A stretch of DNA of 64,000 bases from Arthrobacter sp. ERGS1:01 (GTDB lineage Bacteria > Actinomycetota > Actinomycetes > Actinomycetales > Micrococcaceae), in contig NZ_CP012479.1 in assembly GCF_001281315.1 (NCBI RefSeq), positions 992,001 through 1,056,000 on the forward strand. Direction: 5' to 3'. Below are positions 1-64,000 of the stretch, piece after piece; the first letter of the stretch is position 1, and each line of letters opens with the position of its first letter. Position numbers and translations under genes: made by a program. The notes under the pieces were generated by a model, which was not told the DNA's origin, did not search any database, and was given only the letters and a program-made list of their open reading frames with translations.

Positions 1-1
1 C

Positions 2-670
2 GTCACGGGCCCCGGCAACATCTTCGTGGCAACCGCCAAGCGGCTCGTCAAGGGCGTGGTGGGCATCGACTCCGAGGCCGGCGCCACCGAGATCGCCGTG
101 CTGGCCGACCACACCGCCAACCCCGTGTTCGTGGCCGCGGACCTGATCAGCCAGGCCGAACACGATCCCAACGCCGGCGCAGTCCTGGTGACCACCTCCC
201 AGGAGCTGGCCGCCGCCGTCGAGGTTGAACTGGCCGCCCAGGTGGCCGCAACCACCCACCGCGAACGGGTGGAAACGGCGTTGAGCGGACCGCAGTCGGG
301 GATCGTGCTCGTGGACGGGATCGACCAGGGCGTCGCCGTGTGCAACGCCTACGCCGCCGAACACCTCGAGGTGGTCACCGAGAACGCTGTCGAGGTCGCC
401 TCCCGGATCACGAATGCCGGCGCCATCTTTGTGGGCGATTACAGCCCCGTGAGCCTTGGCGACTACTGCGCCGGCTCCAACCACGTGCTGCCCACCGGTG
501 GCACGGCCGCGTTCTCCTCGGGCCTGAACGTGACCACGTTCCTGCGCGCCGTCCAGTTCATCAACTACGACAAGGATGCGCTGTCCCAGGTGGCGGGCCA
601 CGTCGTGGCGCTCTCGCGCGCCGAGGGCCTGCCGGCGCACGGGGATGCCGTGGCCGTGCGGTTTGCCTGA
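2..670 (+). CDS. hisD: Histidinol dehydrogenase, C-terminal half (5' end outside window)
   Basis: Histidinol dehydrogenase carries out the last two NAD-linked oxidations of histidine synthesis (histidinol to histidine) in the cytoplasm. The open frame is already running at base 2 ([14 protein letters not shown]), so only about 222 of the usual 430 or so residues are present. Seen: the [17 protein letters not shown] stretch, [14 protein letters not shown], the NAYAAEHLE motif that holds the conserved Glu-His pair, [17 protein letters not shown] and the C-terminal [13 protein letters not shown] stretch. These are classic HisD landmarks in the right order. The stop is TGA at 668-670. The rest of a his operon would lie upstream of the window. 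Confidence 0.95.
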
Positions 671-706
671 GGTACCGGCGCTGCCGGCGCGCGGCTATGG
701 ACGGCA

Positions 707-759
707 ACCACTATATGTGGTAATTACCTGATTGTAATTTCCCCATATGTAGCCATAGA
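707..759 (+). promoter_or_regulatory. Two NrdR-box-like palindromes and promoter in front of nrdR
   Basis: The palindrome ACCACTATATGTGGTA (707-722) resembles the NrdR box consensus, and a second, weaker copy CCATATGTAG has its core at 743-752. Their cores are 32 bp apart, about three helical turns, as in known tandem NrdR boxes. A possible -35 (TTGTAA, 732-737) and -10 (CATAGA, 754-759) would place box 2 inside the promoter. This suggests NrdR represses its own gene. The pattern is seen; binding is inferred. Confidence 0.6.
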
Positions 760-791
760 CTGGCCTTAACCGCTTTCCTGGAGGGACCTGG

Positions 792-1268
792 ATGTACTGC
801 CCGTTTTGCCGTAATCCCGACTCGCGCGTCGTTGATTCGCGCCTGTCCGACGACGGCTCATCGATTCGCCGGCGCCGCCAGTGCACCGAATGCGGGCGGC
901 GCTTCAGCACGGTCGAAACGGCCAGCCTGTCCGTCAGCAAGCGCTCCGGCGTCGCGGAACCGTTCAGCCGCAGCAAGGTTATCAGTGGCGTCCGCAAGGC
1001 CTGCCAGGGCCGGCCCGTCACGGACGACGACCTGGCAAAACTGGCCCAGGAAGTGGAGGAATCCATCCGGGCCAGCGGAGCCGCCGAAATCGAGGCAAAC
1101 GACGTCGGCCTGGCCATTTTGGCGCCGCTGCAACGCCTAGACCTGGTGGCCTACCTGCGTTTCGCCAGCGTCTACCAGGCGTTCAATTCCCTGGAAGACT
1201 TCGAGGATTCCATCAAGGAACTGCGCCGCGAATACCCGGCAGGCACCTCCGCCCCGCACGGGCCGTAA
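792..1268 (+). CDS. nrdR: Transcriptional repressor NrdR of ribonucleotide reductase genes
   Basis: NrdR senses ATP/dATP and represses ribonucleotide reductase operons. The 158-residue protein has the usual length. The zinc ribbon is at the N-terminus with C3-x2-C6 and C31-x2-C34 (MYCPFC and QCTECG), followed by the basic RRRR run and an ATP-cone domain from about residue 46 to 136. The ATG at 792 follows GGAGGG at a good distance. No nrd structural gene is adjacent in this window, so the regulon must lie elsewhere, apart from likely autoregulation through the boxes just upstream. It converges with the SDR gene on the other strand. Confidence 0.96.
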
Positions 1269-1272
1269 ATCT

Positions 1273-1310
1273 CCGGTGGCGTCCGGGAGGGGAAGCCCGG
1301 ATGCCGCCGG
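1273..1310. terminator. Hairpin between convergent nrdR and SDR genes
   Basis: Two 15-base arms (1273-1287 and 1296-1310) pair with two G-U type wobbles around an 8-base loop. It sits in the 44-bp gap between convergent stops. There is no clear U-run, so it is a plausible but not certain bidirectional terminator. Confidence 0.45.
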
Positions 1311-1312
1311 CG

Positions 1313-2071
1313 TCACCGGCCGCCGGCGACCGGCAGCACGACCCCTGTGATGTAGGAGGCTTCGGGGCCCAGCAGCCACAGCACGGCGGCGGCCACCTCG
1401 GACGGCTCGGCGCCGCGGCCCAGCGGAATGGTCGGGTTGAGCCGCTCCACCCTGTCCGGCATGCCGGCCGCCGCATGCAGCGAGGTATTGGTACTGCCCG
1501 GGGCCACGGCGTTGACCCGGATCCCGTGCGCGGCCGCCTCGGTGGCAAAGCCCAGCGTCAGCACGTCCACGGCGCCCTTGGACGCGGCGTAATGCACCCA
1601 GGTGCCGGGGGAGCCGGCCTTCGTGGCGGTGGAGGAGATGTTGATGATGCTCCCGCCCGGACCGCCGGAAACGGTGGACATGCGCCGTTGCGCCTCCTGG
1701 CACATGTACGCAACGCCGGCCACATTGACGTCAAGCACGCGCTTGATGGTTTGCGCCGGGACGTCGACCAGGGACCCGATCAGGTTGCCGGTGATGCCGG
1801 CGTTGTTGACCACGGCCGTCAGCTGTCCCAGGGTGGCCGCCTCGTCAAAAAGCCGTTCGACGTCGGCCGGATCGCTGACGTCGGCCCGCACGGCGAGGGC
1901 GGTGCCGCCGTCGTTCGTGATGGCAGCCACCACGTCCCGGGCGCCGTCGGAGTCGGCCGAATAGTTCACCACCACCGCATACCCCGCGGCGGCAGCCTGG
2001 GCGGCCACGGCCGCACCGATGCCGCGGCTGGCCCCGGTTACAATGGCCACCCCGCGCCCGGAAACACCCAC
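1313..2071 (-). CDS. SDR-family NAD(P)-dependent oxidoreductase
   Basis: A classical short-chain dehydrogenase/reductase of 252 residues. Seen: the cofactor-binding TGASRGIG near the N-terminus, NNAG in the middle, and the catalytic Ser (INISST) with YAASK about 13 residues later, plus the PG motif after the active site. The NYS sequence after beta-2, with no acidic residue, hints at NADP use. It starts with GTG, only 2 bp after the ppgK stop, so it is translationally coupled to ppgK and is the last gene of map-ppgK-SDR. The substrate cannot be told; many relatives are annotated as 3-oxoacyl-ACP or glucose/sugar dehydrogenases. Confidence 0.9.
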   Translation of the reverse strand: MGVSGRGVAIVTGASRGIGAAVAAQAAAAGYAVVVNYSADSDGARDVVAAITNDGGTALAVRADVSDPADVERLFDEAATLGQLTAVVNNAGITGNLIGSLVDVPAQTIKRVLDVNVAGVAYMCQEAQRRMSTVSGGPGGSIINISSTATKAGSPGTWVHYAASKGAVDVLTLGFATEAAAHGIRVNAVAPGSTNTSLHAAAGMPDRVERLNPTIPLGRGAEPSEVAAAVLWLLGPEASYITGVVLPVAGGR

Positions 2072-2073
2072 TG

Positions 2074-2868
2074 TTACTTGGTGATCTTGAAGTGCACGGC
2101 GGCCTGCAGGGCGCCGCCCACAATGCCGGCGTTGTTGGCCAGCTTGGCCGGGATGATCGGGGTCCGCAGCTTCAGCTGCGGCAGGTAGTCCTCGCTGCGC
2201 TTGGAGATGCCGCCGCCAATGATGAACAGTTCCGGGGAGAACAGGAACTCCACGGCGGAGAAGTAGCGTTGCAGGCGGACGGCGTACTGGTCCCAGTCGA
2301 GCCCGTCGCGTTCGCGGGCGCTGGCGGAGGCCTTGGATTCGGCGTCGAAACCGTCAATTTCCAGGTGGCCGAGTTCCGCGTTCGGGATCAGCTTGCCGTT
2401 GTAGATGAAGGCCGAGCCGATGCCCGTGCCCAGGGTGATGACCAGGACGGTGCCCTTGACGCCCTCGCCGGCGCCGTAGCGGGCCTCGGCGAGGCCCGCG
2501 GCGTCGGCGTCATTCATGACCTGCACGTCGCGGCCCAGCTCGTCGCCGAAGATCTTGTCCACGTCGGCGTCGATCCAGGACTTGTCCACGTTGGCGGCCG
2601 AACGGGCCACGCCGTGGGAGATGATGGCCGGGAACGTGATGCCCACGGGGGCGTCCTTGGCCGGGGCGTGGGCGCGGCCCATGAGCTCGTCCACAATCTG
2701 CTTGACCACCTTGGCGACGGCCTGCGGGGTGGACGGCTGCGGCGTGTCGATCCGGAAACGCTCGCCCACCATTTCACCGGTCTTCAAGTTCACGATCCCG
2801 CCCTTGATGCCGGTTCCGCCAATGTCGATGCCGATGACGTTTTCGGTGGACGAGTGCTTCTTGGACAT
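2074..2868 (-). CDS. ppgK: Polyphosphate glucokinase (ROK family)
   Basis: Phosphorylates glucose using polyphosphate (and usually ATP) as donor, an actinobacterial alternative to hexokinase. The N-terminal phosphate-binding motif GIDIGGTGIKGG and the LGTGIGSAF motif are clear, and the NDADAAGLAEARYG segment matches the ROK sugar site. I start at MSKKHSS (2868), giving 264 residues, the family length; a longer open frame upstream has no family similarity. It lies 47 bp after map and 2 bp before the SDR gene, so one minus-strand operon is likely. Confidence 0.93.
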   Translation of the reverse strand: MSKKHSSTENVIGIDIGGTGIKGGIVNLKTGEMVGERFRIDTPQPSTPQAVAKVVKQIVDELMGRAHAPAKDAPVGITFPAIISHGVARSAANVDKSWIDADVDKIFGDELGRDVQVMNDADAAGLAEARYGAGEGVKGTVLVITLGTGIGSAFIYNGKLIPNAELGHLEIDGFDAESKASASARERDGLDWDQYAVRLQRYFSAVEFLFSPELFIIGGGISKRSEDYLPQLKLRTPIIPAKLANNAGIVGGALQAAVHFKITK

Positions 2869-2915
2869 GCAGGTCTCCAAACGTAGTGGTGTGGCTGGTG
2901 TGCGGTGCGGTGCCG

Positions 2916-3794
2916 CTAGGGCAGGGTGAGGACTTCGGCGCCCGTTGCCGTGACAACCATGGTGTGCTCGAATTGGGCGGTGCGGGTCCGGTCGCGGGTG
3001 ACAACCGTCCAGTCGTCGGCCCACATGTCCCATTCGATTCCGCCCAGTGTGAGCATAGGTTCGATAGTAAACACCATGCCCTCCTCCATGACGGTGTTGT
3101 ACGCGGGGGCGGCGTCATAATGCGGAATAATCAGCCCGGTGTGGAACGCCTCGCCCACGCCGTGGCCCGTGAAGTCCCTGACCACGCCGTAGCCAAAACG
3201 CTTCGCATAGGAGGCGATGGTGCGTCCGACCACGTTGATTTCCCGGCCCGGCGCAACGGCCTTGATGGCACGGTTGAGGGACTCCTGGGTGCGCTCCACC
3301 AGCAGGCGGGACTCCTCGTCGACGTCGCCCACGCAGAACGTCCAGTTGGTGTCGCCATGGACGCCGTTCTTGAACGCGGTGATGTCGATGTTGATGATGT
3401 CCCCGTCCGCCACGACGGTGGAGTCGGGGATGCCGTGGCAGATGACCTCGTTCAGGGAGGAGCACAGGGACTTGGGGAAGCCGCGGTAGCCCAGGGTGGA
3501 CGGGTACGCCTGGTGGTCCAGCAGGAACTCGTGGCCGATCCTGTCCAGTTCGTCGGTGGTGACGCCGGGAACGATGTGCTTGCCGACCTCCACGATGGCC
3601 TGCGCGGCGATCTTGGCGGAAATGCGGATCTTCTCGAGTGTTTCGGCGTCCTTGACCTCGGAGCCGGTGAACGGCGACGGCCCCGTCTTGCCCACGTATT
3701 CGGGGCGGGGGATCGAAGCCGGCACGGGACGTTGCGGGCTGATGGTGCCCGGAACCAGGGTGCCGAGCGGGGCGCTTTGTGCAATGGAAGACAT
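2916..3794 (-). CDS. map: Methionine aminopeptidase type I
   Basis: Removes the initiator methionine from nascent proteins. The 292 residues include an N-terminal extension of about 40 residues with Pro-rich sequence, common in actinobacterial MapB. The metal ligands of the pita-bread fold are visible: the Asp pair in [16 protein letters not shown], His in FTGHGVG, Glu in FTIEPM and Glu in QFEHT, with the conserved His in VICHGIP. It is the first gene of the map-ppgK-SDR run and diverges from the small gene at 3911, so the roughly 115-bp gap must hold both promoters. Confidence 0.96.
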
Positions 3795-3910
3795 ACCACC
3801 ATCCTATAAGTTTCGCCACGGCTTTTTGCGTCGGGCCGGCCGCGGACCGCGCGGTGGACCGCTTCCGGGCCTAGGATGGGCGCAGAACCGTCTAGCCAAG
3901 TGGAGGAACC

Positions 3911-4075
3911 ATGCCGCAGTTTTGGTACAACGTGAATACCCACCAGATCGAGGAGGACGCCCAGTCGGGGTGGCGGGAGCTCATTGGCCCTTACGACACC
4001 CGCGAGGAGGCCCAGACCGCCCTGGACAAGGTCCAGGAGCGCAACCAGGCCTGGGAAGCGAACGACGACGACTGA
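3911..4075 (+). CDS. Small SPOR-like conserved protein, 54 residues
   Basis: A short acidic protein beginning MPQFWYNVNTHQIEED, with GPYDTREEAQTALDKV in the middle, which looks like half of a SPOR-type repeat (aromatic beta strand, then TREEA helix). Strong GGAGGAACC ribosome binding site 4 bases before ATG. Similar small proteins are common in Arthrobacter genomes and are often annotated as SPOR-domain or, wrongly, as methionine aminopeptidase because they lie beside map. There is no signal peptide. Function unknown. Confidence 0.8.
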   Translation: MPQFWYNVNTHQIEEDAQSGWRELIGPYDTREEAQTALDKVQERNQAWEANDDD

Positions 4076-4130
4076 CCCGCCAGGGCCGGCCGCCGTCGAG
4101 CTTTGTCTTTAGGGCTCTGCTTCCGGACTC

Positions 4131-6230
4131 CTACGTGAGCTTGTTCCAGCCGCTCCAGGGCCCGCCATGCGGCACGGTCTGCCAGATGTCATAGAGTGCG
4201 CCGTCCGAGCCGATGCCAAAGACCTCCAGCCTGCCGTCGGAATTGCGGTCCGCGGAAATCTGGGAAACCCAGCCGCCCAGCCTGTTCCAGCCGCTCCAGG
4301 GCCCGCCATGCGGCACGGTCTGCCAGATGTCATAGAGTGCGCCGTCCGAGCCGATGCCAAAGACCTCCATCCGGCCGTCGGAGTTGCATGCCACCGTCAG
4401 ATCGGAGATCCAGCCGCCCAGCTTGCTCCAACCGCTCCACGGTCCGCCCCCGGCCGAGGGCTGCCAGGCGTGGTAGAGCGCATTGTCGGCGCCGATGCCG
4501 AAGGCCTCGAGCCGGCCGTCGGTATTGCAGGCCACGGCGACCTTGGAGACCCAGCCGCCCAGGCTGTGCCAGCCGCTCCACGGCCCGGCGCCCGCGGAAG
4601 GCTGCCACGTGCTGTAGAGGGCATGGTCGGCGCCAATGCCGAACGCCTCGAGCCGGCCGTCGGCGTTGCGGGCCACGAACACTTGGGAGATCCAGCCGCC
4701 CAGGCTGTACCAGCCGCTCCACGGCCCCGCATGCGGGGCCGTCTGCCAGTTGCTGTACAGCGCGTTGTTGCCGCCGATGCCGAACAATTCCAGCCGGCCG
4801 TCGGTGTTGACGGCGATATCGAGCTCCGAAACCACCCCGCCCAGCCCGCTCCAGCCGCTCCAGGGCCCGGCGTGGGGCGCCGTCTGCCAGTCATGGTACG
4901 CGGCGTTGTCCGTGCCGATGCCGAAGATCTCCAGCCGGCCGTTGGTGTTCAGTGCCGTGCTCAGCGGCGTCTTGACCACCCCGCCCAGGGTGCCGGTTGG
5001 GCTCCACGGGCCCGAGTGCGGAACCGTCTGCCACATTGACCAGACGGACCCGTCGGTGCCGCGCAGGAACGCCTCCAAACGGCCGTCGCTGTTGACGGCG
5101 GCCGTGACCGCCGTTGCGGTCAACCGGGGGCGGTAGTAGATATCCACGGCGCCGCCGGGGTTGGCGTTGCTGACCACCAGGGCGCTTTGGCCGCAGTCGG
5201 TGACGGCGTCGACCGGGGCCCAGGCCAGGACGGGCCGGCCGTTGGCGGTTTGCAGGTCGATGCCGCCAAACGCCGTGAAATTCGTGGTGGGATAGTCCGA
5301 TGCCTGCGCCAGCCCGTAGGCCTCCAGGGTTTCCACGTTCCAGGTCAGCTCGTCGACGTTGCTGATGGGCAGGGACGTGTTGGCGATGCCCTGGAATTGG
5401 CAGTTGTAGCTGAATTGGTTTCCGGACCGGCCGGTCAACGTCATGACGCCCACCAACACGTCCCCGGGATTCACGGCCACGAGCGTGGTGTGGAAGGCCT
5501 GCCCGCCCTGGCCGTCGGCGTACCAGCTGGCCACCGACCAGTAGTTGCCGCCGCCCGCGGCCGACAGCCCCCACTGGAGCACCGGCTGGTAGATCATGGT
5601 GGAATTTTGGATCCCGTTGAACAGGAAGATCGTTTGGTTGTCCCTGCTTGCCGGCACGGGCGGAACCACCCATGTCGTGGCGAAGCGGGTGGTGGGGCTG
5701 CCGGTGCCGTTGCTCCAGCTCGCATAGGCGATCCAGCCGGTTCCCAGCGCCGGGACGAGGCCGGGGTGGGCGGCGACGTTGTGCGGCATCAGCGGGCGAC
5801 CGCCCGTGCGGGGCTCGACGACGCCAAAGTCGGCAAGCTCCGCGCCGGAGGCATGCAGGGCCTTCAGCGATCCGCCACCGGCCTCAAGATAGTGGTCCGG
5901 CGGAATTTGGTGGACCAGCGAGCTCCTGCGGTAGCCTCCCGGGGTCAGCACAAGATCGTCCGTGGCACCCTCGGCCATGGGCTCGCCCGCGGCGGCCGGC
6001 GCCCCCGGCACCTCGCGGGGTGCCATGCCGGCCGGCGGCCCACCGGCCGTTCCGCCAACGTCGGCCGTTCCGGCGTCGGCGGGAGCCGTCGGGAACATGG
6101 ACTCCGGAGGATCGGCGCTGCTTGGCGTGATGTCGCCCGAACCCGTGACCGTCTGGCCGGGTTCGACCCTGTGGACCATCTCCCGTGGCCGCATGCCCCC
6201 GGGTGTGAGGACCTCGTCGTTGCCGTTCAT
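4131..6230 (-). CDS. G1-peptidase-like (eqolisin fold) protein with seven-bladed PLL/tectonin-type propeller
   Basis: A 699-residue protein in three parts. The N-terminal ~120 residues hold two short repeats starting VLTPGGMR and VLTPGGYR. A middle domain (about 150-350) has the GWIAYASWSN, FATTWVVPP, IYQPVLQWG, YWSVASWY and VETLEAYG landmarks of G1 (eqolisin) peptidases, with candidate catalytic Gln and Glu. The C-terminus has seven ~47-residue repeats of the form N-x-DGRLE-x-FGIG-x-D-x-ALY-x-x-WQ, matching lectin-like propellers. The start at 6230 is chosen because GGAGG lies 8 bases upstream; a longer frame exists but has no such site. With this start there is no evident signal peptide, odd for a G1-type secreted enzyme. 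The last two blades are nearly identical in DNA. Confidence 0.75.
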   Translation of the reverse strand: MNGNDEVLTPGGMRPREMVHRVEPGQTVTGSGDITPSSADPPESMFPTAPADAGTADVGGTAGGPPAGMAPREVPGAPAAAGEPMAEGATDDLVLTPGGYRRSSLVHQIPPDHYLEAGGGSLKALHASGAELADFGVVEPRTGGRPLMPHNVAAHPGLVPALGTGWIAYASWSNGTGSPTTRFATTWVVPPVPASRDNQTIFLFNGIQNSTMIYQPVLQWGLSAAGGGNYWSVASWYADGQGGQAFHTTLVAVNPGDVLVGVMTLTGRSGNQFSYNCQFQGIANTSLPISNVDELTWNVETLEAYGLAQASDYPTTNFTAFGGIDLQTANGRPVLAWAPVDAVTDCGQSALVVSNANPGGAVDIYYRPRLTATAVTAAVNSDGRLEAFLRGTDGSVWSMWQTVPHSGPWSPTGTLGGVVKTPLSTALNTNGRLEIFGIGTDNAAYHDWQTAPHAGPWSGWSGLGGVVSELDIAVNTDGRLELFGIGGNNALYSNWQTAPHAGPWSGWYSLGGWISQVFVARNADGRLEAFGIGADHALYSTWQPSAGAGPWSGWHSLGGWVSKVAVACNTDGRLEAFGIGADNALYHAWQPSAGGGPWSGWSKLGGWISDLTVACNSDGRMEVFGIGSDGALYDIWQTVPHGGPWSGWNRLGGWVSQISADRNSDGRLEVFGIGSDGALYDIWQTVPHGGPWSGWNKLT
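4142..4369. repeat. Perfect 87-bp duplication inside the propeller gene
   Basis: Bases 4142-4228 and 4283-4369 are identical, 141 bp (47 codons, one propeller blade) apart. The other blades are diverged, so this is a recent duplication or gene conversion of the last blade. Confidence 0.9.
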
Positions 6231-6544
6231 GACCTGCCTCCTTGTTTGCTGTCGCGTGAAGGGTGGGACGGCCGGGGGCCGGGGCGCGGCATGGAGGGCG
6301 CGCAAGGGTGTAGGTCCGGCTGATCCCCTCGAGACCGTTCGCATCCCCATGCCCCCTCGGCGCAGGGCCCGCCGCGCGGCGGGTCGGGGCACCGGTGCCG
6401 TGTTGCGTGCAACAGTGCCGTTAAACGCCAATGGTGGACCCCGCCGCCGGGAGTGTCAACAAAAAAGACGGCACACCACGGGCGGGGCCGCAGTGCGCGG
6501 ACCGGCCGGTGGTGCGCCGTCGGGAGGTTCCGGAAGGGGATGGT
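6231..6544. other. Gap between panB and the G1-peptidase-like gene
   Basis: This 314-bp stretch holds the GGAGG ribosome binding site and presumably the promoter of the minus-strand gene starting at 6230, and the panB terminator (6461-6521). The open frames across it lack family similarity, and I see no further gene. Confidence 0.5.
6461..6521 (-). terminator. Rho-independent terminator after panB
   Basis: Arms GACGGCACACCAC (6467-6479) and GTGGTGCGCCGTC (6509-6521) pair with one mismatch. On the minus strand the stem is followed by six T (complement of 6461-6466). It ends the panB transcript. Confidence 0.75.
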
Positions 6545-7444
6545 TTAGAAGGTGTGCTCGGGGCCGGGGAAGGCGCCCGTGCGCACGTCGTCGCCGTAGG
6601 CCTTGGCGGCGTCGGAGAGGATGGTGCGCATTTCGGCGTACTGCTTGACGAACTTGGCCATCTTGCCGGTGCGCAGGCCCGCCATGTCCTGCCACACCAG
6701 CACCTGGCCGGTGGTGGAGTTGCCGGCGCCGATGCCGATCGTGGGCACGCCCACGGCCTCCTCGACGGCGATCGCCGTGGCGGCGGGCACCATCTCCATC
6801 AGTACGGCGAACGCGCCGGCGTCGACCAATGCCACGGCGTCCTCGACCATTCCGGCGGCAGCCTCGCCGCGGCCCTGGACGCGGTAGCCGCCAAGCATGT
6901 GCTCGCTCTGGGGCGTGAAGCCGATGTGCGCCATGACGGGAATGCCGGCCTGGGTGAGCGCCCGGACGGTGGGGGCGTAGTAGGCGCCGCCCTCCATCTT
7001 CACGGCGTGCACCAGCCCCTCCTTCATGAGGCGCACCGAGGAGGCGATGGCCTGTTCGGGGGATTGTTCGTAGCTGCCAAACGGCAAGTCCGCGACCACC
7101 AGGGCCCGCTTGGCGCCCTTGGTGACGGCGCGGGAGAAGATGATCATCTCATCGAGCGTGATGGGCAGCGAGGTCTCGTTGCCCAGGACGTTGTTGGAGG
7201 CGGAATCGCCCACCAGCAATACCTCGATGCCGGCCTCGTCGAAAATCTGCGCCGTGTACTGGTCATATGCCGTCAACATGGCGAACTTTTGGCCGTTTGC
7301 CTTGGCCGCCTGCAGGTGGTGGGTGCGGACCCGGGCCGCCGTGGCGGGGATCGCGGAACCGTAGGGGGCCGCCACTTCGGCGGGCACCGCAGGAGATGCG
7401 GGGTTGGCGGGCACGGCAGGGTTGGGTGAGCTAGTTGGAGCCAT
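6545..7444 (-). CDS. panB: 3-methyl-2-oxobutanoate hydroxymethyltransferase
   Basis: Catalyses the first committed step of pantothenate (vitamin B5/CoA) synthesis: ketoisovalerate plus methylene-tetrahydrofolate to ketopantoate. The 299 residues start with a ~35-residue Pro/Ala-rich tail typical of actinobacterial PanB. Family motifs are present: MLTAYD, VLLVGDSASNNVLG, VADLPFGSYE, KMEGG, MAHIGFTPQS, the EMVPA segment with the catalytic Glu, and IGIGAG. It is divergent from glnA2; the order panB / glnA2-glnE is also seen in mycobacteria. Confidence 0.96.
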   Translation of the reverse strand: MAPTSSPNPAVPANPASPAVPAEVAAPYGSAIPATAARVRTHHLQAAKANGQKFAMLTAYDQYTAQIFDEAGIEVLLVGDSASNNVLGNETSLPITLDEMIIFSRAVTKGAKRALVVADLPFGSYEQSPEQAIASSVRLMKEGLVHAVKMEGGAYYAPTVRALTQAGIPVMAHIGFTPQSEHMLGGYRVQGRGEAAAGMVEDAVALVDAGAFAVLMEMVPAATAIAVEEAVGVPTIGIGAGNSTTGQVLVWQDMAGLRTGKMAKFVKQYAEMRTILSDAAKAYGDDVRTGAFPGPEHTF

Positions 7445-7607
7445 GGTACGAGCTTATTACGAGTCTGCACGCGAAAACGTCAATCGTGCCCGGAAGTCCT
7501 TAGTAGAGTAAGGATTGCGGGCCCGGCGCAGAGAGGAAATCCACGCGTGGCGGGCGCCCGCGCACGTGTTGTAGCGAGCGACGAGCGTAGACGAAAAGGG
7601 GCCCAAA

Positions 7608-8948
7608 GTGGACCGTCAGCAGGAATTTGTGTTGCGCACCATTGAAGAGCGCGACGTGCGGTTTGTCCGCCTGTGGTTCACCGATGTGGTGGGCAGCCTG
7701 AAATCGGTGGCCCTGGCGCCGGCCGAGGTGGAGGGCGCGTTCGAGGAGGGCCTGGGCTTTGACGGCTCGGCCATCGAGGGCCTGGCCCGGGTGTTTGAGT
7801 CGGACATGCTGGCCCAGCCGGACCCGTCGACCTTCCAAATCCTGCCCTGGCGCGGGAAGACCGAACAAACTTCGCGCATGTTTTGCGATGTGTTGACCCC
7901 CGACGGCGAACCGTCCGCCGCGGATCCCCGCAACGTCCTCAAGCGCACCCTGGCCAAGGCCGCGGACATGGGCTTCACCTGCTACACCCACCCGGAAATT
8001 GAGTTCTACCTGCTCAAGTCCTCCCAGCCCGGGCCGGACGGCATCCCGATCCCGGTGGACCAGGCCGGCTACTTCGACCATGTGCCGGGAGGTGTGGCCC
8101 AGGACTTCCGCCGCACTGCCGTCACCATGCTCGAGGACGTGGGCATCTCCGTGGAATTCAGCCACCACGAGGGCGGGCCCGGCCAGAACGAGATTGACCT
8201 GCGCTACGCCGATGCCCTGCAAACGGCCGACAACATCATGACGTTCCGCACCGTCATCCGCGAGGTGGCCATCCAGCAGGGCACCTACGCGACGTTCATG
8301 CCCAAGCCCTTCTCCGACCACCCGGGCTCGGGCATGCACACGCACTTCTCCTTGTTCGAGGGCGACACCAACGCCTTCCACGAGCCCGGTGCGGAATTCC
8401 AGCTGTCCAAGACCGCCCGCCAGTTCATGGCCGGCATCCTGCGCCACGCCCCCGAATTCACCGCCGTCACCAACCAGTTCGTGAACTCCTACAAGCGGCT
8501 CTGGGGTGGCGGGGAGGCGCCCAGCTACGTCTCCTGGGGCCATAACAACCGTTCGGCGCTGATGCGCGTGCCGCTGTACAAGCCCGGCAAGGGCCAGGCG
8601 TCCCGGCTCGAGTACCGCGGCATCGACTCCGCGGCCAACCCCTACCTGGCCTACGCCGTGCTCCTGGGCGCCGGGCTGAAGGGCATCGAGGAAGGTTACG
8701 AGCTGCCGCCGGCCGCCGTGGAGGACATCGGCGCCCTGAACAGCACCGAGCGCCGCGCCCTGGGCCACCACCCGCTGCCCTCCAGCCTGCACGACGCCAT
8801 CCGCCAGATGGAGGAGTCCGAGCTGATGCCCGAGATCCTCGGCGAACAGGTCTTTGAGCACTTCCTGCGCAACAAGAGCGCGGAATGGCAGGAATACCGC
8901 CTCCAGGTCACCCCCTTCGAGATCAACCGCTACCTCGGGGTGCTGTAA
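7608..8948 (+). CDS. glnA2: Glutamine synthetase, GlnA2-type (short GSI)
   Basis: An ATP-dependent glutamate-ammonia ligase or a related ligase. The 446 residues match the short GSI-alpha type. Seen: GFDGSAIEG, EIEFYLLKS, the SHHEGGPGQNEIDLR metal/substrate segment, the GSGMHTHFSL ATP/metal motif, NSYKRL and NRSALMRVP. The NLYDLP-type adenylylation site of the long form is not present as such (GYELPP stands there). GTG start after AAAAGGGG. It is cotranscribed with glnE, 8 bp downstream, as in mycobacteria where the pair is glnA2-glnE. Some GlnA2-type enzymes of actinobacteria act on polyamines or other glutamate analogues, so the substrate is not certain. Confidence 0.9.
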   Translation: MDRQQEFVLRTIEERDVRFVRLWFTDVVGSLKSVALAPAEVEGAFEEGLGFDGSAIEGLARVFESDMLAQPDPSTFQILPWRGKTEQTSRMFCDVLTPDGEPSAADPRNVLKRTLAKAADMGFTCYTHPEIEFYLLKSSQPGPDGIPIPVDQAGYFDHVPGGVAQDFRRTAVTMLEDVGISVEFSHHEGGPGQNEIDLRYADALQTADNIMTFRTVIREVAIQQGTYATFMPKPFSDHPGSGMHTHFSLFEGDTNAFHEPGAEFQLSKTARQFMAGILRHAPEFTAVTNQFVNSYKRLWGGGEAPSYVSWGHNNRSALMRVPLYKPGKGQASRLEYRGIDSAANPYLAYAVLLGAGLKGIEEGYELPPAAVEDIGALNSTERRALGHHPLPSSLHDAIRQMEESELMPEILGEQVFEHFLRNKSAEWQEYRLQVTPFEINRYLGVL

Positions 8949-8956
8949 GGGCCGCG

Positions 8957-11900
8957 ATGAGTTCCCTCACCAGAGCCCTGATCACCAACGGGTTCTCCGA
9001 CCTGGAAAAAACCGAGCGGTTCCTTGGTTTCGCGGAATTGGCCGAACTGGACCAGGCGGAGCTGTTGGCCGCCCTGCGCGTTGCCAACAACCCCGATTTG
9101 GCGGTCCAGTCCCTGGTGCGCCTGCTCAGCGCCGCCCCCGCCGTCTACGCCAAACTCACGGTGACGGACAAGGAGTCGGGGCGGCAGGAACCCAACGAGG
9201 CGCTGTTCCGGCTCCTGGGCGCTTCCGAGGCGCTGGCCGACTTCCTGATCCGGCACCCGGAACACGTCGACGTGCTGGACACCCCCACCTCGCCCGAGCC
9301 GGCGCCGGTCGACGCCGGGGAGCTGCGGGCCTCGCTGCTGTCAGCGGTCGGTGCCGACCCGGCGTCGGCCATGCCCGTCGCGGCGGAAACCGGGACGGCG
9401 GCGCGGCTGGCCCTGCGCACCCGGTACCGGCGGCACCTGGCCGTCCTGGCCATCCGGGACCTGTGCGCCGCGTCCCCGCAGGACGTCATGCCCCTGGTGG
9501 GGGCGGAACTGGCGGACCTGGCCGCGGCCGCCCTCGACGCGGCCCTGGCCGTGGCTCGCGCCGAGGTCGCCGCCGTCTTCGCCCCCGACGCGGTGGCGGG
9601 CGTGCGGCTGGCCGTCATTGGCATGGGCAAGTGCGGGGCCCGGGAGCTGAACTATATTTCCGACGTCGACGTCATGTACGTGATTGAAACGGCCGACGGC
9701 GGCCCGGACGACGCCGATGCCGTCGCGATCGGCAATGCGCTGGCGTCCGCCGTGTCCCAGGCCATCTACGCCCCGGAACGCGAACCCGGCTTGTGGGAGG
9801 TGGATGCCAACCTGCGCCCCGAGGGCAAGGACGGCCCGCTGGTACGCACGCTCGATTCCTTCCTGAACTACTACGGGCGGTGGGCGCAGAGCTGGGAATT
9901 CCAGGCACTGCTGAAGGCCCGGGCCCTTGGCGGCGACCGTGAGCTGGGCCGGCGCTTTGAACAGGCCGTCTCGCCGCTGATCTGGACGTCCTCGGAACGG
10001 GAGGGCTTTGTCGCCTCGGTGCAGGGCATGCGCCGGCGGGTCACCGCGAACATCCCCGACGCCGAGGCCGGCCGCCAGATCAAGTTGGGCAAGGGCGGGC
10101 TGCGCGACGTCGAATTCACCGTCCAGCTGCTGCAGCTGGTGCACGGGAAGAATGACGAATCCATCCGGGTGAAGGCCACCACCGCCGCCATCGGCGCGCT
10201 CATGAAGGCCGGCTACATTGGCCGCACGGACGCCGCACACCTTGACGAGGCGTACAGGTACCTGCGCGTCCTGGAACACCGGATCCAGCTGGTGCACATG
10301 CGCCGCACCCACCTCATGCCCACGGCTCCCGAGCAGTTGCGCGCCCTGGCCCGGGCCGTGGCCGGGCCGCTGAGCATCAAGCGCCCCAGCGCGGAGTCCC
10401 TGCTGGCGGACTGGGCCAAGGTCAAGCGGCAGGTCAGCTCCCTGCACGAACGCATCTTCTACCGCCCCATCCTTGCCACGGCCGCGCATCTGAGTGCCGC
10501 CGACGCCGCCTTGACCACCGACGCCGCCCGGGCCAGGCTGGCCGCCCTGGGCTACCGGGACGCGGCCGGGGCGCAGCGCCACATCGAGGCGCTCACGGCC
10601 GGGGTGAGCCGCCGGGCCGCGCTGCAGCGCCAGCTGCTGCCGGTGCTCCTGAACTGGCTGGCCGACGGCGTCGACCCCGACGCCGGGCTGCTCGCCTTCC
10701 GCCGGGTGTCCGAGGCCCTGGGCACCTCGCACTGGTACCTGGGCATGCTGCGCGACCACCAGGCCGCGGCCGAAAGGCTCTGCCACGTCCTCTCCAGCTC
10801 CCGGCTCGTCACCGACCTGCTGGAGGTCTCCCCGGAGGCCACGGCCTGGTTTGGCAACGATAAGGAGCTGGTCCCGCTGTCCTTTGAGACGCAGTGGGCC
10901 GAGATCCAGTCCAAGATGTCCCGGCACCCCGAACCGGGGGAGGCCATCCGGCTGATCCGGTTGATCCGGCAGCGGGAGATCCTGCGCATCGCCATCGCCG
11001 ACTGCTCGGGGCTCTTGGGCCAGGACGACGTCGCCTCCGCACTCAGTGACGCCGACCGGGCCGCCGTGCTGGGCGCCCTGCTCGTGGCGGAATCGGCCGT
11101 CTATGCCGGGGAGCCGCCGCTGACCCGCGTGCTGGTGGTGGCCATGGGCCGGCAGGGTGGCCGGGAGATCGCCTACGGCTCCGACGCCGACGTCCTCTTT
11201 GTCCACCGCCCCGTCCAGGACGGGCCCGGCGCGGAGGAGGCTGCGGGGGAGCAGGCGCGGGCCATCGTGGCCAAGCTGACGGCCATGCTGACCCAGCCCG
11301 TCCGCCCGGCAATCCAGGCCGAACGGGTGCTCAGCGTCGACGCCGATCTCCGGCCCGAAGGCAAGAGCGGGCCCCTGGTGCGCTCCCTCGAGGCCTACCG
11401 GGAATACTATTCGCGCTGGTCCTCGCCCTGGGAGGCGCAGGCCCTGCTGCGCGCCCGGCCGCTGGCCGGTTCCGATGACCTCGCCGCCGACTTCGTGGCC
11501 ATGGCGGACCCCATCCGGTACCCGGCCGTGCTGCCGGACGCCGCGCTCCGGGAAATCAAGCTGCTCAAGGCTCGCATGGAGTCCGAGCGGCTTCCCCGCG
11601 GGGCCGATCCGGCCCGGCACGTGAAGTTGGGGCGCGGCGGACTCAGCGACGTCGAATGGCTTGTGCAGCTGTGGCAGTTGCAACACGCCCACCACCACGA
11701 GGGACTGCGCACCACCGCGACCCTCCCGGCCCTGCATGCGGCCACGGAGCTGGGACTGGTGGAGGCCGACGACGCCGAACTGCTCGAAGCCGCATGGCGG
11801 CTGGCCGGGAAGATCCGCAACGCCAACGTCATCTGGACCGGGAAAACCTCCGACCTCCTGCCCTCCGCACGCGGCGATCTGGAGGCCGTGGCCCGCTGGT

Positions 11901-11998
11901 GCGGCTACGAGCCCGGCCACGCGGCCCGTTTCGAGGAGGACTACCTTGGCCTGACCCGCCGCTGCCGGGCCGTGTTTGAACGGCTGTTCTACGGCTAG
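8957..11998 (+). CDS. glnE: Bifunctional glutamine synthetase adenylyltransferase / adenylyl-removing enzyme
   Basis: Sets glutamine synthetase activity by adding AMP to, or removing it from, a tyrosine of GlnA1 in response to nitrogen status. The 1013 residues hold two nucleotidyltransferase domains: the N-terminal (deadenylylating) GMGKCGARELNYISDVDVMYV and the C-terminal (adenylylating) AMGRQGGREIAYGSDADVLFV, each with its D-x-D metal pair, followed by helical GlnD_UR-like regions. I start at ATG 8957 (MSSLTRALITNGF), 8 bp after the glnA2 stop; a 24-codon upstream extension would overlap glnA2. The target GlnA1 (58110) keeps Tyr402, but the prophage now separates the two genes. The TAG stop shares its CTAG with the stop of the sulfatase gene on the other strand. 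Confidence 0.96.
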   Translation: MSSLTRALITNGFSDLEKTERFLGFAELAELDQAELLAALRVANNPDLAVQSLVRLLSAAPAVYAKLTVTDKESGRQEPNEALFRLLGASEALADFLIRHPEHVDVLDTPTSPEPAPVDAGELRASLLSAVGADPASAMPVAAETGTAARLALRTRYRRHLAVLAIRDLCAASPQDVMPLVGAELADLAAAALDAALAVARAEVAAVFAPDAVAGVRLAVIGMGKCGARELNYISDVDVMYVIETADGGPDDADAVAIGNALASAVSQAIYAPEREPGLWEVDANLRPEGKDGPLVRTLDSFLNYYGRWAQSWEFQALLKARALGGDRELGRRFEQAVSPLIWTSSEREGFVASVQGMRRRVTANIPDAEAGRQIKLGKGGLRDVEFTVQLLQLVHGKNDESIRVKATTAAIGALMKAGYIGRTDAAHLDEAYRYLRVLEHRIQLVHMRRTHLMPTAPEQLRALARAVAGPLSIKRPSAESLLADWAKVKRQVSSLHERIFYRPILATAAHLSAADAALTTDAARARLAALGYRDAAGAQRHIEALTAGVSRRAALQRQLLPVLLNWLADGVDPDAGLLAFRRVSEALGTSHWYLGMLRDHQAAAERLCHVLSSSRLVTDLLEVSPEATAWFGNDKELVPLSFETQWAEIQSKMSRHPEPGEAIRLIRLIRQREILRIAIADCSGLLGQDDVASALSDADRAAVLGALLVAESAVYAGEPPLTRVLVVAMGRQGGREIAYGSDADVLFVHRPVQDGPGAEEAAGEQARAIVAKLTAMLTQPVRPAIQAERVLSVDADLRPEGKSGPLVRSLEAYREYYSRWSSPWEAQALLRARPLAGSDDLAADFVAMADPIRYPAVLPDAALREIKLLKARMESERLPRGADPARHVKLGRGGLSDVEWLVQLWQLQHAHHHEGLRTTATLPALHAATELGLVEADDAELLEAAWRLAGKIRNANVIWTGKTSDLLPSARGDLEAVARWCGYEPGHAARFEEDYLGLTRRCRAVFERLFYG

Positions 11999-13506
11999 GG
12001 CAGTCCCTGGGCGTCCAGCAGGGCTCGGGTGTGGGCCAGGATGCCCGTCACGGGCGCGCCCGTGACAAGCTCGCCGTCGCGCTCGAAGCCCTCCTCGCGG
12101 CCCGCGAGGTCCCGCACCAGCCGGCCCTTCCACAGGGCCAGCAGTTCGGCGTATTCGGGGAGCGGGGCGAGGTTGTGCATTTCGCCGGGGTCGGCGTCGA
12201 GGTCGAAAAGCTCCTCGGTGCCCCATTCCGAAGCCCACAGATACTTCACATGGCCGTCGGTCACCCACTGCAGGGACTGGCCAAAGTAGACGTGCTCGCC
12301 GTGCAGCCACTTACGCCACGGAACTGCCGGCGCCGCCTCGGCGGGCGCCGGGGCCGGCGTCGGCCGCAGGAACGGCACCAGGGAACGGCCGTCGCAGCTT
12401 TCCGGAATCGGCACGCCCGCCAGCTCCAACAGGGTTGGCATGAGGTCGCGCAGCTCGACCACCTCATCCACCACGGCACCCCTGACGGCGTCGGCGTCGG
12501 ACGGGGCCGGGGCCACGATGAACGGCACCCGGGCCGAGCCCTCGTAACCGACGGCCTTGCGATAAAAATCGTGGTCGCCCAGCATCTCGCCATGATCGGA
12601 GGTGAACGCAACGATCGTGTCCCGGGCCAGGCCAAACTCATTCAGCGCCTCAAAAAGCCGCATCAGCTGCAAATCGATATGGGTCATCAGCCCGTAGTAG
12701 CCGGCCCGGGCGCGGTGCGTGACGGCTTCGGACAAGGTGCCGAAGGCCAGCTGGTGGTTGCCGTTGGTCCGCACGGATTCATAGTGGTGTTCCCAGTCGC
12801 CGAGCCTGCGCTTGAAGGCCGGCAGGTCAAGGTACATCTCCATGGCCCAGGCGGGCGGGTCGTAGGGCGGGTGCGGGCGGTGGAAGGACAGGTAGAGGAA
12901 GAACGGGACGGTGGGGTCCCGGCGGAACAGCCATTCCACGGCCTGCGAACCCGTCCACGACGTCGGGTGCAGGCGCTCGGCCTTGTCCCAGGGCCGGGCC
13001 ACGGTGGAATTGCAGCCGGCGCCGTGGTCAAAGTATTCCTCGTCGGGGCTGACGCCCGGTTGCCGGCGCAGCCACGGCACATAGTCGTCAAAGTACTTGA
13101 AGTTCAGCTTGTGTTCGGCCCGGGCCGCGTGCAGGAAACCGTCGTGAAGCACGACGTCGTCAAAGCCCACCCGGCTGCGTTCGGGGTACACGTGCATCTT
13201 CCCGATGGCCTGGGTCTGGTAACCGGCCTTGCGGAACTCGCCCTGCAATGTCACGGGGTGGGCAACGTCGAAGGGGACGCCCTCCTGGTAGCCGACCCGC
13301 CCGTGGCGTTCCTGGGACTGGCCGGTAAACAAGGCGACCCGGGCCGGCACGCAGGTGGGCGTGGCCGAATAGGCGTGCCGGAAACGGGCGCCCTTGCCGG
13401 CCAGCTCGTCCAGATGCGGGGTCTGCACATGGGGGTGCCCCTCCGCGCCGAGGCAGTCGCCGCGCCACTCGTCGGCGCAGATCAGGATCACATTGGCTCG
13501 GCCCAT
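11995..13506 (-). CDS. Sulfatase (arylsulfatase/alkaline phosphatase superfamily)
   Basis: A 503-residue hydrolase. The Cys-type sulfatase signature TPTCVPARVALFTG is present with Cys52 as the residue to be converted to formylglycine. The N-terminal metal Asp segment ILICADEWRGD, SDHGEMLGDH and the FHRPHPPYDPP segment also fit arylsulfatase or choline-sulfatase relatives. Start taken at MGRANVILIC (13506) after GGAAGGGA; 16 more codons are open upstream without a site. No signal peptide is seen, so a cytoplasmic enzyme is likely, which would need a formylglycine-generating enzyme encoded elsewhere. Convergent with glnE: the two stops overlap in one CTAG. Confidence 0.88.
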   Translation of the reverse strand: MGRANVILICADEWRGDCLGAEGHPHVQTPHLDELAGKGARFRHAYSATPTCVPARVALFTGQSQERHGRVGYQEGVPFDVAHPVTLQGEFRKAGYQTQAIGKMHVYPERSRVGFDDVVLHDGFLHAARAEHKLNFKYFDDYVPWLRRQPGVSPDEEYFDHGAGCNSTVARPWDKAERLHPTSWTGSQAVEWLFRRDPTVPFFLYLSFHRPHPPYDPPAWAMEMYLDLPAFKRRLGDWEHHYESVRTNGNHQLAFGTLSEAVTHRARAGYYGLMTHIDLQLMRLFEALNEFGLARDTIVAFTSDHGEMLGDHDFYRKAVGYEGSARVPFIVAPAPSDADAVRGAVVDEVVELRDLMPTLLELAGVPIPESCDGRSLVPFLRPTPAPAPAEAAPAVPWRKWLHGEHVYFGQSLQWVTDGHVKYLWASEWGTEELFDLDADPGEMHNLAPLPEYAELLALWKGRLVRDLAGREEGFERDGELVTGAPVTGILAHTRALLDAQGLP

Positions 13507-13769
13507 GTGTGGTTCCCTTCCAGTCACTCCCCGTGGCGGGAACTTGTAGGACATTATCGCTTCAGCCTAGTGCGGCACGATGGCGGGATGCGTTTTCCCT
13601 TTGTGAAACCGGCAAAAGTTACGTGACACAGGGGGTGGACTTTAGTGCGCCGGGTGGACGAAACTAAAGAAGACAAGTGCGTAGTTCTCATATATGCCTG
13701 CCAATCCGCGCTAGCGCGCGGTCGTTTGGGGCCAAATGGCCGGTCGAAAATTACTCTTGAGGGGTTTCC

Positions 13770-14303
13770 ATGAAGAGACGTCAACCAGTGGGGCACGCTC
13801 GGATCGGCATTGCTGCCGCGTTCGGTGCCCTTTTCGCTATTTTTGCCATGTTCTTCGGAGTTGGTGGCGCTTCGGCGGCAACGACCCCGCAGGGCCCGTG
13901 GATCTGGCCGCATTCGGCGGTTGTTGCGGCGCCGGCCGCACAGGGTCCGTGGATCTGGCCGAACGCCGTGAAGGCTGACCAGGGCACCCAGTTGGTGCCG
14001 TGGATCTGGCCGAACGCCGTGAAGGCTGACCAGGGCACCCAGTTGGTGCCGTGGATCTGGCCGAACGCGGTCAAGGCTGACCAGGGCACCCAGTTGGTGC
14101 CGTGGATCTGGCCGAACGCGGTCAAGGCTGACCAGGGCACCCAGTTGGTGCCGTGGATCTGGCCGAACGCGGTCAAGGCTGACCAGGGCACCCAGTTGGT
14201 GCCGTGGATCTGGCCGAACGCCGCCAAGGGTGGAACGTCGACCCAGTTGGTGCCGTGGATCTGGCCCAACGCAGCCAAGGGTGGCACGCTCACCAGCGCC
14301 TAG
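13770..14303 (+). CDS. Secreted tandem-repeat protein with eight PWIWP motifs
   Basis: A 177-residue protein not recognised from any family. Residues 1 to about 36 form a signal peptide (basic start, hydrophobic core, GGASA-A cleavage). The mature part is almost wholly a repeat: eight PWIWP cores, the last seven spaced by exactly 17 residues, with five identical units of PWIWPNAVKADQGTQLV followed by two NAAKGG variants. At DNA level these are 51-bp tandem units. A ribosome binding site (TGAGGGG) precedes the ATG, and a strong terminator follows, so it is a monocistronic gene. The composition (Trp and Pro in every unit, one Lys-Ala-Asp linker) suggests either a cell-surface repeat protein or a multi-core peptide precursor cut between units. 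No processing enzyme lies next to it. Confidence 0.8.
   Translation: MKRRQPVGHARIGIAAAFGALFAIFAMFFGVGGASAATTPQGPWIWPHSAVVAAPAAQGPWIWPNAVKADQGTQLVPWIWPNAVKADQGTQLVPWIWPNAVKADQGTQLVPWIWPNAVKADQGTQLVPWIWPNAVKADQGTQLVPWIWPNAAKGGTSTQLVPWIWPNAAKGGTLTSA
13947..14300 (+). repeat. 51-bp in-frame tandem repeats
   Basis: Seven units beginning CCGTGGATCTGGCC at 13947, 13998, 14049, 14100, 14151, 14202 and 14253. The period is a whole number of codons. Units 2-5 are nearly identical, including silent positions, which points to recent expansion. Confidence 0.95.
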
Positions 14304-14663
14304 CCACCACAGTATGTGGTGAAGGTGGTCGGCCGGGATTCCTGGCCGGCCACCTTTTTCATGTCAGCACGGCCCATCAGCGGCGTCGTCGATAGTGGTT
14401 GGCGGGAGGGAGTCGTTGGCAAGGCCCACAATTTAGGTGACTGATTATTGTGATCATGACCAAAGCAATGAGGCGTGGATCACACTATATTTGAGAATGT
14501 GCCGCGCAACCCCGCTGAGGGCACGATGAACCACTTGGATCCTGGCCCGCACCACCAATGACGGGAATGGCGAAAAGTTTTGTCCCGCCAGATTTTCGAA
14601 TTCCGCCACCGGCGCGCCCGTGCCGGCGGCGGCTTCGGTCCAGGAGTCAAAGGAGACCCTGCC
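14304..14663. other. Gap between the repeat gene and the 51-residue gene
   Basis: 360 bp holding the terminator at 14324-14359 and the ribosome binding site of the next gene. A TATATT at about 14485 could be a -10. No other convincing frame is seen on either strand. Confidence 0.4.
14324..14359 (+). terminator. Rho-independent terminator after the PWIWP gene
   Basis: Arms at 14324-14334 and 14344-14354 pair over 11 bp with one G-U pair, followed by TTTTT at 14355-14359. Confidence 0.85.
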
Positions 14664-14819
14664 ATGCCGTCCACACTCACCGCCAGCCGTCCAGTCGTTA
14701 CCCCGATCCGCACCGATCCCGGCCCGCGCCCCATCGTCCAAACCCCGGTCAAAGTGACGGACCACTTCGCCACCTGTGAGGACGAATGCCCCTACTGCTG
14801 GGGCCCGGAAACCGACTAA
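14664..14819 (+). CDS. Small cysteine-containing protein, 51 residues
   Basis: Not recognised. ATG 14664 follows a strong AAAGGAGA site. The first ~30 residues are Thr/Pro/Val-rich with basic residues, and the end carries CEDECPYCW, a C-x3-C-x2-C cluster that could bind metal or undergo modification. No signal peptide or membrane segment. It stands alone, 145 bp before the ABC transporter gene. The good ribosome site and clean stop argue for a real gene; a peptide precursor is one possibility but there is no modifying enzyme beside it. Confidence 0.55.
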   Translation: MPSTLTASRPVVTPIRTDPGPRPIVQTPVKVTDHFATCEDECPYCWGPETD

Positions 14820-14964
14820 ACGCCGTTCCGTCCCGCGATACGCATAGAATTTACCTTTGACCGCTGCGTGTGGGGGCACTGTCCACGCCGCACAGTGCCG
14901 TGAAAACATGCCAAAAAGCCCTGGCATGCCGCCGCGAACCGCACCAAAAATCTAAGGATGGTTC

Positions 14965-16479
14965 TTGATCTTGAACACTTACCGATTGGCCACCAGACGT
15001 GGGAGGGCCGCGCTCGGCGCCGCACTGACCGTCATGGCCCTGTTCCTGGGCATGGCCTCAGCCACCGCCGTGGTCCCCGCCAGCCAATCCGCGGCACCCG
15101 CTGTGGCACCCGTCGTCGCACCGGCCGCAGGAGTGCAGGGCAAGACCTTCACCATCGGCACCGACACCACGTTCGCACCGTTTGAATTCCACAACGGCAG
15201 CGGCGACCTGGTGGGCATCGACATGGACCTGATCCGGGCCATTGCCAAGGAGCAGGGTTTCTCCGTCAACATCAAGTCCCTCGGCTTCGACGCGGCCCTC
15301 CAGGCGCTGCAGTCCAACCAGGTGGACGGCGTCATTGCCGGCATGTCCATTACGGACAAGCGCAAACTGGTCTTCGACTTCTCGGACCCCTACTTCACCT
15401 CGGGCATCCAGATGGCCGTGGCGAAGGGCAACGACTCCATCAAGTCCTACGCCGACCTCAAGGGCAAGACGGTTGCCGTCAAGCGCGGCAGCGAGGGCGA
15501 GACGTTTGCCAACTCGATCAAGGCCAAGTACGACTTCACGGTCAAGGCACTGGACCAGTCCGCCACCATGTACGACGACGTCAAGGCCGGCAACTCCGTG
15601 GCCGTCTTCGACGACTACCCGGTCCTGGCCTATGGCATCAGCCAGAACAACGGCCTGAAGATCGTCACGCCCAAGGAGCAGGGCAGCTCGTACGGTTTCG
15701 CCGTCAACAAGGGCCAGAACGCCGATCTCCTCGCCGCGTTCAACACCGGCCTGGCCCATTTGAAGGCCGACGGCCAATACCAGGCGATCCTGGACAAGTA
15801 TCTGGCCGCCCCCGAAGCCGCGGCCAACACCAGCTTCTGGAGCTTGTTGACCAACAGCTTCCCGGCGCTCATGAAGGGCCTGGGCCTGACCCTGCTGGCC
15901 ACGGCCCTGAGCCTCGTGATCGCCCTGGTCCTGGGTGTCCTGTTCGGATTTTTCAAGGTGGGCGAGAACAAGATCCTGCGTGCCGTGGCCACGATCTACG
16001 TAGCCATCTTCCGCGGCACCCCGCTGCTGGTCCAGGCGTTCTTCTTCTACTTCGGCCTGCCGCAGCTGACGGGAGTCCCGCTGCCCGTGCTGACCGCGGG
16101 CGTGCTCACACTGAGCCTGAACGCCGGTGCCTACATGACGGAGATCGTCCGCGGCGGCATCCAGTCGGTTGATCCCGGCCAGCTCGAAGCCAGCCGCAGC
16201 CTTGGGCTCAGCTATGCGACCTCGATGCGCCGCGTAGTGGTTCCGCAGGCCATCAAGATCATGACGCCGTCGTTCATCAACCAGTTCGTCATCACGCTCA
16301 AGGACACGTCCCTGCTGGCCGTCATCGGCTTCGCGGAACTGACCTACCAGGGCCAGCAGATCTACGCGTCCAACTTCCGCACCGGTGAAACGCTGCTGAT
16401 CGTTGCCGCAATCTACTTCGTCGTGATCACGCTGCTGACCCAGCTTTCCAACGTCCTGGACAGGAAGTTCAACAAATGA
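14965..16479 (+). CDS. Polar amino acid ABC transporter, fused substrate-binding protein and permease
   Basis: 504 residues. A signal/anchor segment ([19 protein letters not shown]) is followed by a type-3 solute-binding domain (about 60-285: [43 protein letters not shown]), then a His/Glu/Gln-type permease (about 290-500) with FRGTPLLVQ and the EAA-loop [10 protein letters not shown]. Fused GlnH-GlnP proteins are a known arrangement. Start is TTG at 14965 after AAGGA; an ATG at 14958 is out of frame. Upstream, CATGCCA and TGGCATG (14907-14928) form a small inverted repeat that could be an operator. The ATPase gene overlaps by ATGA. With glutaminase downstream, glutamine uptake is the best guess. 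Confidence 0.92.
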
Positions 16480-17216
16480 GCCAGCCGAACCCCAAAATCA
16501 GTGTCAAGGGCCTGAAGAAGTCCTTCGGCTCCAACGAGGTGCTCAAGGGCCTCGACGTCGACATCGCCGAGGGTGAGGTGGTCTGTGTGATCGGCCCCTC
16601 CGGTTCCGGAAAGTCCACGTTCCTGCGCTGCCTGAACAAGCTCGAGGACATCACCGGCGGCACCGTCGTGGTGAACGGCTTCGATTTGACCGAACCCAAG
16701 GTGGACCTGAACGCGGTCCGGCAGAACATCGGCATGGTGTTCCAGCACTTCAACCTGTTCCCGCACATGACGGTCATCCAGAACATCATGCTGGCACCCG
16801 TGGAGCTGAAGAAGTCCGACAAGGCGGGGGCCCGGGCCAAGGCCCTGGAACTCCTCAAGCGGGTGGGCCTGGAGGAAAAGGCCGACGCCCGTCCGGCGTC
16901 GCTCTCCGGCGGCCAGAAGCAGCGTGTGGCGATTGCCCGCGCCCTCGCCATGAACCCCGGCATCATGCTCTTCGACGAGGCCACCAGCGCCCTGGACCCC
17001 GAAATGGTGGGGGAGGTCCTGCAGGTCATCAAGGACCTGGCCAAGGAAGGCATGACCATGGTGGTGGTCACGCACGAGATGGGCTTCGCCCGCGAAGTCT
17101 CCGACAGGGTCATCTTCATGGCGGACGGCTTCATCTGCGAGGAAGGCACCCCGGAGGCCATCTTCTCCAACGCACAGCAGCCGCGCCTGCAGGACTTCCT
17201 GGCCAAGGTCCTCTAG
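16476..17216 (+). CDS. glnQ: Amino acid ABC transporter ATP-binding protein (GlnQ type)
   Basis: The 246-residue ATPase that powers the fused permease. Walker [10 protein letters not shown] is at 40-48, Q-loop in [11 protein letters not shown], signature LSGGQKQR, Walker [14 protein letters not shown]-loop in VVVTHEM. The start ATG overlaps the TGA of the permease gene, so the two are translationally coupled. The assignment to glutamine rather than another polar amino acid rests on family resemblance and the glutaminase gene next door. Confidence 0.93.
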
Positions 17217-17225
17217 CCTGCTTGA

Positions 17226-17254
17226 GGGGGTGGCCGTCGCCGGCGGCCACCCCC
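17226..17254 (+). terminator. Hairpin between transporter and glutaminase
   Basis: Perfect 11-bp GC stem (17226-17236 with 17244-17254) in the 94-bp gap. No U-run follows, so it may attenuate or protect the mRNA rather than terminate. Confidence 0.45.
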
Positions 17255-17310
17255 GGCCGCAGCGTCCGGCGTGCGGCCGCCCCAACACTCCCAACGGGAC
17301 GAGGAATCGC

Positions 17311-18222
17311 ATGGACATGCAGGCCACCCTGGAGGAGATCGTGAAAGCCGTGGCGCCGCTGAAGGGCCAGGGCACCGTGGCGTCCTACATTCCCAGCCTG
17401 GGCGGCGTCCCGCCGGAAAAGTTCGGGATCTGCGTGGCCATGGCCGACGGCCCCGTGTACGGTGCGGGGGACTGGCATGAGCCGTTCTCCATCCAAAGCA
17501 TCTCCAAGGTGTTCTCGCTGGCCCTGGTCATGGCCCGCGACTACGACTCCATCTGGAAGCGTGTGTTCCGTGAACCCTCCGGCACGCCGTTCAACTCACT
17601 GGTCCAGTTGGAGGCCGACAAGGGGATCCCGCGCAACCCGTTCATCAACGCCGGGGCCATTGTGGTCACCGACCGGCTGCTGACGCTCACGGGCGACGCC
17701 GCCGGCTCCATCCGCGGCCTGCTCCGCCAGGAGGCCGGCAACCCCACGATCGACATCGACGCCACGGTGGCCGCCTCGGAGGCCCGGCACGGGCACCGGA
17801 ACGCCGCCATGGCGCACCTGCTGGCCAGCTTCGGCAACCTGGAAAACCCCGTCGACGACGTCCTGGCCAACTACTTCGACCAATGTGCGTTGGCCATGTG
17901 CTGCGAAGACCTGGCCCTGTCGGCGAGGTTCCTGGCCCGCCAGGGAGTATCCACGGGCGGGTCGCCGTTCCTGAGCCCCAACCAGAGCAAGCGGGTCAAC
18001 GCCGTCATGCTCACCTGCGGAACCTACGACGCGGCGGGGGAGTTCGCCTACCGGGTGGGGCTGCCCGGCAAGAGCGGGGTGGGCGGCGGCATCGTCGCCA
18101 TTGTTCCGGGCCGCTGTTCCATCGCGGTCTGGGGGCCCGAGCTGGATGCCAACGGAAACTCGGTGGTTGGTACGGCCGCCCTCGATGAGTTCACCACCCG
18201 CACCGGCTGGTCGGTCTTCTAG
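17311..18222 (+). CDS. glsA: Glutaminase A
   Basis: Hydrolyses glutamine to glutamate and ammonia. The 303 residues have the serine-dependent beta-lactamase-like glutaminase pattern: S63-I-S-K66 within FSIQSISKVFSLAL, FNSLVQLE, NPFINAGAI, the CALAMCCEDL segment and GVGGGIVAI. I start at ATG 17311 behind GAGGAA, giving the family length; 27 extra codons upstream are open but unlike the family. It follows the glutamine-type transporter in the same direction, forming an uptake-and-hydrolysis set. Confidence 0.95.
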   Translation: MDMQATLEEIVKAVAPLKGQGTVASYIPSLGGVPPEKFGICVAMADGPVYGAGDWHEPFSIQSISKVFSLALVMARDYDSIWKRVFREPSGTPFNSLVQLEADKGIPRNPFINAGAIVVTDRLLTLTGDAAGSIRGLLRQEAGNPTIDIDATVAASEARHGHRNAAMAHLLASFGNLENPVDDVLANYFDQCALAMCCEDLALSARFLARQGVSTGGSPFLSPNQSKRVNAVMLTCGTYDAAGEFAYRVGLPGKSGVGGGIVAIVPGRCSIAVWGPELDANGNSVVGTAALDEFTTRTGWSVF

Positions 18223-18229
18223 TCTCGGT

Positions 18230-18248
18230 GGTTGAGCCTGTCGAAACC
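18230..18248. repeat. Actinobacterial intergenic repeat GGTTGAGCCTGTCGAAACC
   Basis: A 19-bp element downstream of glsA, whose complement is the GGTTTCGACAGGCTCAACC type seen many times in intergenic DNA of high-GC actinobacteria. Its role is not settled. Confidence 0.6.
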
Positions 18249-18277
18249 CCGGGCCGGCACCCGGCTACGATTTATCC

Positions 18278-18820
18278 ATGACCACTACCGCCGGCTCCGT
18301 GACCCTGCAGCCCCTCAAAGCGTCCGACGGCGTCCACCGGGAGCGGCTGCTGGCCGGCATTGCCGCCCTGGAGCTGGCTCCCGGCCAGGACGCCTTCGTG
18401 GGCGACCCTGTCGGCATGGTCGACGCATCCCTGGCAGACCCCTCCCGCCATCCCTTCGCCATCGTTGCGGGCACGCCCGACGAAGTGGTGGGCATGGGCG
18501 TGCTCCATGTGGACGCGGCCACCGACACTGGCTGGCCGGATAGGGACAGCGCCGTGCTGTTGCGCGGATTCCTGATAGACCACCGCCATCAGGGCCGCGG
18601 GTACGGCAGGGAGGCTACCGCGGCCGCCGTCGGGCTCGCCGAGGAACTGGCGCGGGAGTTGGCGCTTCCGGCGGCCGGCGTCGTGCTGGGTGTCAACGAG
18701 CGCAACCTGGCCGGCTACGCGGCTTACACAAAAGCGGGTTTTGCGCCCCGCGGAACCTTCCATGGCGGCCGGTCCGGTCCGCAACACATCATGTTCCGTC
18801 CGTTCGTCAACAAACATTGA
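18278..18820 (+). CDS. GNAT-family N-acetyltransferase
   Basis: 180 residues. The acetyl-CoA binding motif A is seen as RGFLIDHRHQGRGYGREA, followed by a helix and then GVVLGVNERNLAGYAAYTKAGF (motif B, with the conserved N and Y). Substrate unknown. It follows glsA by 55 bp. Its TGA stop (18818-18820) directly abuts the perfect hairpin that precedes the next gene. Confidence 0.88.
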   Translation: MTTTAGSVTLQPLKASDGVHRERLLAGIAALELAPGQDAFVGDPVGMVDASLADPSRHPFAIVAGTPDEVVGMGVLHVDAATDTGWPDRDSAVLLRGFLIDHRHQGRGYGREATAAAVGLAEELARELALPAAGVVLGVNERNLAGYAAYTKAGFAPRGTFHGGRSGPQHIMFRPFVNKH

Positions 18821-18863
18821 CGCGCCTCCTGGCGTCAACTATTGTTGACGCCAGGAGGCGCGT
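18820..18863. promoter_or_regulatory. 20-bp perfect hairpin enclosing the ribosome binding site of the HTH gene
   Basis: Bases 18821-18839 pair perfectly with 18844-18862 (plus A18820 with T18863), with a 4-base loop TATT. The 3' arm contains AGGAGG (18853-18858), the only good ribosome site for the following gene. No T-run follows, so a simple terminator is less likely than translational control or a DNA operator. Confidence 0.75.
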
Positions 18864-18867
18864 GGAA

Positions 18868-19068
18868 ATGAACACTGTGGTGGGATCGATGGACGGCAAG
18901 GGACCCGCGGAGGCGCTGTATGCCGTGGCCGAGGCGCGCAAGGATCTGGCCCGCACGGAATCGGAAATGGTGGCCCGGGCCCGGGCTGCCGGGCTGTCCT
19001 GGGAAGCAATTGCGCTGTGCCTGGGGGTCAGCAAGCAGGCCGTGCACAGGAAGTTCGGGAAACGCTAA
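18868..19068 (+). CDS. Small helix-turn-helix protein, 66 residues
   Basis: Begins MNTVVGSMDGKG; a helical region (AVAEARKDLARTESEMVARARAAG) leads into LSWEAIALCLGVSKQAVHRKFG, a clear helix-turn-helix of the kind that ends small actinobacterial DNA-binding proteins. ATG at 18868 (an in-frame GTG at 18862 is also possible). The AGGAGG site lies in the hairpin described above, which could be the protein's own operator. The gene ends 43 bp before the former glnA terminator. Confidence 0.75.
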   Translation: MNTVVGSMDGKGPAEALYAVAEARKDLARTESEMVARARAAGLSWEAIALCLGVSKQAVHRKFGKR

Positions 19069-19111
19069 GGAACATGCTTAGGGGCCGTCGTCGTGCAGTT
19101 GCCTTAAAAAG

Positions 19112-19164
19112 TTGAGGGGCGGATCCCCACCAAATATCTGGTGGAGATCCGCCCCTCAATTTGT
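19112..19164 (-). terminator. Original host terminator of glnA, now 37 kb from the gene
   Basis: Arms TTGAGGGGCGGATC (19112-19125) and GATCCGCCCCTCAA (19146-19159) pair perfectly, with CCACC...GGTGG pairing inside. On the minus strand the stem is followed by CTTTTTAAGG. Before integration this stood just downstream of the glnA stop. The prophage now lies between. Confidence 0.8.
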
Positions 19165-19168
19165 GGCT

Positions 19169-19193
19169 GCTAGCAGCCGTAGTAGAGCTCGAA
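19169..19193. repeat. attL core, 25-bp direct repeat
   Basis: A 25-base sequence beginning GCTAGCAGCCGTAGTAGAGC, identical to 56685-56709. On the minus strand it encodes FELYYGC-stop, the end of GlnA. It marks the left prophage boundary. Confidence 0.9.
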
Positions 19194-19287
19194 GTCCCAA
19201 AGGGTGGTTGAACTTGGTTGGCAACAGCCGACGGCCGCGTGTTCTAGGGCTTTTTGGTGTTGGGGGCGATTGGCTTTAACCGGGCAG

Positions 19288-19317
19288 TTGCGGACCTCTT
19301 GCGGACTGTTTGCGGAC
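19288..19317 (+). repeat. Candidate integrase arm sites, left (three TTGCGGAC)
   Basis: TTGCGGAC occurs at 19288, 19299 and 19310, phased by exactly 11 bp, about 95 bp inside attL. The same octamer occurs twice with 11-bp phasing beside attR. This is the layout of arm-type binding sites of a tyrosine integrase. Confidence 0.7.
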
Positions 19318-19370
19318 TGGATAGCCGACGCGTCGTAGACGGTAAGGGGCCAGGCCGATATGTTGCAAGT

Positions 19371-19952
19371 ATGACCACATCTCATGAAGCCCCTGCAGTG
19401 CGGCTCCTCCGGCAGTTCAGCCTAGACTCTCGCGAATGGGAAGACACAGTGACCAAATGGAAATTGGAGCCAATCCTTCTCGAAGTCATGGGGGATCTTG
19501 CTGAGATTCTTGGGACACAAGAAACTCGGCTTTGTACTGGGGCAATTAGTCACGACATCAACGAGTGGGACGAAGCGGGGAAGCCGAGGCTACTTTGGGA
19601 CGAGGCCCCTGTGCGGGAGAAGGCGCCGTGGTTTCCCAATTCGTATGAAGCAATTGTTGTCACCGAAAAATTGATCGTACAAACGTGGGGGTGTATCAGC
19701 GGATCGCTTGATGCTGTCCACCCGGAAGCTACGCAGACCTATGCGATCAAGAACCTCGGGAGAGTCTCAAAACTTGCGGGACCAGGCACCATTCGGAGCG
19801 ATGGCACTACTGCCGCCCACCACAATATTGCAATCTCATTCACGGATGGAAGCTCAGTTGAGCTCCCCGTCGGTCACGAAGCGCTGACTGCCTCCGGGAT
19901 AGAGAAGATGACAGGTCTCGTCGCATCCTTCTATCAAAAATTGAGCGACTAG
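19371..19952 (+). CDS. Unrecognised prophage cargo protein (193 residues)
   Basis: First gene inside attL. Start taken at ATG 19371 (MTTSHEAPAVRLL). No signal peptide or membrane segment. An amphipathic N-terminal half (WKLEPILLEVMGDLAEILG) is followed by beta-rich sequence with EAIVVTEKLIVQTWG and HHNIAISFTDGSSVELP, and it ends in a helix. Composition is less GC-rich than host genes. I recognise no family. It is 9 bp from the next gene, so the two likely form one transcript. Position at the attachment site suggests lysogenic cargo. Confidence 0.6.
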   Translation: MTTSHEAPAVRLLRQFSLDSREWEDTVTKWKLEPILLEVMGDLAEILGTQETRLCTGAISHDINEWDEAGKPRLLWDEAPVREKAPWFPNSYEAIVVTEKLIVQTWGCISGSLDAVHPEATQTYAIKNLGRVSKLAGPGTIRSDGTTAAHHNIAISFTDGSSVELPVGHEALTASGIEKMTGLVASFYQKLSD

Positions 19953-19961
19953 GTCGCCCTC

Positions 19962-20795
19962 ATGGCAATGGCGCCAATAGCTGAGGGCGAGAGGTGGGCA
20001 TACCGTAAGGGCCGTCTTCCATTCGAGAAAATAACTGTGCTAAAGGTCGTTTCGCAGAGTGGGCATCGTAAAGTGCGGGTTCAGTTTGAGGACGGGCCGA
20101 GCGCGGGCGAAGTTGAATGGGTAGGGCGTCAATATCTGAAAGCGCCGTGGGATCAAAGAGCGGCGTTCGTTGAGCGTGAGCAGCGGTGGGATCGAGCGAA
20201 GAGTTGCGCATGGAATGAACCAGCCAGCGTTCGAGAAGCTGCAGCACTTGTAATCACGGAAACCATGGATGGGGCCCTGGCTTACGACCGTTCACACGGG
20301 ATCCTGCGAACGAGCAATCTCCAAGCCCTTGGAGAATTCGCTCAGGTCGCGCCATCTGTATTGCTCGCCAGTGGCGGGTTCGAGGAAGCGGAATATACCT
20401 ACCTGCCGTGGCCGGCCATGCAAACAATTGCGGTTGCCAAGTGCAGGAGTAGTCCTGCAGTCGTACTAGACATGGTTGAACGTGACGCAAATGCATGGGG
20501 CGAAATGGCAGCGGGGTTCGGATACTACAGGCCATTCGGTAACCGCCAAACCATAGACCTTGAACAACCATTCCCCGAATATGAGACGCAAAAACTTGCA
20601 TGGGACGTGGTCCGAAACTGGTGCGGCGAAACTGCGCTAGATCAGTGGTCAGAGTTGGCCCGCGTGAGAGGTGACAATGCTCGCCTCATGGAGATCTTGG
20701 AAAGAGCCTTGGCCCAACTTGAGAATACAGACAAGAAATACCATGCAGCGCGATTGCGAGGCGAAGTCAGGCGAACGGTCGGGAGGACGTCGTAG
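19962..20795 (+). CDS. Conserved hypothetical phage/actinobacterial protein (277 residues)
   Basis: Starts MAMAPIAEGERWAYR (ATG at 19962; a second ATG at 19968). The N-terminal ~60 residues look like a small beta barrel (ERWAYRKG...KVRVQFEDG...GEVEWVGRQYLKAPW). The rest is mainly helical, with a C-terminal KYHAARLRGEVRR basic helix. Proteins with this opening are, as I recall, frequent hypotheticals in actinobacteria. No catalytic motif seen. Second gene of the cargo pair. Confidence 0.6.
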   Translation: MAMAPIAEGERWAYRKGRLPFEKITVLKVVSQSGHRKVRVQFEDGPSAGEVEWVGRQYLKAPWDQRAAFVEREQRWDRAKSCAWNEPASVREAAALVITETMDGALAYDRSHGILRTSNLQALGEFAQVAPSVLLASGGFEEAEYTYLPWPAMQTIAVAKCRSSPAVVLDMVERDANAWGEMAAGFGYYRPFGNRQTIDLEQPFPEYETQKLAWDVVRNWCGETALDQWSELARVRGDNARLMEILERALAQLENTDKKYHAARLRGEVRRTVGRTS

Positions 20796-21224
20796 AGGTT
20801 CACGGGCCGGTAAGTCCCCCTGCGGTCCCTGTTCTGAAAGCTGGCAAGCGCTGCGGCGATCTGACTGCCGTCATAGGCTTGCCTTCGACCAAAAGCTTTG
20901 ATTTGCGCTAGTACCTCGTGTTAAGCGGCATTGAAGCGATAGAGGCGGCCTTTAGACGTCGTATCCTGGGTCGTAGCGTGTTAGTGGAGAGATGCGCTCA
21001 TGGCGGTGGATGTCTATCTGGGATGCTGGCCCGCTTCACGGCTCGCCGTTGCTGTGCGGGTCGTCCTAGTTTAAGCGCCCGGTTGGGCTACTTGCCTGTG
21101 TGTCCGAGTGTTTTGGGTGCCGCCATTGCTTGAAAATCCCCCAAATACTTACTAGGCAGGTTTGTTGTCTTTTAGGGGTTCTTGAGGACTCTGTCAGGGT
21201 TGAAACTCCCTGAAAACTCCCTGG
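20796..21224. other. Non-coding stretch in the cargo block
   Basis: 429 bp with only short frames lacking ribosome sites. GAAACTCCCTGAAAACTCCCTGG near 21203-21223 is a short direct repeat (CTCCCTG). I see no RNA gene or terminator that I can defend. Confidence 0.35.
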
Positions 21225-21866
21225 CTATTGGTGGCTGTGCCATCCGGGTAACGCGGCGTCGAGGGCCGCCATGCGCCAGGTGGGGAGTGTTCGATGGGCC
21301 CGGTGTTGGGTTTGGGTGTGGAGCCACACTCCGAGGGTGTGTTCGTGGTCGCTGGCGAACCGCTTGTAGCGGGGATCATGGCCGGTGTTGTTGACGAAGG
21401 TGACCAGCTCGGCGAGGCGTGTACGCCAAAGGCCGTCAAGGGCTTCCTGCCGGGCGATCGCTGCAGTGTTGGGTATCCAATCGCCCAAGAGATCAAGCGC
21501 CGCCTCCATGCCCTGTTTTAGGGTGCCGGCCTCGTGGCCGCGGCGCTGGGTCTGAATCCATTTGTGGACCTTTTTCGCATTCCCGCAGTCCGAGGCATCG
21601 GGCAGTCGACCGTGGGCGGCCTTGAAAGTCAGTGCATCGGCGAGGTGCTGAACCCAAGTTTGGGCTGGCCCGTCGTAGGTGGTGCGGGTGGCAGCAGCTG
21701 CGTCGTGCCGGGCTCGTGTCCCAGGCTCGAGCCGTTCCCGTATCTGGAAGTGCCGCCAGACTGTATTGCGCTGGGCATGGCAGTGGGCGGATATCTCCGG
21801 GATGTTGAGGCCCGCGGCAAACATCAGATCCCATTCCGGGTGCCTGGACACTTCCCAACCGACCAT
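21225..21866 (-). CDS. Helicase-associated-domain protein
   Basis: 213 residues. The N-terminus (MVGWEVSRHPEWDLMFAAGL, then PEISAHCHAQRNTVWRHFQ) looks like a helix-turn-helix. It is followed by two helicase-associated (HA) repeats, the first around WVQHLADALTFKAAHGRLP...KKVHKWIQTQRR and the second around LAELVTFVNNTGHDPRYKR...LGVWLHTQTQ. HA domains are thought to bind nucleic acid. Freestanding HA proteins are common in Arthrobacter. It is the only minus-strand gene of the cargo block, so it has its own promoter. Confidence 0.7.
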   Translation of the reverse strand: MVGWEVSRHPEWDLMFAAGLNIPEISAHCHAQRNTVWRHFQIRERLEPGTRARHDAAAATRTTYDGPAQTWVQHLADALTFKAAHGRLPDASDCGNAKKVHKWIQTQRRGHEAGTLKQGMEAALDLLGDWIPNTAAIARQEALDGLWRTRLAELVTFVNNTGHDPRYKRFASDHEHTLGVWLHTQTQHRAHRTLPTWRMAALDAALPGWHSHQ

Positions 21867-22014
21867 GGCCGAAAGGCTACCCGTTGACGATACAGAGATT
21901 CAAGACTAGACATCGCAATGACTATGGGTGCTGAGTAGTTGGGGTTGGAACGCGGGTTATCCACAGGGGCCAAGTGGTGAGCCTAGTACGCGTCTTGCTA
22001 TCGAACTCTCGATT

Positions 22015-22028
22015 AGACTACGTATATG
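22015..22028 (+). promoter_or_regulatory. -10 element for a leaderless TAC transcript
   Basis: TAGACT (22015-22020) lies 5 bases before the ATG at 22026, and no ribosome binding site is seen, which fits a leaderless mRNA. No convincing -35 at normal spacing. Confidence 0.4.
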
Positions 22029-22568
22029 CTCCCGCCTCCTATCCCGTCTCGATGCTCGGCCGCTTCAGAGGTCAAGTTTCATTGGTTCGACGGGGTGAGC
22101 CAAAATGGCAAAGATCCAGTCGAGGTTGCGGTTGACATATGCATGGCGGCCGTATCCAAAGGCAATCGTCTGTGGAATCCGTTTGCAAAGGCAATGGTGC
22201 AGGCCGAATTTCGGCGCCGGATCATTCTTGCGACACAGGGGCTTCTCAAGCCCGTGGAAGAGGTCAAGGACGTAGGGGATAGCCCGCTTAGCGAGCCATT
22301 GTATGAAATTCGTTGGCAGGACATTGCCGTCACGGACGCTGCCACCGATACCGAACTGCAGACCTATCATGAGGTTTTGGTGCGGTTGTATCATTCTGAA
22401 CCAGCTGCGGAGCCGGGGTACTTCATTGGACACCATGCGCATGAAAAGATCATCGATGGACGCGAAACTTGGGAACTTCAGTCCGAAGAGATCCATGTAG
22501 CTGCTGGGTACTACCGAATGGGCGAAAACAGCAATTGGGGCATTGTACACGATTGCAGCAACTCGTAA
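22026..22568 (+). CDS. HigB/Gp49-like toxin of a toxin-antitoxin-chaperone module (putative)
   Basis: 180 residues. The C-terminal half has the spacing of the RelE/HigB fold: RRIILATQGLL, then PLSEPLYEIRW, then a short insertion, EVLVRLYHSEP, FIGHHAHEK and a final helix EEIHVAAGYYRM. HigB enzymes cleave mRNA at the ribosome. The match is by pattern only; an N-terminal ~45-residue extension and the insertion are unusual. Gene order toxin, XRE antitoxin, SecB-like protein, with gaps of 20 bp and an 8-bp overlap, is that of TAC modules such as HigB1-HigA1-Rv1957 of M. tuberculosis, and supports the call strongly. Confidence 0.6.
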   Translation: MLPPPIPSRCSAASEVKFHWFDGVSQNGKDPVEVAVDICMAAVSKGNRLWNPFAKAMVQAEFRRRIILATQGLLKPVEEVKDVGDSPLSEPLYEIRWQDIAVTDAATDTELQTYHEVLVRLYHSEPAAEPGYFIGHHAHEKIIDGRETWELQSEEIHVAAGYYRMGENSNWGIVHDCSNS

Positions 22569-22588
22569 GCGTCTATAGAGTTTGATCT

Positions 22589-22987
22589 ATGAACGAAGAC
22601 TTCTCTATGCTTGAAGCTCGAGCAGCAGCTTTGGTTGCAAGTCACGAACAACTCATGCGAGAACTCATTGAAATGCGTCACCATCATGGTTTGACTCAAG
22701 AACTGGTCGCTGAGCGAATGGGCGTAAGCCAACCCACCGTGGCCGCATTTGAACGATACGACAGTAATCCGACGCTGTCATCTATTCGCCGCTACGCTCT
22801 GGCTGTTCATGCACGGGTTCAAAATACGATTTCCGATGACTGCCTTGAGGATGACCATCAGTTTGCCGCTATCGTCAAGCTATCGTACGCAAACCGAACT
22901 TCAACTCCAGTGTTTATGCCGCGTAGGATAGATCTTCGGGTTGATTCCTGGGCTTCACCGAAAGTAATGATCAAAGCAAATGGCTAG
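22589..22987 (+). CDS. XRE/HigA-type antitoxin with C-terminal extension
   Basis: 132 residues. A helical start is followed by the helix-turn-helix HHGLTQELVAERMGVSQPTVAAFERYD (about 31-57), as in HigA antitoxins. The last ~50 residues (after VQNTISDDCLEDD) form a tail rich in hydrophobic and basic residues, like the chaperone-addiction region that makes TAC antitoxins depend on their SecB-like partner. It begins 20 bp after the toxin stop and overlaps the chaperone gene by 8 bp. Confidence 0.75.
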   Translation: MNEDFSMLEARAAALVASHEQLMRELIEMRHHHGLTQELVAERMGVSQPTVAAFERYDSNPTLSSIRRYALAVHARVQNTISDDCLEDDHQFAAIVKLSYANRTSTPVFMPRRIDLRVDSWASPKVMIKANG

Positions 22988-23450
22988 CGACAGTGACGTT
23001 GTAGCCCTTTTGGATGAAGTAAAGTTACTCGGTATATCGTATTTCGAGCTTTCGGCTTCCCGTTCGGAAGGCGCTCCCGAATCGGACGGCGAAAGGCCGG
23101 GCGATGGTGAAGAACTTGATATTGAGCCACAGTTCACGCTTGGATTTGCCAAAGCGAACACGGCTGAGCGATTCCAAATTAGGGTCAAGACTGAAATCCA
23201 GATGCCCATTGGGGCGATCGTTGTCGATATTGCGTCTGAGTATGAGCTTCAGGATAGTCAGGTGGCTGACGTAACAGATGACTTACTTGTGGCTTTTGTC
23301 AACAAAGTTGCGATGATGACACTCATTCCATACATTCGACAGTCCGTGTCAGATTTGACAGCAAGAGTGTTTGAGGTCCCGCTCGTGATGCCTATGTATC
23401 GTCAAGGCGAGCTTACTTTTCCTCCTCCGGATGCGGAAGCAAATACTTAG
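22980..23450 (+). CDS. SecB-like chaperone of the TAC module
   Basis: 156 residues. After an acidic N-terminal part, the core has the SecB beta-sheet pattern (FTLGFAKAN, RFQIRVKTEIQM, VVDIASEYEL). The diagnostic end is LIPYIRQSVSDLTARVF followed by VPLVMPM, matching the PYIRE...DLT-R...PL-LP motif of SecB and of Rv1957. Actinobacteria lack a general SecB, so a SecB-like gene next to a toxin-antitoxin pair is a specific sign of TAC. It likely stabilises the antitoxin against proteolysis. Confidence 0.8.
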   Translation: MASDSDVVALLDEVKLLGISYFELSASRSEGAPESDGERPGDGEELDIEPQFTLGFAKANTAERFQIRVKTEIQMPIGAIVVDIASEYELQDSQVADVTDDLLVAFVNKVAMMTLIPYIRQSVSDLTARVFEVPLVMPMYRQGELTFPPPDAEANT

Positions 23451-23462
23451 AAACATCGCTGT

Positions 23463-23491
23463 GCCCCGTCCATACCCATGGGCGGGGCTTT
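23463..23491 (+). terminator. Terminator after the TAC module
   Basis: GCCCCGTCC (23463-23471) pairs with GGGCGGGGC (23480-23488) with one G-U, followed by a short T run (TTT). Confidence 0.6.
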
Positions 23492-23702
23492 GTGCTGCCC
23501 GGGCTGCGTATCCTTGAGCCAAGCAGATTTTCGGGACGTTGGAAACCATTGACACTGGCACCATCGAGACCACGTTATTGGAGTGCCAGGACTATTACGT
23601 GGGCGTCGAGTAGCTGTGTGGGTCGTTGTCGGAGGGTGTGCGGTTTAGGTCGGTAAGTGGTGGGGTGGCAGGCCTTCATTCGATCCATGTTTTATAGCTC
23701 GC

Positions 23703-23731
23703 TTGCACCTCTCGCATAAGCGCGCTATAAT
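23703..23731 (+). promoter_or_regulatory. Strong sigma-70-type promoter
   Basis: TTGCAC (23703-23708), a 17-bp spacer and TATAAT (23726-23731), the best promoter match in the cargo block. The start site should fall near 23738, exactly on the ATG of an 11-codon open frame (23738-23773) that covers the ribosome binding site of the next gene. Confidence 0.75.
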
Positions 23732-23760
23732 TCTTACATGAGCAGAAAGGAGGTAAACAT

Positions 23761-23868
23761 GTGGATGACATAGTGGTTCTAGCCACTGCGGTAGTCACCC
23801 TAGCAACCGCGATCATCACCTTGATCGACAAGCTACCCACCAAGGGAAAAGGTAAACACCGGAAGTGA
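23761..23868 (+). CDS. 35-residue membrane peptide (type I toxin-like)
   Basis: GTG start behind a very strong AAAGGAGGT site. The peptide reads MDDIVVLATAVVTLATAIIT, then a short hydrophobic stretch, and ends in a basic tail KGKGKHRK: one membrane helix plus a positive end, the shape of Fst/TxpA-type toxic peptides and of small holin-like peptides. Its start overlaps the short frame that begins at the promoter's start site. A perfect 13-bp hairpin follows 4 bp after the stop. Function not established. Confidence 0.55.
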   Translation: MDDIVVLATAVVTLATAIITLIDKLPTKGKGKHRK

Positions 23869-23872
23869 GAAA

Positions 23873-23905
23873 GGGAACCGGGCTATCACAACTAGCCCGG
23901 TTCCC
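23873..23905 (+). terminator. Perfect 13-bp hairpin after the membrane peptide
   Basis: GGGAACCGGGCTA (23873-23885) pairs with TAGCCCGGTTCCC (23893-23905), loop TCACAAC. No T-run follows, so it may be a partial terminator, a stabiliser or an antisense target. Confidence 0.55.
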
Positions 23906-23938
23906 GGAACCACAACACTACTCCACATGGGAATCAAG

Positions 23939-24115
23939 ATGAGCAAACAACAGAGAACCCGAATCCTCATCACGGCGCTATCAGGACTGATCATCTTGCT
24001 GGGTGCGCTGTACACGGATCGCTTCAAGATCGCCTATTTGGCGCTCGCCCTGGTCTGGTTCATCGTCGCCGGAATCGTCATCGCGTTGGGGGTGAGGGAG
24101 CGTCGTGGCCAGTGA
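23939..24115 (+). CDS. Small two-helix membrane protein, 58 residues
   Basis: Start at ATG 23939 (MSKQQRTRILI) or 4 codons earlier at 23927. Two hydrophobic segments (LITALSGLIILLGALY and IAYLALALVWFIVAGIVIAL) flank a short charged loop; the C-terminus is RERRGQ. Overlaps the next gene by 11 bp. Not recognised; it is in the same transcript unit as the 35-residue peptide. Confidence 0.5.
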   Translation: MSKQQRTRILITALSGLIILLGALYTDRFKIAYLALALVWFIVAGIVIALGVRERRGQ

Positions 24116-24299
24116 GCGGGACCTGGTGAAGCTCCGGCAGAAACGGGCGGCGGCAGAAGATGCCTTTGAGAAGGCGGACGCGGCCTTCCGCGATGGGATC
24201 CGGGCCGCCCTTGCCGACGGGATGAAGGCGGCCCAGATTGCCGATGCCACCGGCTTATCTCGCCCCAGGATCTACCAGATCCGAGACGGCCGGCGTTAA
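24105..24299 (+). CDS. Small coiled-coil/helix-turn-helix protein, 64 residues
   Basis: GTG start (24105) within the end of the previous gene, behind GAGGGAG. A charged helix (DLVKLRQKRAAAEDAFEKAD) leads into MKAAQIADATGLSRPRIYQIRDG, a good helix-turn-helix. Same architecture as the host protein at 18868. Could regulate the small membrane genes. A strong terminator follows directly. Confidence 0.6.
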   Translation: MASERDLVKLRQKRAAAEDAFEKADAAFRDGIRAALADGMKAAQIADATGLSRPRIYQIRDGRR

Positions 24300-24300
24300 C

Positions 24301-24344
24301 CACGAAAAGCGCCCCACCCGTCACCGGGTGGGGCGCTTTTCGTG
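24301..24344. terminator. Bidirectional terminator
   Basis: CACGAAAAGCGCCCCACCC (24301-24319) pairs perfectly over 19 bp with 24326-24344; the arms carry AAAA and TTTT. Confidence 0.85.
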
Positions 24345-24539
24345 GGGCACCGAGAGCTGGTGGCGTGCGGGGAGATGGTGCGGTTTGGGGTGGTTGGCTG
24401 AAGTGGTGTTTTTGCTCATATATGAGGCAAATCGTTACATCCGGCCACAAGAATCCCTGATATGGTTGCAACATAAACACCGGCCCCGCTGTTAGCTTCT
24501 TGCTATCAAGGGTCGGTTTTCTTGTTCCTTGGGGAGTAG

Positions 24540-25541
24540 ATGACTGAGTACGACCGGCCACACCTGAGCTTTGCCGAGCAAGCTGAAGTACTTGAGTCCC
24601 GCGGCCTGGACTGCTCAGGTTGTGACGCTCCCGCGGCGTTGTCGCGAATCGGCTACTACCGGCTGTCCGCGTACACCTATCCATTTCGCAAAACACTAGA
24701 GCCTGGGGACGATGGCGAGACCCCATACCAATACCGTCAGCCAGACTTTGAACTTGGCTACAAACTCACTGATGCACTCAAGCTCTACGAGTTCGACGGC
24801 TCTCTGCGCCTCCTTTGCATGGAGGCGCTGAAAACGATCGAAATTGGACTCCGTGTGCACGTTGCCTACGTTCTTGGGAGGCGTGATCGTTTTGGCCACC
24901 TCAAGATTGAATCTTTAGACCAGGACGCTTGTGGGCGCCTGCTCCCAGAGGGAAATACTGCATTTGATGCTTGGACTGCTCGCTACGACTCGCTGAAGCG
25001 TCAGGCTAACTCTGAGGATTTCGTCCGCCACTACACGTTGAAGTACGACGGAGTACTTCCTATTTGGGTTGCGGTCGAGGTTTTAGACTTCGGTGGAGTC
25101 ATCCGCCTATACAGTCTCCTGAACAAGGCTGATCAGAATGAAGTGGCCAGTTACTTGGGAGTCAAGAATGCTCAATCACTGCGCACCTGGCTGCTCAGCC
25201 TAGGCGTCGTCCGAAATACCAGCGCTCACCATTCGCGGTTGTGGAACCGAAGCTTGACCTACAACATTGGTAGCTTCAATCCTTCAATCGTTGAGCCAGA
25301 ACTGCGGCATTTGCGCGCAACCCTTCCAAACAACAAGATCTACGCCCCCTTGGCAATCATGGCCTACATAATCACCCGGATAGACCCGACAACGAACTGG
25401 CCGCGTGCGTTGAAAACTAAGGTAAGCCAGAAGTTTCCGGGATTGGAAGCGATCACCCCTGAGAATGCCATGGGGTTCCCTTCCGGCTGGAGAGACCTAG
25501 ACCTGTGGAATTATTCGCCCCAGAAGCCGGGTATCAAATAG
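24540..25541 (+). CDS. Abi-family (AbiD/AbiF-type) HEPN abortive infection protein
   Basis: 333 residues. The N-terminal SFAEQAEVLESRGLDC and IGYYRLSAYTYPFR are hallmarks of the Abi_2 family. The centre has YEFDGSLRLLCMEALKTIEIGLR, and the C-terminal half carries R225-N-T-S-A-H230 (R-x4-H), the HEPN ribonuclease motif, followed by HSRLWNR. Such proteins kill or arrest the cell on infection by other phages. Start ATG at 24540 behind TTGGGGAG. It stands alone between terminators at 24301 and 25542, next to the lysis genes, where temperate phages often carry superinfection-exclusion genes. Confidence 0.88.
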   Translation: MTEYDRPHLSFAEQAEVLESRGLDCSGCDAPAALSRIGYYRLSAYTYPFRKTLEPGDDGETPYQYRQPDFELGYKLTDALKLYEFDGSLRLLCMEALKTIEIGLRVHVAYVLGRRDRFGHLKIESLDQDACGRLLPEGNTAFDAWTARYDSLKRQANSEDFVRHYTLKYDGVLPIWVAVEVLDFGGVIRLYSLLNKADQNEVASYLGVKNAQSLRTWLLSLGVVRNTSAHHSRLWNRSLTYNIGSFNPSIVEPELRHLRATLPNNKIYAPLAIMAYIITRIDPTTNWPRALKTKVSQKFPGLEAITPENAMGFPSGWRDLDLWNYSPQKPGIK

Positions 25542-25582
25542 AAAGCGCCCCCAAACTCGTGACGAGTTCGGGGGCGCTTTTT
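25542..25582. terminator. Bidirectional terminator between abi and lysis genes
   Basis: Arms 25542-25559 and 25563-25580 pair with one mismatch (AAAGCGCCCCCAAACTCG and its partner), then TTTTT on plus and AAAA-type end on minus. It serves the convergent abi and holin genes. Confidence 0.8.
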
Positions 25583-25589
25583 CGTGGGG

Positions 25590-25910
25590 TCAGGGAGAGT
25601 CGGCGGGGTGGTATTCGTCGGTCAGGTTCGGGTCACCGGGCGGCGTCGCGGGCTTAGGTGCGGCGCCAAGTCCTACAGTCGTCAGCCAGCCGTTGACGAG
25701 CGGAACAGCCATGAGGCGGGTGATCGCTGCTGCGACGGTTAGGAAGACCGCCAGCGCGCCCCCTGCGGCTTCTGCGGAATCGCCCGTGATCGCTGCAACG
25801 ATGAGAGGTGCCGAGACTGCCAGGCCGATGACGATCTGCAGCACCGTGCGCGCTACTGCCTTCCACGGATACTGGGCCTGCGTGGACAGAGCGGCGTGCT
25901 GGCCGGTCAC
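25590..25910 (-). CDS. Putative holin
   Basis: 106 residues. Two membrane segments: VLQIVIGLAVSAPLIVAAI, and the stretch from GGALAVFLTVAAAITRLMAV. A short polar Pro-rich C-terminus follows. The GTG start overlaps the TGA of the endolysin gene (GTGA). Size, topology and position right after the endolysin fit a phage holin that opens the membrane for lysis. It is the last gene of the late operon. Confidence 0.75.
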   Translation of the reverse strand: MTGQHAALSTQAQYPWKAVARTVLQIVIGLAVSAPLIVAAITGDSAEAAGGALAVFLTVAAAITRLMAVPLVNGWLTTVGLGAAPKPATPPGDPNLTDEYHPADSP

Positions 25911-26728
25911 TGCGCGGCACCCTTGATGGTCACCGTGGCGTCGAGGTCGACGCCTGCGGCCAGTGCGGCGGCGGCGCCCTTTGCGGCGGCTGCCTCGACT
26001 GCGGCCAGGTCGATGGGAACACCCTGGCCCTTGGCGAGCTGGCCCACCAGCGAGGTGAGCCCGGCAATGGCGCCGGCGTTCTTCACCACGTAGGTGCGGG
26101 TGGCCCGGAGCAGGGCGTAGGCGTCGTCCTTCTCCAGCTTGGGGTTCTTGTACGCCCACGGGTTGGCTGCGGCGATTTCTTCCTTGATGATCTTGCGGAG
26201 GTCTGCGGGCTCTGCCATATCAAACCAGTCTTTCTGTGCGGTGGGTGTGGTGGAGTTGCTTTGCGGGGTGAGGTTGGCGGAGAGCTTCGGCCGGAGCCAG
26301 CCTGTGCATACGCCGGTGCCCGGGCCGCTGTATGGCAGAGTGCCGGCGTACATGGGTACTTGGAGGAACCCGTCCTGCTGGATGACATCGACCCCGGCCG
26401 TGTTCGCGGAAACAACGACTGCGATGTGGCCGTAGGGGTTGATGCCGTCGTCTGCGGTGCCGCCCCAGATGATGACGTCGCCACGCCGCGGGATCAGGCC
26501 CGGGTTGCTGGGGTCGTTGGGGATCCGGTCGAAGTAGTCAGGGTTGTATGTGTAGAGCATGTCCTTGGCGTTGCCGGCGCCTGGCCATGCGGACTTCCAA
26601 CCGATGCCGAAGATGTGTTCCGCGTAGTCCTTGGCCGCGTCCACGCACTGCAAGCCGCCGACATTGTCGGGGTCAGTGGCACGGCCAATCGCGGTAGCAA
26701 ACCATGCCTCCTGTTTGGGAGTTGTCAT
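25907..26728 (-). CDS. Endolysin with CHAP domain
   Basis: 273 residues. The N-terminal ~150 residues are a CHAP amidase/endopeptidase: Cys28 in GGLQCVDAAKDY, GDVIIWGG, and His101 in NPYGHIAVVV. The C-terminal third is helical and Ala-rich (LAAVEAAAAKGAAAALAAG), perhaps a cell-wall binding or oligomerisation part. ATG 26728 follows AAGGAGGG. It degrades host peptidoglycan at the end of the lytic cycle. Confidence 0.88.
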   Translation of the reverse strand: MTTPKQEAWFATAIGRATDPDNVGGLQCVDAAKDYAEHIFGIGWKSAWPGAGNAKDMLYTYNPDYFDRIPNDPSNPGLIPRRGDVIIWGGTADDGINPYGHIAVVVSANTAGVDVIQQDGFLQVPMYAGTLPYSGPGTGVCTGWLRPKLSANLTPQSNSTTPTAQKDWFDMAEPADLRKIIKEEIAAANPWAYKNPKLEKDDAYALLRATRTYVVKNAGAIAGLTSLVGQLAKGQGVPIDLAAVEAAAAKGAAAALAAGVDLDATVTIKGAAQ

Positions 26729-26762
26729 GCGCCCTCCTTGGGCAAAGAAAAGGCCACCCGGG

Positions 26763-27233
26763 TTAGGTGGCTGGTGGTTGTGCGAGGTGCCGGCGCTTGG
26801 GGATCCCGGGCGGGTTGGGCATGCCATTGCTATGCCATTCCTCCCACTCCATGGAGTAGGCCCGTTCAAAGCCGAGCGAGGCGTAGAGCTGATCAAACTT
26901 GCGATCCATGCGTTCTTCGCGCTCGCCGGCGGTCGTGTTGGCGGCCTGTAGTTTGTCGATGATGGCTTGCTGCGTGTCGAACAGCTGTTTGTCGCGGGCC
27001 AGGGCCGCGGCCTTTTTCTTTCCGTCAAAGTCGGCGAGCTGGGCGGCGCGGTCGTTTTTCGCTTTCGTCTGGGAGACTCCCCACGTCACCAGGCTGGTGA
27101 TGAGAGCGAGGACGATGGGGAGGCCGATCTGTACGGCGACCGGCAATACCCATGTCAGATCCCGGGTTTCGCTGCCGTCCGTCACCACCTTTGCACCGTA
27201 GTGGGCGATGGCAGCTAGTCCGTGGAGGGTCAT
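26763..27233 (-). CDS. Membrane-anchored coiled-coil phage protein
   Basis: 156 residues with one hydrophobic segment (VLPVAVQIGLPIVLALITSL) near residue 30-50, followed by a long charged helix (KAKNDRAAQLADFDGKKKAA and onward), probably coiled coil. The end is Pro-rich. ATG overlaps the TGA of the preceding gene. In actinophages such genes between tail and lysin are often annotated as holins or membrane proteins. Could be a second holin or spanin-like factor; not proven. Confidence 0.6.
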   Translation of the reverse strand: MTLHGLAAIAHYGAKVVTDGSETRDLTWVLPVAVQIGLPIVLALITSLVTWGVSQTKAKNDRAAQLADFDGKKKAAALARDKQLFDTQQAIIDKLQAANTTAGEREERMDRKFDQLYASLGFERAYSMEWEEWHSNGMPNPPGIPKRRHLAQPPAT

Positions 27234-27571
27234 TTGACGATCTCGAATCGTCGTTTGGCGACGATGTCCCAGCGGGCCCCGACGACGGCGCGGATCGCTG
27301 CATCGGTAACCGCGGAGGTGTTCACGGCGCCCTCGGTCACGGTGATGTCTTTGGCCACGTTCTGATCCGTGGACGCGAAGGAGATCATCAGGGCATCCGG
27401 CGTCAATGGGTTATCCAGCGTCCAGTCCATGAGCTTGTGCGCTTCGAGGCTCATGTCGGGTTGGGCGCCGAGCTTGTACTGTGCCTCCACGGTCATGGCC
27501 GCGGAGACCCGCCACACGAATTCCTGGTCGTCGCGGGCGCGGGCGTATTTGAGCAGTTCTGAATCGGCCAA
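27230..27571 (-). CDS. Conserved actinophage protein upstream of lysis genes, 113 residues
   Basis: TTG start (27571) behind GGAGG with a 6-base spacer. The protein has the pattern seen in many actinophage proteins next to the lysis genes: a helix RVSAAMTVEAQYKL, a central NPLTPDALMISFA, then VTDAAIRAVVGARWDIVA. Role unknown. It starts 12 bp after the tail protein stop and ends by overlapping the next gene (ATGA). Confidence 0.6.
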   Translation of the reverse strand: MADSELLKYARARDDQEFVWRVSAAMTVEAQYKLGAQPDMSLEAHKLMDWTLDNPLTPDALMISFASTDQNVAKDITVTEGAVNTSAVTDAAIRAVVGARWDIVAKRRFEIVK

Positions 27572-27582
27572 AGGTGGCCTCC

Positions 27583-29727
27583 TTACTTGGTGTATTTGAT
27601 GCGGATGCGGGCGTCGTGGGCGTAGCCGTAGCGTTCGTACCCGCCGCCGGATCCGCCGAGGGTGATGCCGCGGTGTGTGCCTGCTTTCCAGCCGGCGAAG
27701 GTGCTGCTGTTGATGGGCACCCACCGCCCGGCGGCCCGGGGCCAATTCGCGGAGAGTGCATGCGAATATGTTTTGGCTGGCCGTGAGCCGGTGAGGCCGG
27801 TCTGGCCGTGGAATCCGATGTAGGCTGCGCCGCCGGATCCCTGGTACCAGAAGTCGTAGTAGACGTAGACCCACATGGCGGTGATCGTGGCCCCGGACAG
27901 TTCCCCGGTGAGGTTCGGGAAGATTGCCATGGAGGACAGGTCCCCGTAGCCGGCCGGTGATTGTCCGGAGTACATGTATTGAGGGTTGTAGTCGTAGACG
28001 GCTCCGGAGCCGATGAAGGACCGCATTCCGGTGGCGGACCAGGTTTTGTCGTAGTTCTTGACCGGGGTGGGTGGCGGGGCGGTTGACCCGCCGCCGGTGC
28101 CTCCCGTGGCCGCGTCGGAGGTGCCGTTGCGGATCTCGCCCGTCATGGGCGGGGATGCGCCAATGTCGGTGACGGTCATGACCACGGATTGGCCGGCCGG
28201 GGTTGCTACGATTTTGGCCCGGCCCGTGGAGATCGTCCCGTAGGAGATCAGCAGCGAGACCGGCCCCGGCGGGGGTGTGATCAGCCGGTTGATGACCACG
28301 GGGGTGCGCCGTGTGGACGCCGAGGCCTGGGCCGAGGTGCCGCGGGCGATGACCGGGGATGAGTTCGTGGCCGGTGACCCGTCCTCCTCATATTGGAGGT
28401 AGACGACTGCCTCGACGTTGGCCGTGTCCGAGTCGATGCTGATCGGGTTGGTCTGGACCATGTAGGCCCGGCCCGGCTCGGCATCGAATTGCAGGTGCAG
28501 GTACGGTTGCGCGGCGGTGCCGGCCCAGTACAGCGAGTTCGTGGCCCTGGACGCCCAGGCGGCAAGGCCCTTGGGCAGTGCCGCAATGGTTTCCAAGATG
28601 GATGTTCCTGCGATGGAGATGTCGTTGGCGAAGTCGCCGGACTGGCCGGAGAAGTCGCCGCCGCTGGTGATGGAGGCGACGAGCTTGCCACCGGCGTTGA
28701 CGACGCCAAAGTAGTCATCGGTGTCGGTGCCCATGCGGATTACTTCCGTGGGGGCGTTGCCGTCGGTGCTGGCCAGGGCCCGGAAGCCGCTGGCGTTCAT
28801 CTTCGCGTGGGTCCCTGCCGGGTTGCCGGCGATGATGTCCGTGGTCAGTACCAGCTTGGTTTCCAGCAGGGGTGCTGTGATGGTGCCCGCGACAAGGCGT
28901 CCACCCACGAGCTGGCCGAAGGTGCCGGCGCCAATGTCGATCTTGGGCAGGTAGGTGGGGTCCATGGACTCGGCCACCCAGGCCCCGGCCGTGTACCGCC
29001 AGGAGGCGAGGAGCTTGCCGCCGACGTCGAGGGTCGTCCATTTCTGCCAATGGTCGCCCTCGGCGAACTCGCCCGCGGGCGCGTCCTCGATCGAGTTGTG
29101 GATGCTGGTCTTGCCGTCCACACTGATCTGGACCTCTGCCAGGGTGCGGTCAACATCTGTGAATTTCTCGTCAATGTTGATCAGTTCGTCCAGGATCGCG
29201 TCCGGGCTGAGGACGTCCGCGACCTCGGCCAAGACGGTTTCGGACGGGTCCGACCATTTGCCGGCCTTCGAGACGGCGACGAGCAGGAAATACCACTCCC
29301 CAGAGTCCAGAAGAACCGTGGCGAGGTCTCCGGACTCGCCCGTGATCGTCGCCCGCTGCGTGTCATTGTCCGGGGTGAAGACCTCCAGCTCGGAGACGTG
29401 CACCGAGACATGGGAGAAATCCATCGGCGAGGTGGCCTCGTCGAGGAACTTCCCGGACCAGCGCACCTCGACTTGGCCGGTACCCACCGTCAGGGAGGGT
29501 GGCGCCGGTTCCGGCGGGATGGGCCCGGCCACTGTCACTGTCCCGTGGGTGCCGTCGAACTGCTGGCCCGTGACGGACATGAGCGTGCCCTCGACGTCGT
29601 ATTCTTCGATGCTGCCTGTCTCGATCGAGCTCGTGCCCAGCTGCGGCTTCGACAAGGCTTTGATCGCGGCGTCGCCGGCGGTGATTCGATCGACCAGCCA
29701 GCGCGCATCATCGTGTAATTTGCTCAC
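27583..29727 (-). CDS. Minor tail protein / receptor-binding candidate (714 residues)
   Basis: N-terminal helix, then a fibronectin-like region (SLTVGTGQVEVRWSG, HVSVHVSELEVF, WYFLLVAVSKAGKWS), a central segment LNIDEKFTDVDRTLAEVQISV-like helix typical of tail tip proteins, and FGQLVGGRLVAGTITAP. A Ser/Thr/Gly-rich linker with a Pro run (APPPTPVK) leads to a C-terminal beta domain. The last ~170 residues are the likely receptor-binding part. Overlaps the upstream gene by ATGA. Confidence 0.75.
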   Translation of the reverse strand: MSKLHDDARWLVDRITAGDAAIKALSKPQLGTSSIETGSIEEYDVEGTLMSVTGQQFDGTHGTVTVAGPIPPEPAPPSLTVGTGQVEVRWSGKFLDEATSPMDFSHVSVHVSELEVFTPDNDTQRATITGESGDLATVLLDSGEWYFLLVAVSKAGKWSDPSETVLAEVADVLSPDAILDELINIDEKFTDVDRTLAEVQISVDGKTSIHNSIEDAPAGEFAEGDHWQKWTTLDVGGKLLASWRYTAGAWVAESMDPTYLPKIDIGAGTFGQLVGGRLVAGTITAPLLETKLVLTTDIIAGNPAGTHAKMNASGFRALASTDGNAPTEVIRMGTDTDDYFGVVNAGGKLVASITSGGDFSGQSGDFANDISIAGTSILETIAALPKGLAAWASRATNSLYWAGTAAQPYLHLQFDAEPGRAYMVQTNPISIDSDTANVEAVVYLQYEEDGSPATNSSPVIARGTSAQASASTRRTPVVINRLITPPPGPVSLLISYGTISTGRAKIVATPAGQSVVMTVTDIGASPPMTGEIRNGTSDAATGGTGGGSTAPPPTPVKNYDKTWSATGMRSFIGSGAVYDYNPQYMYSGQSPAGYGDLSSMAIFPNLTGELSGATITAMWVYVYYDFWYQGSGGAAYIGFHGQTGLTGSRPAKTYSHALSANWPRAAGRWVPINSSTFAGWKAGTHRGITLGGSGGGYERYGYAHDARIRIKYTK

Positions 29728-31175
29728 GTAGCCTCCACTTTCAAATCCATTGCGCCTGTGACGCAGTCAGTCGTGATGTCCAAGACCCGCACCCAGGTGT
29801 CCAGCTGCTTCCATCCGGCGTCCCCCACCACGGGGATCTGGTCCCCGGCGCGGAATGAGCCATAGGGTGCCAGCTCGTGGTCCAGGACTTGCAGGGAATC
29901 GAAGTCCCATTCGGCCTTCCTTGCCGCAATGGCGGCTTTGGACGCAATCGAGGCGGCCGCGGTCTTGGTGAGGTCTTTGCGTTCCACCACCACGGCCCGG
30001 CGCACCCGGCCAGGGTTCCCGGTGGTGGTTGCCCGGACCATGGCCCGGCCCTCGCCGGCGCCCAGCACCAACACCTCGGACGCGTAATCGCGCTCATTCA
30101 GGGGCGGCGGGGCTGTGACGTTGACGCCGATCTCAAAGCGCAGATCGGACCGCCGGGACCCCAGCACGGGGACGCCGATTTCAAGGCGGTGCGTGAGCGC
30201 TTCGCCCGACCATTCGGACTTTTCCCGGTACTCGAAGGGAGTGTTCCTGGCCAGATCGTCAATGACGCCGCCGAGGTCGTGGGTATCCCACCAGGTCAGC
30301 ATGAACGGATTCGCCTCGCCGCCTTGAATGTCGGACTGCTTGGACTTCGCCGCCGAGGTCTCCTTTTTGCGAAGGTCGTAGCCCTTTTTCGTGTTGGCCA
30401 CGACCGTCCCTGCACTCTGGAGCTCCGCGAAACGGCTGTTGATGATGGCCTGCGGCGGCGTGGTGATCATCGCCCACTTCTTGGTCTTGGCGTTCCAGAT
30501 GTAGGCCTTGTTGCCGTCGTTCTTGTCCAGCCAAAGGTTCTTCACTGACCGTTTGTCGCCGGATGGGGCGCTGTCCTGATTGAGGATCAGGCCACTGGTC
30601 GGGCGCCCTGTCGTGGCCAGCAGTGACTTCTTGGCCACGGCCTGGGTGCGCACGGCCGCTTCGTAAGTGGCCTTCGCCGCCCTTTCCGCCGTCGTGGCCA
30701 TGGCCACGGCCGCTTTCGCCGCTGTGAGCTTCGGGTCCTCCGGCACTCCCAGGCGGACCGTGGACTTCGCGCCGTCCACGACAACGCCCAGCGCGCCGGC
30801 CGGCTTCGCCTGAAGGTTCATCCAGATGAGCCGGACCACGTCCAGCGGGTCCACGCTGGTGCTTGAAAATTCGGCGTCCGTCCAGGGCATCCCGGTCGGG
30901 TACATGGAGAAGCCGCCGGCCTCGATCCTGAGGTTGTCGCCGTCCGTGGTGATGGCGTCCACGATGGCCGCCACGGGGTCACGGCCGTCCTGCTCGGCGA
31001 CAATCATGGCCCCCCACTCACGAATCTGGTCACGGTCCGCATAGCCGAGCGGGATTGAACCGGTGATGGAGGCTGGGGCGCTGACCGATTCCGTCACCTG
31101 TGCACCCCCCAGTGGGAGCTCATGGTCAATCCAGGCTCGGGAGGGCAACGACATCAGGTGGAAACGCCAGCTCAC
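29724..31175 (-). CDS. Minor tail protein (Gp37-like), 483 residues
   Basis: Begins MSWRFHLMSLPSRAWIDHEL; contains SGSIPL-type beta strands, a ~60-residue helical insertion rich in Ala (AAKAAVAMATTAERAAKATY) and a C-terminal GDQIPVVGDAGWKQLDTWVRV segment. Resembles Siphovirus Gp37-like proteins of the tail tip. Start and stop overlap its neighbours by ATGA-type junctions. Confidence 0.65.
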   Translation of the reverse strand: MSWRFHLMSLPSRAWIDHELPLGGAQVTESVSAPASITGSIPLGYADRDQIREWGAMIVAEQDGRDPVAAIVDAITTDGDNLRIEAGGFSMYPTGMPWTDAEFSSTSVDPLDVVRLIWMNLQAKPAGALGVVVDGAKSTVRLGVPEDPKLTAAKAAVAMATTAERAAKATYEAAVRTQAVAKKSLLATTGRPTSGLILNQDSAPSGDKRSVKNLWLDKNDGNKAYIWNAKTKKWAMITTPPQAIINSRFAELQSAGTVVANTKKGYDLRKKETSAAKSKQSDIQGGEANPFMLTWWDTHDLGGVIDDLARNTPFEYREKSEWSGEALTHRLEIGVPVLGSRRSDLRFEIGVNVTAPPPLNERDYASEVLVLGAGEGRAMVRATTTGNPGRVRRAVVVERKDLTKTAAASIASKAAIAARKAEWDFDSLQVLDHELAPYGSFRAGDQIPVVGDAGWKQLDTWVRVLDITTDCVTGAMDLKVEAT

Positions 31176-32140
31176 TGCGCGCCGCCCCTGAATTCGTAGC
31201 GGATCATGATTTGCGACTGGTTATCGATCTTCCAGTTCCCGGTCCCGGCGGAGCGGGTGGCCTGGAGATTGATGACCTGATCGGTGTCTCGCATTGATGC
31301 GTCAATGAGGTGTTTGCCGAGCCAGGAGTACGTGTACCGGCCGCCGCTGTCTTCGGCGTCCTGGATGATGATGCCATTCTCGGACGGATCAGAGGACCCG
31401 AAGCCGGTGCGGGCCCCGGCCTTGGAGTCCGTACCGTTGGTGCCCTTGGTGTACACGACGCCGGTGACCGTGGCCTGGATCGTGACACTTGTGGCCCACA
31501 CAGGCACCGACACGGTGGGTTTCTGTGCGGCCGTCAGCGGCCATGACCCATACCCGGCCACCGGCATCACGTTCTCCGCGGTCGGGAAGATGACGAGCGT
31601 GTCCCCGTCCTTGAAGGCCTGCGTCACCCGCCGCAACCCGGTGATCATGGCCGCGGTGATCGTGGCCGTGTTGGCCGGGATGGTCACCTTCGCCAACGCG
31701 ATCGCCGGATAATTCAGGCCCAATTCCTTGAACGTTTTGATCGAGGCCGGCACGCCCTGGATCACGAAGGGGCGCGCATATTCAAAGGCTGTCGGATCCG
31801 TCGGTGCTGCCCCTTCGTACTGGGGGTCAAGGACGCGGGCCACCACCAGGTCCGTGCGGCCGCCGGAGGACCCGGTCGGGGCAATGGGGACATCCGTCGC
31901 CGTCCGGCTCTGCAACGTGTAGGACTGTCCCGCGGCGCCCGGGTACCGGTTCAAGATCACGGCATTGCCCGGCAAGATTCGCACCGTTCCGTTGGGAACG
32001 CTCTGCGCTTGCACGCGCAGATCCGTGACCCCCGAAATGCCTTCCAGCCCGGACGTCGCCGAATACGCGAACCCACGGGCCACTTCCGGGGAATGCTGAG
32101 CACCGCCACCGACAAACCATGGGGTCGAGTCAAAAGCCAT
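31172..32140 (-). CDS. Minor tail protein, 322 residues
   Basis: Starts MAFDSTPWFVGGGAQHSPEVAR, a motif common in actinophage tail proteins that sit after the distal tail protein. Mostly beta (VRILPGNAVILNRYPGA, RTDLVVARVLDPQY), ending in a cupin-like NGIIIQDAEDSGGRYTY region. Probably a baseplate or fibre component. Confidence 0.65.
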   Translation of the reverse strand: MAFDSTPWFVGGGAQHSPEVARGFAYSATSGLEGISGVTDLRVQAQSVPNGTVRILPGNAVILNRYPGAAGQSYTLQSRTATDVPIAPTGSSGGRTDLVVARVLDPQYEGAAPTDPTAFEYARPFVIQGVPASIKTFKELGLNYPAIALAKVTIPANTATITAAMITGLRRVTQAFKDGDTLVIFPTAENVMPVAGYGSWPLTAAQKPTVSVPVWATSVTIQATVTGVVYTKGTNGTDSKAGARTGFGSSDPSENGIIIQDAEDSGGRYTYSWLGKHLIDASMRDTDQVINLQATRSAGTGNWKIDNQSQIMIRYEFRGGAQ

Positions 32141-32203
32141 GCGAGCCTCCTAGGGCAAGAAGAAACGCCCCACCACACGGTGGAGCGTCAAGATGAGAAT
32201 TGG

Positions 32204-33064
32204 TCAGATAGATGAGTAGGCGTTGCGCCAGGCCAGAGTGGCGGTCGCGGTCCCGGTCAGGTCCGTCCCGCCAAAGGTCAGATCCGTGGACCCCGAGGGC
32301 AGGAGCGTTCCCGACAGCCGGGTTTTGCGGGTCAGCATCCCGGCCACCGATGCACCATCATTGCGGGTCACCTTCCCGGCCAGCGGGTCCACGGTCACGG
32401 TCACGTCGTAGGCCAGGGTTCCTGTCAACGCGACTTCCCAGCCTGAGGGTGAGCGCACCCACGGGTCGATTATCGGGCCCTTGAAGGTCACCTTCAGTGG
32501 TGTTGCAGTGTCCCCGGTATTGGTGACGCGCCCGGCCCGTGGCGCGCTGCTGCGCACCGTGGACAAGGGCGCAACCAACGGGGCCATCAGCCCGCCCGTC
32601 GTCGCCGGCACAATGGTCAGGACGACGCTCGTCTCGGCGTCGTCGTAGTGCCGGTAGTCGTGGACCTTGAAGTCGCACACAAGCTGCCCGGCGCCCTGCA
32701 CGGCATGGATGCCGCCGTCGATGCCGGTGAACGCACCGGGACGGCCGTACACGCGCCGCCACCGCCCCGCGATCTCGTAGGAGAGCGGGACGATGACGGA
32801 CGGCGCCAACCGTACAGTCGGGTCTTTCCAAGCAGACTCCAGAGCGCCGGCGGCCGCCAATGCCTCGGCAAGGTCATCGCCGATGGTGGACAAGTCAAAC
32901 GCCCAGGTCGATGAGCCAAGAAAGTCCCGGCCAGCAATCGTCCCGTCACCGTTAGGGCGGGGCACGTCATCGCCGCGGATCTCTGCCGCGCCGGGAACGA
33001 ATCCCGTCACGATCAAAGGACCAACCCCGCCACCAAATTCCACCCCTCGATACTTGAACATCAT
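32204..33064 (-). CDS. Distal tail-like protein (phage tail family), 286 residues
   Basis: The start MMFKYRGVEFGGGVGPLIVTG, PRPNGDGTIAGRDFLG and the following beta-rich sequence with HAVQGAGQLVCDFKVHD resemble distal tail proteins of siphoviruses. The C-terminal half (VTNTGDTATPLKVTFKGP) forms a beta-sandwich as in carbohydrate-binding-like domains. Located directly after the tape measure, the usual place. Confidence 0.72.
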   Translation of the reverse strand: MMFKYRGVEFGGGVGPLIVTGFVPGAAEIRGDDVPRPNGDGTIAGRDFLGSSTWAFDLSTIGDDLAEALAAAGALESAWKDPTVRLAPSVIVPLSYEIAGRWRRVYGRPGAFTGIDGGIHAVQGAGQLVCDFKVHDYRHYDDAETSVVLTIVPATTGGLMAPLVAPLSTVRSSAPRAGRVTNTGDTATPLKVTFKGPIIDPWVRSPSGWEVALTGTLAYDVTVTVDPLAGKVTRNDGASVAGMLTRKTRLSGTLLPSGSTDLTFGGTDLTGTATATLAWRNAYSSI

Positions 33065-36000
33065 CGGCGTGCACCTCCACGAGCCTTGACGCGTTCCACA
33101 TGGGATACCGCGTCCATGAATTCATTGACGCCCGCCTTCGGCGGGAGCTGCACATTCCAAATGACAGGGGCACGGTCTACCGGATCTGATACCAGCGTGT
33201 GCACGTCGCGCCACTGCTCATTGGTCAGTACCGCATCAGGCTTGCGCCGCTGGTGATCAATGATTTGCGGTGCGCCCGTGTTGGTCAGCCATCCACCGCC
33301 GTCAAACAACGTCGGGGTGACCAGGCCGCCCTTGGAGTATCCGCCCGCCCGGTCCCAGCCCGTGCGGAGATCACCGTACCTGTCCTGGGTGTACCGGATG
33401 GAGGCAACCATGTTCGCCATCGGATTGAAAATATCCGCTGACAAGCCACGGTCCCTGTACGCCTCGAACGTGGACGGGATGAGCTGCATCAGGCCCTTGG
33501 AGGGCTGCCCCGCCGCGGCATTGGAGTCCCAGTTATTGACCGCATTCGGGTCGCCGCCCGATTCCTGCATCATCCGCCGGTACATGGAGGCAGAATTGCC
33601 GATCAGCCCAAGATCGCCGTGGCCTGTTTGGATCAGAGCCGCGTTGATCATGGGCATCCACCGTGCCCGCATGCCAACATCGCCGGCAACAGCTTTGACG
33701 CCATTGACGGCGCCCGACACCACTGAGCCGAGCTTGTCCTTCACCCACTCGCCGACTCCACCGATTAGCTTCTCTCCGGCCCCGATGGCCATGTTGACCA
33801 CGGAACCGCCGCCGGGGAACGCTGCGGTGAGCTTGGCCTTGGCCATGCCGACCAATGCCGCAACCGGGTTGAACCCGCCGCCGCCACCGGAGGGTGCGGA
33901 TGCCCCGGCCAGGTAACTGAGCGGATTCATGGAGTTCGGGTAGCCGCCCTGGTACACACCAAAGTGAAGGTGCGGGCCGGAGGTGATGCCCGAATTGCCG
34001 GAGAGGCCGATCTGTTGGCCGGGGCTGACCTTCTGGCCAACCCTGACCATGATCTGGGACAGGTGCGAGAACCACCGTTCCAGGCCATCGCCCATCACGC
34101 GGATCTCGTTACCTCCCCAGACATTGCCAAGGTTCGGGCTGACACCTGCGAAGTCCACGACGCCCGGGCCCGTGGCATAGACCGGGGTGCCCACAGGGAC
34201 ACCAATGTCAATGCCGTCATGGCTGGCACTGTAACCCTGTGTGAGTGTCTTCGACTTGGTTGGCCACACCCGGCCACCGTTGGCGAAGCCGAGCATGCCC
34301 AAGGCGCCGGCGCCGTGCTGGTTGAAAGCATCCAACAGCCCAGGCGCCCGGCCTTCAATCGATCGGCGCGAGGACTTCTTGACCACGAACTCGTCAGCAT
34401 GCACAATGCCGGCAGGTTGCAGACGCGCTCCCGGCCCAGTCCAACCACCAGTAGCCCAACCCGCAGGCGGCTTAACCGTCCCGAGCGGCTTGACGATCGC
34501 GCCCTTGGGGTCGATGAAACCGGCCACGGAGTTGAACGCGCCGATCAGTCCCTCGTTGATGACCTTCTCAATGACAAACAGCACGGGCTTTTTGGCCACA
34601 GCCTGGATTGATTCCCAAGCCGCCTTGACTGCGTCAACACCCTTTTTGAACGCAGCCGGGACGTCGTTCTTGATGGCGTTCGAGAGGAAATCGAAGACCG
34701 GCTTGATGCCCTTCTCCCACACGAACTTGATCACTGAACTGATCCCGTCAAAGGCGGGTTTGATGATGTTCTGCCACAGCCACGTAAATACGGGAGCCAG
34801 GATGTTGTTGATGTACCACTTGATGGCGTTGAAGATGGGCGTGATGATGGTGTTCCATACCCAGCCAATGTAGTTTCCAATGCCCTTGAATACGGGCTGG
34901 ATGATGTTCTGCCAAAGCCACATAAAGACGGGGGCGAGGACGTACGTCACCACAGCCACGATCAGCTGAAATACTGCCTTGATGACGGTGAAGACCACGC
35001 TGATGTACGTCTGGATGAAACCGAAATACGGCTTCACAATGTAGTTCCACAGCCAGGCGAACACTCCACCAATGACGTCCACGGCAGTTTTGATGATCGG
35101 CATCGCGGTTGTTTGGAACCAATTCACCACGGCACCGACGACGGCCATAATCCCGTCAAAGGCGGGCTTGATCGCGTACTGCCAGAGCCAGGTAAAGAAC
35201 CCGCCAACAGCCTTCAGGGCGCCATCAACAAAGTCCTTGAACCAGCCGATCTTGTTGTAAGCAAGGATGAAGCCAGCGACAAGGGCCACCAGAATGGCCA
35301 CGACAATGCCAATCGGGTTAGCGGACATGGCGGCGTTCAAGCCCCACTGGGCCGCAGCCATAGACTTAATTGCCTTTCCGACGGCCTCGACGACCATGAT
35401 CGCCTTTACCGCTACGACGTACCCCGCAACGCCAGCGGCAAGTGCCGTAATCCAGCCGCTGTTGTCGCGGACGATCTGCCCAAATCGCTCCATATGGCCG
35501 GCGAATCCGGCGGAGGTGATGTCGTTGTCGGCAGAGGAGAAGGCGGCGCCGAATGCTTGTAGCCCGCCAATGACCGAGTCGAGGATCGGCATCGCCTTAT
35601 CTCCGATGAAGCCGAAGGCGGCGGTGGCGGCCGGCAGGAAGAACCCGCCAATTTTGGTGGAGATGTTCTCCCACTGGGCGGCGGCTACTTGCTGCTTGTG
35701 AGAGAACGTGTCCTCTTCCTTGGCGAAGTTGCCCTTGGCGTCAGCGGACTGCTTTTCGATGGCAGCCATAACGGCCATCGCCTTGGTTTGGGCATCCAGG
35801 GGCGGCAAGGATCCGGTTGTGGCCGAGTCGAAGGCGTTCTGGGCCGCGGTCAAGGTGTTTTTGGCTGCGAGAGCCTTGTCCGAGTCGGCGCCGGACTTGG
35901 CTACCGCGTCGTTGTACTTGCGCTGTGCGAGTTCCATCTTGCCCGTGGCGACGGCGATCTTGCCGGCGTCCTTGACGGGCTTCAACAGGCCCATGGACAT

Positions 36001-37056
36001 GGCTTGGGCCTTCAGTGCCGCCTCGTTGAGGCTGATACCGTACTTCTCGATCGGGTCCATTTCGCCCTTGAGCGCTGAGGAGAGTGCCCCGACGGCTTCC
36101 GCTGCGGTGCCACCGAACATGGAGGACAGGTCAGCGCCGGTGGTGATCAGGCCGTTGGCTTTCGACCCGACCTGGTCCAGGCTCACGCCAGCGTTCTTCA
36201 GCTGCGCGCCCAGCACGGTGGCCAGTTCGTTGTAGTCGTTTGAGGACAGGCCCACCGTCTTCGCCGCCGTCTGGGACCAGGCCAGCATTTGGCCTTCGGA
36301 GGTTTTGAAGACGGAGCCGATGGCCCCAATGGACTGCTCGATGTCGCCGGCGCCGCCGATGGCGTCTTTGATGCCACCAACGACGGCGTCAACGGAGAAT
36401 TTGGCGGCCATGAGGCCAAGGCCTGCTTTGAAGGCGGTGGCGAACACGGATCCGCCGCGGGTGCCGCCCTGTTTCGCCTGAGTCTCCGCGTCCTGGGTGG
36501 CATCGTGGACGCCGCGAGAGAGGTGTTCTTTGACGCGCTGGCCAACGCCTTTCCAGCCGTCCGCGTAGGTGCGTGATGCGGTCTCAGATGCCCCCGCGGC
36601 GCGCTCCACGGCGGCCTGTGATTCCTTCAATTCCCGCTGCAACCGGTCTTGTGACGAGGCGGCCCCCAGCGTTTCAGCTTCCAGCCGTTGCTGGGCGGTG
36701 GCCAGGCGATCGGCGGCGGAGAGTGCTTGTGAGGAGGTTGTGCCGTGCTTCTGGGTGGCCTCGGTGAGCTTGGCCTGGGCGATGGCTACCTTGCGGGTAG
36801 CCGCCTCCTGCTTGGTGGCCGACTGCTCGGCCGAGGCCGTGATGCGCTGCTGGGCGACCTCGACCTGGCGGCCCAGGGCGGCCATGTCGGGGCGTGCGGT
36901 GTTGAATGAGCGGGTCATGGCCGTGCCCATGGCTTGGCCGGCGCGCCCGGCCTGGGTCTGCACGCCGGTGAAGGCGCGGGCCACGTCGCGGGCCAAGCCC
37001 TTGGTTTCGGTGGTCAGAGTTACATAACCAACGGCCAGTTCAACACCAGTAGCCAA
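33061..37056 (-). CDS. Tape measure protein with M23 peptidase and transglycosylase domains
   Basis: 1331 residues. The N-terminal third is coiled coil (RQVEVAQQRITASAEQSATK, then SAADRLATAQQRLEAETLG). Several membrane-type segments lie at about 590-760 (GIVVAILVALVAGFILAY). A zinc M23 endopeptidase lies at about 935-1040 (ASHDGIDIGVPVGTPV, GPHLHFGVYQ). A lytic-transglycosylase domain lies at about 1150-1290 (MMQESGGDPNAVNNWD, GLMQLIPSTF, YTQDRYG). It sets tail length and probably opens the cell wall during DNA entry. Overlaps the next gene by ATGA. Confidence 0.93.
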   Translation of the reverse strand: MATGVELAVGYVTLTTETKGLARDVARAFTGVQTQAGRAGQAMGTAMTRSFNTARPDMAALGRQVEVAQQRITASAEQSATKQEAATRKVAIAQAKLTEATQKHGTTSSQALSAADRLATAQQRLEAETLGAASSQDRLQRELKESQAAVERAAGASETASRTYADGWKGVGQRVKEHLSRGVHDATQDAETQAKQGGTRGGSVFATAFKAGLGLMAAKFSVDAVVGGIKDAIGGAGDIEQSIGAIGSVFKTSEGQMLAWSQTAAKTVGLSSNDYNELATVLGAQLKNAGVSLDQVGSKANGLITTGADLSSMFGGTAAEAVGALSSALKGEMDPIEKYGISLNEAALKAQAMSMGLLKPVKDAGKIAVATGKMELAQRKYNDAVAKSGADSDKALAAKNTLTAAQNAFDSATTGSLPPLDAQTKAMAVMAAIEKQSADAKGNFAKEEDTFSHKQQVAAAQWENISTKIGGFFLPAATAAFGFIGDKAMPILDSVIGGLQAFGAAFSSADNDITSAGFAGHMERFGQIVRDNSGWITALAAGVAGYVVAVKAIMVVEAVGKAIKSMAAAQWGLNAAMSANPIGIVVAILVALVAGFILAYNKIGWFKDFVDGALKAVGGFFTWLWQYAIKPAFDGIMAVVGAVVNWFQTTAMPIIKTAVDVIGGVFAWLWNYIVKPYFGFIQTYISVVFTVIKAVFQLIVAVVTYVLAPVFMWLWQNIIQPVFKGIGNYIGWVWNTIITPIFNAIKWYINNILAPVFTWLWQNIIKPAFDGISSVIKFVWEKGIKPVFDFLSNAIKNDVPAAFKKGVDAVKAAWESIQAVAKKPVLFVIEKVINEGLIGAFNSVAGFIDPKGAIVKPLGTVKPPAGWATGGWTGPGARLQPAGIVHADEFVVKKSSRRSIEGRAPGLLDAFNQHGAGALGMLGFANGGRVWPTKSKTLTQGYSASHDGIDIGVPVGTPVYATGPGVVDFAGVSPNLGNVWGGNEIRVMGDGLERWFSHLSQIMVRVGQKVSPGQQIGLSGNSGITSGPHLHFGVYQGGYPNSMNPLSYLAGASAPSGGGGGFNPVAALVGMAKAKLTAAFPGGGSVVNMAIGAGEKLIGGVGEWVKDKLGSVVSGAVNGVKAVAGDVGMRARWMPMINAALIQTGHGDLGLIGNSASMYRRMMQESGGDPNAVNNWDSNAAAGQPSKGLMQLIPSTFEAYRDRGLSADIFNPMANMVASIRYTQDRYGDLRTGWDRAGGYSKGGLVTPTLFDGGGWLTNTGAPQIIDHQRRKPDAVLTNEQWRDVHTLVSDPVDRAPVIWNVQLPPKAGVNEFMDAVSHVERVKARGGARR

Positions 37057-37063
37057 AGCGCAC

Positions 37064-37450
37064 CTACCATCCTAGAAGTTCATTTAGTTCGTCAATGGGC
37101 CGTGGTGTGTTTCCGAGTTTGTCCACGTGCTCGTCCTTCATCCATGGGCGGACCAACGGTTTCGGGACCTCGGATTTCTTGATGTGGGATCGGCGCGCTT
37201 GAGTGGCGCCGATGGCGCCGGTGTTGTCGTAGATGCCGGCCACCATGTCCGCCAGCGGGTGATACCAAACCCACTCAGGGCCCCCAGCACGCACCAGTGG
37301 CGCGTCAAAGGGCAGGGTGGAGATGATGGCGTGGCAGTCGTCCCAGGTGAACGAGCGGGACCCGATATCACGCCAGCGCAGGCCCCGCTCTATCAACGTC
37401 GCTTCGAACGCTTCAGGATGTTTTTTTCGGGCGTTGATCAGCCCATTTAT
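37064..37450 (-). CDS. Tail assembly chaperone, frameshift (T) part
   Basis: Frame entered by a -1 slip at CCCAAAA (37456-37450), where the upstream chaperone frame stops immediately at TAA. After the slip the reading is INGLINARKKHPEAFEATLI, then LRWRDIGSRSFTWDDC, giving about 128 extra residues and a 225-residue fusion (37740-37064). The charged LIERGLRWRDIG motif is typical of the second part of siphovirus tail chaperones. A TTG inside the frame (37396) could in theory start a separate protein, but there is no ribosome site. Confidence 0.82.
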   Translation of the reverse strand: MNGLINARKKHPEAFEATLIERGLRWRDIGSRSFTWDDCHAIISTLPFDAPLVRAGGPEWVWYHPLADMVAGIYDNTGAIGATQARRSHIKKSEVPKPLVRPWMKDEHVDKLGNTPRPIDELNELLGW

Positions 37451-37740
37451 TTTGGGAGGTCGGCCAAGTTTCCGTCGGTCCAGTCGCCGATGAAGTCCTG
37501 CAGTTCATCCTGGGACAGGGTGCGGAACGCGTCGATGGAATCGTCATCGACGTTGGCTTCCTTCAACCAGGCGCACACCTTGCCGACGTCGCCATTGTTC
37601 AGTGCCTCAATGGTGCCGATGGACAACTGGCCAAAGTCGGGGAAGGTGAAGTCATCGGTGAACAGCTCGTTGGTGAACGTCACCATCCGGTAAAGTTTGG
37701 TGGTCTTGCGGGCATTCTTGCGGGTCTTTGAAACGGGCAT
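37447..37740 (-). CDS. Tail assembly chaperone, first (G) part
   Basis: 97 residues starting MPVSKTRKNARKTTKLY (37740); a longer frame upstream is not supported. Acidic middle (ELFTDDFTFPDF, DSIDAFRTLSQDELQDFIGDW). Between major tail protein and tape measure, where all siphoviruses place G and GT. Ends LPK-TAA at the slippery site. Confidence 0.85.
   Translation of the reverse strand: MPVSKTRKNARKTTKLYRMVTFTNELFTDDFTFPDFGQLSIGTIEALNNGDVGKVCAWLKEANVDDDSIDAFRTLSQDELQDFIGDWTDGNLADLPK
37450..37456 (-). promoter_or_regulatory. Programmed -1 frameshift slippery site
   Basis: CCCAAAA on the minus strand, read C CCA AAA in the zero frame and followed at once by the TAA stop. It fits X-XXY-YYZ. Confidence 0.82.
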
Positions 37741-37784
37741 CGTCGGCTCCTTGGTGAGAATGTCGGCTCTGGGAAAGGGAAAGG

Positions 37785-37828
37785 CCTGTGCCCCGGCGAG
37801 CCGACGCATGGTGAAACCGGGGCACAGG
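37785..37828 (-). terminator. Hairpin between major tail and tail chaperone genes
   Basis: Perfect 12-bp stem CCTGTGCCCCGG / CCGGGGCACAGG (37785-37796 with 37817-37828), then CCTTTCCCTTT on the minus strand. Likely a partial terminator that lets the major tail protein be made in excess over the chaperones. Confidence 0.6.
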
Positions 37829-37839
37829 AGATTGGGGGC

Positions 37840-38400
37840 TTAGACGCCCGTGCCGTCGTCCATGTAGGAGACGGCCTTGACGCCGGAATCGTCCGGGAAC
37901 GCTTCGATGGTGACCTCGTACCGGATCACGTCCGAGTGGACGAAGGTGACATCACCGGAAGTGGTGATCTGACCGTCCGGGACAACCTCGCGGATCGAGG
38001 AGGCGGCGTCCTTCATGTCCAGCACGTACGCCTTTCGGGCGGGCATGCGGGAGGTGTGCTTGACCTTGACGGAGCCGGCGGTGACGGTGACGTTTGCTTC
38101 GCCGTGGATGAGCTTGAGCACCGCCGCATTCGCGGACTCCAGGAAGGAGAACTTGTAGGTGATGGAGTGCTCGGTGCGGACGATCTTGACCGCATCGCCG
38201 CCCCAGGCCTTGATCTTGTCGTCGGAGGCGTCCGTCGTGCGGGTCACCCCGTCTTCGCCGATGTAGCCGCCCTTGACCCAGGCCGGGTCGAGAGGGGTCT
38301 TGGCGTCGGTGGGCAGGGCGACGGACAGATCGCCAAAGAGCAACCCGCCAGTCGCGGTGATGGGGGCGCCGACGAGGACTGCGTTTGTTCCAGTGGTCAT
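37840..38400 (-). CDS. Major tail protein
   Basis: 186 residues, starting MTTGTNAVLVGAPITATGGL. Beta-rich with the tube-protein pattern: GYIGEDGVTRTTDAS, ITYKFSFLESANAAVLKLIHG, VIRYEVTIEAFPDDSG. Position after the tail terminator and before the chaperones fits. Flanked downstream by a hairpin, consistent with high expression. Confidence 0.85.
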   Translation of the reverse strand: MTTGTNAVLVGAPITATGGLLFGDLSVALPTDAKTPLDPAWVKGGYIGEDGVTRTTDASDDKIKAWGGDAVKIVRTEHSITYKFSFLESANAAVLKLIHGEANVTVTAGSVKVKHTSRMPARKAYVLDMKDAASSIREVVPDGQITTSGDVTFVHSDVIRYEVTIEAFPDDSGVKAVSYMDDGTGV

Positions 38401-38464
38401 GATGAGTACATCCTTTTCAGAGGGTGATTGCGTCGGCCCGTTTCAAAGGAAAAGCCCCGTCAGA

Positions 38465-38878
38465 TCAGACGGGGCGTACTTCGACCGCTTCCCCCCTGAA
38501 GGAGAACGTCACGGTCAACACATACCGGGGTATGCGAGTTTCACTGTCCGGGAAATAGGCTGGCCTGGACCAGCCCTTCCGGAGATAGACGCCCGGCTCG
38601 GCGCCGGGCCAGGCGCGCATCAACGCGTAGATGGTGCGTGCCAGTTGCGATGCGCGGGGGCTGTTCGGCGCCCAAATATCCAACGTCAACCGGGTTTCGT
38701 CCAACACATGGTCATGGACGCCGGCACCGCCCGTGTCCGTGACGGTCACAAGCTCCTCGGGTCGATCCGCGGGGATGTCTTGACTCACCCACACATCGAC
38801 CGGCAGGTAGGCCGTCAGAAAGGAGATGGCGCGGGCGACAGGATCCGGGAACAGGATGACCTCAGTCACGACCAGCAT
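38465..38878 (-). CDS. Tail terminator protein
   Basis: 137 residues: DPVARAISFLTAYLPVDVWV, ETRLTLDIWAPN, SQLARTIYALMRAWPG and a C-terminal RYVLTVTFSFRGE. This is the usual arrangement of siphovirus tail terminators (gpU-like), which cap the tail tube. Overlaps the upstream gene by 17 bp. Confidence 0.72.
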   Translation of the reverse strand: MLVVTEVILFPDPVARAISFLTAYLPVDVWVSQDIPADRPEELVTVTDTGGAGVHDHVLDETRLTLDIWAPNSPRASQLARTIYALMRAWPGAEPGVYLRKGWSRPAYFPDSETRIPRYVLTVTFSFRGEAVEVRPV

Positions 38879-39116
38879 CCAGGGCCCGGATCAACGAATG
38901 ATGCTTGCGGTTGCTGTTCAACGCGTGCCCGGTCGCCAGTACGGACACGGCCGCCCGGTTGCGTTCCAGAACAAGGTCAGTGACTTTGAAGCCCTTGGCC
39001 TCGCCGCCGGCAGCGGCCGCAACCTTCTTTGCGCGCTTCCGCAGCTCGTCCCGGACCTTGTGGCTGGTGCGGACATCTTCGAAGCCCTTCAGGTTCAACT
39101 TCAGCTTCTTAGCCAT
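38862..39116 (-). CDS. HK97-gp10-like head-tail protein, 84 residues
   Basis: Short basic protein, MAKKLKLNLKGFEDVRTSHK, then a helical KVRDELRKRAKKVAAAAGG. Position between stopper and tail terminator fits gp10-like/neck proteins. Overlaps both neighbours by a few bases. Confidence 0.65.
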   Translation of the reverse strand: MAKKLKLNLKGFEDVRTSHKVRDELRKRAKKVAAAAGGEAKGFKVTDLVLERNRAAVSVLATGHALNSNRKHHSLIRALDAGRD

Positions 39117-39450
39117 CCACGCGCCTCACTTTCACCTCGGTGCGGAACAAGGTTCCGGTGAAGAAGTTGGAAATCGGTGGCGCGTTGCCCTCGACACCGT
39201 ATTCCTCCCCGCGAATCGTAAACAGGTCTCTGCGTCCGCAGTTGAACCCCGGTGGGAAGAACAGCACGGCATCAGTCGTTTGCCGTTGAGAGGCCCCGTC
39301 TCGGGGTTCCTGAGCGTCCGGAACGTCAACACCGACCCCGGGGATGGGGACCGCGGCCGCGTACTGGGCGATGGCGTTTCCGTGGCTGTCCCGCACCACG
39401 CCCACATAGGCGCGATGCAGAACAGTTTCACCGCCAGCAAGTCCCAGCAT
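39109..39450 (-). CDS. Head-tail stopper-like protein, 113 residues
   Basis: ATG at 39450 overlaps the TAA of the upstream gene (TAATG). The protein has GVVRDSHGNAIAQYAAAVPI and DLFTIRGEEYGVEG with an Arg/Cys-containing middle, and is beta-rich like stopper proteins that close the portal channel. Assignment by order. Confidence 0.65.
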   Translation of the reverse strand: MLGLAGGETVLHRAYVGVVRDSHGNAIAQYAAAVPIPGVGVDVPDAQEPRDGASQRQTTDAVLFFPPGFNCGRRDLFTIRGEEYGVEGNAPPISNFFTGTLFRTEVKVRRVDG

Positions 39451-39977
39451 TAGGGCCCCCAATTCAGTCGGTAGGGCTCCAGGAGCTCCTTCTCGGTGGC
39501 CATCAAGGGGATGGACGCTGAGGCTCCCCCGGAAGTGGCGAGGGTCAAGGACTGTGTGCCGGCGCGCTGGTTCACGATGTTTCCGCCAGGGTTCATGACA
39601 GCCCGTGAGGCAATGGACGCAATGAGTCCGGCCACATCGGGCGCCGACTCATACCCGTGCTTGATGGTGATGCTGATCCCGGAGTTTCGCAGCGACCAGT
39701 GGCCGGTGCGCCGGCTCAGGATTCCCTTCGTTGAAGGGTCCACGTCTGCGAGAACGTCTTGACCGTCGCTGGTGCAAGCGATCAGTGCCACCAGGTTCGT
39801 GGTGGGGATGAGCACATCTTCCCCGCCGCGCCCGTCGAGGATGATCGTTTCCTCAATTTCCGGGGTGATGTGCCAGCCGCAGTACCTTCGCACTGACGCG
39901 GTTGCAGCATCAAGCCAAAACTGTGGATCCAGAGGGAGGGAGTCACCGGCGAGTTCTACTATCGGGGGAATGCCCAT
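39450..39977 (-). CDS. Head-tail adaptor (connector) protein, 175 residues
   Basis: DPQFWLDAATASVRRYCGWHI is the hallmark start of gp6-like adaptors, followed by beta strands (LVALIACTSDGQDV) and DVAGLIASIASRAVMNPGG. It follows the capsid gene and a small spacer gene. Confidence 0.78.
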   Translation of the reverse strand: MGIPPIVELAGDSLPLDPQFWLDAATASVRRYCGWHITPEIEETIILDGRGGEDVLIPTTNLVALIACTSDGQDVLADVDPSTKGILSRRTGHWSLRNSGISITIKHGYESAPDVAGLIASIASRAVMNPGGNIVNQRAGTQSLTLATSGGASASIPLMATEKELLEPYRLNWGP

Positions 39978-39997
39978 GGCGCTCCCTCCCTTCGGGT

Positions 39998-40153
39998 CTA
40001 CTTGCTGGCCGGGTTGGCGGCCTTGTTCGAAACAGCCTTGGCCTTGGGCTCCTCGGCCTTGGCTTCCGGCTCCGGTTCCAGCAGGCCGCGGCGCTTGGCA
40101 TCGTCCTTGCGGTAGCGGATGCCGTCAATGACGACAATGTCCACGTCAGCCAT
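39998..40153 (-). CDS. Small phage protein between capsid and adaptor, 51 residues
   Basis: MADVDIVVIDGIRYRKDDAK, then a charged Glu/Lys/Ala-rich tail ending NPASK. Starts 2 bp after the capsid stop. Such small genes with a DGIRYR motif follow the capsid gene in many actinophages, as I recall. Possible head decoration or assembly aid. Confidence 0.65.
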   Translation of the reverse strand: MADVDIVVIDGIRYRKDDAKRRGLLEPEPEAKAEEPKAKAVSNKAANPASK

Positions 40154-40155
40154 GG

Positions 40156-41397
40156 CTATGCTCCTCGGTGGCCGAAGACCAGGCGGGACGGCTTCCAGAT
40201 GACCTGGGCGGCGCGCAGCTCGGCACGCACGTAGGTCATGTTGCGCTGGGCGTAGTCCTTGTGCTGGTTGAACGCCTGGATGGACAGGCCTTCACGGTCG
40301 AGCAGGGCGACCTGCTTGAAGTCGCCGAGCAGGAACGTGCCGGCCTCGATGCGCTCGGACGTGATGCGCGGGCGCCCCCACAGGGTGCCCGGTGCCAGGC
40401 TGAACGGGCCCTGACCGTAGAAACGCTCGTTGGCGTCCTGCATCAGGTCGATCTCTTCCTCATCTTCGGGGTTGATGAGGATCGCGTCCACGCGGCCGCC
40501 GTTGAGGCGAGTCACCCGGGTGATGGCGCGGCGGACGGCCTTGACCATGTCCATCGGGGCGGTGCCCGTGAACGAGTGGTCTTGGATGCCGGTGGTGTGC
40601 AAGATGCCCTTGGGCTCGCCGGAGACGCCGGAGCCGTTGAGGAGCTTGTCCTCCAGGACCGAGTCCAGCGAGTACTTCAGCTCGCCGTTCATGTACGTGG
40701 CGAACGCCGGGGCGTCCGAGAGCAGCTGGTTGGTGACGTCGTAGCCGTCAGCGTAGGTGTAGACCTTCGCGTCGGCCAGCTCGGTGCTGATCTCGGAGAT
40801 CGGCTTGAGGGCCGCCGCATCCGTGCCCGAGGTCGCTTCGGGAACGACCTTGGCATTGCGGGTCACCGCGGTGACCTGCACGTACTCGAAGTTGCCGCCG
40901 GTCTGGCCGCGGCTGATCAGATCCAGCAAGGTCAGCTGCGGGCGCTCGACCTGGTCAACCATCGGGACACGAATGTCCTGAATGCGGGCCTGGGGGGACG
41001 TGAGGGCCTTGCGGTTGACGAAGAAGTCCTTCATCGAACCGATGCGGACGGTGCCGATGTTGATCGGCGTGCCCTGGCCGACGCCGGACGGGTTGGCCTT
41101 GGTGAATTCCTGGTACGGGGCGGACTTCATGAACCGCTCGCCCAGCGGAGTGTCGCCGAAGCCGTCTTCGTTCTTCACGGCGACTTCGTCGGACTTGCCG
41201 AACTCGACAAGATCCGCGAGAGCCTTCTCGGACTTCGTGATGGACTCGATGCGCGACTTCAGTTCAAGGGCCTCGGAGCCCTTCGACTCGATGTCCGCCG
41301 CTTCTTCTGCGGTCAGGTCGCGGCCGGCGGCTTTCGCGCCGTCGATGGTTGCCTGCATCGCCTTCTGGAGGGCGAGCAGCTGTTCTTTGAGGTTCAC
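40156..41397 (-). CDS. Major capsid protein, HK97 fold
   Basis: 413 residues. The first ~100 are helical (delta domain, MNLKEQLLALQKAMQATIDG, GSEALELKSRIESITK), removed on maturation. The rest has the HK97 pattern: GTVRIGSMKDFFV, TGGNFEYVQVTAVT, ELKYSLDSVLEDKLLNG, GEPKGILHTTGI, FLLGDFKQVALLDREGLS and FGHRGA at the end. A protease gene precedes it. Confidence 0.92.
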   Translation of the reverse strand: MNLKEQLLALQKAMQATIDGAKAAGRDLTAEEAADIESKGSEALELKSRIESITKSEKALADLVEFGKSDEVAVKNEDGFGDTPLGERFMKSAPYQEFTKANPSGVGQGTPINIGTVRIGSMKDFFVNRKALTSPQARIQDIRVPMVDQVERPQLTLLDLISRGQTGGNFEYVQVTAVTRNAKVVPEATSGTDAAALKPISEISTELADAKVYTYADGYDVTNQLLSDAPAFATYMNGELKYSLDSVLEDKLLNGSGVSGEPKGILHTTGIQDHSFTGTAPMDMVKAVRRAITRVTRLNGGRVDAILINPEDEEEIDLMQDANERFYGQGPFSLAPGTLWGRPRITSERIEAGTFLLGDFKQVALLDREGLSIQAFNQHKDYAQRNMTYVRAELRAAQVIWKPSRLVFGHRGA

Positions 41398-41414
41398 GTG
41401 AGTGACCTTCCTGT

Positions 41415-42140
41415 TTAGAGGGATTGAATGAGCTGGTTGAGCGCCAGGGCATGGTTAGACGGGGCTGCCTTCGGCTCCTCGACCTTGACCGTTTCCGGTT
41501 CCTCGGTCTTGGCGTCAGAAGTACCGGCATCCGGTTCCTGATCGGTGGTGAGAATTTCCCCCAGCGCCTTGTAGGCGGCCTGGGCTTCTTCCCGGTCGCT
41601 GGCCGACAAATCGTGGCCAGCTTTGATCCCGGCCCTGACGACATCGACTGCCGTCTTGACCGCGAGAATTTCGGTGTCTTGATTCGCCCCCACGGGGACG
41701 ATGGACACTTCGTGAAGGCGAAGTTTGCGCAGCTCGTAGTAGGAGCCGCCGTCTTCGGGCTTCCGGTCCACCCACGCGCCTTCAAGGACGTCATAGGCGA
41801 AACTCATCTGGCGGACGCGCTTTTCCTTCAACAGCTTGTGCGTGTGCTTGCCGGCCTCGGTATCAAGGTCCAGCTGGCACTTCACCAACAGGCCGTGATC
41901 GTCTTCGCTGCCGGCGGCGGCGCCCAGATTCATGAAGGGGTCATCCATGCGGTGTCGCCAATACAGGGGCACTGGCGCCTCGGCGGCGGCATATTCGGCC
42001 AAGGATTCCGCGAAGGCTCCCTTGATGACCATGTCGCCGTAGCTGTCTACGTTGCCGAAGACGGAAGCGTAGGCGGTGAAGCTGCCTTCGGCGCCGTCAT
42101 CGACGGCCTTCACGGCGATCTCAATGGTCTTGGTCTTCAT
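41415..42140 (-). CDS. HK97-family prohead protease
   Basis: 241 residues. GSFTAYASVFGNVDSYGDMV and GAFAESL open the fold. The catalytic His is in PLYWRHRMDDP and the catalytic Ser in RQMSFAYDV, followed by LRKLRLHEVSIVPVGAN. A helical, acidic C-terminus may act as scaffold. It cleaves the delta domain of the capsid protein. Overlaps the portal gene by 20 bp. Confidence 0.92.
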   Translation of the reverse strand: MKTKTIEIAVKAVDDGAEGSFTAYASVFGNVDSYGDMVIKGAFAESLAEYAAAEAPVPLYWRHRMDDPFMNLGAAAGSEDDHGLLVKCQLDLDTEAGKHTHKLLKEKRVRQMSFAYDVLEGAWVDRKPEDGGSYYELRKLRLHEVSIVPVGANQDTEILAVKTAVDVVRAGIKAGHDLSASDREEAQAAYKALGEILTTDQEPDAGTSDAKTEEPETVKVEEPKAAPSNHALALNQLIQSL

Positions 42141-43569
42141 GGTTCCCCTCCTTGAGGTGCCGTGATTCGGCCTCGTCGTTGAATTGCAGTGCCAGGTGTG
42201 TGGCGGAGGTATCGTCTAAGCCGGCGGCTTTCAAGTCCTCGGTGAGTTCGCGATCCCACCGCGCCCGGTCCCACCAGTCCAGGACGCCGGCTGACTTTTG
42301 TGAGGCGACGACTTGGTTTTGGCGTTCGGCGAACTTGGCGAACACCGGATGCGCTGCCTTGCCGTCTTGGGGGGATGCCTGCCCGCCGATCAGGACGTTC
42401 AGTGGCGTGATCAGCTCGTCGCCACCAGTGATCGAGGGAAGGTTCTGCTTGCCTCGGCCCTCGTTGCGGGTCATCCAGGGGGCGCCGATGGCCGTTGACA
42501 TGACCGCTGCTTGTTCCTCAAAGGATCCGCGCAGCTTCGACTCGATATTGGCCTCGACGTAGACGTCCCGGGACGGTTCAAGCATCGGCACAAGCACCAA
42601 GTTGAGTAGTTGTTCCCAAGCTGCGATGTAGGGTCCCAGTGCGGGACCGTAGAGCATCTGCTTGAACGCCTTGATGTTCGCGAACGTGCCCTCACGGGCC
42701 CCGACGAGTTCCGGCGGGATGTAGTAGGAGGATGCGACCTCAATGTCGGTCAGGCGCCGCCCTTCAAGGTCGAGGGTGTCTCGCGGGCGGAACGCGTTGA
42801 CTTCCTTGTACGTCATGCCGTCCTCAAGGACCGGGGTGCCGCCCTCCTTGCCGCCGCCGCGGGTGAACGTCTTCCAGGAGGTGGCGAACCGATCGCGGGC
42901 CACATCCGAAGACCAGGGCTTTTCTCGCTCCAAAACACCCGGGATGCGGGCCCCGTTGCTCCACACCGAACGGCGGTAGCTGATCGCTTCGCGGTATTCG
43001 TCAAGGAGCTCTTTGAGGGTCAGCAGTGACGAGGTGCCGTTCGCGCCGCGGGTGGAGTAGCCGGCGTCCAGAAGGTAATCGGCCGGATCCCCTTCAAGGA
43101 TCGTCCCGTCGTCCCTGGTGATCAGCACCGTGGTGATGCGGCCCAGGAAGTCGCCCTTGAACCTCACCTGTTGGGCGGGAATGCGCACCAGCTCGTAGCC
43201 GTCGGCATGTTGGACGATCTGGGCGCAGTATTTATCGTGGAGCAGCCCGTCAATGAGCAAGGACTCCCAGAATCGGTATGCGGTAACGCCTGGCGCCCGG
43301 GAGGGCCTGTCCAGCAATTGGGCCAGTTTTCCGTCTCGGACCCTGACGCGGTCTTGATCCGACTTGCGTTCGTAGAGATGCAGCGGGGTGGACGCCGTAT
43401 TTCGGGCGATGAAGCCCACGACCTTGCGAATGGAAGGCTGATTCTTCCAGGCGGGCCCGTAGCTTGACTGGCCATCCCACTCCAGCAACGGCACGCCGGC
43501 GTCCACGATCTCCACATTGTTCGACGCAGCCCAGGACCCAAGTTCCCCCAGTGTTTGAAAGACCGCCAT
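42121..43569 (-). CDS. Portal protein (HK97 type)
   Basis: 482 residues. IRKVVGFIARNTASTPLHLY, LLIDGLLHDKYCAQIVQ, YREAISYRRSVWSNGARIPG and IPPELVGAREGTFANIKAFKQ are typical of actinophage portals. Forms the dodecameric ring for DNA packaging. The stop overlaps the protease start; the ATG overlaps the TGA of the small gene upstream. Confidence 0.92.
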   Translation of the reverse strand: MAVFQTLGELGSWAASNNVEIVDAGVPLLEWDGQSSYGPAWKNQPSIRKVVGFIARNTASTPLHLYERKSDQDRVRVRDGKLAQLLDRPSRAPGVTAYRFWESLLIDGLLHDKYCAQIVQHADGYELVRIPAQQVRFKGDFLGRITTVLITRDDGTILEGDPADYLLDAGYSTRGANGTSSLLTLKELLDEYREAISYRRSVWSNGARIPGVLEREKPWSSDVARDRFATSWKTFTRGGGKEGGTPVLEDGMTYKEVNAFRPRDTLDLEGRRLTDIEVASSYYIPPELVGAREGTFANIKAFKQMLYGPALGPYIAAWEQLLNLVLVPMLEPSRDVYVEANIESKLRGSFEEQAAVMSTAIGAPWMTRNEGRGKQNLPSITGGDELITPLNVLIGGQASPQDGKAAHPVFAKFAERQNQVVASQKSAGVLDWWDRARWDRELTEDLKAAGLDDTSATHLALQFNDEAESRHLKEGNHEDQDH

Positions 43570-43769
43570 CAGGGCACCTGCACATAACTGATCCGCGACA
43601 CCGGAACGATGACAAAACCATCCACCGGGACCGGCTGCGGGCCGTCCACGGCCGCAGCGTCACACAAGGTGACCGCCGCACGCGTCGCGGACTCCAGGAC
43701 ACCGGCGAGGGCCGTATCAGCCGTCACGACGATGACCCGTTTGCCGGTCAGAACTTTGAGTTCACGCAT
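43569..43769 (-). CDS. Small beta-barrel-like phage protein between terminase and portal, 66 residues
   Basis: MRELKVLTGKRVIVVTADTA, then VLESATRAAVTLCDAAAV and GFVIVPVSRISYVQVP. The strand pattern resembles an Sm-like small barrel. Small genes of this kind between terminase and portal are frequent in actinophages. Function unknown. Confidence 0.6.
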   Translation of the reverse strand: MRELKVLTGKRVIVVTADTALAGVLESATRAAVTLCDAAAVDGPQPVPVDGFVIVPVSRISYVQVP

Positions 43770-43788
43770 TCAGCGAGCCTCCTTCAAA

Positions 43789-45405
43789 TCACAGGACCAA
43801 CAAGTCGTGGTCTTCATAAGCGGATGTGTGGTCATCGGAGGGCAGTGTCTCCAAACCCCAGAGGGCTTCCGTCACAGCACACAGCGGGGCGACATCGACC
43901 GGGGACTTGGCACGGTTCCATACCCACACCTCGCCCAGGTCCTTCTTCACCGCGTCCTTGAGCGCCAACATCAGCGCCGGCTGATCCGTGAACCGCAAGG
44001 ACCCGTTCATGACCCGGTCAGAGAACTGGGAACACGACGAGGTCAGGTCCGTCCCCTGGCACTCGGTGACTTCCACGCCCTCTTGACGCAGATACTCAAT
44101 CAACGACGACGCGGGAGCGCCGCGGCCCTGAACAATCACCGCATCCGGTGTGAAATCCAGTCCGGAGGCAACCGTCTTAGCCACCCACTCGGTGCCATCG
44201 CGCTGAGCGATGACTTGAACCATCGGGATCCCGTCCGGGCGGTACCCGGCCACCGCCAAATAGGTTTTTCCCCGGTCATGAGAGGTATCAACCGCCAAAA
44301 CCAGTGGCGAATCGTCCGCAAAAACCGACAAATTGTCGGTGCAAGCCTCGATCTTCTCGGGCGGGAACGGCCCCTCAACATCAGCAGTCACCCACTGGCA
44401 CAGGTTTTCTGTCCGGAAAACGTACTCGGGGACACCGTCTTCACCCGGTTTACCCACCAAGGAGGCCTTGGAAGCGAGCGTTTCCTCAGTAATGAGGGCG
44501 ATACCGTTCTCATCCTCATGCCCCATCGACGGATTAGCCTGGGCCCAGCCGTCACGGTCCCAGATATCGCAGCCATCAGGGGCCGACCACTCAAACAGGG
44601 CCAGTGTGGTGTCGTGCTGGTTCGCGAACGCCTCAGCGTCCATGAGGCCGCCATCAACATACTTTTCCCAGTCCGCGATGCGGTCCAAGCCCTGTTTGCG
44701 CAAGCCGCGCAGCACATCCGACTTACCAGTGCCGGCATTGGACACCGCCAGCGTCTGCGAGGAGTACCGGGCGTTCGTCGTGTTCGTCAGCGCCGACCAG
44801 GACTCCCAATCGCGCTGCTGGCGGAGCTCATCAAAGGCCAGATCCGTCACGGACAGCCCACGGCCACCGTCATCCGAGGCGGCCTCGCACTTGTACCGGG
44901 AACCGTTCGTGAGCTCCAAGTACTTGTTGCCGTTCACGTTCGACTTATGGGCGATGTATTTGCGGGCCGCCGACCGACGCAGCGCCATCGTCGTCAGGTC
45001 AAGGATCTCCTCAGCCGCAGAGAGCTTGTGCGCGGCGCCAAGAATCAGCGGAGACTCAACCTCGGGCCCGTCCCACATCAGCATCCGCCACAACAAGCGA
45101 GTGGACATGATGAACGACTTGCCGTTCTGCCTGGACACCAGCAGCAACACCGTCTTGAACCGCAGCTTCGGGAACTCGTCATAAGAGAACGAACCCAACG
45201 CCAACTCAAGGGAATGAATCAGGAACCATTCCTGCCAAGGATGCAGACGACGGCCGGCGATCTTCGCCGCCTCGATCGCCTCAAACCCCAGCGAGGTATC
45301 AGGCGTCAGCTCACGCAACGGCTTCGTGTGGATCCGCGGAACGGTTTTACCCAGAAGCCGCTTGCTTCCGGCCTCTGCGCTTCTTGAGCTCGTCAACAGC
45401 ATCAC
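43789..45405 (-). CDS. Terminase large subunit
   Basis: 538 residues. ATPase part: HPWQEWFLIHSLEL, KTVLLLVSRQNGKS (Walker A variant), then LELTNGSRYKCEAASDDGGRG and SVTDLAFDELRQQ (Walker B DE). Nuclease part: VLAVDTSHDRGKTYLA with metal Asp, and SRVMNGSLRF-type end segment. It packages and cuts phage DNA. The start at 45405 overlaps the small subunit gene by 59 bp; a later start is possible. Confidence 0.92.
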   Translation of the reverse strand: MMLLTSSRSAEAGSKRLLGKTVPRIHTKPLRELTPDTSLGFEAIEAAKIAGRRLHPWQEWFLIHSLELALGSFSYDEFPKLRFKTVLLLVSRQNGKSFIMSTRLLWRMLMWDGPEVESPLILGAAHKLSAAEEILDLTTMALRRSAARKYIAHKSNVNGNKYLELTNGSRYKCEAASDDGGRGLSVTDLAFDELRQQRDWESWSALTNTTNARYSSQTLAVSNAGTGKSDVLRGLRKQGLDRIADWEKYVDGGLMDAEAFANQHDTTLALFEWSAPDGCDIWDRDGWAQANPSMGHEDENGIALITEETLASKASLVGKPGEDGVPEYVFRTENLCQWVTADVEGPFPPEKIEACTDNLSVFADDSPLVLAVDTSHDRGKTYLAVAGYRPDGIPMVQVIAQRDGTEWVAKTVASGLDFTPDAVIVQGRGAPASSLIEYLRQEGVEVTECQGTDLTSSCSQFSDRVMNGSLRFTDQPALMLALKDAVKKDLGEVWVWNRAKSPVDVAPLCAVTEALWGLETLPSDDHTSAYEDHDLLVL

Positions 45406-45691
45406 CCTCCGCCTTCACCTCGGCAGCAAGTGCCCTGCGCGTGGCCGGGGTTAGACCCAGTGCCTCGCAGTACCTCAAGAAAGTTGGAAGGGACGTGTTG
45501 TCGTGGACCGGAACCGTCGGCTTACGTTCCGATTCGGCGGCCTGCTCCATGGCAAGCTCCACAATCTCGTCCCAAGCGTCGATCTTCCTCGCCAAGGCAA
45601 GAGCGGCCTCCACAGTGCCAGCATCAGCCCCCACACGGTCCACGTAAGGGGCAGCAGCAATGGCTACCAAAGTGGCCTCATAAACTCCCAT
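45347..45691 (-). CDS. Terminase small subunit
   Basis: 114 residues: MGVYEATLVAIAAAPYVDRV, VEAALALARKIDAWDEIVEL, then SLPTFLRYCEALGLTPATRR and a basic KKRRGRKQ end. Same organisation as the small terminases of actinobacterial cos phages (P27-like). Ribosome site AAGGATG. The DNA just upstream is the likely packaging site. Confidence 0.8.
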   Translation of the reverse strand: MGVYEATLVAIAAAPYVDRVGADAGTVEAALALARKIDAWDEIVELAMEQAAESERKPTVPVHDNTSLPTFLRYCEALGLTPATRRALAAEVKAEGDAVDELKKRRGRKQAASG

Positions 45692-45842
45692 CGCACATCC
45701 TTAGGTATAATCACGCCCGCGGGCGTGCGGGCGACCCCGGGCCGAGCTCGCGGGGGGAGAGAACAGCTTCGCCCCGGGATCTGTCCACCCTGGGGACGGT
45801 TTGAGAGTTGACCGCCCCTACCCCCTGTGGTTCGTCGGCTGG
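45692..45842. other. Candidate cos/packaging region
   Basis: 151 bp between the HNH gene and the small terminase, with a perfect 16-bp palindrome CACGCCCGCGGGCGTG (45712-45727), several GC-rich runs (CGCCCCGGG, CGCCCCTACCCCC) and no gene. HNH, cos, TerS, TerL is the order in many cos siphoviruses. Confidence 0.45.
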
Positions 45843-46142
45843 TCAGCTCTTGAGCCATTGCCTGGAGAGTGTTCCGAGTCCGCCGGTTGGCATTTTGTTG
45901 GAGCGTTTTTGGTTGCAGAGCCGGTGCGAGGCGCGGAAGTTTGTGGGGTCTTCTGCGTGTTGGGGGTGTGTTGATCGTGGGTAGAGGTGGTCTAGTTCGA
46001 AGGCGTCTTCTTCGGGCCATTTGATGCGGTAGTCGATGGCTTGGGAGCAGAGCCAGCAGGGTTCGTTGGCTTCGGCGCATTGGGTGCGGAAGGTGGCGCG
46101 TTGTTGGCGGTAGCGTCTGCTGGTTTGTCCGTCGCCGGCCAT
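45843..46142 (-). CDS. HNH endonuclease (packaging associated)
   Basis: 99 residues. Zinc Cys pair in EPCWLCSQAI, the HNH core FELDHLYPRSTHP...DPTNFRASHRLCNQKRSNK. HNH proteins beside the terminase assist cos cleavage in HK97-like phages. Position right before the packaging region supports that role. Confidence 0.88.
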   Translation of the reverse strand: MAGDGQTSRRYRQQRATFRTQCAEANEPCWLCSQAIDYRIKWPEEDAFELDHLYPRSTHPQHAEDPTNFRASHRLCNQKRSNKMPTGGLGTLSRQWLKS

Positions 46143-46162
46143 GGTGTCACCGCCTGGTGTGG

Positions 46163-46498
46163 TTAGTGGTATCCGACGATGGCACTGTCATGGGTGTCTG
46201 CGAGGCTGGGCAGGACGGTGATCATGTCGTCGTGGCTGGTGCCGATGGGGATGATGACGAGTGCTGCCGAGTGTCCGCGGAACTCGTCTGCTCTGCGGAC
46301 GAGCCTGATCTTTCCGCCTGCGTGGAAGTCGAGTCCTTCATTGCCGTTGGTGCGGCGAATGGTGCGGGCCAGTTCTTCGCCGCTGTTGTTCAGCAGGTCG
46401 GTGAGTACGTCGTGTGGTTGCTGGGTGAGGATGACGACGTGTCCGCCTTCGTTGGCTACCTGCACGGCTTCCCGTGCGATGAATGTTGGAAGGGTCAT
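46163..46498 (-). CDS. Phage protein resembling a degenerate terminase-ATPase fragment, 111 residues
   Basis: Start at MTLPTFIAREAVQ (46498) behind TAGGAGACACC. The sequence GGKIRLVRRADEFRGHSAAL followed by VIIPIG and TVLPSLADT mirrors the stretch of terminase ATPases around G-x-I-x-F-x-x-R-...-R-G-...-A-D-x-x-x-x-D-E-x-Q, but the acidic Walker B pair is missing. It starts with helix FIAREAVQVANEGGHVVILT, like the segment before that core. Function unknown; the resemblance is my inference. Confidence 0.6.
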   Translation of the reverse strand: MTLPTFIAREAVQVANEGGHVVILTQQPHDVLTDLLNNSGEELARTIRRTNGNEGLDFHAGGKIRLVRRADEFRGHSAALVIIPIGTSHDDMITVLPSLADTHDSAIVGYH

Positions 46499-46867
46499 GG
46501 TGTCTCCTAAGTGTTCGCCCTGGTTATTGCTTCCGCTTTGCCTGAGCTGGTGGGCGGTGATTGTGTGCCTTGGCTTGCGGCTCGCGGGAACGAGTGGTGC
46601 TTTGCTTGCCGACGTTCCAAGGTCTTTCACCCAGCGCATCGGCGGTATGTCCGGCTTTCGTCGGCCACGCTTAGCTGGGAAGATGTGCCCCCTGCTGAGT
46701 GGCTGCGGGCCAGGCCGTTACGCGTATGGGGTTCGCGTCCTCGGTGGAGTTGATGGGGTGCCGCACGGGCTCTAGATGGTTGGGTCGCAGCGCAACAGCC
46801 TTGCATCTCCACCGACGAGCACGTAGCTTCAAGTCATCAAATTCGATCCAGGTCAAAGGGGAATATT
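46499..46867. other. Gap between early minus genes and the plus-strand zinc gene
   Basis: 369 bp. It holds the ribosome site of the 46498 gene and presumably the promoters of both flanking genes. A plus-strand frame (46511-46753) with CFAC is open but has no good start site. I do not call it. Confidence 0.35.
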
Positions 46868-47044
46868 ATGCGTGAAGTCTGTTCAGATTGTGGAGGCAAA
46901 CCGATTTATCGGAAAGTCGATGTCACCTCGATCGCAGACTCGACTCGGAGGTTCGAATCTGTTGCCGCGAGGTGCAGTAACTCTAAATGCCCGAACAGTG
47001 ACCCGCGCAACCTTTCGATAGATTGGGTGAAGAACATCGAATAG
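46868..47044 (+). CDS. Zinc-ribbon-like small protein on the opposite strand, 58 residues
   Basis: MREVCSDCGGKPIYRKVDVT with a second pair in ARCSNSKCPN: C-x2-C ... C-x4-C, a likely zinc ribbon. AAAGGGG site 7 bases before ATG. It is the only plus-strand gene within the minus-strand early block and has its own terminator. Composition is AT-richer than neighbours, suggesting a later insertion (a moron). Function unknown. Confidence 0.65.
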   Translation: MREVCSDCGGKPIYRKVDVTSIADSTRRFESVAARCSNSKCPNSDPRNLSIDWVKNIE

Positions 47045-47116
47045 GAGAATCTCGGCCAAGCTGTGGACGGTTGGATTGGACGCCGTGCCTTTAGGTTCAT
47101 TGCCGCTGGCAAAGAG

Positions 47117-47154
47117 AAAGGCTCGAAGCCCTTGGGGGGACGCTTCGAGCCTTT
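47117..47154 (+). terminator. Terminator after the plus-strand zinc gene
   Basis: AAAGGCTCGAAGC (47117-47129) pairs perfectly with GCTTCGAGCCTTT (47142-47154). Also suited to the convergent minus-strand transcript. Confidence 0.75.
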
Positions 47155-47226
47155 CGTCACGTCTTTCGACGCTATGTCAAAACTACGTGACAGTGTTCCC
47201 ATAGTCAAACTATTTGCCGAACGTGT

Positions 47227-48000
47227 CTACGTAGCTGCCTTGGCGTAGGTGTTGGCCTTAGTCCGGGCCCAGAGGTTGCGGACTTTTCGGATTTGGTAGA
47301 GGGGCTTGCCCAGGTGGTTTTGTCCGATTGGTGCGAGCTTCCCACGGCATGCCCATTGGCGGATTGTGGCTGGTGCGATGACGTCCATGGTGACGGGGTC
47401 GGAGATTGCTCGGCTGATTTCGGTTGCTGTGCCTTGGTGAATTCCTGCGGCTTGAAGTGCGTCGCGGCGCCAGGTGCGGGCGTCCCAGGTAGCTTTGCAA
47501 TTGGGGCATCGAGCCGTTGAATTGCCGGGGTTCGTGTAGAGCTGAGTCCCGCAGTCCTGCCCCTGGCTGTCGGTTGGGCAGGTGCCGGCGAACACTTTTC
47601 CTTCGGCTTGGCGGTCTACCATTCGATTGCGGGCCCTGGCTAAGTCATCTAGCTCCTGTGCCCAGTCATTTGCTTCTTCATGGGTTGCTAGCCATCCGGC
47701 GTGCGCCTTGGCCTTGGTGGCTAGCTTGGCCGTGTCGGTGACGTACTCGAATCGCCCTAGATCCTTATCAATGATGGTGCAGAGTCTGGACAGCAGCGAG
47801 TGGTAGTTACTACGGACTTCGCTGGCGCCGATGTGGAAGGCGTTACGTTCCTTTGGTGACACTCCGCCATTGCCAACTCCGCCTGTCTTGGCTTGCATGG
47901 TGAGTGTTATGTCGAGGTCTTTGAGGAGTTCTGGGATCCGATTGAGGTGGGTTGTGAGCCGATTCTTCAGCTGGGTGTGCTCGTAGTCCGCGGTCTGCAT
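47227..48000 (-). CDS. Phage DNA-binding protein with zinc ribbon and HTH, 257 residues
   Basis: N-terminal helical half (MQTADYEHTQLKNRLTTHLN and onward), a zinc ribbon (GTCPTDSQGQDCG ... ARCPNCKATW), then a helix-turn-helix DVIAPATIRQWACRGKLAPIG with KPLYQIRKVRNLW. Actinophage proteins with this build are annotated as helix-turn-helix DNA-binding proteins. Likely an early or late gene regulator. Confidence 0.7.
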   Translation of the reverse strand: MQTADYEHTQLKNRLTTHLNRIPELLKDLDITLTMQAKTGGVGNGGVSPKERNAFHIGASEVRSNYHSLLSRLCTIIDKDLGRFEYVTDTAKLATKAKAHAGWLATHEEANDWAQELDDLARARNRMVDRQAEGKVFAGTCPTDSQGQDCGTQLYTNPGNSTARCPNCKATWDARTWRRDALQAAGIHQGTATEISRAISDPVTMDVIAPATIRQWACRGKLAPIGQNHLGKPLYQIRKVRNLWARTKANTYAKAAT

Positions 48001-48059
48001 CAGGCGTCCTCCATAGACTTGTTTGGTTGACTTAATATTAACACGAACATACGTTCGAT

Positions 48060-48500
48060 CTAGGTGTATATTCCCCGCTTTCTAGGGGTTTTGGCGTCCT
48101 TGTTGGGTCGGGTTGGTTGCTGTTGTGTTGCGCGCCGAGCCCAGCGTGGTCGCCAGCCCAGATGGAACCGTTCCGATAGGATTCCTTCATGTCGAAGGGG
48201 CTGAGACTTATCAACGGTTGCCATTTTTGCAACACACTTCTGGCAGACGTTTTCTTCGGTCTCCTTGAATGACAGCGGCATGATGACCCGAATCAGCTTT
48301 CCGCATACCGCGGCTCTGTAGTCCCAAGTGTCTTCGACGAAAAAGGGTGCTTGCATTGCCGGCCTGCGTGCGTCGTTGTAGACCGCGTGGACTTGCCCGG
48401 GGTTGTCTTTGAGGCGTGGCGCCTTATGCCCGGTCAACGGATCCTTGGTTACTACGTAATTCGAGAGTCCAGCGGCATAGTGGATCTTTTGGTTTGTCAT
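48060..48500 (-). CDS. Unrecognised early phage protein with zinc-finger-like motif, 146 residues
   Basis: Start at MTNQKIHYAAGLSNY (48500) behind GGAGA. The centre has FVEDTWDYRAAVCGKLIRVI and ENVCQKCVAKM (C...C-x2-C). The C-terminus is basic and Arg/Pro-rich. No family recognised; similar proteins occur in Arthrobacter phages from memory. Early operon. Confidence 0.6.
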   Translation of the reverse strand: MTNQKIHYAAGLSNYVVTKDPLTGHKAPRLKDNPGQVHAVYNDARRPAMQAPFFVEDTWDYRAAVCGKLIRVIMPLSFKETEENVCQKCVAKMATVDKSQPLRHEGILSERFHLGWRPRWARRATQQQPTRPNKDAKTPRKRGIYT

Positions 48501-48574
48501 TCTGTCTCCATTCACTAGGGGGTGTGTTCATCCGAGGTCGGGCTATCCCTAACTACCGGAAGCTGATAGCTCTT

Positions 48575-48696
48575 GCTGTCCAGCCCGTGCGTTGAGTTGA
48601 AATCAACGGACGGGCTGGACAGCGTTCAACACCGCGCAGGTCAGCTGTGGTGTTGAACACCTCAACTGATTCAGGTGGGAAAATTTCCCACCTGAA
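48575..48696. repeat. Three consecutive inverted repeats
   Basis: A: 48575-48623, stem of 14 plus 6 bp with a single mismatch (GCTGTCCAGCCCGT and partner). B: 48624-48658, GTTCAACACC / GGTGTTGAAC. C: 48670-48696, a 27-base palindrome TTCAGGTGGGAAA-A-TTTCCCACCTGAA. They lie in a 252-bp gap between early genes. Confidence 0.85.
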
Positions 48697-48752
48697 AGGT
48701 CATGTCGAACCGTCCTGTCCGCAGTTCCACAATTGGCGCAATCGCCCGGTCC

Positions 48753-48953
48753 TCATGTCTTCAGCGAAGTCGCTTGTTCTCTGGCCCACGTAGCAACTTC
48801 CTCAGGGTGGTATCGGATGAGGCCGCCCATTCGGTAGAACGGCGGCCCTTTTCGAAGTGAGCGCCATGTGCCAAGCGTGCTGAGTGAAATTTGCAGGTGT
48901 ACTGACAGGTCGGCGGGAGTGAGGTACTGGGCAACATCTTCGTTCTCGAGCAT
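48753..48953 (-). CDS. Excisionase/AlpA-like helix-turn-helix protein, 66 residues
   Basis: Starts at MLENEDVAQYLTPADLSVHL behind AGGAGG. The winged-helix pattern LTPADLSVHLQISLSTLGTW ... GPPFYRMGGLIRYHPEEVATW is that of HTH_17 (MerR-like) excisionases. A second such gene lies at 54624. One may be the real Xis and the other a transcription factor. Confidence 0.75.
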   Translation of the reverse strand: MLENEDVAQYLTPADLSVHLQISLSTLGTWRSLRKGPPFYRMGGLIRYHPEEVATWAREQATSLKT

Positions 48954-49075
48954 CCGTTGACCTCCTGAGAGCTGGTGTTGAGTTCTTGTGGATGCTGGAA
49001 TCGTCCCATAGCGGCTGGGCTTTCGCAGTGAGGCGGGGCGGATTGTTGGTCGCACCCCGCCTCCTGCAATCGGGC

Positions 49076-49252
49076 CTAGCGACTGTCTGCCGCGGCGATC
49101 AGTGTGTCGGGGCTAACGTCGAGGACTCTCGCGATGGCAGGGAAGTCTCTAATGTTCAACACGCTTTGGCATTTCAGTTTCTCGCCTACGGTGCGGGCAT
49201 TTAGATGGGTGCAAGCCGCGATGTCGGCCTCGGTGACTTGCTTTGCGTTCAT
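49076..49252 (-). CDS. Small XRE-like helix-turn-helix protein, 58 residues
   Basis: MNAKQVTEADIAACTHLNAR followed by TVGEKLKCQSVLNIRDFPAI and ARVLDVSPDTLIAAA, a compact XRE fold. Its ATG overlaps the TGA of a 29-codon frame (ATGA), which itself overlaps the upstream gene, so translation is probably coupled. A longer start in the same frame is open but has no ribosome site. Confidence 0.55.
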   Translation of the reverse strand: MNAKQVTEADIAACTHLNARTVGEKLKCQSVLNIRDFPAIARVLDVSPDTLIAAADSR

Positions 49253-49338
49253 GCAGTTTTGATAACCCGGACAAGGCTCACAGACACGTGATGCTTTGGT
49301 GAGGAGAGGCTTGGGGGTGCTGTAGTAACGGTGCTCAT
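49249..49338 (-). CDS. 29-residue linking ORF
   Basis: MSTVTTAPPSLSSPKHHVSV and nine more residues, bounded by ATGA overlaps on both sides (49335-49338 and 49249-49252). Its chief role may be to carry ribosomes from the upstream gene to the HTH gene. Sequence itself is unremarkable. Confidence 0.4.
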   Translation of the reverse strand: MSTVTTAPPSLSSPKHHVSVSLVRVIKTA

Positions 49339-49580
49339 GGGTTCTCTTTCGTTGCGAGGTAGTCGATGCAGTCCCACATGGAGTCTGATCCAAGGAGGGC
49401 TATTGTTTCGCGAGTGATCCGCTTGCCGGCCTGTTCAAGGTGCTTAGGGAATTGCGGGTTGCCGTTGATCCAGGGGAGCTCTGCGATGACCTCTTCAGTT
49501 GTTCCCATGAGCAGTGCTATAGCTTTCAGACTCAGCATGGGTTCTTCATCTTTGATCATGTACAGCTTGGAGCCGCTCAT
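49335..49580 (-). CDS. Unrecognised early phage protein, 81 residues
   Basis: MSGSKLYMIKDEEPMLSLKA, then a helix-turn-helix-like IALLMGTTEEVIAELPWING, ending DSMWDCIDYLATKENP. ATG overlaps the stop of the 186-residue gene. Function unknown. Confidence 0.55.
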   Translation of the reverse strand: MSGSKLYMIKDEEPMLSLKAIALLMGTTEEVIAELPWINGNPQFPKHLEQAGKRITRETIALLGSDSMWDCIDYLATKENP

Positions 49581-50137
49581 GCCGAGAGATCCTGAAAGGG
49601 TGTGCCTCCGAGTTCGGCCATTTTCTCTCGAGGCTTGGCGCCGGTCGTCGCTTCCATGACGTCGAACGCTCCGGCCAGGATGTCGTTGGTCATGGATTTG
49701 AGAGCAGCAATGAAGACGAGACTGAGCCCGTGGGTGGTGTGGAGGGTGACCTGCTCGGCCAGAATTTCCTCAGTCTTGGCTTCGTCACCGCAGTGAGCGG
49801 CGAGACTGAAAACTAGGCCCATGGCGTCGGTCTGGATCTGATCGATGTCCATAGTCGCGGTAGGCATCCCGTTGTCATCGAGGATGATGTACATGCCCGA
49901 GGTTTCATCACTCTCAGGCGTGGGGCGTGTCCACTCGGAGGCGTCATTGCGATCAAATTCTTCCTTGAGTTTCGTTATTCCCGCCTCACTGATGAGCGGC
50001 AGGTGGCGTTCTTGGCCGTTGAATTTCACTGTGATCTCTTTCATGAGTCCCGCCGCGATGGCTTCGGGGTTTACTCGGTCACCTAGAGGTAATAGGTCGG
50101 CTTCGTCATAGGTATTGCCGTTGTGTCGGAAAGTCAT
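49577..50137 (-). CDS. Unrecognised early phage protein, 186 residues
   Basis: Start MTFRHNGNTYDEADLLPLGD (50137) behind AAAAGAG. Has KEITVKFNGQERHLPLISEA and a helical second half (FSLAAHCGDEAKTEEILAEQ). No motif recognised. Between the helicase gene and the small HTH genes. Confidence 0.55.
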   Translation of the reverse strand: MTFRHNGNTYDEADLLPLGDRVNPEAIAAGLMKEITVKFNGQERHLPLISEAGITKLKEEFDRNDASEWTRPTPESDETSGMYIILDDNGMPTATMDIDQIQTDAMGLVFSLAAHCGDEAKTEEILAEQVTLHTTHGLSLVFIAALKSMTNDILAGAFDVMEATTGAKPREKMAELGGTPFQDLSA

Positions 50138-50241
50138 TGTGAGCTCTTTTCTGGGTTGGTTGAATGGCTGGACACCGGTTCGGGTCAGCCTGTCGTGTGC
50201 TTGTTTGGCTGGGGGTACCCAGAAGTGAGTACCCCCAGGGG

Positions 50242-51501
50242 TCATGCCGCTTGCTGGTAGCGGTCGCGTATTTCGGAGTAGTGGCCGCAGAAGTCCATGT
50301 CTGCGGTCCCGGTGATTCCGTGCCGGTTCTTGGCGACGATCAGATCAATTTCGTGTGGCGATTTCATGAGGTCGCGGTGGAGCAGGATCACGACGTCAGC
50401 ATCCTGTTCCACGCCGCCTGAGGCGCGGAGGTCGGACAGTTGCGGAACTTTCCCATCGCGCTGTTCAGAGCTGCGATTCAGCTGTGACAGGGCAATCACT
50501 GGGACGTCGAGCTGCTGGGCCAGGAGCTTCAACTTCCTCGAGTTCTCCGTCACGACTTCGTACTCGCGTTTCTTGGGGTCCGAAGATTCCATGAGTTGTA
50601 GGTAGTCGATCACGACGGCAGCCAGACCGTGCTGCCGCTTTACAGACCAGACGTGTCGGCTGATGTCGGAGAACTTGGCGCCATGGGTCTTGTCGACGTA
50701 CAGCGGCATGGTTTCCCAGCGTTTGATGGCCGGGCTCATGCGCTGCATGTCATCCTCGGTGATGTTGTTCCTGGTGATGTGGCCGATGTCGATCTTCGCG
50801 TCAAGGGAGATCATCCGTTTCTGTAGTTCGACTTCGGACATCTCGAGGGAGATGAATGCCACCGGGCCGAGCGCTGTGAGCTTGATAGCTGCTTGTAGTC
50901 CGGCGATGGTTTTGCCGACTGAGGGGCGGGCTCCGATGATGTAGAGCCCGCCCGGCCGCCATCCTTGGATGAGCTGGTTGATGCTGTCCCATGGCGTCTC
51001 GGAGTAGGTGACTGGTTCACCGAAGGAGTTGATCGTGTCGGCAAGGGTTGCGCCGATAGCGTCCACGGTTGTTGAGACCCCAGATACGGCGCCTTGCACG
51101 GCTTCCAGAGCCTTGTCTGCCAGTGAATCGACGTCCATTCCCTCGGTGCCGTACTGGACCAGCCACTGGCCAGCGGCAATCAGCCGTCGTCTTGCCGCTT
51201 CCTCGGCAATCACCTCAGCATGGAACGGGCTTGCTGATCCGCTCGCGCCAATCGCGAACAATGCGTTTATGACCGAGACGGCGGGATATCCGCGTTTTTC
51301 ATCTGCAGGCAGTCCGTTGATCGCCTTGGTGATGGTGATGAGGTCGGCATGGCCACCTGACTCAGCGATGGTCTTGATCAGGTCGAACAGCAGCCCACCT
51401 GCCATGGTGCTGAAGTCCCGCCCTGTCAGATTGACACCTGCCAGGCATTCGCCGCTGGTGATGATCGCGGCGCTGAGGATCTCTTCTTCTGCCGGGGTCA
51501 C
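50242..51501 (-). CDS. DnaB-type replicative helicase
   Basis: 419 residues. The N-terminal helical domain (EEILSAAIITSGECL ... FHAEVIAEEAARRRLIAAG) and the RecA domain are typical: Walker A GARPSVGKT at 190-197, VAFISLEMSEVELQKR, Walker B VVIDYLQLM, LSQLNRSSEQR and the Arg-finger region DLRASGGVEQDADVV. It unwinds phage DNA during replication. It overlaps the probable loader gene by 4 bp (ATGA). Confidence 0.93.
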   Translation of the reverse strand: MTPAEEEILSAAIITSGECLAGVNLTGRDFSTMAGGLLFDLIKTIAESGGHADLITITKAINGLPADEKRGYPAVSVINALFAIGASGSASPFHAEVIAEEAARRRLIAAGQWLVQYGTEGMDVDSLADKALEAVQGAVSGVSTTVDAIGATLADTINSFGEPVTYSETPWDSINQLIQGWRPGGLYIIGARPSVGKTIAGLQAAIKLTALGPVAFISLEMSEVELQKRMISLDAKIDIGHITRNNITEDDMQRMSPAIKRWETMPLYVDKTHGAKFSDISRHVWSVKRQHGLAAVVIDYLQLMESSDPKKREYEVVTENSRKLKLLAQQLDVPVIALSQLNRSSEQRDGKVPQLSDLRASGGVEQDADVVILLHRDLMKSPHEIDLIVAKNRHGITGTADMDFCGHYSEIRDRYQQAA

Positions 51502-51905
51502 TGGATGGCCACCAGACCGAGCGCAGCGCCCAAAGTGAGGTTCTGGTCATGGTAGCGCTGGTAGGCCGCTGGGGTGAGGGTTCCGGTCGCTACAGCCCGA
51601 TTCAAGCGCCGAGTTACTTCTATCCAGTTGCCGGACTGCTCGTCGTTCTGGGTGGGGTACACGCCGCTATGGAACTTGTTCCTGCGGCATTCCTCAATGG
51701 CCCGGACTCGTTCAACGACGTGGGCTGGCATGATCCAGTCCGCCGACTTGGCGAAGTATTGGCTGACCGCCTTCAGGCAGTCGTTGAGCGTGTACGGTGC
51801 CAGGACTTCGTGCCAGGCCATGATGTTTGGGTTGTCGACGTTGCGGTTGTCGAAGGATTGAATTTTGGCGAGCACCGCTGCCGTTTCTTGGATCTCCATG
51901 GTCAT
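51498..51905 (-). CDS. Probable helicase loader (G39P-like), 135 residues
   Basis: VLAKIQSFDNRNVDNPNIMA, then WHEVLAPYTLNDCLKAVSQY and SADWIMPAHVVERVRAIEE. This helical layout with W-x-P-x-x-V matches the small proteins beside DnaB in actinophages and resembles the SPP1 G39P loader fold. It is between initiator and helicase genes, the lambda O-P type order. Function inferred from order. Confidence 0.6.
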   Translation of the reverse strand: MTMEIQETAAVLAKIQSFDNRNVDNPNIMAWHEVLAPYTLNDCLKAVSQYFAKSADWIMPAHVVERVRAIEECRRNKFHSGVYPTQNDEQSGNWIEVTRRLNRAVATGTLTPAAYQRYHDQNLTLGAALGLVAIQ

Positions 51906-52852
51906 GCTCCTAACTCGGGCTGATGCGTTTGTGTGATCTGCGCCTGGAGTGCTTGGCCCCTGGTAAACGTGTCGCGGATCTTATCGGAAGTGGTGGGTCG
52001 TGCACCTGCTGCTCCTGATGGGCGGCTACTGAGGATCCAGTTGTGCCAGGTCTTGACCCAATCGAGCTTGGTAGCATCTCGGCCGGGCTTGGATTCCCAG
52101 TGGTTCTTGAACTTGATGGTTTCGAGGTTGAAGTCCACGTTTGGTGCGTTGACGGATGCCCACTGGGCCATTTCGGCGGTGATGCTGAAATTGACTGGGA
52201 TGCGGATGCCGCGTTTTTGCGGCGTCTCTCTTTTAACTACTTCGTTAGAAGTAGTAGTTGTAGTAGTAGGGGTAGTAGTAGCACCTGGGGTAGTCTCATC
52301 AGCGTTTACGCCATAACCGACGCTGTTACCGATGGCGTTTTCGATAGGGCTACCGGTGGTGCTTGTGTCGACATAAGCAATAGCTTTGAGATCTTCTGAT
52401 GGCTCGCGAAGGATCCCGGCTACGCGTGGTTCCTTCCAGCACTCCATCGCCGGATTGTCGTTGCATAGACGTCTGAGCTCATGAACGAAGTAGCGTCTAA
52501 TATTCGGCGATGAGATGTCAGCGTAGGCGTTGGCCATAGCGATTGGCATCCTGTACCTAGCGAGTAGGCCGTCATGCCGGACGAACGACCTGATCAGGAC
52601 TTCCTCAGTGTCTTCATCTACGTAGACGTATGAGCCTGCCTGGAGCTCCGCAGCGGCTTCTCGAATGGCGCTCGCAGTCACGCCCCGGGTGATCTTTGCC
52701 AGGCGCCCTGGCCGCCAGTCGGCTACGCCTGCGTAATTCAGAGTCGGGTGGATGAGAAGTAGCTTGTAGAGATGCTGAGCAGCCATACTAAGGCTCCGGT
52801 AGTCGGTATTTGAGAGCATATCGACACGGATGTTTGCGCGGTCCCTAGCCAT
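51902..52852 (-). CDS. Replication initiator (winged-helix, O/DnaD-like), 316 residues
   Basis: MARDRANIRVDMLSNTDYRS with LSMAAQHLYKLLLIHPTLNY, GRLAKITRGVTASAIREAAAEL and VLIRSFVRHDGLLARYR is a winged-helix initiator N-domain. A Thr-rich linker (TTTPTTTTTTS) coded by GTA/GTT-like repeats separates it from a C-terminal domain (EMAQWASVN ... KTWHNWILSS). The initiator may bind an origin inside its own gene, as lambda O does. Confidence 0.72.
   Translation of the reverse strand: MARDRANIRVDMLSNTDYRSLSMAAQHLYKLLLIHPTLNYAGVADWRPGRLAKITRGVTASAIREAAAELQAGSYVYVDEDTEEVLIRSFVRHDGLLARYRMPIAMANAYADISSPNIRRYFVHELRRLCNDNPAMECWKEPRVAGILREPSEDLKAIAYVDTSTTGSPIENAIGNSVGYGVNADETTPGATTTPTTTTTTSNEVVKRETPQKRGIRIPVNFSITAEMAQWASVNAPNVDFNLETIKFKNHWESKPGRDATKLDWVKTWHNWILSSRPSGAAGARPTTSDKIRDTFTRGQALQAQITQTHQPELGA
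52250..52290. repeat. Low-complexity trinucleotide repeat in the initiator linker
   Basis: Runs of GTA/GTT (AGTAGTAGTTGTAGTAGTAG and GTAGTAGTAG) on the plus strand code for the Thr linker. Possible origin iterons, or only codon repetition. Confidence 0.5.
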
Positions 52853-53123
52853 CGTCCTGAGAACCTCCCGTAGTCTGCGCTTTCATGGCCGTGCTGGCTG
52901 CTTCCGCGGCATCCGCAGCGGCAAGTAGCACTTGGGCCAGGCGGCGCGCTTCAGCGGGCGTCAGGAAGTTGAGTCTCGGTGTCCAGACCTCGAGCGCGTG
53001 ATTGCCCGTAGCTGAGTTCCAAGTTGGCGTGACAATCCATCCGCGGTCCATGGACTCGACTCCAGTCCATAGATCTTGGCGCCCTTTTACCTTGCTGTAG
53101 CCCTTCGGTGGCATAAGGCTCAT
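52845..53123 (-). CDS. Unrecognised early protein, first of three related, 92 residues
   Basis: A basic start (MSLMPPKGYSKVKGRQDLWT), then beta strands and LEVWTPRLNFLTPAEARRLA with QVLLAAADAAEA. The LTPxEARxLA helix is shared in weaker form by the next two genes. Overlaps both neighbours by a few bases. Confidence 0.55.
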   Translation of the reverse strand: MSLMPPKGYSKVKGRQDLWTGVESMDRGWIVTPTWNSATGNHALEVWTPRLNFLTPAEARRLAQVLLAAADAAEAASTAMKAQTTGGSQDDG

Positions 53124-53839
53124 TTGACTGCCTCCCAGAGTTCATTGCCACTGATGACAAACTGGTCCCATTCCGTTTTTGTAAATTCAAGACTTCGCGT
53201 GTGAACTCGATCCGGGTTGATGCCGACGACGGGATCCCTGTGCTCTTCAGGGCGGTGCATGTACAGTTCCAGGAGGTCCGGCTCGTCGACAGGTGCTGTT
53301 GCGTTGTTGGTTGCCAGTGGCACGATCTTGCCTTCTGACCAGCAGTGCTTGTCTGTCATGAGGGCTTCTTCCGGATGTCCATCGCCGTCGCTGCACCAAG
53401 GCTCGCACTTGATCGGGGCTGCAACTGGTGCACCTGGCTGCATTCCTGTCCCCTCACCGCTGGTGCCGTAGTCCGGCGTGAAGCGTGTAGCGAGTGATTG
53501 GATGGCTGCTCCCAGAGCGCTGGCCTGGCTAATGGGCCACGGGTTGTCACCTTCATAGTCAAGGTAGAAATCAACACCCGTGTCCGGTGCCCAATGTGTC
53601 GTGATCTGACCGCCGTTGAGCTCGATCGTTGGGCCGGTCCAGTCTCCGTGCCAGTCAGGATCGGCAAGCATTTCTTGGACATCATTGACAGTGAGGTTCA
53701 AATGGAAGCCACCCGGGACGCCAAACTTGGCCCGGACGCGGTTCTCCATCTCGGCGGCCAAGTCGCATACAGGAACAGTGGAAAGTACGGCAATGTGTTC
53801 GTGGAGCTGAGTGGGTGCCGCGAGTGTTGAAGCGTTCAC
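53120..53839 (-). CDS. Unrecognised early protein, second of three related, 239 residues
   Basis: GTG start at 53839 overlapping the TGA of the gene before (GTGA). Contains GFHLNLTVNDVQEMLADPDW, VDFYLDYEGDNPWPISQASA followed by LGAAIQSLATRF, then a Cys-containing CEPWCSDGDGHPEEALMTDK segment. No catalytic motif recognised. Confidence 0.55.
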   Translation of the reverse strand: MNASTLAAPTQLHEHIAVLSTVPVCDLAAEMENRVRAKFGVPGGFHLNLTVNDVQEMLADPDWHGDWTGPTIELNGGQITTHWAPDTGVDFYLDYEGDNPWPISQASALGAAIQSLATRFTPDYGTSGEGTGMQPGAPVAAPIKCEPWCSDGDGHPEEALMTDKHCWSEGKIVPLATNNATAPVDEPDLLELYMHRPEEHRDPVVGINPDRVHTRSLEFTKTEWDQFVISGNELWEAVK

Positions 53840-54624
53840 TTGGCGCCCTCCGTAATTGCGGCAACGAGGCTGACGAGGCTGGCCATGACAGTCATGACTT
53901 CCTCTCGGGATGAGAATGAAAAGCACTCGTCAGGTGAATTGGCGAATTCGCCTTGGTCCATGAACCGCTTGGCCATTGTGAACTGTTCATCGCCACCTTC
54001 GAACCAACTCGAATGGATATCCCATTTCTGGCGCCCGTCATTGAGATGGATGCTGGGCCCGCGACCGGAGAGGGTATCTGTTTCCGCGTCGTAGTGAGCG
54101 GTGTCGGCCCAGGCAGGGATAGTCGGCGTACCGGCTTCGGCTCGCGACTGCTGGTCCTCCTGCATTGGAACAGCGAGCTTCAGAATGTTCTGAGCGAGGA
54201 CGATTGATTCAGACGGCGACAGGTCCCGGTCCAGATCCAACTCAAAATGGAGATTGTATTCGTTTGTGCTGCGGTCGAACTCGCGGTAGATATGGTGCCC
54301 ACGCCCCTCAATGACATCGGCCATGAATACCGGCGAACCGGGCTCTGCCTGCGCGTACCCTGCGGGGATCGTGATGTTGCTACACTTCAAGTGAATCTGC
54401 TCCTTAGAGGGTGCTGGTTTTACGGCCGTGGCGTGTTCTTTGGCGAGAGCGTCACGGTCTTCTTTTTTCTCAATACGGATGTGCGTTGGGGCTGCGAACG
54501 TCCTGTCGCCGTTGTCCCACTGGACACCGATGAAATCCGGCCAGTCTGCACTGCGATCGTCAATGATTGTTCCTTCGAGTCCGTGTGGCAACCAGTGGAC
54601 TCGGTCCCCAGGGCTGAACCCCAC
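53836..54624 (-). CDS. Unrecognised early protein, third of three related, 262 residues
   Basis: Starts MGFSPGDRVHWLPHGLEGTI, a small SH3/KOW-like beta barrel, then LHFELDLDRDLSPSESIVLA with QNILKLA, and a C-terminal half with a similar repeat near SFSSREEVMTVMASLVSL. The ATG overlaps the stop of the HTH gene by one base. Function unknown. Confidence 0.55.
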   Translation of the reverse strand: MGFSPGDRVHWLPHGLEGTIIDDRSADWPDFIGVQWDNGDRTFAAPTHIRIEKKEDRDALAKEHATAVKPAPSKEQIHLKCSNITIPAGYAQAEPGSPVFMADVIEGRGHHIYREFDRSTNEYNLHFELDLDRDLSPSESIVLAQNILKLAVPMQEDQQSRAEAGTPTIPAWADTAHYDAETDTLSGRGPSIHLNDGRQKWDIHSSWFEGGDEQFTMAKRFMDQGEFANSPDECFSFSSREEVMTVMASLVSLVAAITEGAK

Positions 54625-54821
54625 TAACTGCTAGCCGAATCGAATGCGGCGTTTACCCAGTCGATGACGTCCTGCTCGCGGTACATAACTCGGCCACCGA
54701 GCTTGGCGGACTTCGGGCCACTGCCGTTGTGACGCATCCATCGGAGCTGGGCTGCGGACTTTCGCAGCAGTTCTGCCACTTCATCAATCGTCAGCAGCTT
54801 CATGGCTGTTATGGCGTTCAT
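54624..54821 (-). CDS. Excisionase/AlpA-like helix-turn-helix protein, 65 residues
   Basis: MNAITAMKLLTIDEVAELLR then SAAQLRWMRHNGSGPKSAKL and GGRVMYREQDVIDWV, a textbook HTH_17 excisionase. ATG 54821 behind AGGAGA. It is the first gene of the minus-strand early operon, opposite the repressor, the standard place for a Cro- or Xis-type switch protein. Confidence 0.8.
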   Translation of the reverse strand: MNAITAMKLLTIDEVAELLRKSAAQLRWMRHNGSGPKSAKLGGRVMYREQDVIDWVNAAFDSASS

Positions 54822-54840
54822 CTTGTCTCCTATTCATTCC

Positions 54841-54897
54841 TGTTGGGGAAGTCCAACAATGAAGACTGTAGTTGGGAATCTTGGAATGTGCAACATT
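54841..54897 (-). promoter_or_regulatory. Early promoter with two candidate repressor operators
   Basis: On the minus strand TTGCAC (54893-54888), 17 bp, TACAGT (54870-54865) form a good promoter for the early operon. The palindrome AATGTGCAACATT (54885-54897) covers its -35, and TGTTGG-n6-CCAACA (54841-54858) lies at its start site. This layout suits silencing by the divergent XRE repressor. Confidence 0.6.
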
Positions 54898-54916
54898 GCT
54901 GTGGGAGTATCTATAC

Positions 54917-55480
54917 ATGGATGAATCAAGGGCAGATATGCCGGTGGCGTTGTTCGCCGCAAATTTGAAGCGATTTCGCGAAGTTTATGGGTGGTCTCAG
55001 TCTGAGCTTGCCCGCAGAATGCAGGAGTCAGGTTGGCCAAAATACAGTCAGGTTGCCGTGTCGCGCACCGAGGAGGGGTCGCGGTCCGTTCGCCTGGATG
55101 AAGCGGTGGCTCTTGCGAAGCTATTTGACAGAAAACTTCAGGACCTACTTGATCCTGAAGATGTCCTTGATAGCTGGCTGAAGCTCAGATTCTTCATCGA
55201 TGACTACTCGAATGCAGTGTCCACACTTCGGCTTGCTGTTGATGACGTTGAAGAGCGCCGTATTTTCGTAAGCGTGAACGCCCAGCTGTTGAGAGAAGAG
55301 ATTGAACTAGCCGGAGGCTCGGGAAAGGTCAGCGAAACCATGAACAAGACTCTCTCAAACGCTGAAATCATCTTGACCCGCAGCACACTAGACCTCGTTG
55401 AGGGAGAACTAGAGGCCTTGGAGCGGGAGACTTTTGAAGCCGAGGTAGATGGCCATGGCGTCGATCAAGAAGCGCCCTGA
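54917..55480 (+). CDS. XRE-family prophage repressor
   Basis: 187 residues from MDESRADMPVALFAANLKRF (54917, GGGAG site). The N-terminal helix-turn-helix is WSQSELARRMQESGWPKYSQ with VAVSRTEEGSRSVRLDEAVA. The rest is a long helical region (LAVDDVEERRIFVSVNAQLL) for dimerisation; no LexA-type protease motif is seen. It is divergent from the excisionase-like gene and overlaps the integrase gene, so repressor and integrase are cotranscribed. Confidence 0.82.
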   Translation: MDESRADMPVALFAANLKRFREVYGWSQSELARRMQESGWPKYSQVAVSRTEEGSRSVRLDEAVALAKLFDRKLQDLLDPEDVLDSWLKLRFFIDDYSNAVSTLRLAVDDVEERRIFVSVNAQLLREEIELAGGSGKVSETMNKTLSNAEIILTRSTLDLVEGELEALERETFEAEVDGHGVDQEAP

Positions 55481-56567
55481 CGGCAAATGGCGGGCCCGGT
55501 ATAGGGACGCTGATGGGCAGGAGCACTCGCGTCATTTTCGACTGAAGAACAAGAGCGACACTGCGAAGCCTGGTGAGATCAGTGCGCAGGAGTGGCTGGA
55601 TGAAGTCACAGCTGCGATGGTCACTGGGAACTATGTAGACCCGAAGAAGGCGAAACTGACTGTGGGGGAGTGGTGTGAGATCTGGTTGAACGGTTACGCG
55701 AACAATAGACCGTCATCAGTGAAGCAAGCCAAGTCACATGTCAAGCGGATCGATGCCGCGTTCGGGAAGAGGACGTTGGTCAGCGTGCGTCCCTCCGAGG
55801 TCAAGGCATGGACGGCGAAACTCAAGAATGAGGGGCTGGCCGACTCCACGATCTACGCGCTGCACAGCCGCCTGTCACACATCTTCTCGGACGCAGTCCA
55901 TGACGGGATACTGCCGAAGTCACCTTTGAGTCGGCGGACATCGCCACCCATGGGCAAGCAGCGCCCCTTTGTAGCCACCACTGAGCAGGTCTGGGCGCTC
56001 TATGACGCCATGGACGCTTGGACCCGTCCCGGCATCCTCCTGGGTGCGTTTGCCGGCCTGCGCGTGGCCGAAGCCGTCGCCCTGCGTGTCAAAGACATCG
56101 ACTTTATGCGCGGCGTAATCTCGCCGGCCATCCAATACCCAGACGAACCGCTGAAGTCTGACACGTCGAAGACCCCAATCCCGATTCCGCGTGAGCTCGC
56201 CGTGATGCTGAACCGCAACCCATCAATTCTCGGTTCCGAAACGATCATCGCCGCGGAGCATGGCCGCGCCATTGCCCCATACACTTTCGAGACGAGGTTT
56301 AGGGAAGCCAGGGAAACCATCAAGGGCCTACCTAAAGGGTTTCGTTTCCATGACCTCCGCCACTACTTCGCGTCCCTACTGATTTCCGAAGGCCTTGATG
56401 TGAAGGTGGTACAGGCCCGGCTACGGCACGCTTCTGCGAAGACCACCCTGGACACCTATAGCCACATGTGGCCCGATAAGGATGAAGCGTCGCGGACAGC
56501 CGTCGCTGGCGTCCTTGCAGCCCGCAAAAAGTCGCTCGGCGGACAAGTCGAAAAGGCTGGCCCATAA
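55455..56567 (+). CDS. int: Tyrosine-type site-specific integrase
   Basis: 370 residues from MASIKKRPDGKWRARYRDAD; an ATG two codons earlier is too close to the GAGG site. N-terminal arm-binding domain, core-binding SAM-like domain (TVGEWCEIWLNGYANNRPSS), then the catalytic domain: Arg in FAGLRVAEAVAL, H-x-x-R in FHDLRHYFASLL, His in LRHASAKTTLDTYSHMW, and the nucleophile Tyr in DTY. It overlaps the repressor gene by 26 bp. It recombines attP with the glnA 3' end. Confidence 0.95.
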   Translation: MASIKKRPDGKWRARYRDADGQEHSRHFRLKNKSDTAKPGEISAQEWLDEVTAAMVTGNYVDPKKAKLTVGEWCEIWLNGYANNRPSSVKQAKSHVKRIDAAFGKRTLVSVRPSEVKAWTAKLKNEGLADSTIYALHSRLSHIFSDAVHDGILPKSPLSRRTSPPMGKQRPFVATTEQVWALYDAMDAWTRPGILLGAFAGLRVAEAVALRVKDIDFMRGVISPAIQYPDEPLKSDTSKTPIPIPRELAVMLNRNPSILGSETIIAAEHGRAIAPYTFETRFREARETIKGLPKGFRFHDLRHYFASLLISEGLDVKVVQARLRHASAKTTLDTYSHMWPDKDEASRTAVAGVLAARKKSLGGQVEKAGP

Positions 56568-56581
56568 GAATTTGGGCATCG

Positions 56582-56620
56582 AAAAATGGGGCCGGAACAT
56601 TGCGTTCCGGCCCCATTTTT
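56582..56620. terminator. Phage-borne bidirectional terminator replacing that of glnA
   Basis: Perfect 17-bp stem: 56582-56598 with 56604-56620, arms begin AAAAATGGGGCC and end CCCCATTTTT. It ends both int (plus) and glnA (minus) transcripts. Confidence 0.88.
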
Positions 56621-56639
56621 CTGTCATAAAGTTTTTCTC

Positions 56640-56658
56640 TTGCGGACTGCTTGCGGAC
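56640..56658 (+). repeat. Candidate integrase arm sites, right (two TTGCGGAC)
   Basis: TTGCGGAC at 56640 and 56651, 11 bp apart, about 27 bp from the attR core. Same octamer and phasing as the three copies near attL. Confidence 0.7.
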
Positions 56659-56684
56659 TAACCCCGCAAAATCCGCATGTTCTA

Positions 56685-56709
56685 GCTAGCAGCCGTAGTA
56701 GAGCTCGAA
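56685..56709. repeat. attR core, 25-bp direct repeat
   Basis: Identical to 19169-19193. Codes for the last residues and stop of GlnA on the minus strand. Confidence 0.9.
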
Positions 56710-58110
56710 CTCGTACGGGTTCGGGCGCAAGGAGAGCGGCTTGATCTCGTATTCGCGCTTGTAGTCGATCCAGGTGTCGATCAGGTCCTGGGTGAACACG
56801 CCGCCGGCCTGCAGGAACTCGTTGTCGTTCTCCAGGGCGATGAGCGCCTCTTCGAGGGACTCGGGAGCCTTGGGGATGTCCTTGGCTTCCTCGGGGGGCA
56901 GCTCGTAGAGGTCCTTGTCGATGGGAGCCGGGGGTTCGATCCGGTTCTTGATGCCGTCAAGGCCGGCCATCAGCTGGGCGGAGAACGCCAGGTACGGGTT
57001 GGAGGAGGGGTCCGGTGCGCGGAACTCCAGGCGCTTGGCCTTCGGGTTGGAACCGGTGATCGGGATGCGGATACCGGCGGAGCGGTTGCCCTGTGAGTAC
57101 ACCATGTTGACCGGGGCCTCGAAGCCCTTGACCAGGCGGCGGTAGGAGTTCACCGTCGGGTTGGTGAATGCCAAAACGGCGGAGGAGTGCTTGAGCAGGC
57201 CGCCAATGTACCAGCGGGCAAGATCGGACAGGCCGGCGTAGCCCTTCTCGTCGTAGAACAGCGGCTTGCCGTTGCTCCACAGCGACTGGTGGCAGTGCAT
57301 GCCGGAACCGTTGTCGCCAAAGACCGGCTTGGGCATGAACGTGACCGACTTGCCCCAGGCCCAGGCGGTGTTCTTGATGACGTACTTGAACTTCTGCAGG
57401 TCATCGGCCGAGTGGACCAGGGTGTTGAACGTGTAGTTGATTTCGGCCTGGCCGGCCGCACCAACCTCGTGGTGGGAGCGCTCGACCTCGAGGCCGGCGG
57501 CATCCAGTTCCAGGCACATGGCGTCGCGCAGATCGGCCTGGTGGTCGATCGGGGCCACGGGGAAGTAACCGCCCTTGACGGGGGTCTTGTAGCCGAGGTT
57601 TCCGCCGGCTTCCTCGCGGCCGGTGTTCCAGTTGGCCTCTTCGGAATCGATCTTGTAGAAGGAGCCCTGCGGGGAGGACTCGTACTGGACGTTGTCGAAG
57701 ACGAAGAACTCGGCCTCGGCACCGAAGAATGCGGTGTCGGCAATGCCGGTGGAGGCCAGGTATGCCTCGGCCTTTTCGGCCACGCCGCGGGGGTCGCGGT
57801 GGTAGGGATCACCCGTGCGGGGGTTCACGATGGAGAAGTTCAGCGCAAGCGTCTTCTCCTTGCGGAACGTGTCCACGAATGCGGTGGTGGGGTCCGGGAC
57901 CAGCTGCATGTCCGACTCGGCAATGCCCTGGAAGCCGCGGATCGATGAGCCGTCGAAGAGCTGGCCGTGGACGAAGAAGTCCAGGTCAACCGTCTTGGCG
58001 GGGACATTGAAGTGCTGCTGCACGCCGGGCAGGTCGGTGAATCGGATATCGACGAACTTTACATCTTCGTCCTTGATGAACTGGAGGACTTCTTCCGCGT
58101 TCTTGAACAT
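56686..58110 (-). CDS. glnA: Glutamine synthetase type I (main enzyme)
   Basis: Makes glutamine from glutamate, ammonia and ATP. The 474 residues have the full-length GSI-beta form: [20 protein letters not shown], the metal/substrate segment [50 protein letters not shown] and the adenylylation loop [15 protein letters not shown] with Tyr402. This Tyr is the target of GlnE. The last residues FELYYGC are part of the 25-bp att core, so integration leaves the protein intact. A GlnR-like operator lies upstream. Confidence 0.97.
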
Positions 58111-58194
58111 CTACGCTCCTTGGCGTTCTGGATTCCGGCCGGTGCTTCGCGGCCGCTCGTGCAACTGCAACGTTTACAAGCGTAGGGCGGTGCC

Positions 58195-58232
58195 ATTACT
58201 CGAGAGTGTCCGAAATGTTTCCGGCACGTTAC
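58195..58232 (-). promoter_or_regulatory. GlnR-box-like operator upstream of glnA
   Basis: On the minus strand GTAAC-n6-GAAAC-n6-GACAC-n6-GTAAT (58232-58195). The first pair is a perfect gTnAc-n6-GaAAc GlnR site; the second is weaker but keeps the 11-bp phase, like the tandem a/b boxes of Streptomyces glnA. It lies 85-122 bp before the start codon. Binding is inferred. Confidence 0.65.
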
Positions 58233-58291
58233 AGCTGCCCTGGGTTTGTTCCGGTGACCGAGTCTTGGCACTCCACCGGTAGGCTTGGAGG

Positions 58292-58729
58292 GTGGTAGAT
58301 CGCAAAGACATCGGGTCCTGGCTCAGCGGCCCGGACACTTCCAATATATCCAACTACCCTGGCGAACGGCTGGGATTACCCGATTCCGGGCGCGGTTCCA
58401 TGGCGCGTGCCGGCCGGCGCATCCTGGCCATCTGCATTGACTGGGGCCTGAGCTACCTCATTGCCATCGCCTTTTTCAACGCGAACCCGAACGCCATTTT
58501 GGCCGTTTTCGCGCTGGAACAGATGGTTTTGGTGGGCACGCTGGGCTACAGCATCGGCCACCGGATCATGGGCATCCAGGTCCAAAGGCTCGACGGCGGC
58601 CCCGCCGGCCTGCTCGCCGGCGTCGTCCGCGCCGTGCTGGTGTGCCTGGTGATCCCCGTGGTGATTGTCGACGCCGACCATCGCGGCCTGCACGACAAGG
58701 CCATGAAGACAATCCTCGTTCGCCGCTAG
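58292..58729 (+). CDS. RDD-family membrane protein
   Basis: 145 residues from a GTG start. RDD motif ARAGRRILAICIDWGLS in the first membrane helix, then two more helices (LEQMVLVGTLGYSIGHRI, and AVLVCLVIPVVIV) and the closing DADHRGLHDKAMKT. The start is GTG with weak site. RDD genes sit beside glnA1 in many actinobacteria. Function unknown; a transport or stress role has been proposed for the family. Confidence 0.85.
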   Translation: MVDRKDIGSWLSGPDTSNISNYPGERLGLPDSGRGSMARAGRRILAICIDWGLSYLIAIAFFNANPNAILAVFALEQMVLVGTLGYSIGHRIMGIQVQRLDGGPAGLLAGVVRAVLVCLVIPVVIVDADHRGLHDKAMKTILVRR

Positions 58730-58767
58730 GCAAACGGCTTCGGCTGTCTCCACCGGGACGGCAAACG

Positions 58768-58816
58768 AAAAGGCCCCGTTCCCGAGTCCGGTTGGACTTG
58801 GGAACGGGGCCTTTTT
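58768..58816. terminator. Bidirectional terminator between RDD and DUF4191 genes
   Basis: AAAAGGCCCCGTTCCC (58768-58783) pairs with GGGAACGGGGCCTTTT (58800-58815), followed by T. Confidence 0.88.
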
Positions 58817-58839
58817 GCGGCTAACCGGTGGTGCCGGCG

Positions 58840-59610
58840 TCAGCGTCCGCGTGAAGCCTTGCGGTCGGGGCGCGCCTTGTACGGGTCGATCCCCTTGGGG
58901 ATCGGCAGCTTGTTGCCCATGGAGGAGATGCGCTTGTTGACGGCGCCAACCTCGATCTTGGTCAGTTCGCCCTTGAGCTTGTTCATCTTCTTCGTGATCT
59001 TCGCGATCGGCACCTGGCCCTCGCCCTTGCCGGTCTCGATCACGGTGACGGTGACGTTGGGCAGGATCCGGTTCAGGCGGCGTCGTTCGGCATCCACCAG
59101 GCCCTTGACCCGGGTGGACGGACCCTCGGTGACGAGCACGATGCCCGGCTTGCCGATGGCACGGAACACGACGTCCTGGGTGCGCGGGTTCACGGCGGCG
59201 GGCTGTTCGTCGAAGATCCAGCCGCGGCGAAGCGAGCTCAGGGCGGCGCCGGCTGCGCCGGGCTTGCCCTCAATCTGGGAGTACGCGGCACGCTCGGCAC
59301 GGCGCGACATGATCAGCAATGCGCCCAACAAACCCAGCGGCAGGCCCACCAGCAGGCCGGTGATCCAGTTGCCGGGGGACACCAGCACCGTCACCAGGAG
59401 TGAGACCAGGATCAGGCCAAGGAATGCGCCAAGCATGTACCAGACCACCATGGGGTCGTGGCGGCGGGTCATCTTGAAGATGTCCACCATTTGCTTGAGG
59501 CGACCGGGCTTCTTTTCCTTCTTCGGTGCACCGTCCTTGGGGGCACGGTTGAAGAGGGAACGCTTGGGCTTCTCAGCGGCGGGCTGGGCGGAGTCAGAGG
59601 TTTTGGCCAT
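58840..59610 (-). CDS. DUF4191 membrane protein
   Basis: 256 residues. Basic N-terminus, two membrane helices (WYMLGAFLGLILVSLLVTVL and WITGLLVGLPLGLLGALLI), then a soluble domain with RTQDVVFRAIGKPGIVLVTE and a basic end. Same family as Rv2219 of M. tuberculosis, which lies next to lipA in that genome. Role unknown. Likely cotranscribed after lipB-lipA. Confidence 0.85.
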   Translation of the reverse strand: MAKTSDSAQPAAEKPKRSLFNRAPKDGAPKKEKKPGRLKQMVDIFKMTRRHDPMVVWYMLGAFLGLILVSLLVTVLVSPGNWITGLLVGLPLGLLGALLIMSRRAERAAYSQIEGKPGAAGAALSSLRRGWIFDEQPAAVNPRTQDVVFRAIGKPGIVLVTEGPSTRVKGLVDAERRRLNRILPNVTVTVIETGKGEGQVPIAKITKKMNKLKGELTKIEVGAVNKRISSMGNKLPIPKGIDPYKARPDRKASRGR

Positions 59611-59656
59611 AGTACGTCAATTCTACCGGTTGTTGGGCGGGTTTACTGCGCGAATC

Positions 59657-60673
59657 CTATTGGGCTGCGATCAGTGAGGCGGCTTCCTGGCGGGTGTGCC
59701 CGGAATCCTCGATGCCTTCGGCGATGTGCGCCAGGTGCTCGGGGATGTCGCGGCCCTTTTTCCGCATGGCCGTGGCCCACAGGCGGCCGGCACGGTAGGA
59801 GGAACGCACCAGCGGTCCGGACATGACGCCCAGGAAACCGATCTCCTCGGCCTCCTGGTTCAGTTCCAGGAATTCCTGCGGCTTGACCCAGCGGTCCACC
59901 GGCAGGTGGCGTTCGGAGGGGCGCAGGTACTGGGTGATCGTGATCAGGTCGGTGCCGGCGTCGTGCAGGTCCTGCAGGGCCACCGAGATCTCCTCACGGG
60001 TCTCGCCCATGCCCAGGATCAGGTTCGACTTGGTCACCATGCCGTGGTCCCGGCCCTGGCTGATGACATCCAGTGAACGCTCGTAGCGGAAGGCCGGGCG
60101 GATGCGCTTGAAAATGCGCGGCACGGTCTCCACGTTGTGGGCGAACACCTCGGGGGCGGACTCGCAGATCGCCGCAATGTTCTCCGGCTTGCCGGAAAAG
60201 TCCGGGATCAACAGCTCGACGCCGGTGTTCGGGTTCAGCTCGTGGATCTTGCGGACGGTCTCGGCATAGAGCCAGACGCCCTCGTCCTCCAGGTCGTCAC
60301 GGGCCACGCCCGTGACCGTGGCGTAGCGCAGGTTCATCTTGACGACGGAACGGGCCACCTTGGTCGGCTCGAAGCGGTCGATCGGGGAGGGCTTGCCGGT
60401 ATCGATCTGGCAGAAGTCGCAACGGCGCGTGCACTCGGAGCCGCCGATGAGGAAGGTGGCTTCGCGGTCTTCCCAGCATTCGAAGATGTTGGGGCAGCCG
60501 GCCTCCTCGCACACCGTGTGCAGGCCCTCGCCCTTGACCAGGTTCTTCATGGCGATGTATTCGGTGCCCATCGTCACCTTCGCCTTCATCCAGTCGGGCT
60601 TGCGCTCCACCGGAACCGCGGCGTTCCGTTGTTCGATCCGCAGCAGTTTGCGTCCCTCGGGTGCCAGCGTCAC
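59657..60673 (-). CDS. lipA: Lipoyl synthase
   Basis: Radical-SAM enzyme that inserts two sulfurs into protein-bound octanoyl chains to make lipoate. 338 residues. Auxiliary cluster cysteines Cys55, Cys60 and Cys66 ([14 protein letters not shown]), radical-SAM cluster C81-x3-C85-x2-C88 ([10 protein letters not shown]), and the C-terminal VRSSYRAG whose Ser ligates the auxiliary cluster. Overlaps lipB by ATGA. Confidence 0.97.
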
Positions 60674-61398
60674 AGCGATGCTCCTTCTACCGGGCGCTGT
60701 TCGCGGGTGCCGGTCAATTCTTGTTCAGGGTGGGATTCGCCGGGGAGCGAATCGGTGATGATCGGGGTCAGGTGGCGGCGGGTCGCCGCGATGACGACCG
60801 GGGCCAGCTCGGTGGGGGTTACGTTGTTGCCGGTTTCGGCGGCGATGGTGGTGGTGCCGGCGTCGTTGATGCCGCAGGCGATGATTTGGGCGTAGGGGGC
60901 GAGATCGTTGTTTGCATTGATGGCAATGCCGTGCATGGTGACGCCCTCGTGGACGCGGATGCCGATGGCGGCAATCTTGCGGTCCGGTCCCTTTTCATCG
61001 GCCAGCAGCCAAATGCCGGCACGTCCCTTCACGCGGACGCCGTCCACGCCAAAGGCGGCCAGCGTCTCGATGATGATGTCCTCCAACACCGTGACGTACT
61101 GGCGGATGCCGTGGGCGTCCTTGAGCCGGACGATCGGGTACATGACAAGCTGCCCCGGACCATGCCAGGTCAGCTTTCCACCCCTGTCAACATTGATGAC
61201 GGGTGTTCCGTCAAAGGGGCGTTCGTGGTCTTCGGTGCGTTTTCCGGCCGTGTAGACAGCGGAATGTTCGAGCAACAGCACTGTATTCACCGCGGTGCCA
61301 GCGACGACGGCGTCGTGCACTTCGCGTTGATGATTCCAAGCGCCGTTGTAGTCGATGAAATCCGGGGCAAAACCGACTTCTTTGAACTCAACAGTCAT
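60670..61398 (-). CDS. lipB: Lipoyl(octanoyl) transferase
   Basis: Moves octanoate from ACP to lipoyl domains. From ATG 61398 ([20 protein letters not shown]) it has 242 residues; a GTG three codons earlier is also open. Seen: [45 protein letters not shown] strand, [17 protein letters not shown] with the catalytic Lys, and IIACGIND with the catalytic Cys. First gene of lipB-lipA-DUF4191. Confidence 0.95.
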
Positions 61399-61501
61399 GT
61401 AGGCCACTTTAGTTGACGTTGCAATTTCGCCTAAATCCGAAAACCGGCCGGCCTGTGGATAACTTCAAGCGGGATCGGGCGAATTGGACTATCACTGACC
61501 T

Positions 61502-62020
61502 ATGGAGACTTTCAGCGATGACCACGGCAATGGGCGGCCCCCGGACATTCCGGGCTGTGATCCGGTGCGCAGGCTGGGCGGCGGCGCCTCCGGGACTGTC
61601 TGGCTGGTGCAGCCGCGGGACGGCACCGTGCCGCTGGCGGCCAAGTGCCTGCTGCCGGGCCCTGCCGGCTCCGGCGCCGGGTGTCACAATGAAAGCGAAA
61701 TCACACAAGAATGGCGCATTCTGGCCCAATATGACCATGAACATCTGATCCGGGTCCACGACGTGGTGCCCCTGGACGGGGATGGTGGCAGCGGCTGGGC
61801 GCTGCTCATGGACTACGCCGCGGGCGGTTCGGTGCGGGATATCGTGGCGGCCCGAGGCCCGCTGACCCCGGGCGAGGTGGTGACCATCCTGACCCCGCTG
61901 GGGGAGGTGTTGTCGTATTTGCACGGGCGCGGGGTGGTGCATGGGGATGTTTCGCCGGGCAATGTCCTGTTGACTGCGCACGGCAAGCCGCTCCTGGGGA
62001 CCTGGGCTGCGGCCGCATGA
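61502..62020 (+). CDS. Ser/Thr protein kinase-like, N-terminal part (gene split by apparent frameshift)
   Basis: 172 residues. Gly-loop RRLGGGASGTVWLV, Lys in PLAAKCLL, and the catalytic-loop equivalent GVVHGDVSPGNVLL (Asp and Asn kept, HGD for HRD). The frame then ends in LLGTWAAAA-stop. Restoring one G at the GGGG run near 61998 would read LLGDLGCGRMTGQ and join the next frame, giving the DLG (DFG-equivalent). So either a 1-base loss, a sequencing error, or a split gene coupled by the ATGA at 62017. Confidence 0.8.
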   Translation: METFSDDHGNGRPPDIPGCDPVRRLGGGASGTVWLVQPRDGTVPLAAKCLLPGPAGSGAGCHNESEITQEWRILAQYDHEHLIRVHDVVPLDGDGGSGWALLMDYAAGGSVRDIVAARGPLTPGEVVTILTPLGEVLSYLHGRGVVHGDVSPGNVLLTAHGKPLLGTWAAAA

Positions 62021-63138
62021 CGGGCCAGACCCATGATTCCCCGGGTGGCACGCCGGGCTTTTTCTGCGCGCAGGATGACCAGGCCACGGCGGCCTCGGAC
62101 GTCTACGCGATGGCCGCCGTCGGCTGGTATGCGCTCACGGGTTCGGCACCGCCGCCCACCCGGGACCGCATGCCGCTTTCCTTGTCTGTCCCCGGAGTTC
62201 CGGCCGAACTAACCGCGGCGCTGGAGGCGGGGCTGGCCGACAACGCCGCCCAACGCCCGACGCCGGCCGCCCTGGCCCAGGCCGTCTTCCGCAGTGCCCG
62301 GGCCGAACCCGTGGCCCTGGCACTGGCCGTCCATCCCAGCGTGCTCCCGGACCTGCTCACCCGGCGGCGCGCGCATCAGCCGCCGCGCCGCGGCCTGGGT
62401 CGGCTGTTTCCGAGGGGCGACCGCCCGCGAGTCCGGGGCATTCCTTCGTGGATGCGCCGCCGTGTTCCCCGTCGCGTGCCCAGCCGGCTGCCCAGCCGCT
62501 GGATTCCCCTGCTAGCCGGCGTAGCCGTCGTCGCGGCGCTCCTGGTGGGGTGGCAACTGGTGGCCCGATCCGTGCAGGCAGGGGTGCCCGATCAAGCCGG
62601 GGGAGGCGCTCCCACTGCCGTAACGGTCCCGCCGTCGACGGGCGGCGGATCCGCGGCAGCACTGGCAGCCCTTGGCCCGGTGGCGGGTCGGGTGCCGGGG
62701 GAGATCCGGAAGGGGCTCGTGTCGGAGGACCCCGCCAAGGTCCTGCCGGCGCTTGCCTGGTTGAGGTCCTACGCGCTCTCGACTGCCGACGCAGCATTGC
62801 TGGCGGCCGTGAACGCACCCGGCTCGCCGGCCGTGAAAGCGGACACCGCGACGCTCCGTGCGCTGACCGGCGCCAAACACTCCTACTCCGGACTTGAGAC
62901 CACGGTCACCGCGGCCAGGGAACAAAGCCGGAGCACGCCCGCCGGTGCCACTCCCGTCACGGCCACGGTGGCCGCCACCGTCACCACCAGCCCGTTTGCC
63001 GAAAACGATGCCGCCGGTGCCGTGGTGTACCAGCAACAACGCCAACAGCAACAAAAGCTGCGCATCGTGCTCGTGCTGCTCCAGGGAAGGTGGGTGATCC
63101 AGGAAATCCTCCCGGCCGGGGGAAACGGTGCAAGATAG
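62017..63138 (+). CDS. Kinase-like C-terminal lobe with membrane helix and extracellular domain
   Basis: 373 residues. The first ~90 (SPGGTPGFFCAQDDQATAAS, DVYAMAAVGWYALTG and NAAQRPTPAALAQAVF) are the C-lobe of a kinase. A membrane helix (WIPLLAGVAVVAALLVGWQL) follows at about 162-181, then an extracytoplasmic Ala/Thr/Ser-rich part. ATG overlaps the TGA of the N-terminal frame. Alone it lacks a catalytic core, so it would depend on a frameshift or on pairing with the N-lobe protein. Confidence 0.75.
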   Translation: MTGQTHDSPGGTPGFFCAQDDQATAASDVYAMAAVGWYALTGSAPPPTRDRMPLSLSVPGVPAELTAALEAGLADNAAQRPTPAALAQAVFRSARAEPVALALAVHPSVLPDLLTRRRAHQPPRRGLGRLFPRGDRPRVRGIPSWMRRRVPRRVPSRLPSRWIPLLAGVAVVAALLVGWQLVARSVQAGVPDQAGGGAPTAVTVPPSTGGGSAAALAALGPVAGRVPGEIRKGLVSEDPAKVLPALAWLRSYALSTADAALLAAVNAPGSPAVKADTATLRALTGAKHSYSGLETTVTAAREQSRSTPAGATPVTATVAATVTTSPFAENDAAGAVVYQQQRQQQQKLRIVLVLLQGRWVIQEILPAGGNGAR

Positions 63139-63172
63139 CGGCCGGTCCCCGCCGCACCGGCAAACTGTGTGG

Positions 63173-63188
63173 CTAAGATACGGTAATG
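63173..63188 (+). promoter_or_regulatory. -10 element of a possible leaderless transcript
   Basis: TAAGAT (63173-63178) lies 7 bases before the ATG of the tricorn-like gene, with no ribosome site between. Confidence 0.4.
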
Positions 63189-64000
63189 ACCTCCTCGAGC
63201 TATTTCCGTTACCCGCATCTGCACCAAGACCTGCTGACATTTGTGGCCCAGGACGACGTCTGGGTTGCCCCGCTGGCCGGCGGCCGTGCGTGGCGGGTCT
63301 CGGCAGAAACCTCGCCCCCGCGCAATCCGCGCTTCACCCCCGACGGGAAAAACCTGGTCTGGACCGTGACGCGGGGGGCTGTGCCCGAAGTGGTGACTGC
63401 CCCCGTGGACGGCGGTGCGCTGAAGCAGCTGACCCACTGGGGCCATGCCGGCACCAAGGTCAAGGGCTTCACCGCCGACGGCGACGTGGTGGTCACGAGC
63501 GCCTTTGAACAGCCCGACGCACGCCTCACCTGGGCGTATGCGGTGTCCGTCGGGGACGGGCAGCGCCGCCGGCTGCCCTACGGCCCGGTGGACAGCGTCG
63601 CCTTTGGCACCGTCGTCGGTGACGAGCGGCCCGTTGTGTTGTCCTCGGTGCTCTCCCGGGAGCCCGCCGCCTGGAAGCGGTACCGCGGCGGCACCGCGGG
63701 AAAACTGTGGATCGACGCCGACGGTTCGGGCGAATTTGCCCGGCTCCTGCCGGAGGTGGACGGCAATGTTTGCGACCCCATGTGGGTTTCCGGCCGGATC
63801 GCCTTCCTTTCCGACCATGAAGGCCACGGCAACCTGTACTCGGTGCTCCCGGACGGCGGCAACCTCCAGCGCCACACCGACTTTGAGGGCTTCTACGTCC
63901 GCCACGCCAGCACCGACGGCACCAGGATCGTGTTTGAATCGGCCGGAAACCTGTTCGTCCTGAACAGCCTCAACGACGAAGCCGTCCAGCTGGAAATCAC
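63186..64000 (+). CDS. Tricorn protease-like S41 peptidase, N-terminal propeller (3' end outside window)
   Basis: At least 271 residues, running off the window. The start MTSSSYFRYPHLHQDLLTFV followed by AQDDVWVAPLAGGRAWRVS is the typical entry into the six-bladed propeller of tricorn proteases, with repeated blades (PRFTPDGKNLVWT, PVDGGALKQLTHWG, GRIAFLSDHEGHGNLYSV, GTRIVFESAGNLFVL). The full protein is usually over 1000 residues, with a second propeller, PDZ and S41 catalytic domain that would lie beyond 64000. It degrades peptides in the cytosol. Confidence 0.85.
   Translation, partial: MTSSSYFRYPHLHQDLLTFVAQDDVWVAPLAGGRAWRVSAETSPPRNPRFTPDGKNLVWTVTRGAVPEVVTAPVDGGALKQLTHWGHAGTKVKGFTADGDVVVTSAFEQPDARLTWAYAVSVGDGQRRRLPYGPVDSVAFGTVVGDERPVVLSSVLSREPAAWKRYRGGTAGKLWIDADGSGEFARLLPEVDGNVCDPMWVSGRIAFLSDHEGHGNLYSVLPDGGNLQRHTDFEGFYVRHASTDGTRIVFESAGNLFVLNSLNDEAVQLEI

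Follow-up and report, generated by a model that had tools for sequence, protein, structure and literature searches.

A WIWP tandem-repeat gene within the glutamine gene cluster of Arthrobacter

The repeat gene and its protein

The window analyzed here, a stretch of 64,000 nucleotides from the genome of Arthrobacter sp. ERGS1:01, contains a cluster of glutamine genes identified by profile matches. Genes for glutamine synthetase (glnA; 7608-8948) and glutamine synthetase adenylyltransferase (glnE; 8885-11998) lie on the forward strand and are followed by a gene for an arylsulfatase-type enzyme on the reverse strand (11995-13554). Further along, again on the forward strand, are genes for an amino-acid ABC transporter in which a solute-binding domain is fused to a permease (14965-16479), a GlnQ-type ABC ATPase (16476-17216), and a glutaminase (17230-18222). 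Between the sulfatase and transporter genes lies the WIWP-repeat gene, an ORF of 177 amino acids with an ATG start (13770-14303, forward strand, stop codon included).

A sequence-only reading of this ORF had described a signal peptide and eight PWIWP cores, and both are confirmed. The protein begins with a hydrophobic segment followed by GASA|AT, which by eye and hydropathy was judged to be a signal peptide of 36 residues (13770-13877). Repeat analysis and a count of the cores place the eight PWIWP copies at 13896-14267, with a spacing of 51 bases. The exact 17-residue period had been ascribed to the last seven cores only; the period holds, and the regularity was understated, because all seven intervals, the first included, are exactly 17 residues long. 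The DNA is nearly identical from unit to unit, as had been noted: Tandem Repeats Finder reports 6.5 copies of a 51-base period at 13947-14280, with 95% matches and a score of 554. A separate tandem repeat is present elsewhere in the window (4138-4949; period 141 bases, 5.8 copies, 78%).

The gene appears to have expression signals of its own. The proposed ribosome site is present as GAGGGG (13759-13764, forward strand), identified by eye 5 nt 5' of the ATG. Farther upstream, a block at 13633-13690 (forward strand) is partly conserved, mainly in comparison with genomes G018, G021, and G009, and is a candidate promoter or 5' leader. Behind the gene, folding identifies a 16-pair hairpin followed by T's (14322-14356, forward strand; z of -7.5 for a 62-base stretch), a likely transcription terminator. 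The earlier claim of a terminator is supported by this hairpin and not by the consensus rule: a scan of 13550-15000 returned neither a sigma-70-type promoter nor a terminator by its own rule, probably missing the hairpin because the folded stem uses part of the T run. A small second hairpin (14305-14321) lies between the stop codon and the long one. Rfam models had no match in the window at gathering scores.

The protein is probably exported, as its signal peptide suggests. Cysteine, an LPXTG motif, a lipobox, and a second hydrophobic segment are all absent from the nine proteins tested (that of G021 left out). Two AlphaFold2 predictions, from 8 and 9 sequences, have mean pLDDT values of 43.1 and 40.0, and the signal helix is the only helix or strand element in either, so that the protein is apparently unfolded according to these models; predictions made from so few sequences are weak evidence for disorder. 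Curated families gave matches below their cut-offs only (two in Pfam, one in NCBIfam), and PDB sequences gave none. The earlier description of a secreted repeat protein of no known family therefore stands in both parts, as far as secretion can be read from the signal peptide. Of its three functional guesses, a multi-copy peptide precursor is taken up below, and the other two fare less well: a wall-anchored surface protein would be at odds with the lack of an anchor motif, and an amyloid fibre finds no support in the structure predictions, whose scores are too low to decide the matter.

Conservation and distribution of WIWP-repeat proteins

We define the WIWP-repeat family as proteins with a signal-peptide-like start and at least three in-frame WIWP cores, a description that fits the window protein. 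Judged from sequence, it is a narrow, previously undescribed gene family; no description of such a protein was found in the open-licence literature, as judged by titles and the starts of abstracts. In a search of about 5.8 billion proteins there were six matches at E ≤10. Four of these are relatives (P0001 to P0004, E 9e-19 to 3e-10) that are probably metagenomic, given their sources (ena, mgnify, and lgn); P0001, whose contigs do not exceed 573 bases, may be truncated. The other two are weak (P0005, E 1.3; P0006, E 5.8), and P0006 contains WIWPN twice but lacks the remainder. When P0004 served as the protein query, only P0002 to P0004 matched. Compared with 395 genomes of the taxonomic family, P0004 matched 30 at E 0.01, with E <1e-4 only in the window's own genome (G000), G015, and G004.

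By DNA pattern, 6 of the 23 genus genomes scanned carry arrays, counting the window's own, and a reversed control pattern had no match in any of the 23. The number of cores is 8 in G000, 19 in G015, 7 in G004, 5 in G018, and 4 in G009. G021 has six in frame and a seventh out of frame, and was counted only up to the frameshift: one unit of its array (L190, about 10140-10250) is 5 bases longer and puts the seventh WIWP unit in another frame, a shift that may be genuine or an error of sequencing. The other five genomes have an uninterrupted frame. The sequence-only reading had named a lack of homologues with conserved repeats as one thing that would count against it, and the core is in fact kept in five other Arthrobacter genomes and four database proteins, with 3 to 19 copies across the ten proteins.

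A pattern scan of named genomes returned at least 118 stretches. Among the matches listed, four were recognized by eye as repeat genes with a signal peptide (L054, L063, L153, and L159), in A. silviterrae DSM 27180, A. cryoconiti Cr6-08, A. wenxiniae AETb3-4, and A. sp. SDTb3-6; these strains belong to the six array genomes and add no further carriers. The remaining listed stretches were set aside by eye as chance or low-complexity matches. At class level, 2 of 394 genomes have the pattern: the window's own and, with one pair, G279. A profile run against 396 genomes of the order at E 1e-8 recovered the window's own genome only. Plasmids had no match. Two records of one phage matched weakly (E 0.2) in a tape-measure gene, and none of 11 stretches in viral contigs was by eye a signal-peptide repeat gene. 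The samples are thin, and P0002 to P0004, which have another signal peptide, point to further carriers.

Across the ten proteins (six genomes and P0001 to P0004), every one of the 64 W-x-W cores reads WIWP, and two residues beyond the core there is always Ser or Ala (63 of 63). Comparison between proteins is fairer than the count of 64, because many cores are copies within one array; identity between the protein consensuses is 100% at the four core positions, 27% to 44% at six adjoining offsets, and 9% to 16% at four farther ones. Codon differences among modal-period units within arrays, summed over six genes, comprise 3 synonymous and 0 nonsynonymous changes in the core, and 17 synonymous and 27 nonsynonymous changes in the spacers. 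This codon evidence is supportive rather than strong, because all three core differences come from one gene, the other five contributing none, and Trp codons cannot change silently. The spacers differ between proteins in sequence, length, and charge, with a usual period of 15, 16, 17, 18, or 19 residues and a unit net charge of -2 to +2, often 0. The residue before the core is L or Q instead of P in the consensus of 4 of the 10 proteins, and the last residue is Ala in all eight proteins with a complete end. The WIWP core is probably the working part of the protein, as these four residues are identical in every copy.

Genomic neighborhood and origin of the gene

Gene order is the same in all six array genomes: glnA, glnE, (sulfatase), WIWP gene, transporter fusion, glnQ, and glutaminase. 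The neighbors common to the array loci are the glutamine genes, joined in the window by the sulfatase, and the WIWP gene is always upstream of the transporter fusion, at a distance of about 0.3 to 0.9 kb. No sulfatase match appeared in the fetched stretches of G004, G009, G015, and G021. In G018, three remnants of a sulfatase gene lie beside the WIWP gene (L189, 8678-9274). The array-free genomes that were fetched have the same cluster minus the WIWP gene, except for losses in G003, G013, and G010 and an absent sulfatase in L295. In the nine array-free loci with both genes, the gap between the sulfatase and transporter matches is 0.24 to 0.27 kb in seven. The exceptions are L193, with 0.45 kb, and L192, with 1.55 kb and an additional gene in the gap.

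A long hairpin follows every array, with a different sequence each time. In all six genomes, folding of the 120 bases downstream of the array surpasses the shuffle mean (z from -2.1 to -5.2). The weakest case is G004 (z of -2.1, a level reached by 1 of 100 shuffles); in G021 the hairpin lies beyond the stop codon that closes the seventh unit's frame. The recurrence of this element in 6/6 loci suggests that the WIWP gene is transcribed apart from the transporter.

A small ORF of 51 amino acids, ending CEDECPYCWGPETD, lies between the WIWP and transporter genes of the window (14664-14819, forward strand). It is preceded by a strong ribosome-site-like stretch, carries the C-terminal motif C-x3-CPYCWGPETD, and occupies the same place in five of the six array loci, G015 being the one in which it was not found. 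Relatives are present in L188, L189, L190, L191, L232, and L236, and besides the window's own protein, 12 database proteins match at E ≤10, three of them above E 1. It is retained with an altered motif in G013 and G003, both of which are without the array and the transporter. Small ORFs ending like C-x-YC-x-G-x-ETD are also found at other places in four genomes of the taxonomic family, L234 (G051), L237 (G028), L242 (G026), and L233 (G059, four matches), all as weak matches (E 5e-5 to 0.07); by eye, the one in G051 adjoins an amino-acid permease and the one in G026 a sulfatase-like gene.

In a GlnE tree of the 23 genomes (midpoint root, drawn open), the six carriers and the non-carriers G003 and G013 fall on one branch with support of 90/96. 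The array label requires 2 changes on this tree against a shuffle mean of 5.4, and 1 of 500 shuffles was as low. The WIWP gene appears dispensable, because no array was found in 17 of the 23 genomes, the close relatives G003 and G013 among them. Those two have no transporter or glnQ at this place but keep the small ORF, so the losses to either side of it seem to have been separate. G010 is likewise without array and transporter. Taken together, all three genomes without the transporter lack the array, as do 14 of the 20 with it.

The genome search offers a clue to the origin of the gene. It returned 16 matching genomes, six with arrays; in nine of the other ten, the match is to the N-terminus and falls where the orthologous transporter gene begins, and the tenth is a weak match that contains stops and lies in a different place. 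By profile, 13 of the 14 array-free, transporter-bearing genomes match at the transporter start; weak matches (E 4e-6 to 5e-4) also come from 11 genomes outside the genus. Local alignments of the signal peptides, scored against shuffled sequence instead of other signal peptides, have a mean z of 10.6 between WIWP proteins and transporters of four of the 14 array-free transporter genomes (24 pairs) and 7.4 between WIWP proteins and transporters of the six array-bearing genomes (36 pairs); set against each other, the two transporter groups average 6.1. The WIWP gene may therefore derive from a copied 5' end of the transporter gene, which is the simplest reading of this likeness, although signal peptides are generally short and alike in make-up, which weakens the argument. 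The DNA upstream of the start is not common to the two genes and does not confirm the copying. Replacement of the transporter's own signal peptide was considered and dropped, as the transporter of the array-bearing genomes still resembles the older type.

Possible roles of the repeated core

The combination of an invariant aromatic core with free spacers and a free copy number has the look of a multivalent sticker-and-spacer chain. Disordered repeat proteins of this kind, such as those of the elastin, silk, or adhesive type, carry a short invariant motif on variable low-complexity spacers, a design that the WIWP proteins resemble without homology; we know of no bacterial sticker-and-spacer protein with WIWP. 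From its anatomy, we tentatively favor a recent, lineage-restricted gene whose product is exported, has no native fold, and displays WIWP multivalently. Gram-positive surface repeat proteins, with LPXTG or choline-binding repeats, are likewise secreted and variable in copy number. The WIWP proteins share tandem repeats with them and differ in having no anchor motif, Pfam repeat, or predicted fold.

The main rival is a multi-copy precursor of secreted peptides, in which extracellular proteases would cut the chain into Trp-rich signal or inhibitor peptides of 15 to 19 residues or shorter; we consider it possible but rather unlikely. Freely varying spacers would equally be expected if the core were the useful product of a precursor, and the signal peptide, the near-identical units, the fixed core with drifting spacers, the varying copy number, and the absence of a predicted fold all agree with it. 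A precursor should keep a cutting site, yet a search for simple motifs (dibasic, A-x-A) found none common to nine proteins: dibasic pairs are absent from five genome proteins tested and present in three of four database proteins, the mature part of the G018 protein has no Lys or Arg, and A-x-A is sporadic. A protease that reads the core itself might still be at work. The co-occurring protease or modifying gene for which the sequence-only reading had proposed a check is missing from the nearest neighbors scanned with profiles. A modifying enzyme beside the gene at every locus would mark a RiPP precursor; the neighbors that the loci share are glutamine genes, with the sulfatase added in the window. 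The precursors of yeast alpha-factor have a signal peptide, tandem near-identical Trp-containing units in variable number, and conserved protease sites in their spacers; the WIWP proteins resemble them in the first two features, and for the last no simple site in common was found. A bolder proposal, which we regard as unlikely, makes the locus a bacterial equivalent of such precursors, linked to glutamine uptake: a recently born gene with an export signal from the adjacent amino-acid transporter gene, encoding an extracellular Trp-rich peptide or ligand carrier in multiple copies.

By analogy, the protein might instead be Trp/Pro-rich and membrane-active (antimicrobial-like), its PWxWP cores inserting at membrane interfaces, but this seems quite unlikely. 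Passages of PMC6017362 describe indolicidin (ILPWKWPWWPWRR) and tritrpticin (VRRFPWWWPFLRR) as Trp-rich mammalian peptides of 13 residues with several Arg/Lys and a PWxWP core. The likeness lies in this pattern and in the richness in Trp and Pro. These peptides are cationic, whereas the WIWP proteins are bacterial, tandem, and near-neutral (unit charge -2 to +2), with no demonstrated sequence homology to them, and even the proline before the core is L or Q in four of ten consensuses. Because the conserved positive charge is not kept, the resemblance is a likeness only, although charge alone does not exclude membrane activity, since low-charge and anionic antimicrobial peptides exist, as passages of the same source note (PMC6017362).

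We doubt strongly that the protein is an extracellular structural repeat that becomes ordered on assembly into a fibre, amyloid, or surface layer. Its regular period within arrays and sticky Trp-rich cores would suit such a role, but the usual period differs between proteins, every core ends in proline, and no fold is predicted. Still more improbable is a neutral coding minisatellite without protein function. The frameshifted G021 array and the 17 genus genomes without an array are in keeping with it; against it stand a core that is invariant across proteins whose spacers can hardly be aligned and a frame open throughout in five of six genomes. That the ORF is a translated regulatory leader, a Trp or stalling sensor for the downstream transporter, is hardly credible despite its place upstream of that gene in 6/6 genomes, given the long hairpin behind each array, the intervening 0.3 to 0.9 kb, and up to 19 units, which would be hard to fit to a sensor.

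In the sticker-and-spacer reading, the gene would have arisen within the glutamine cluster through copying of the 5' end of the neighboring transporter gene, with its signal peptide, and tandem amplification of a short coding unit. The chain would exit the cell by the Sec route, without covalent attachment to the wall, and carry W-I-W-P-x-[S/A] several times over, on soluble spacers that are free to change. Its WIWP core would bind a putative partner, whether a membrane surface, a wall polymer, the extracellular matrix, or another protein, with copy number setting the avidity. The locus would then be a compact natural case of possible gene birth, combining a borrowed export signal with tandem amplification, in which one four-residue motif is fixed while the remainder drifts and array length ranges from 3 to 19. 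Motif, spacer, and valence are separable for testing, and several of the carriers are named strains.
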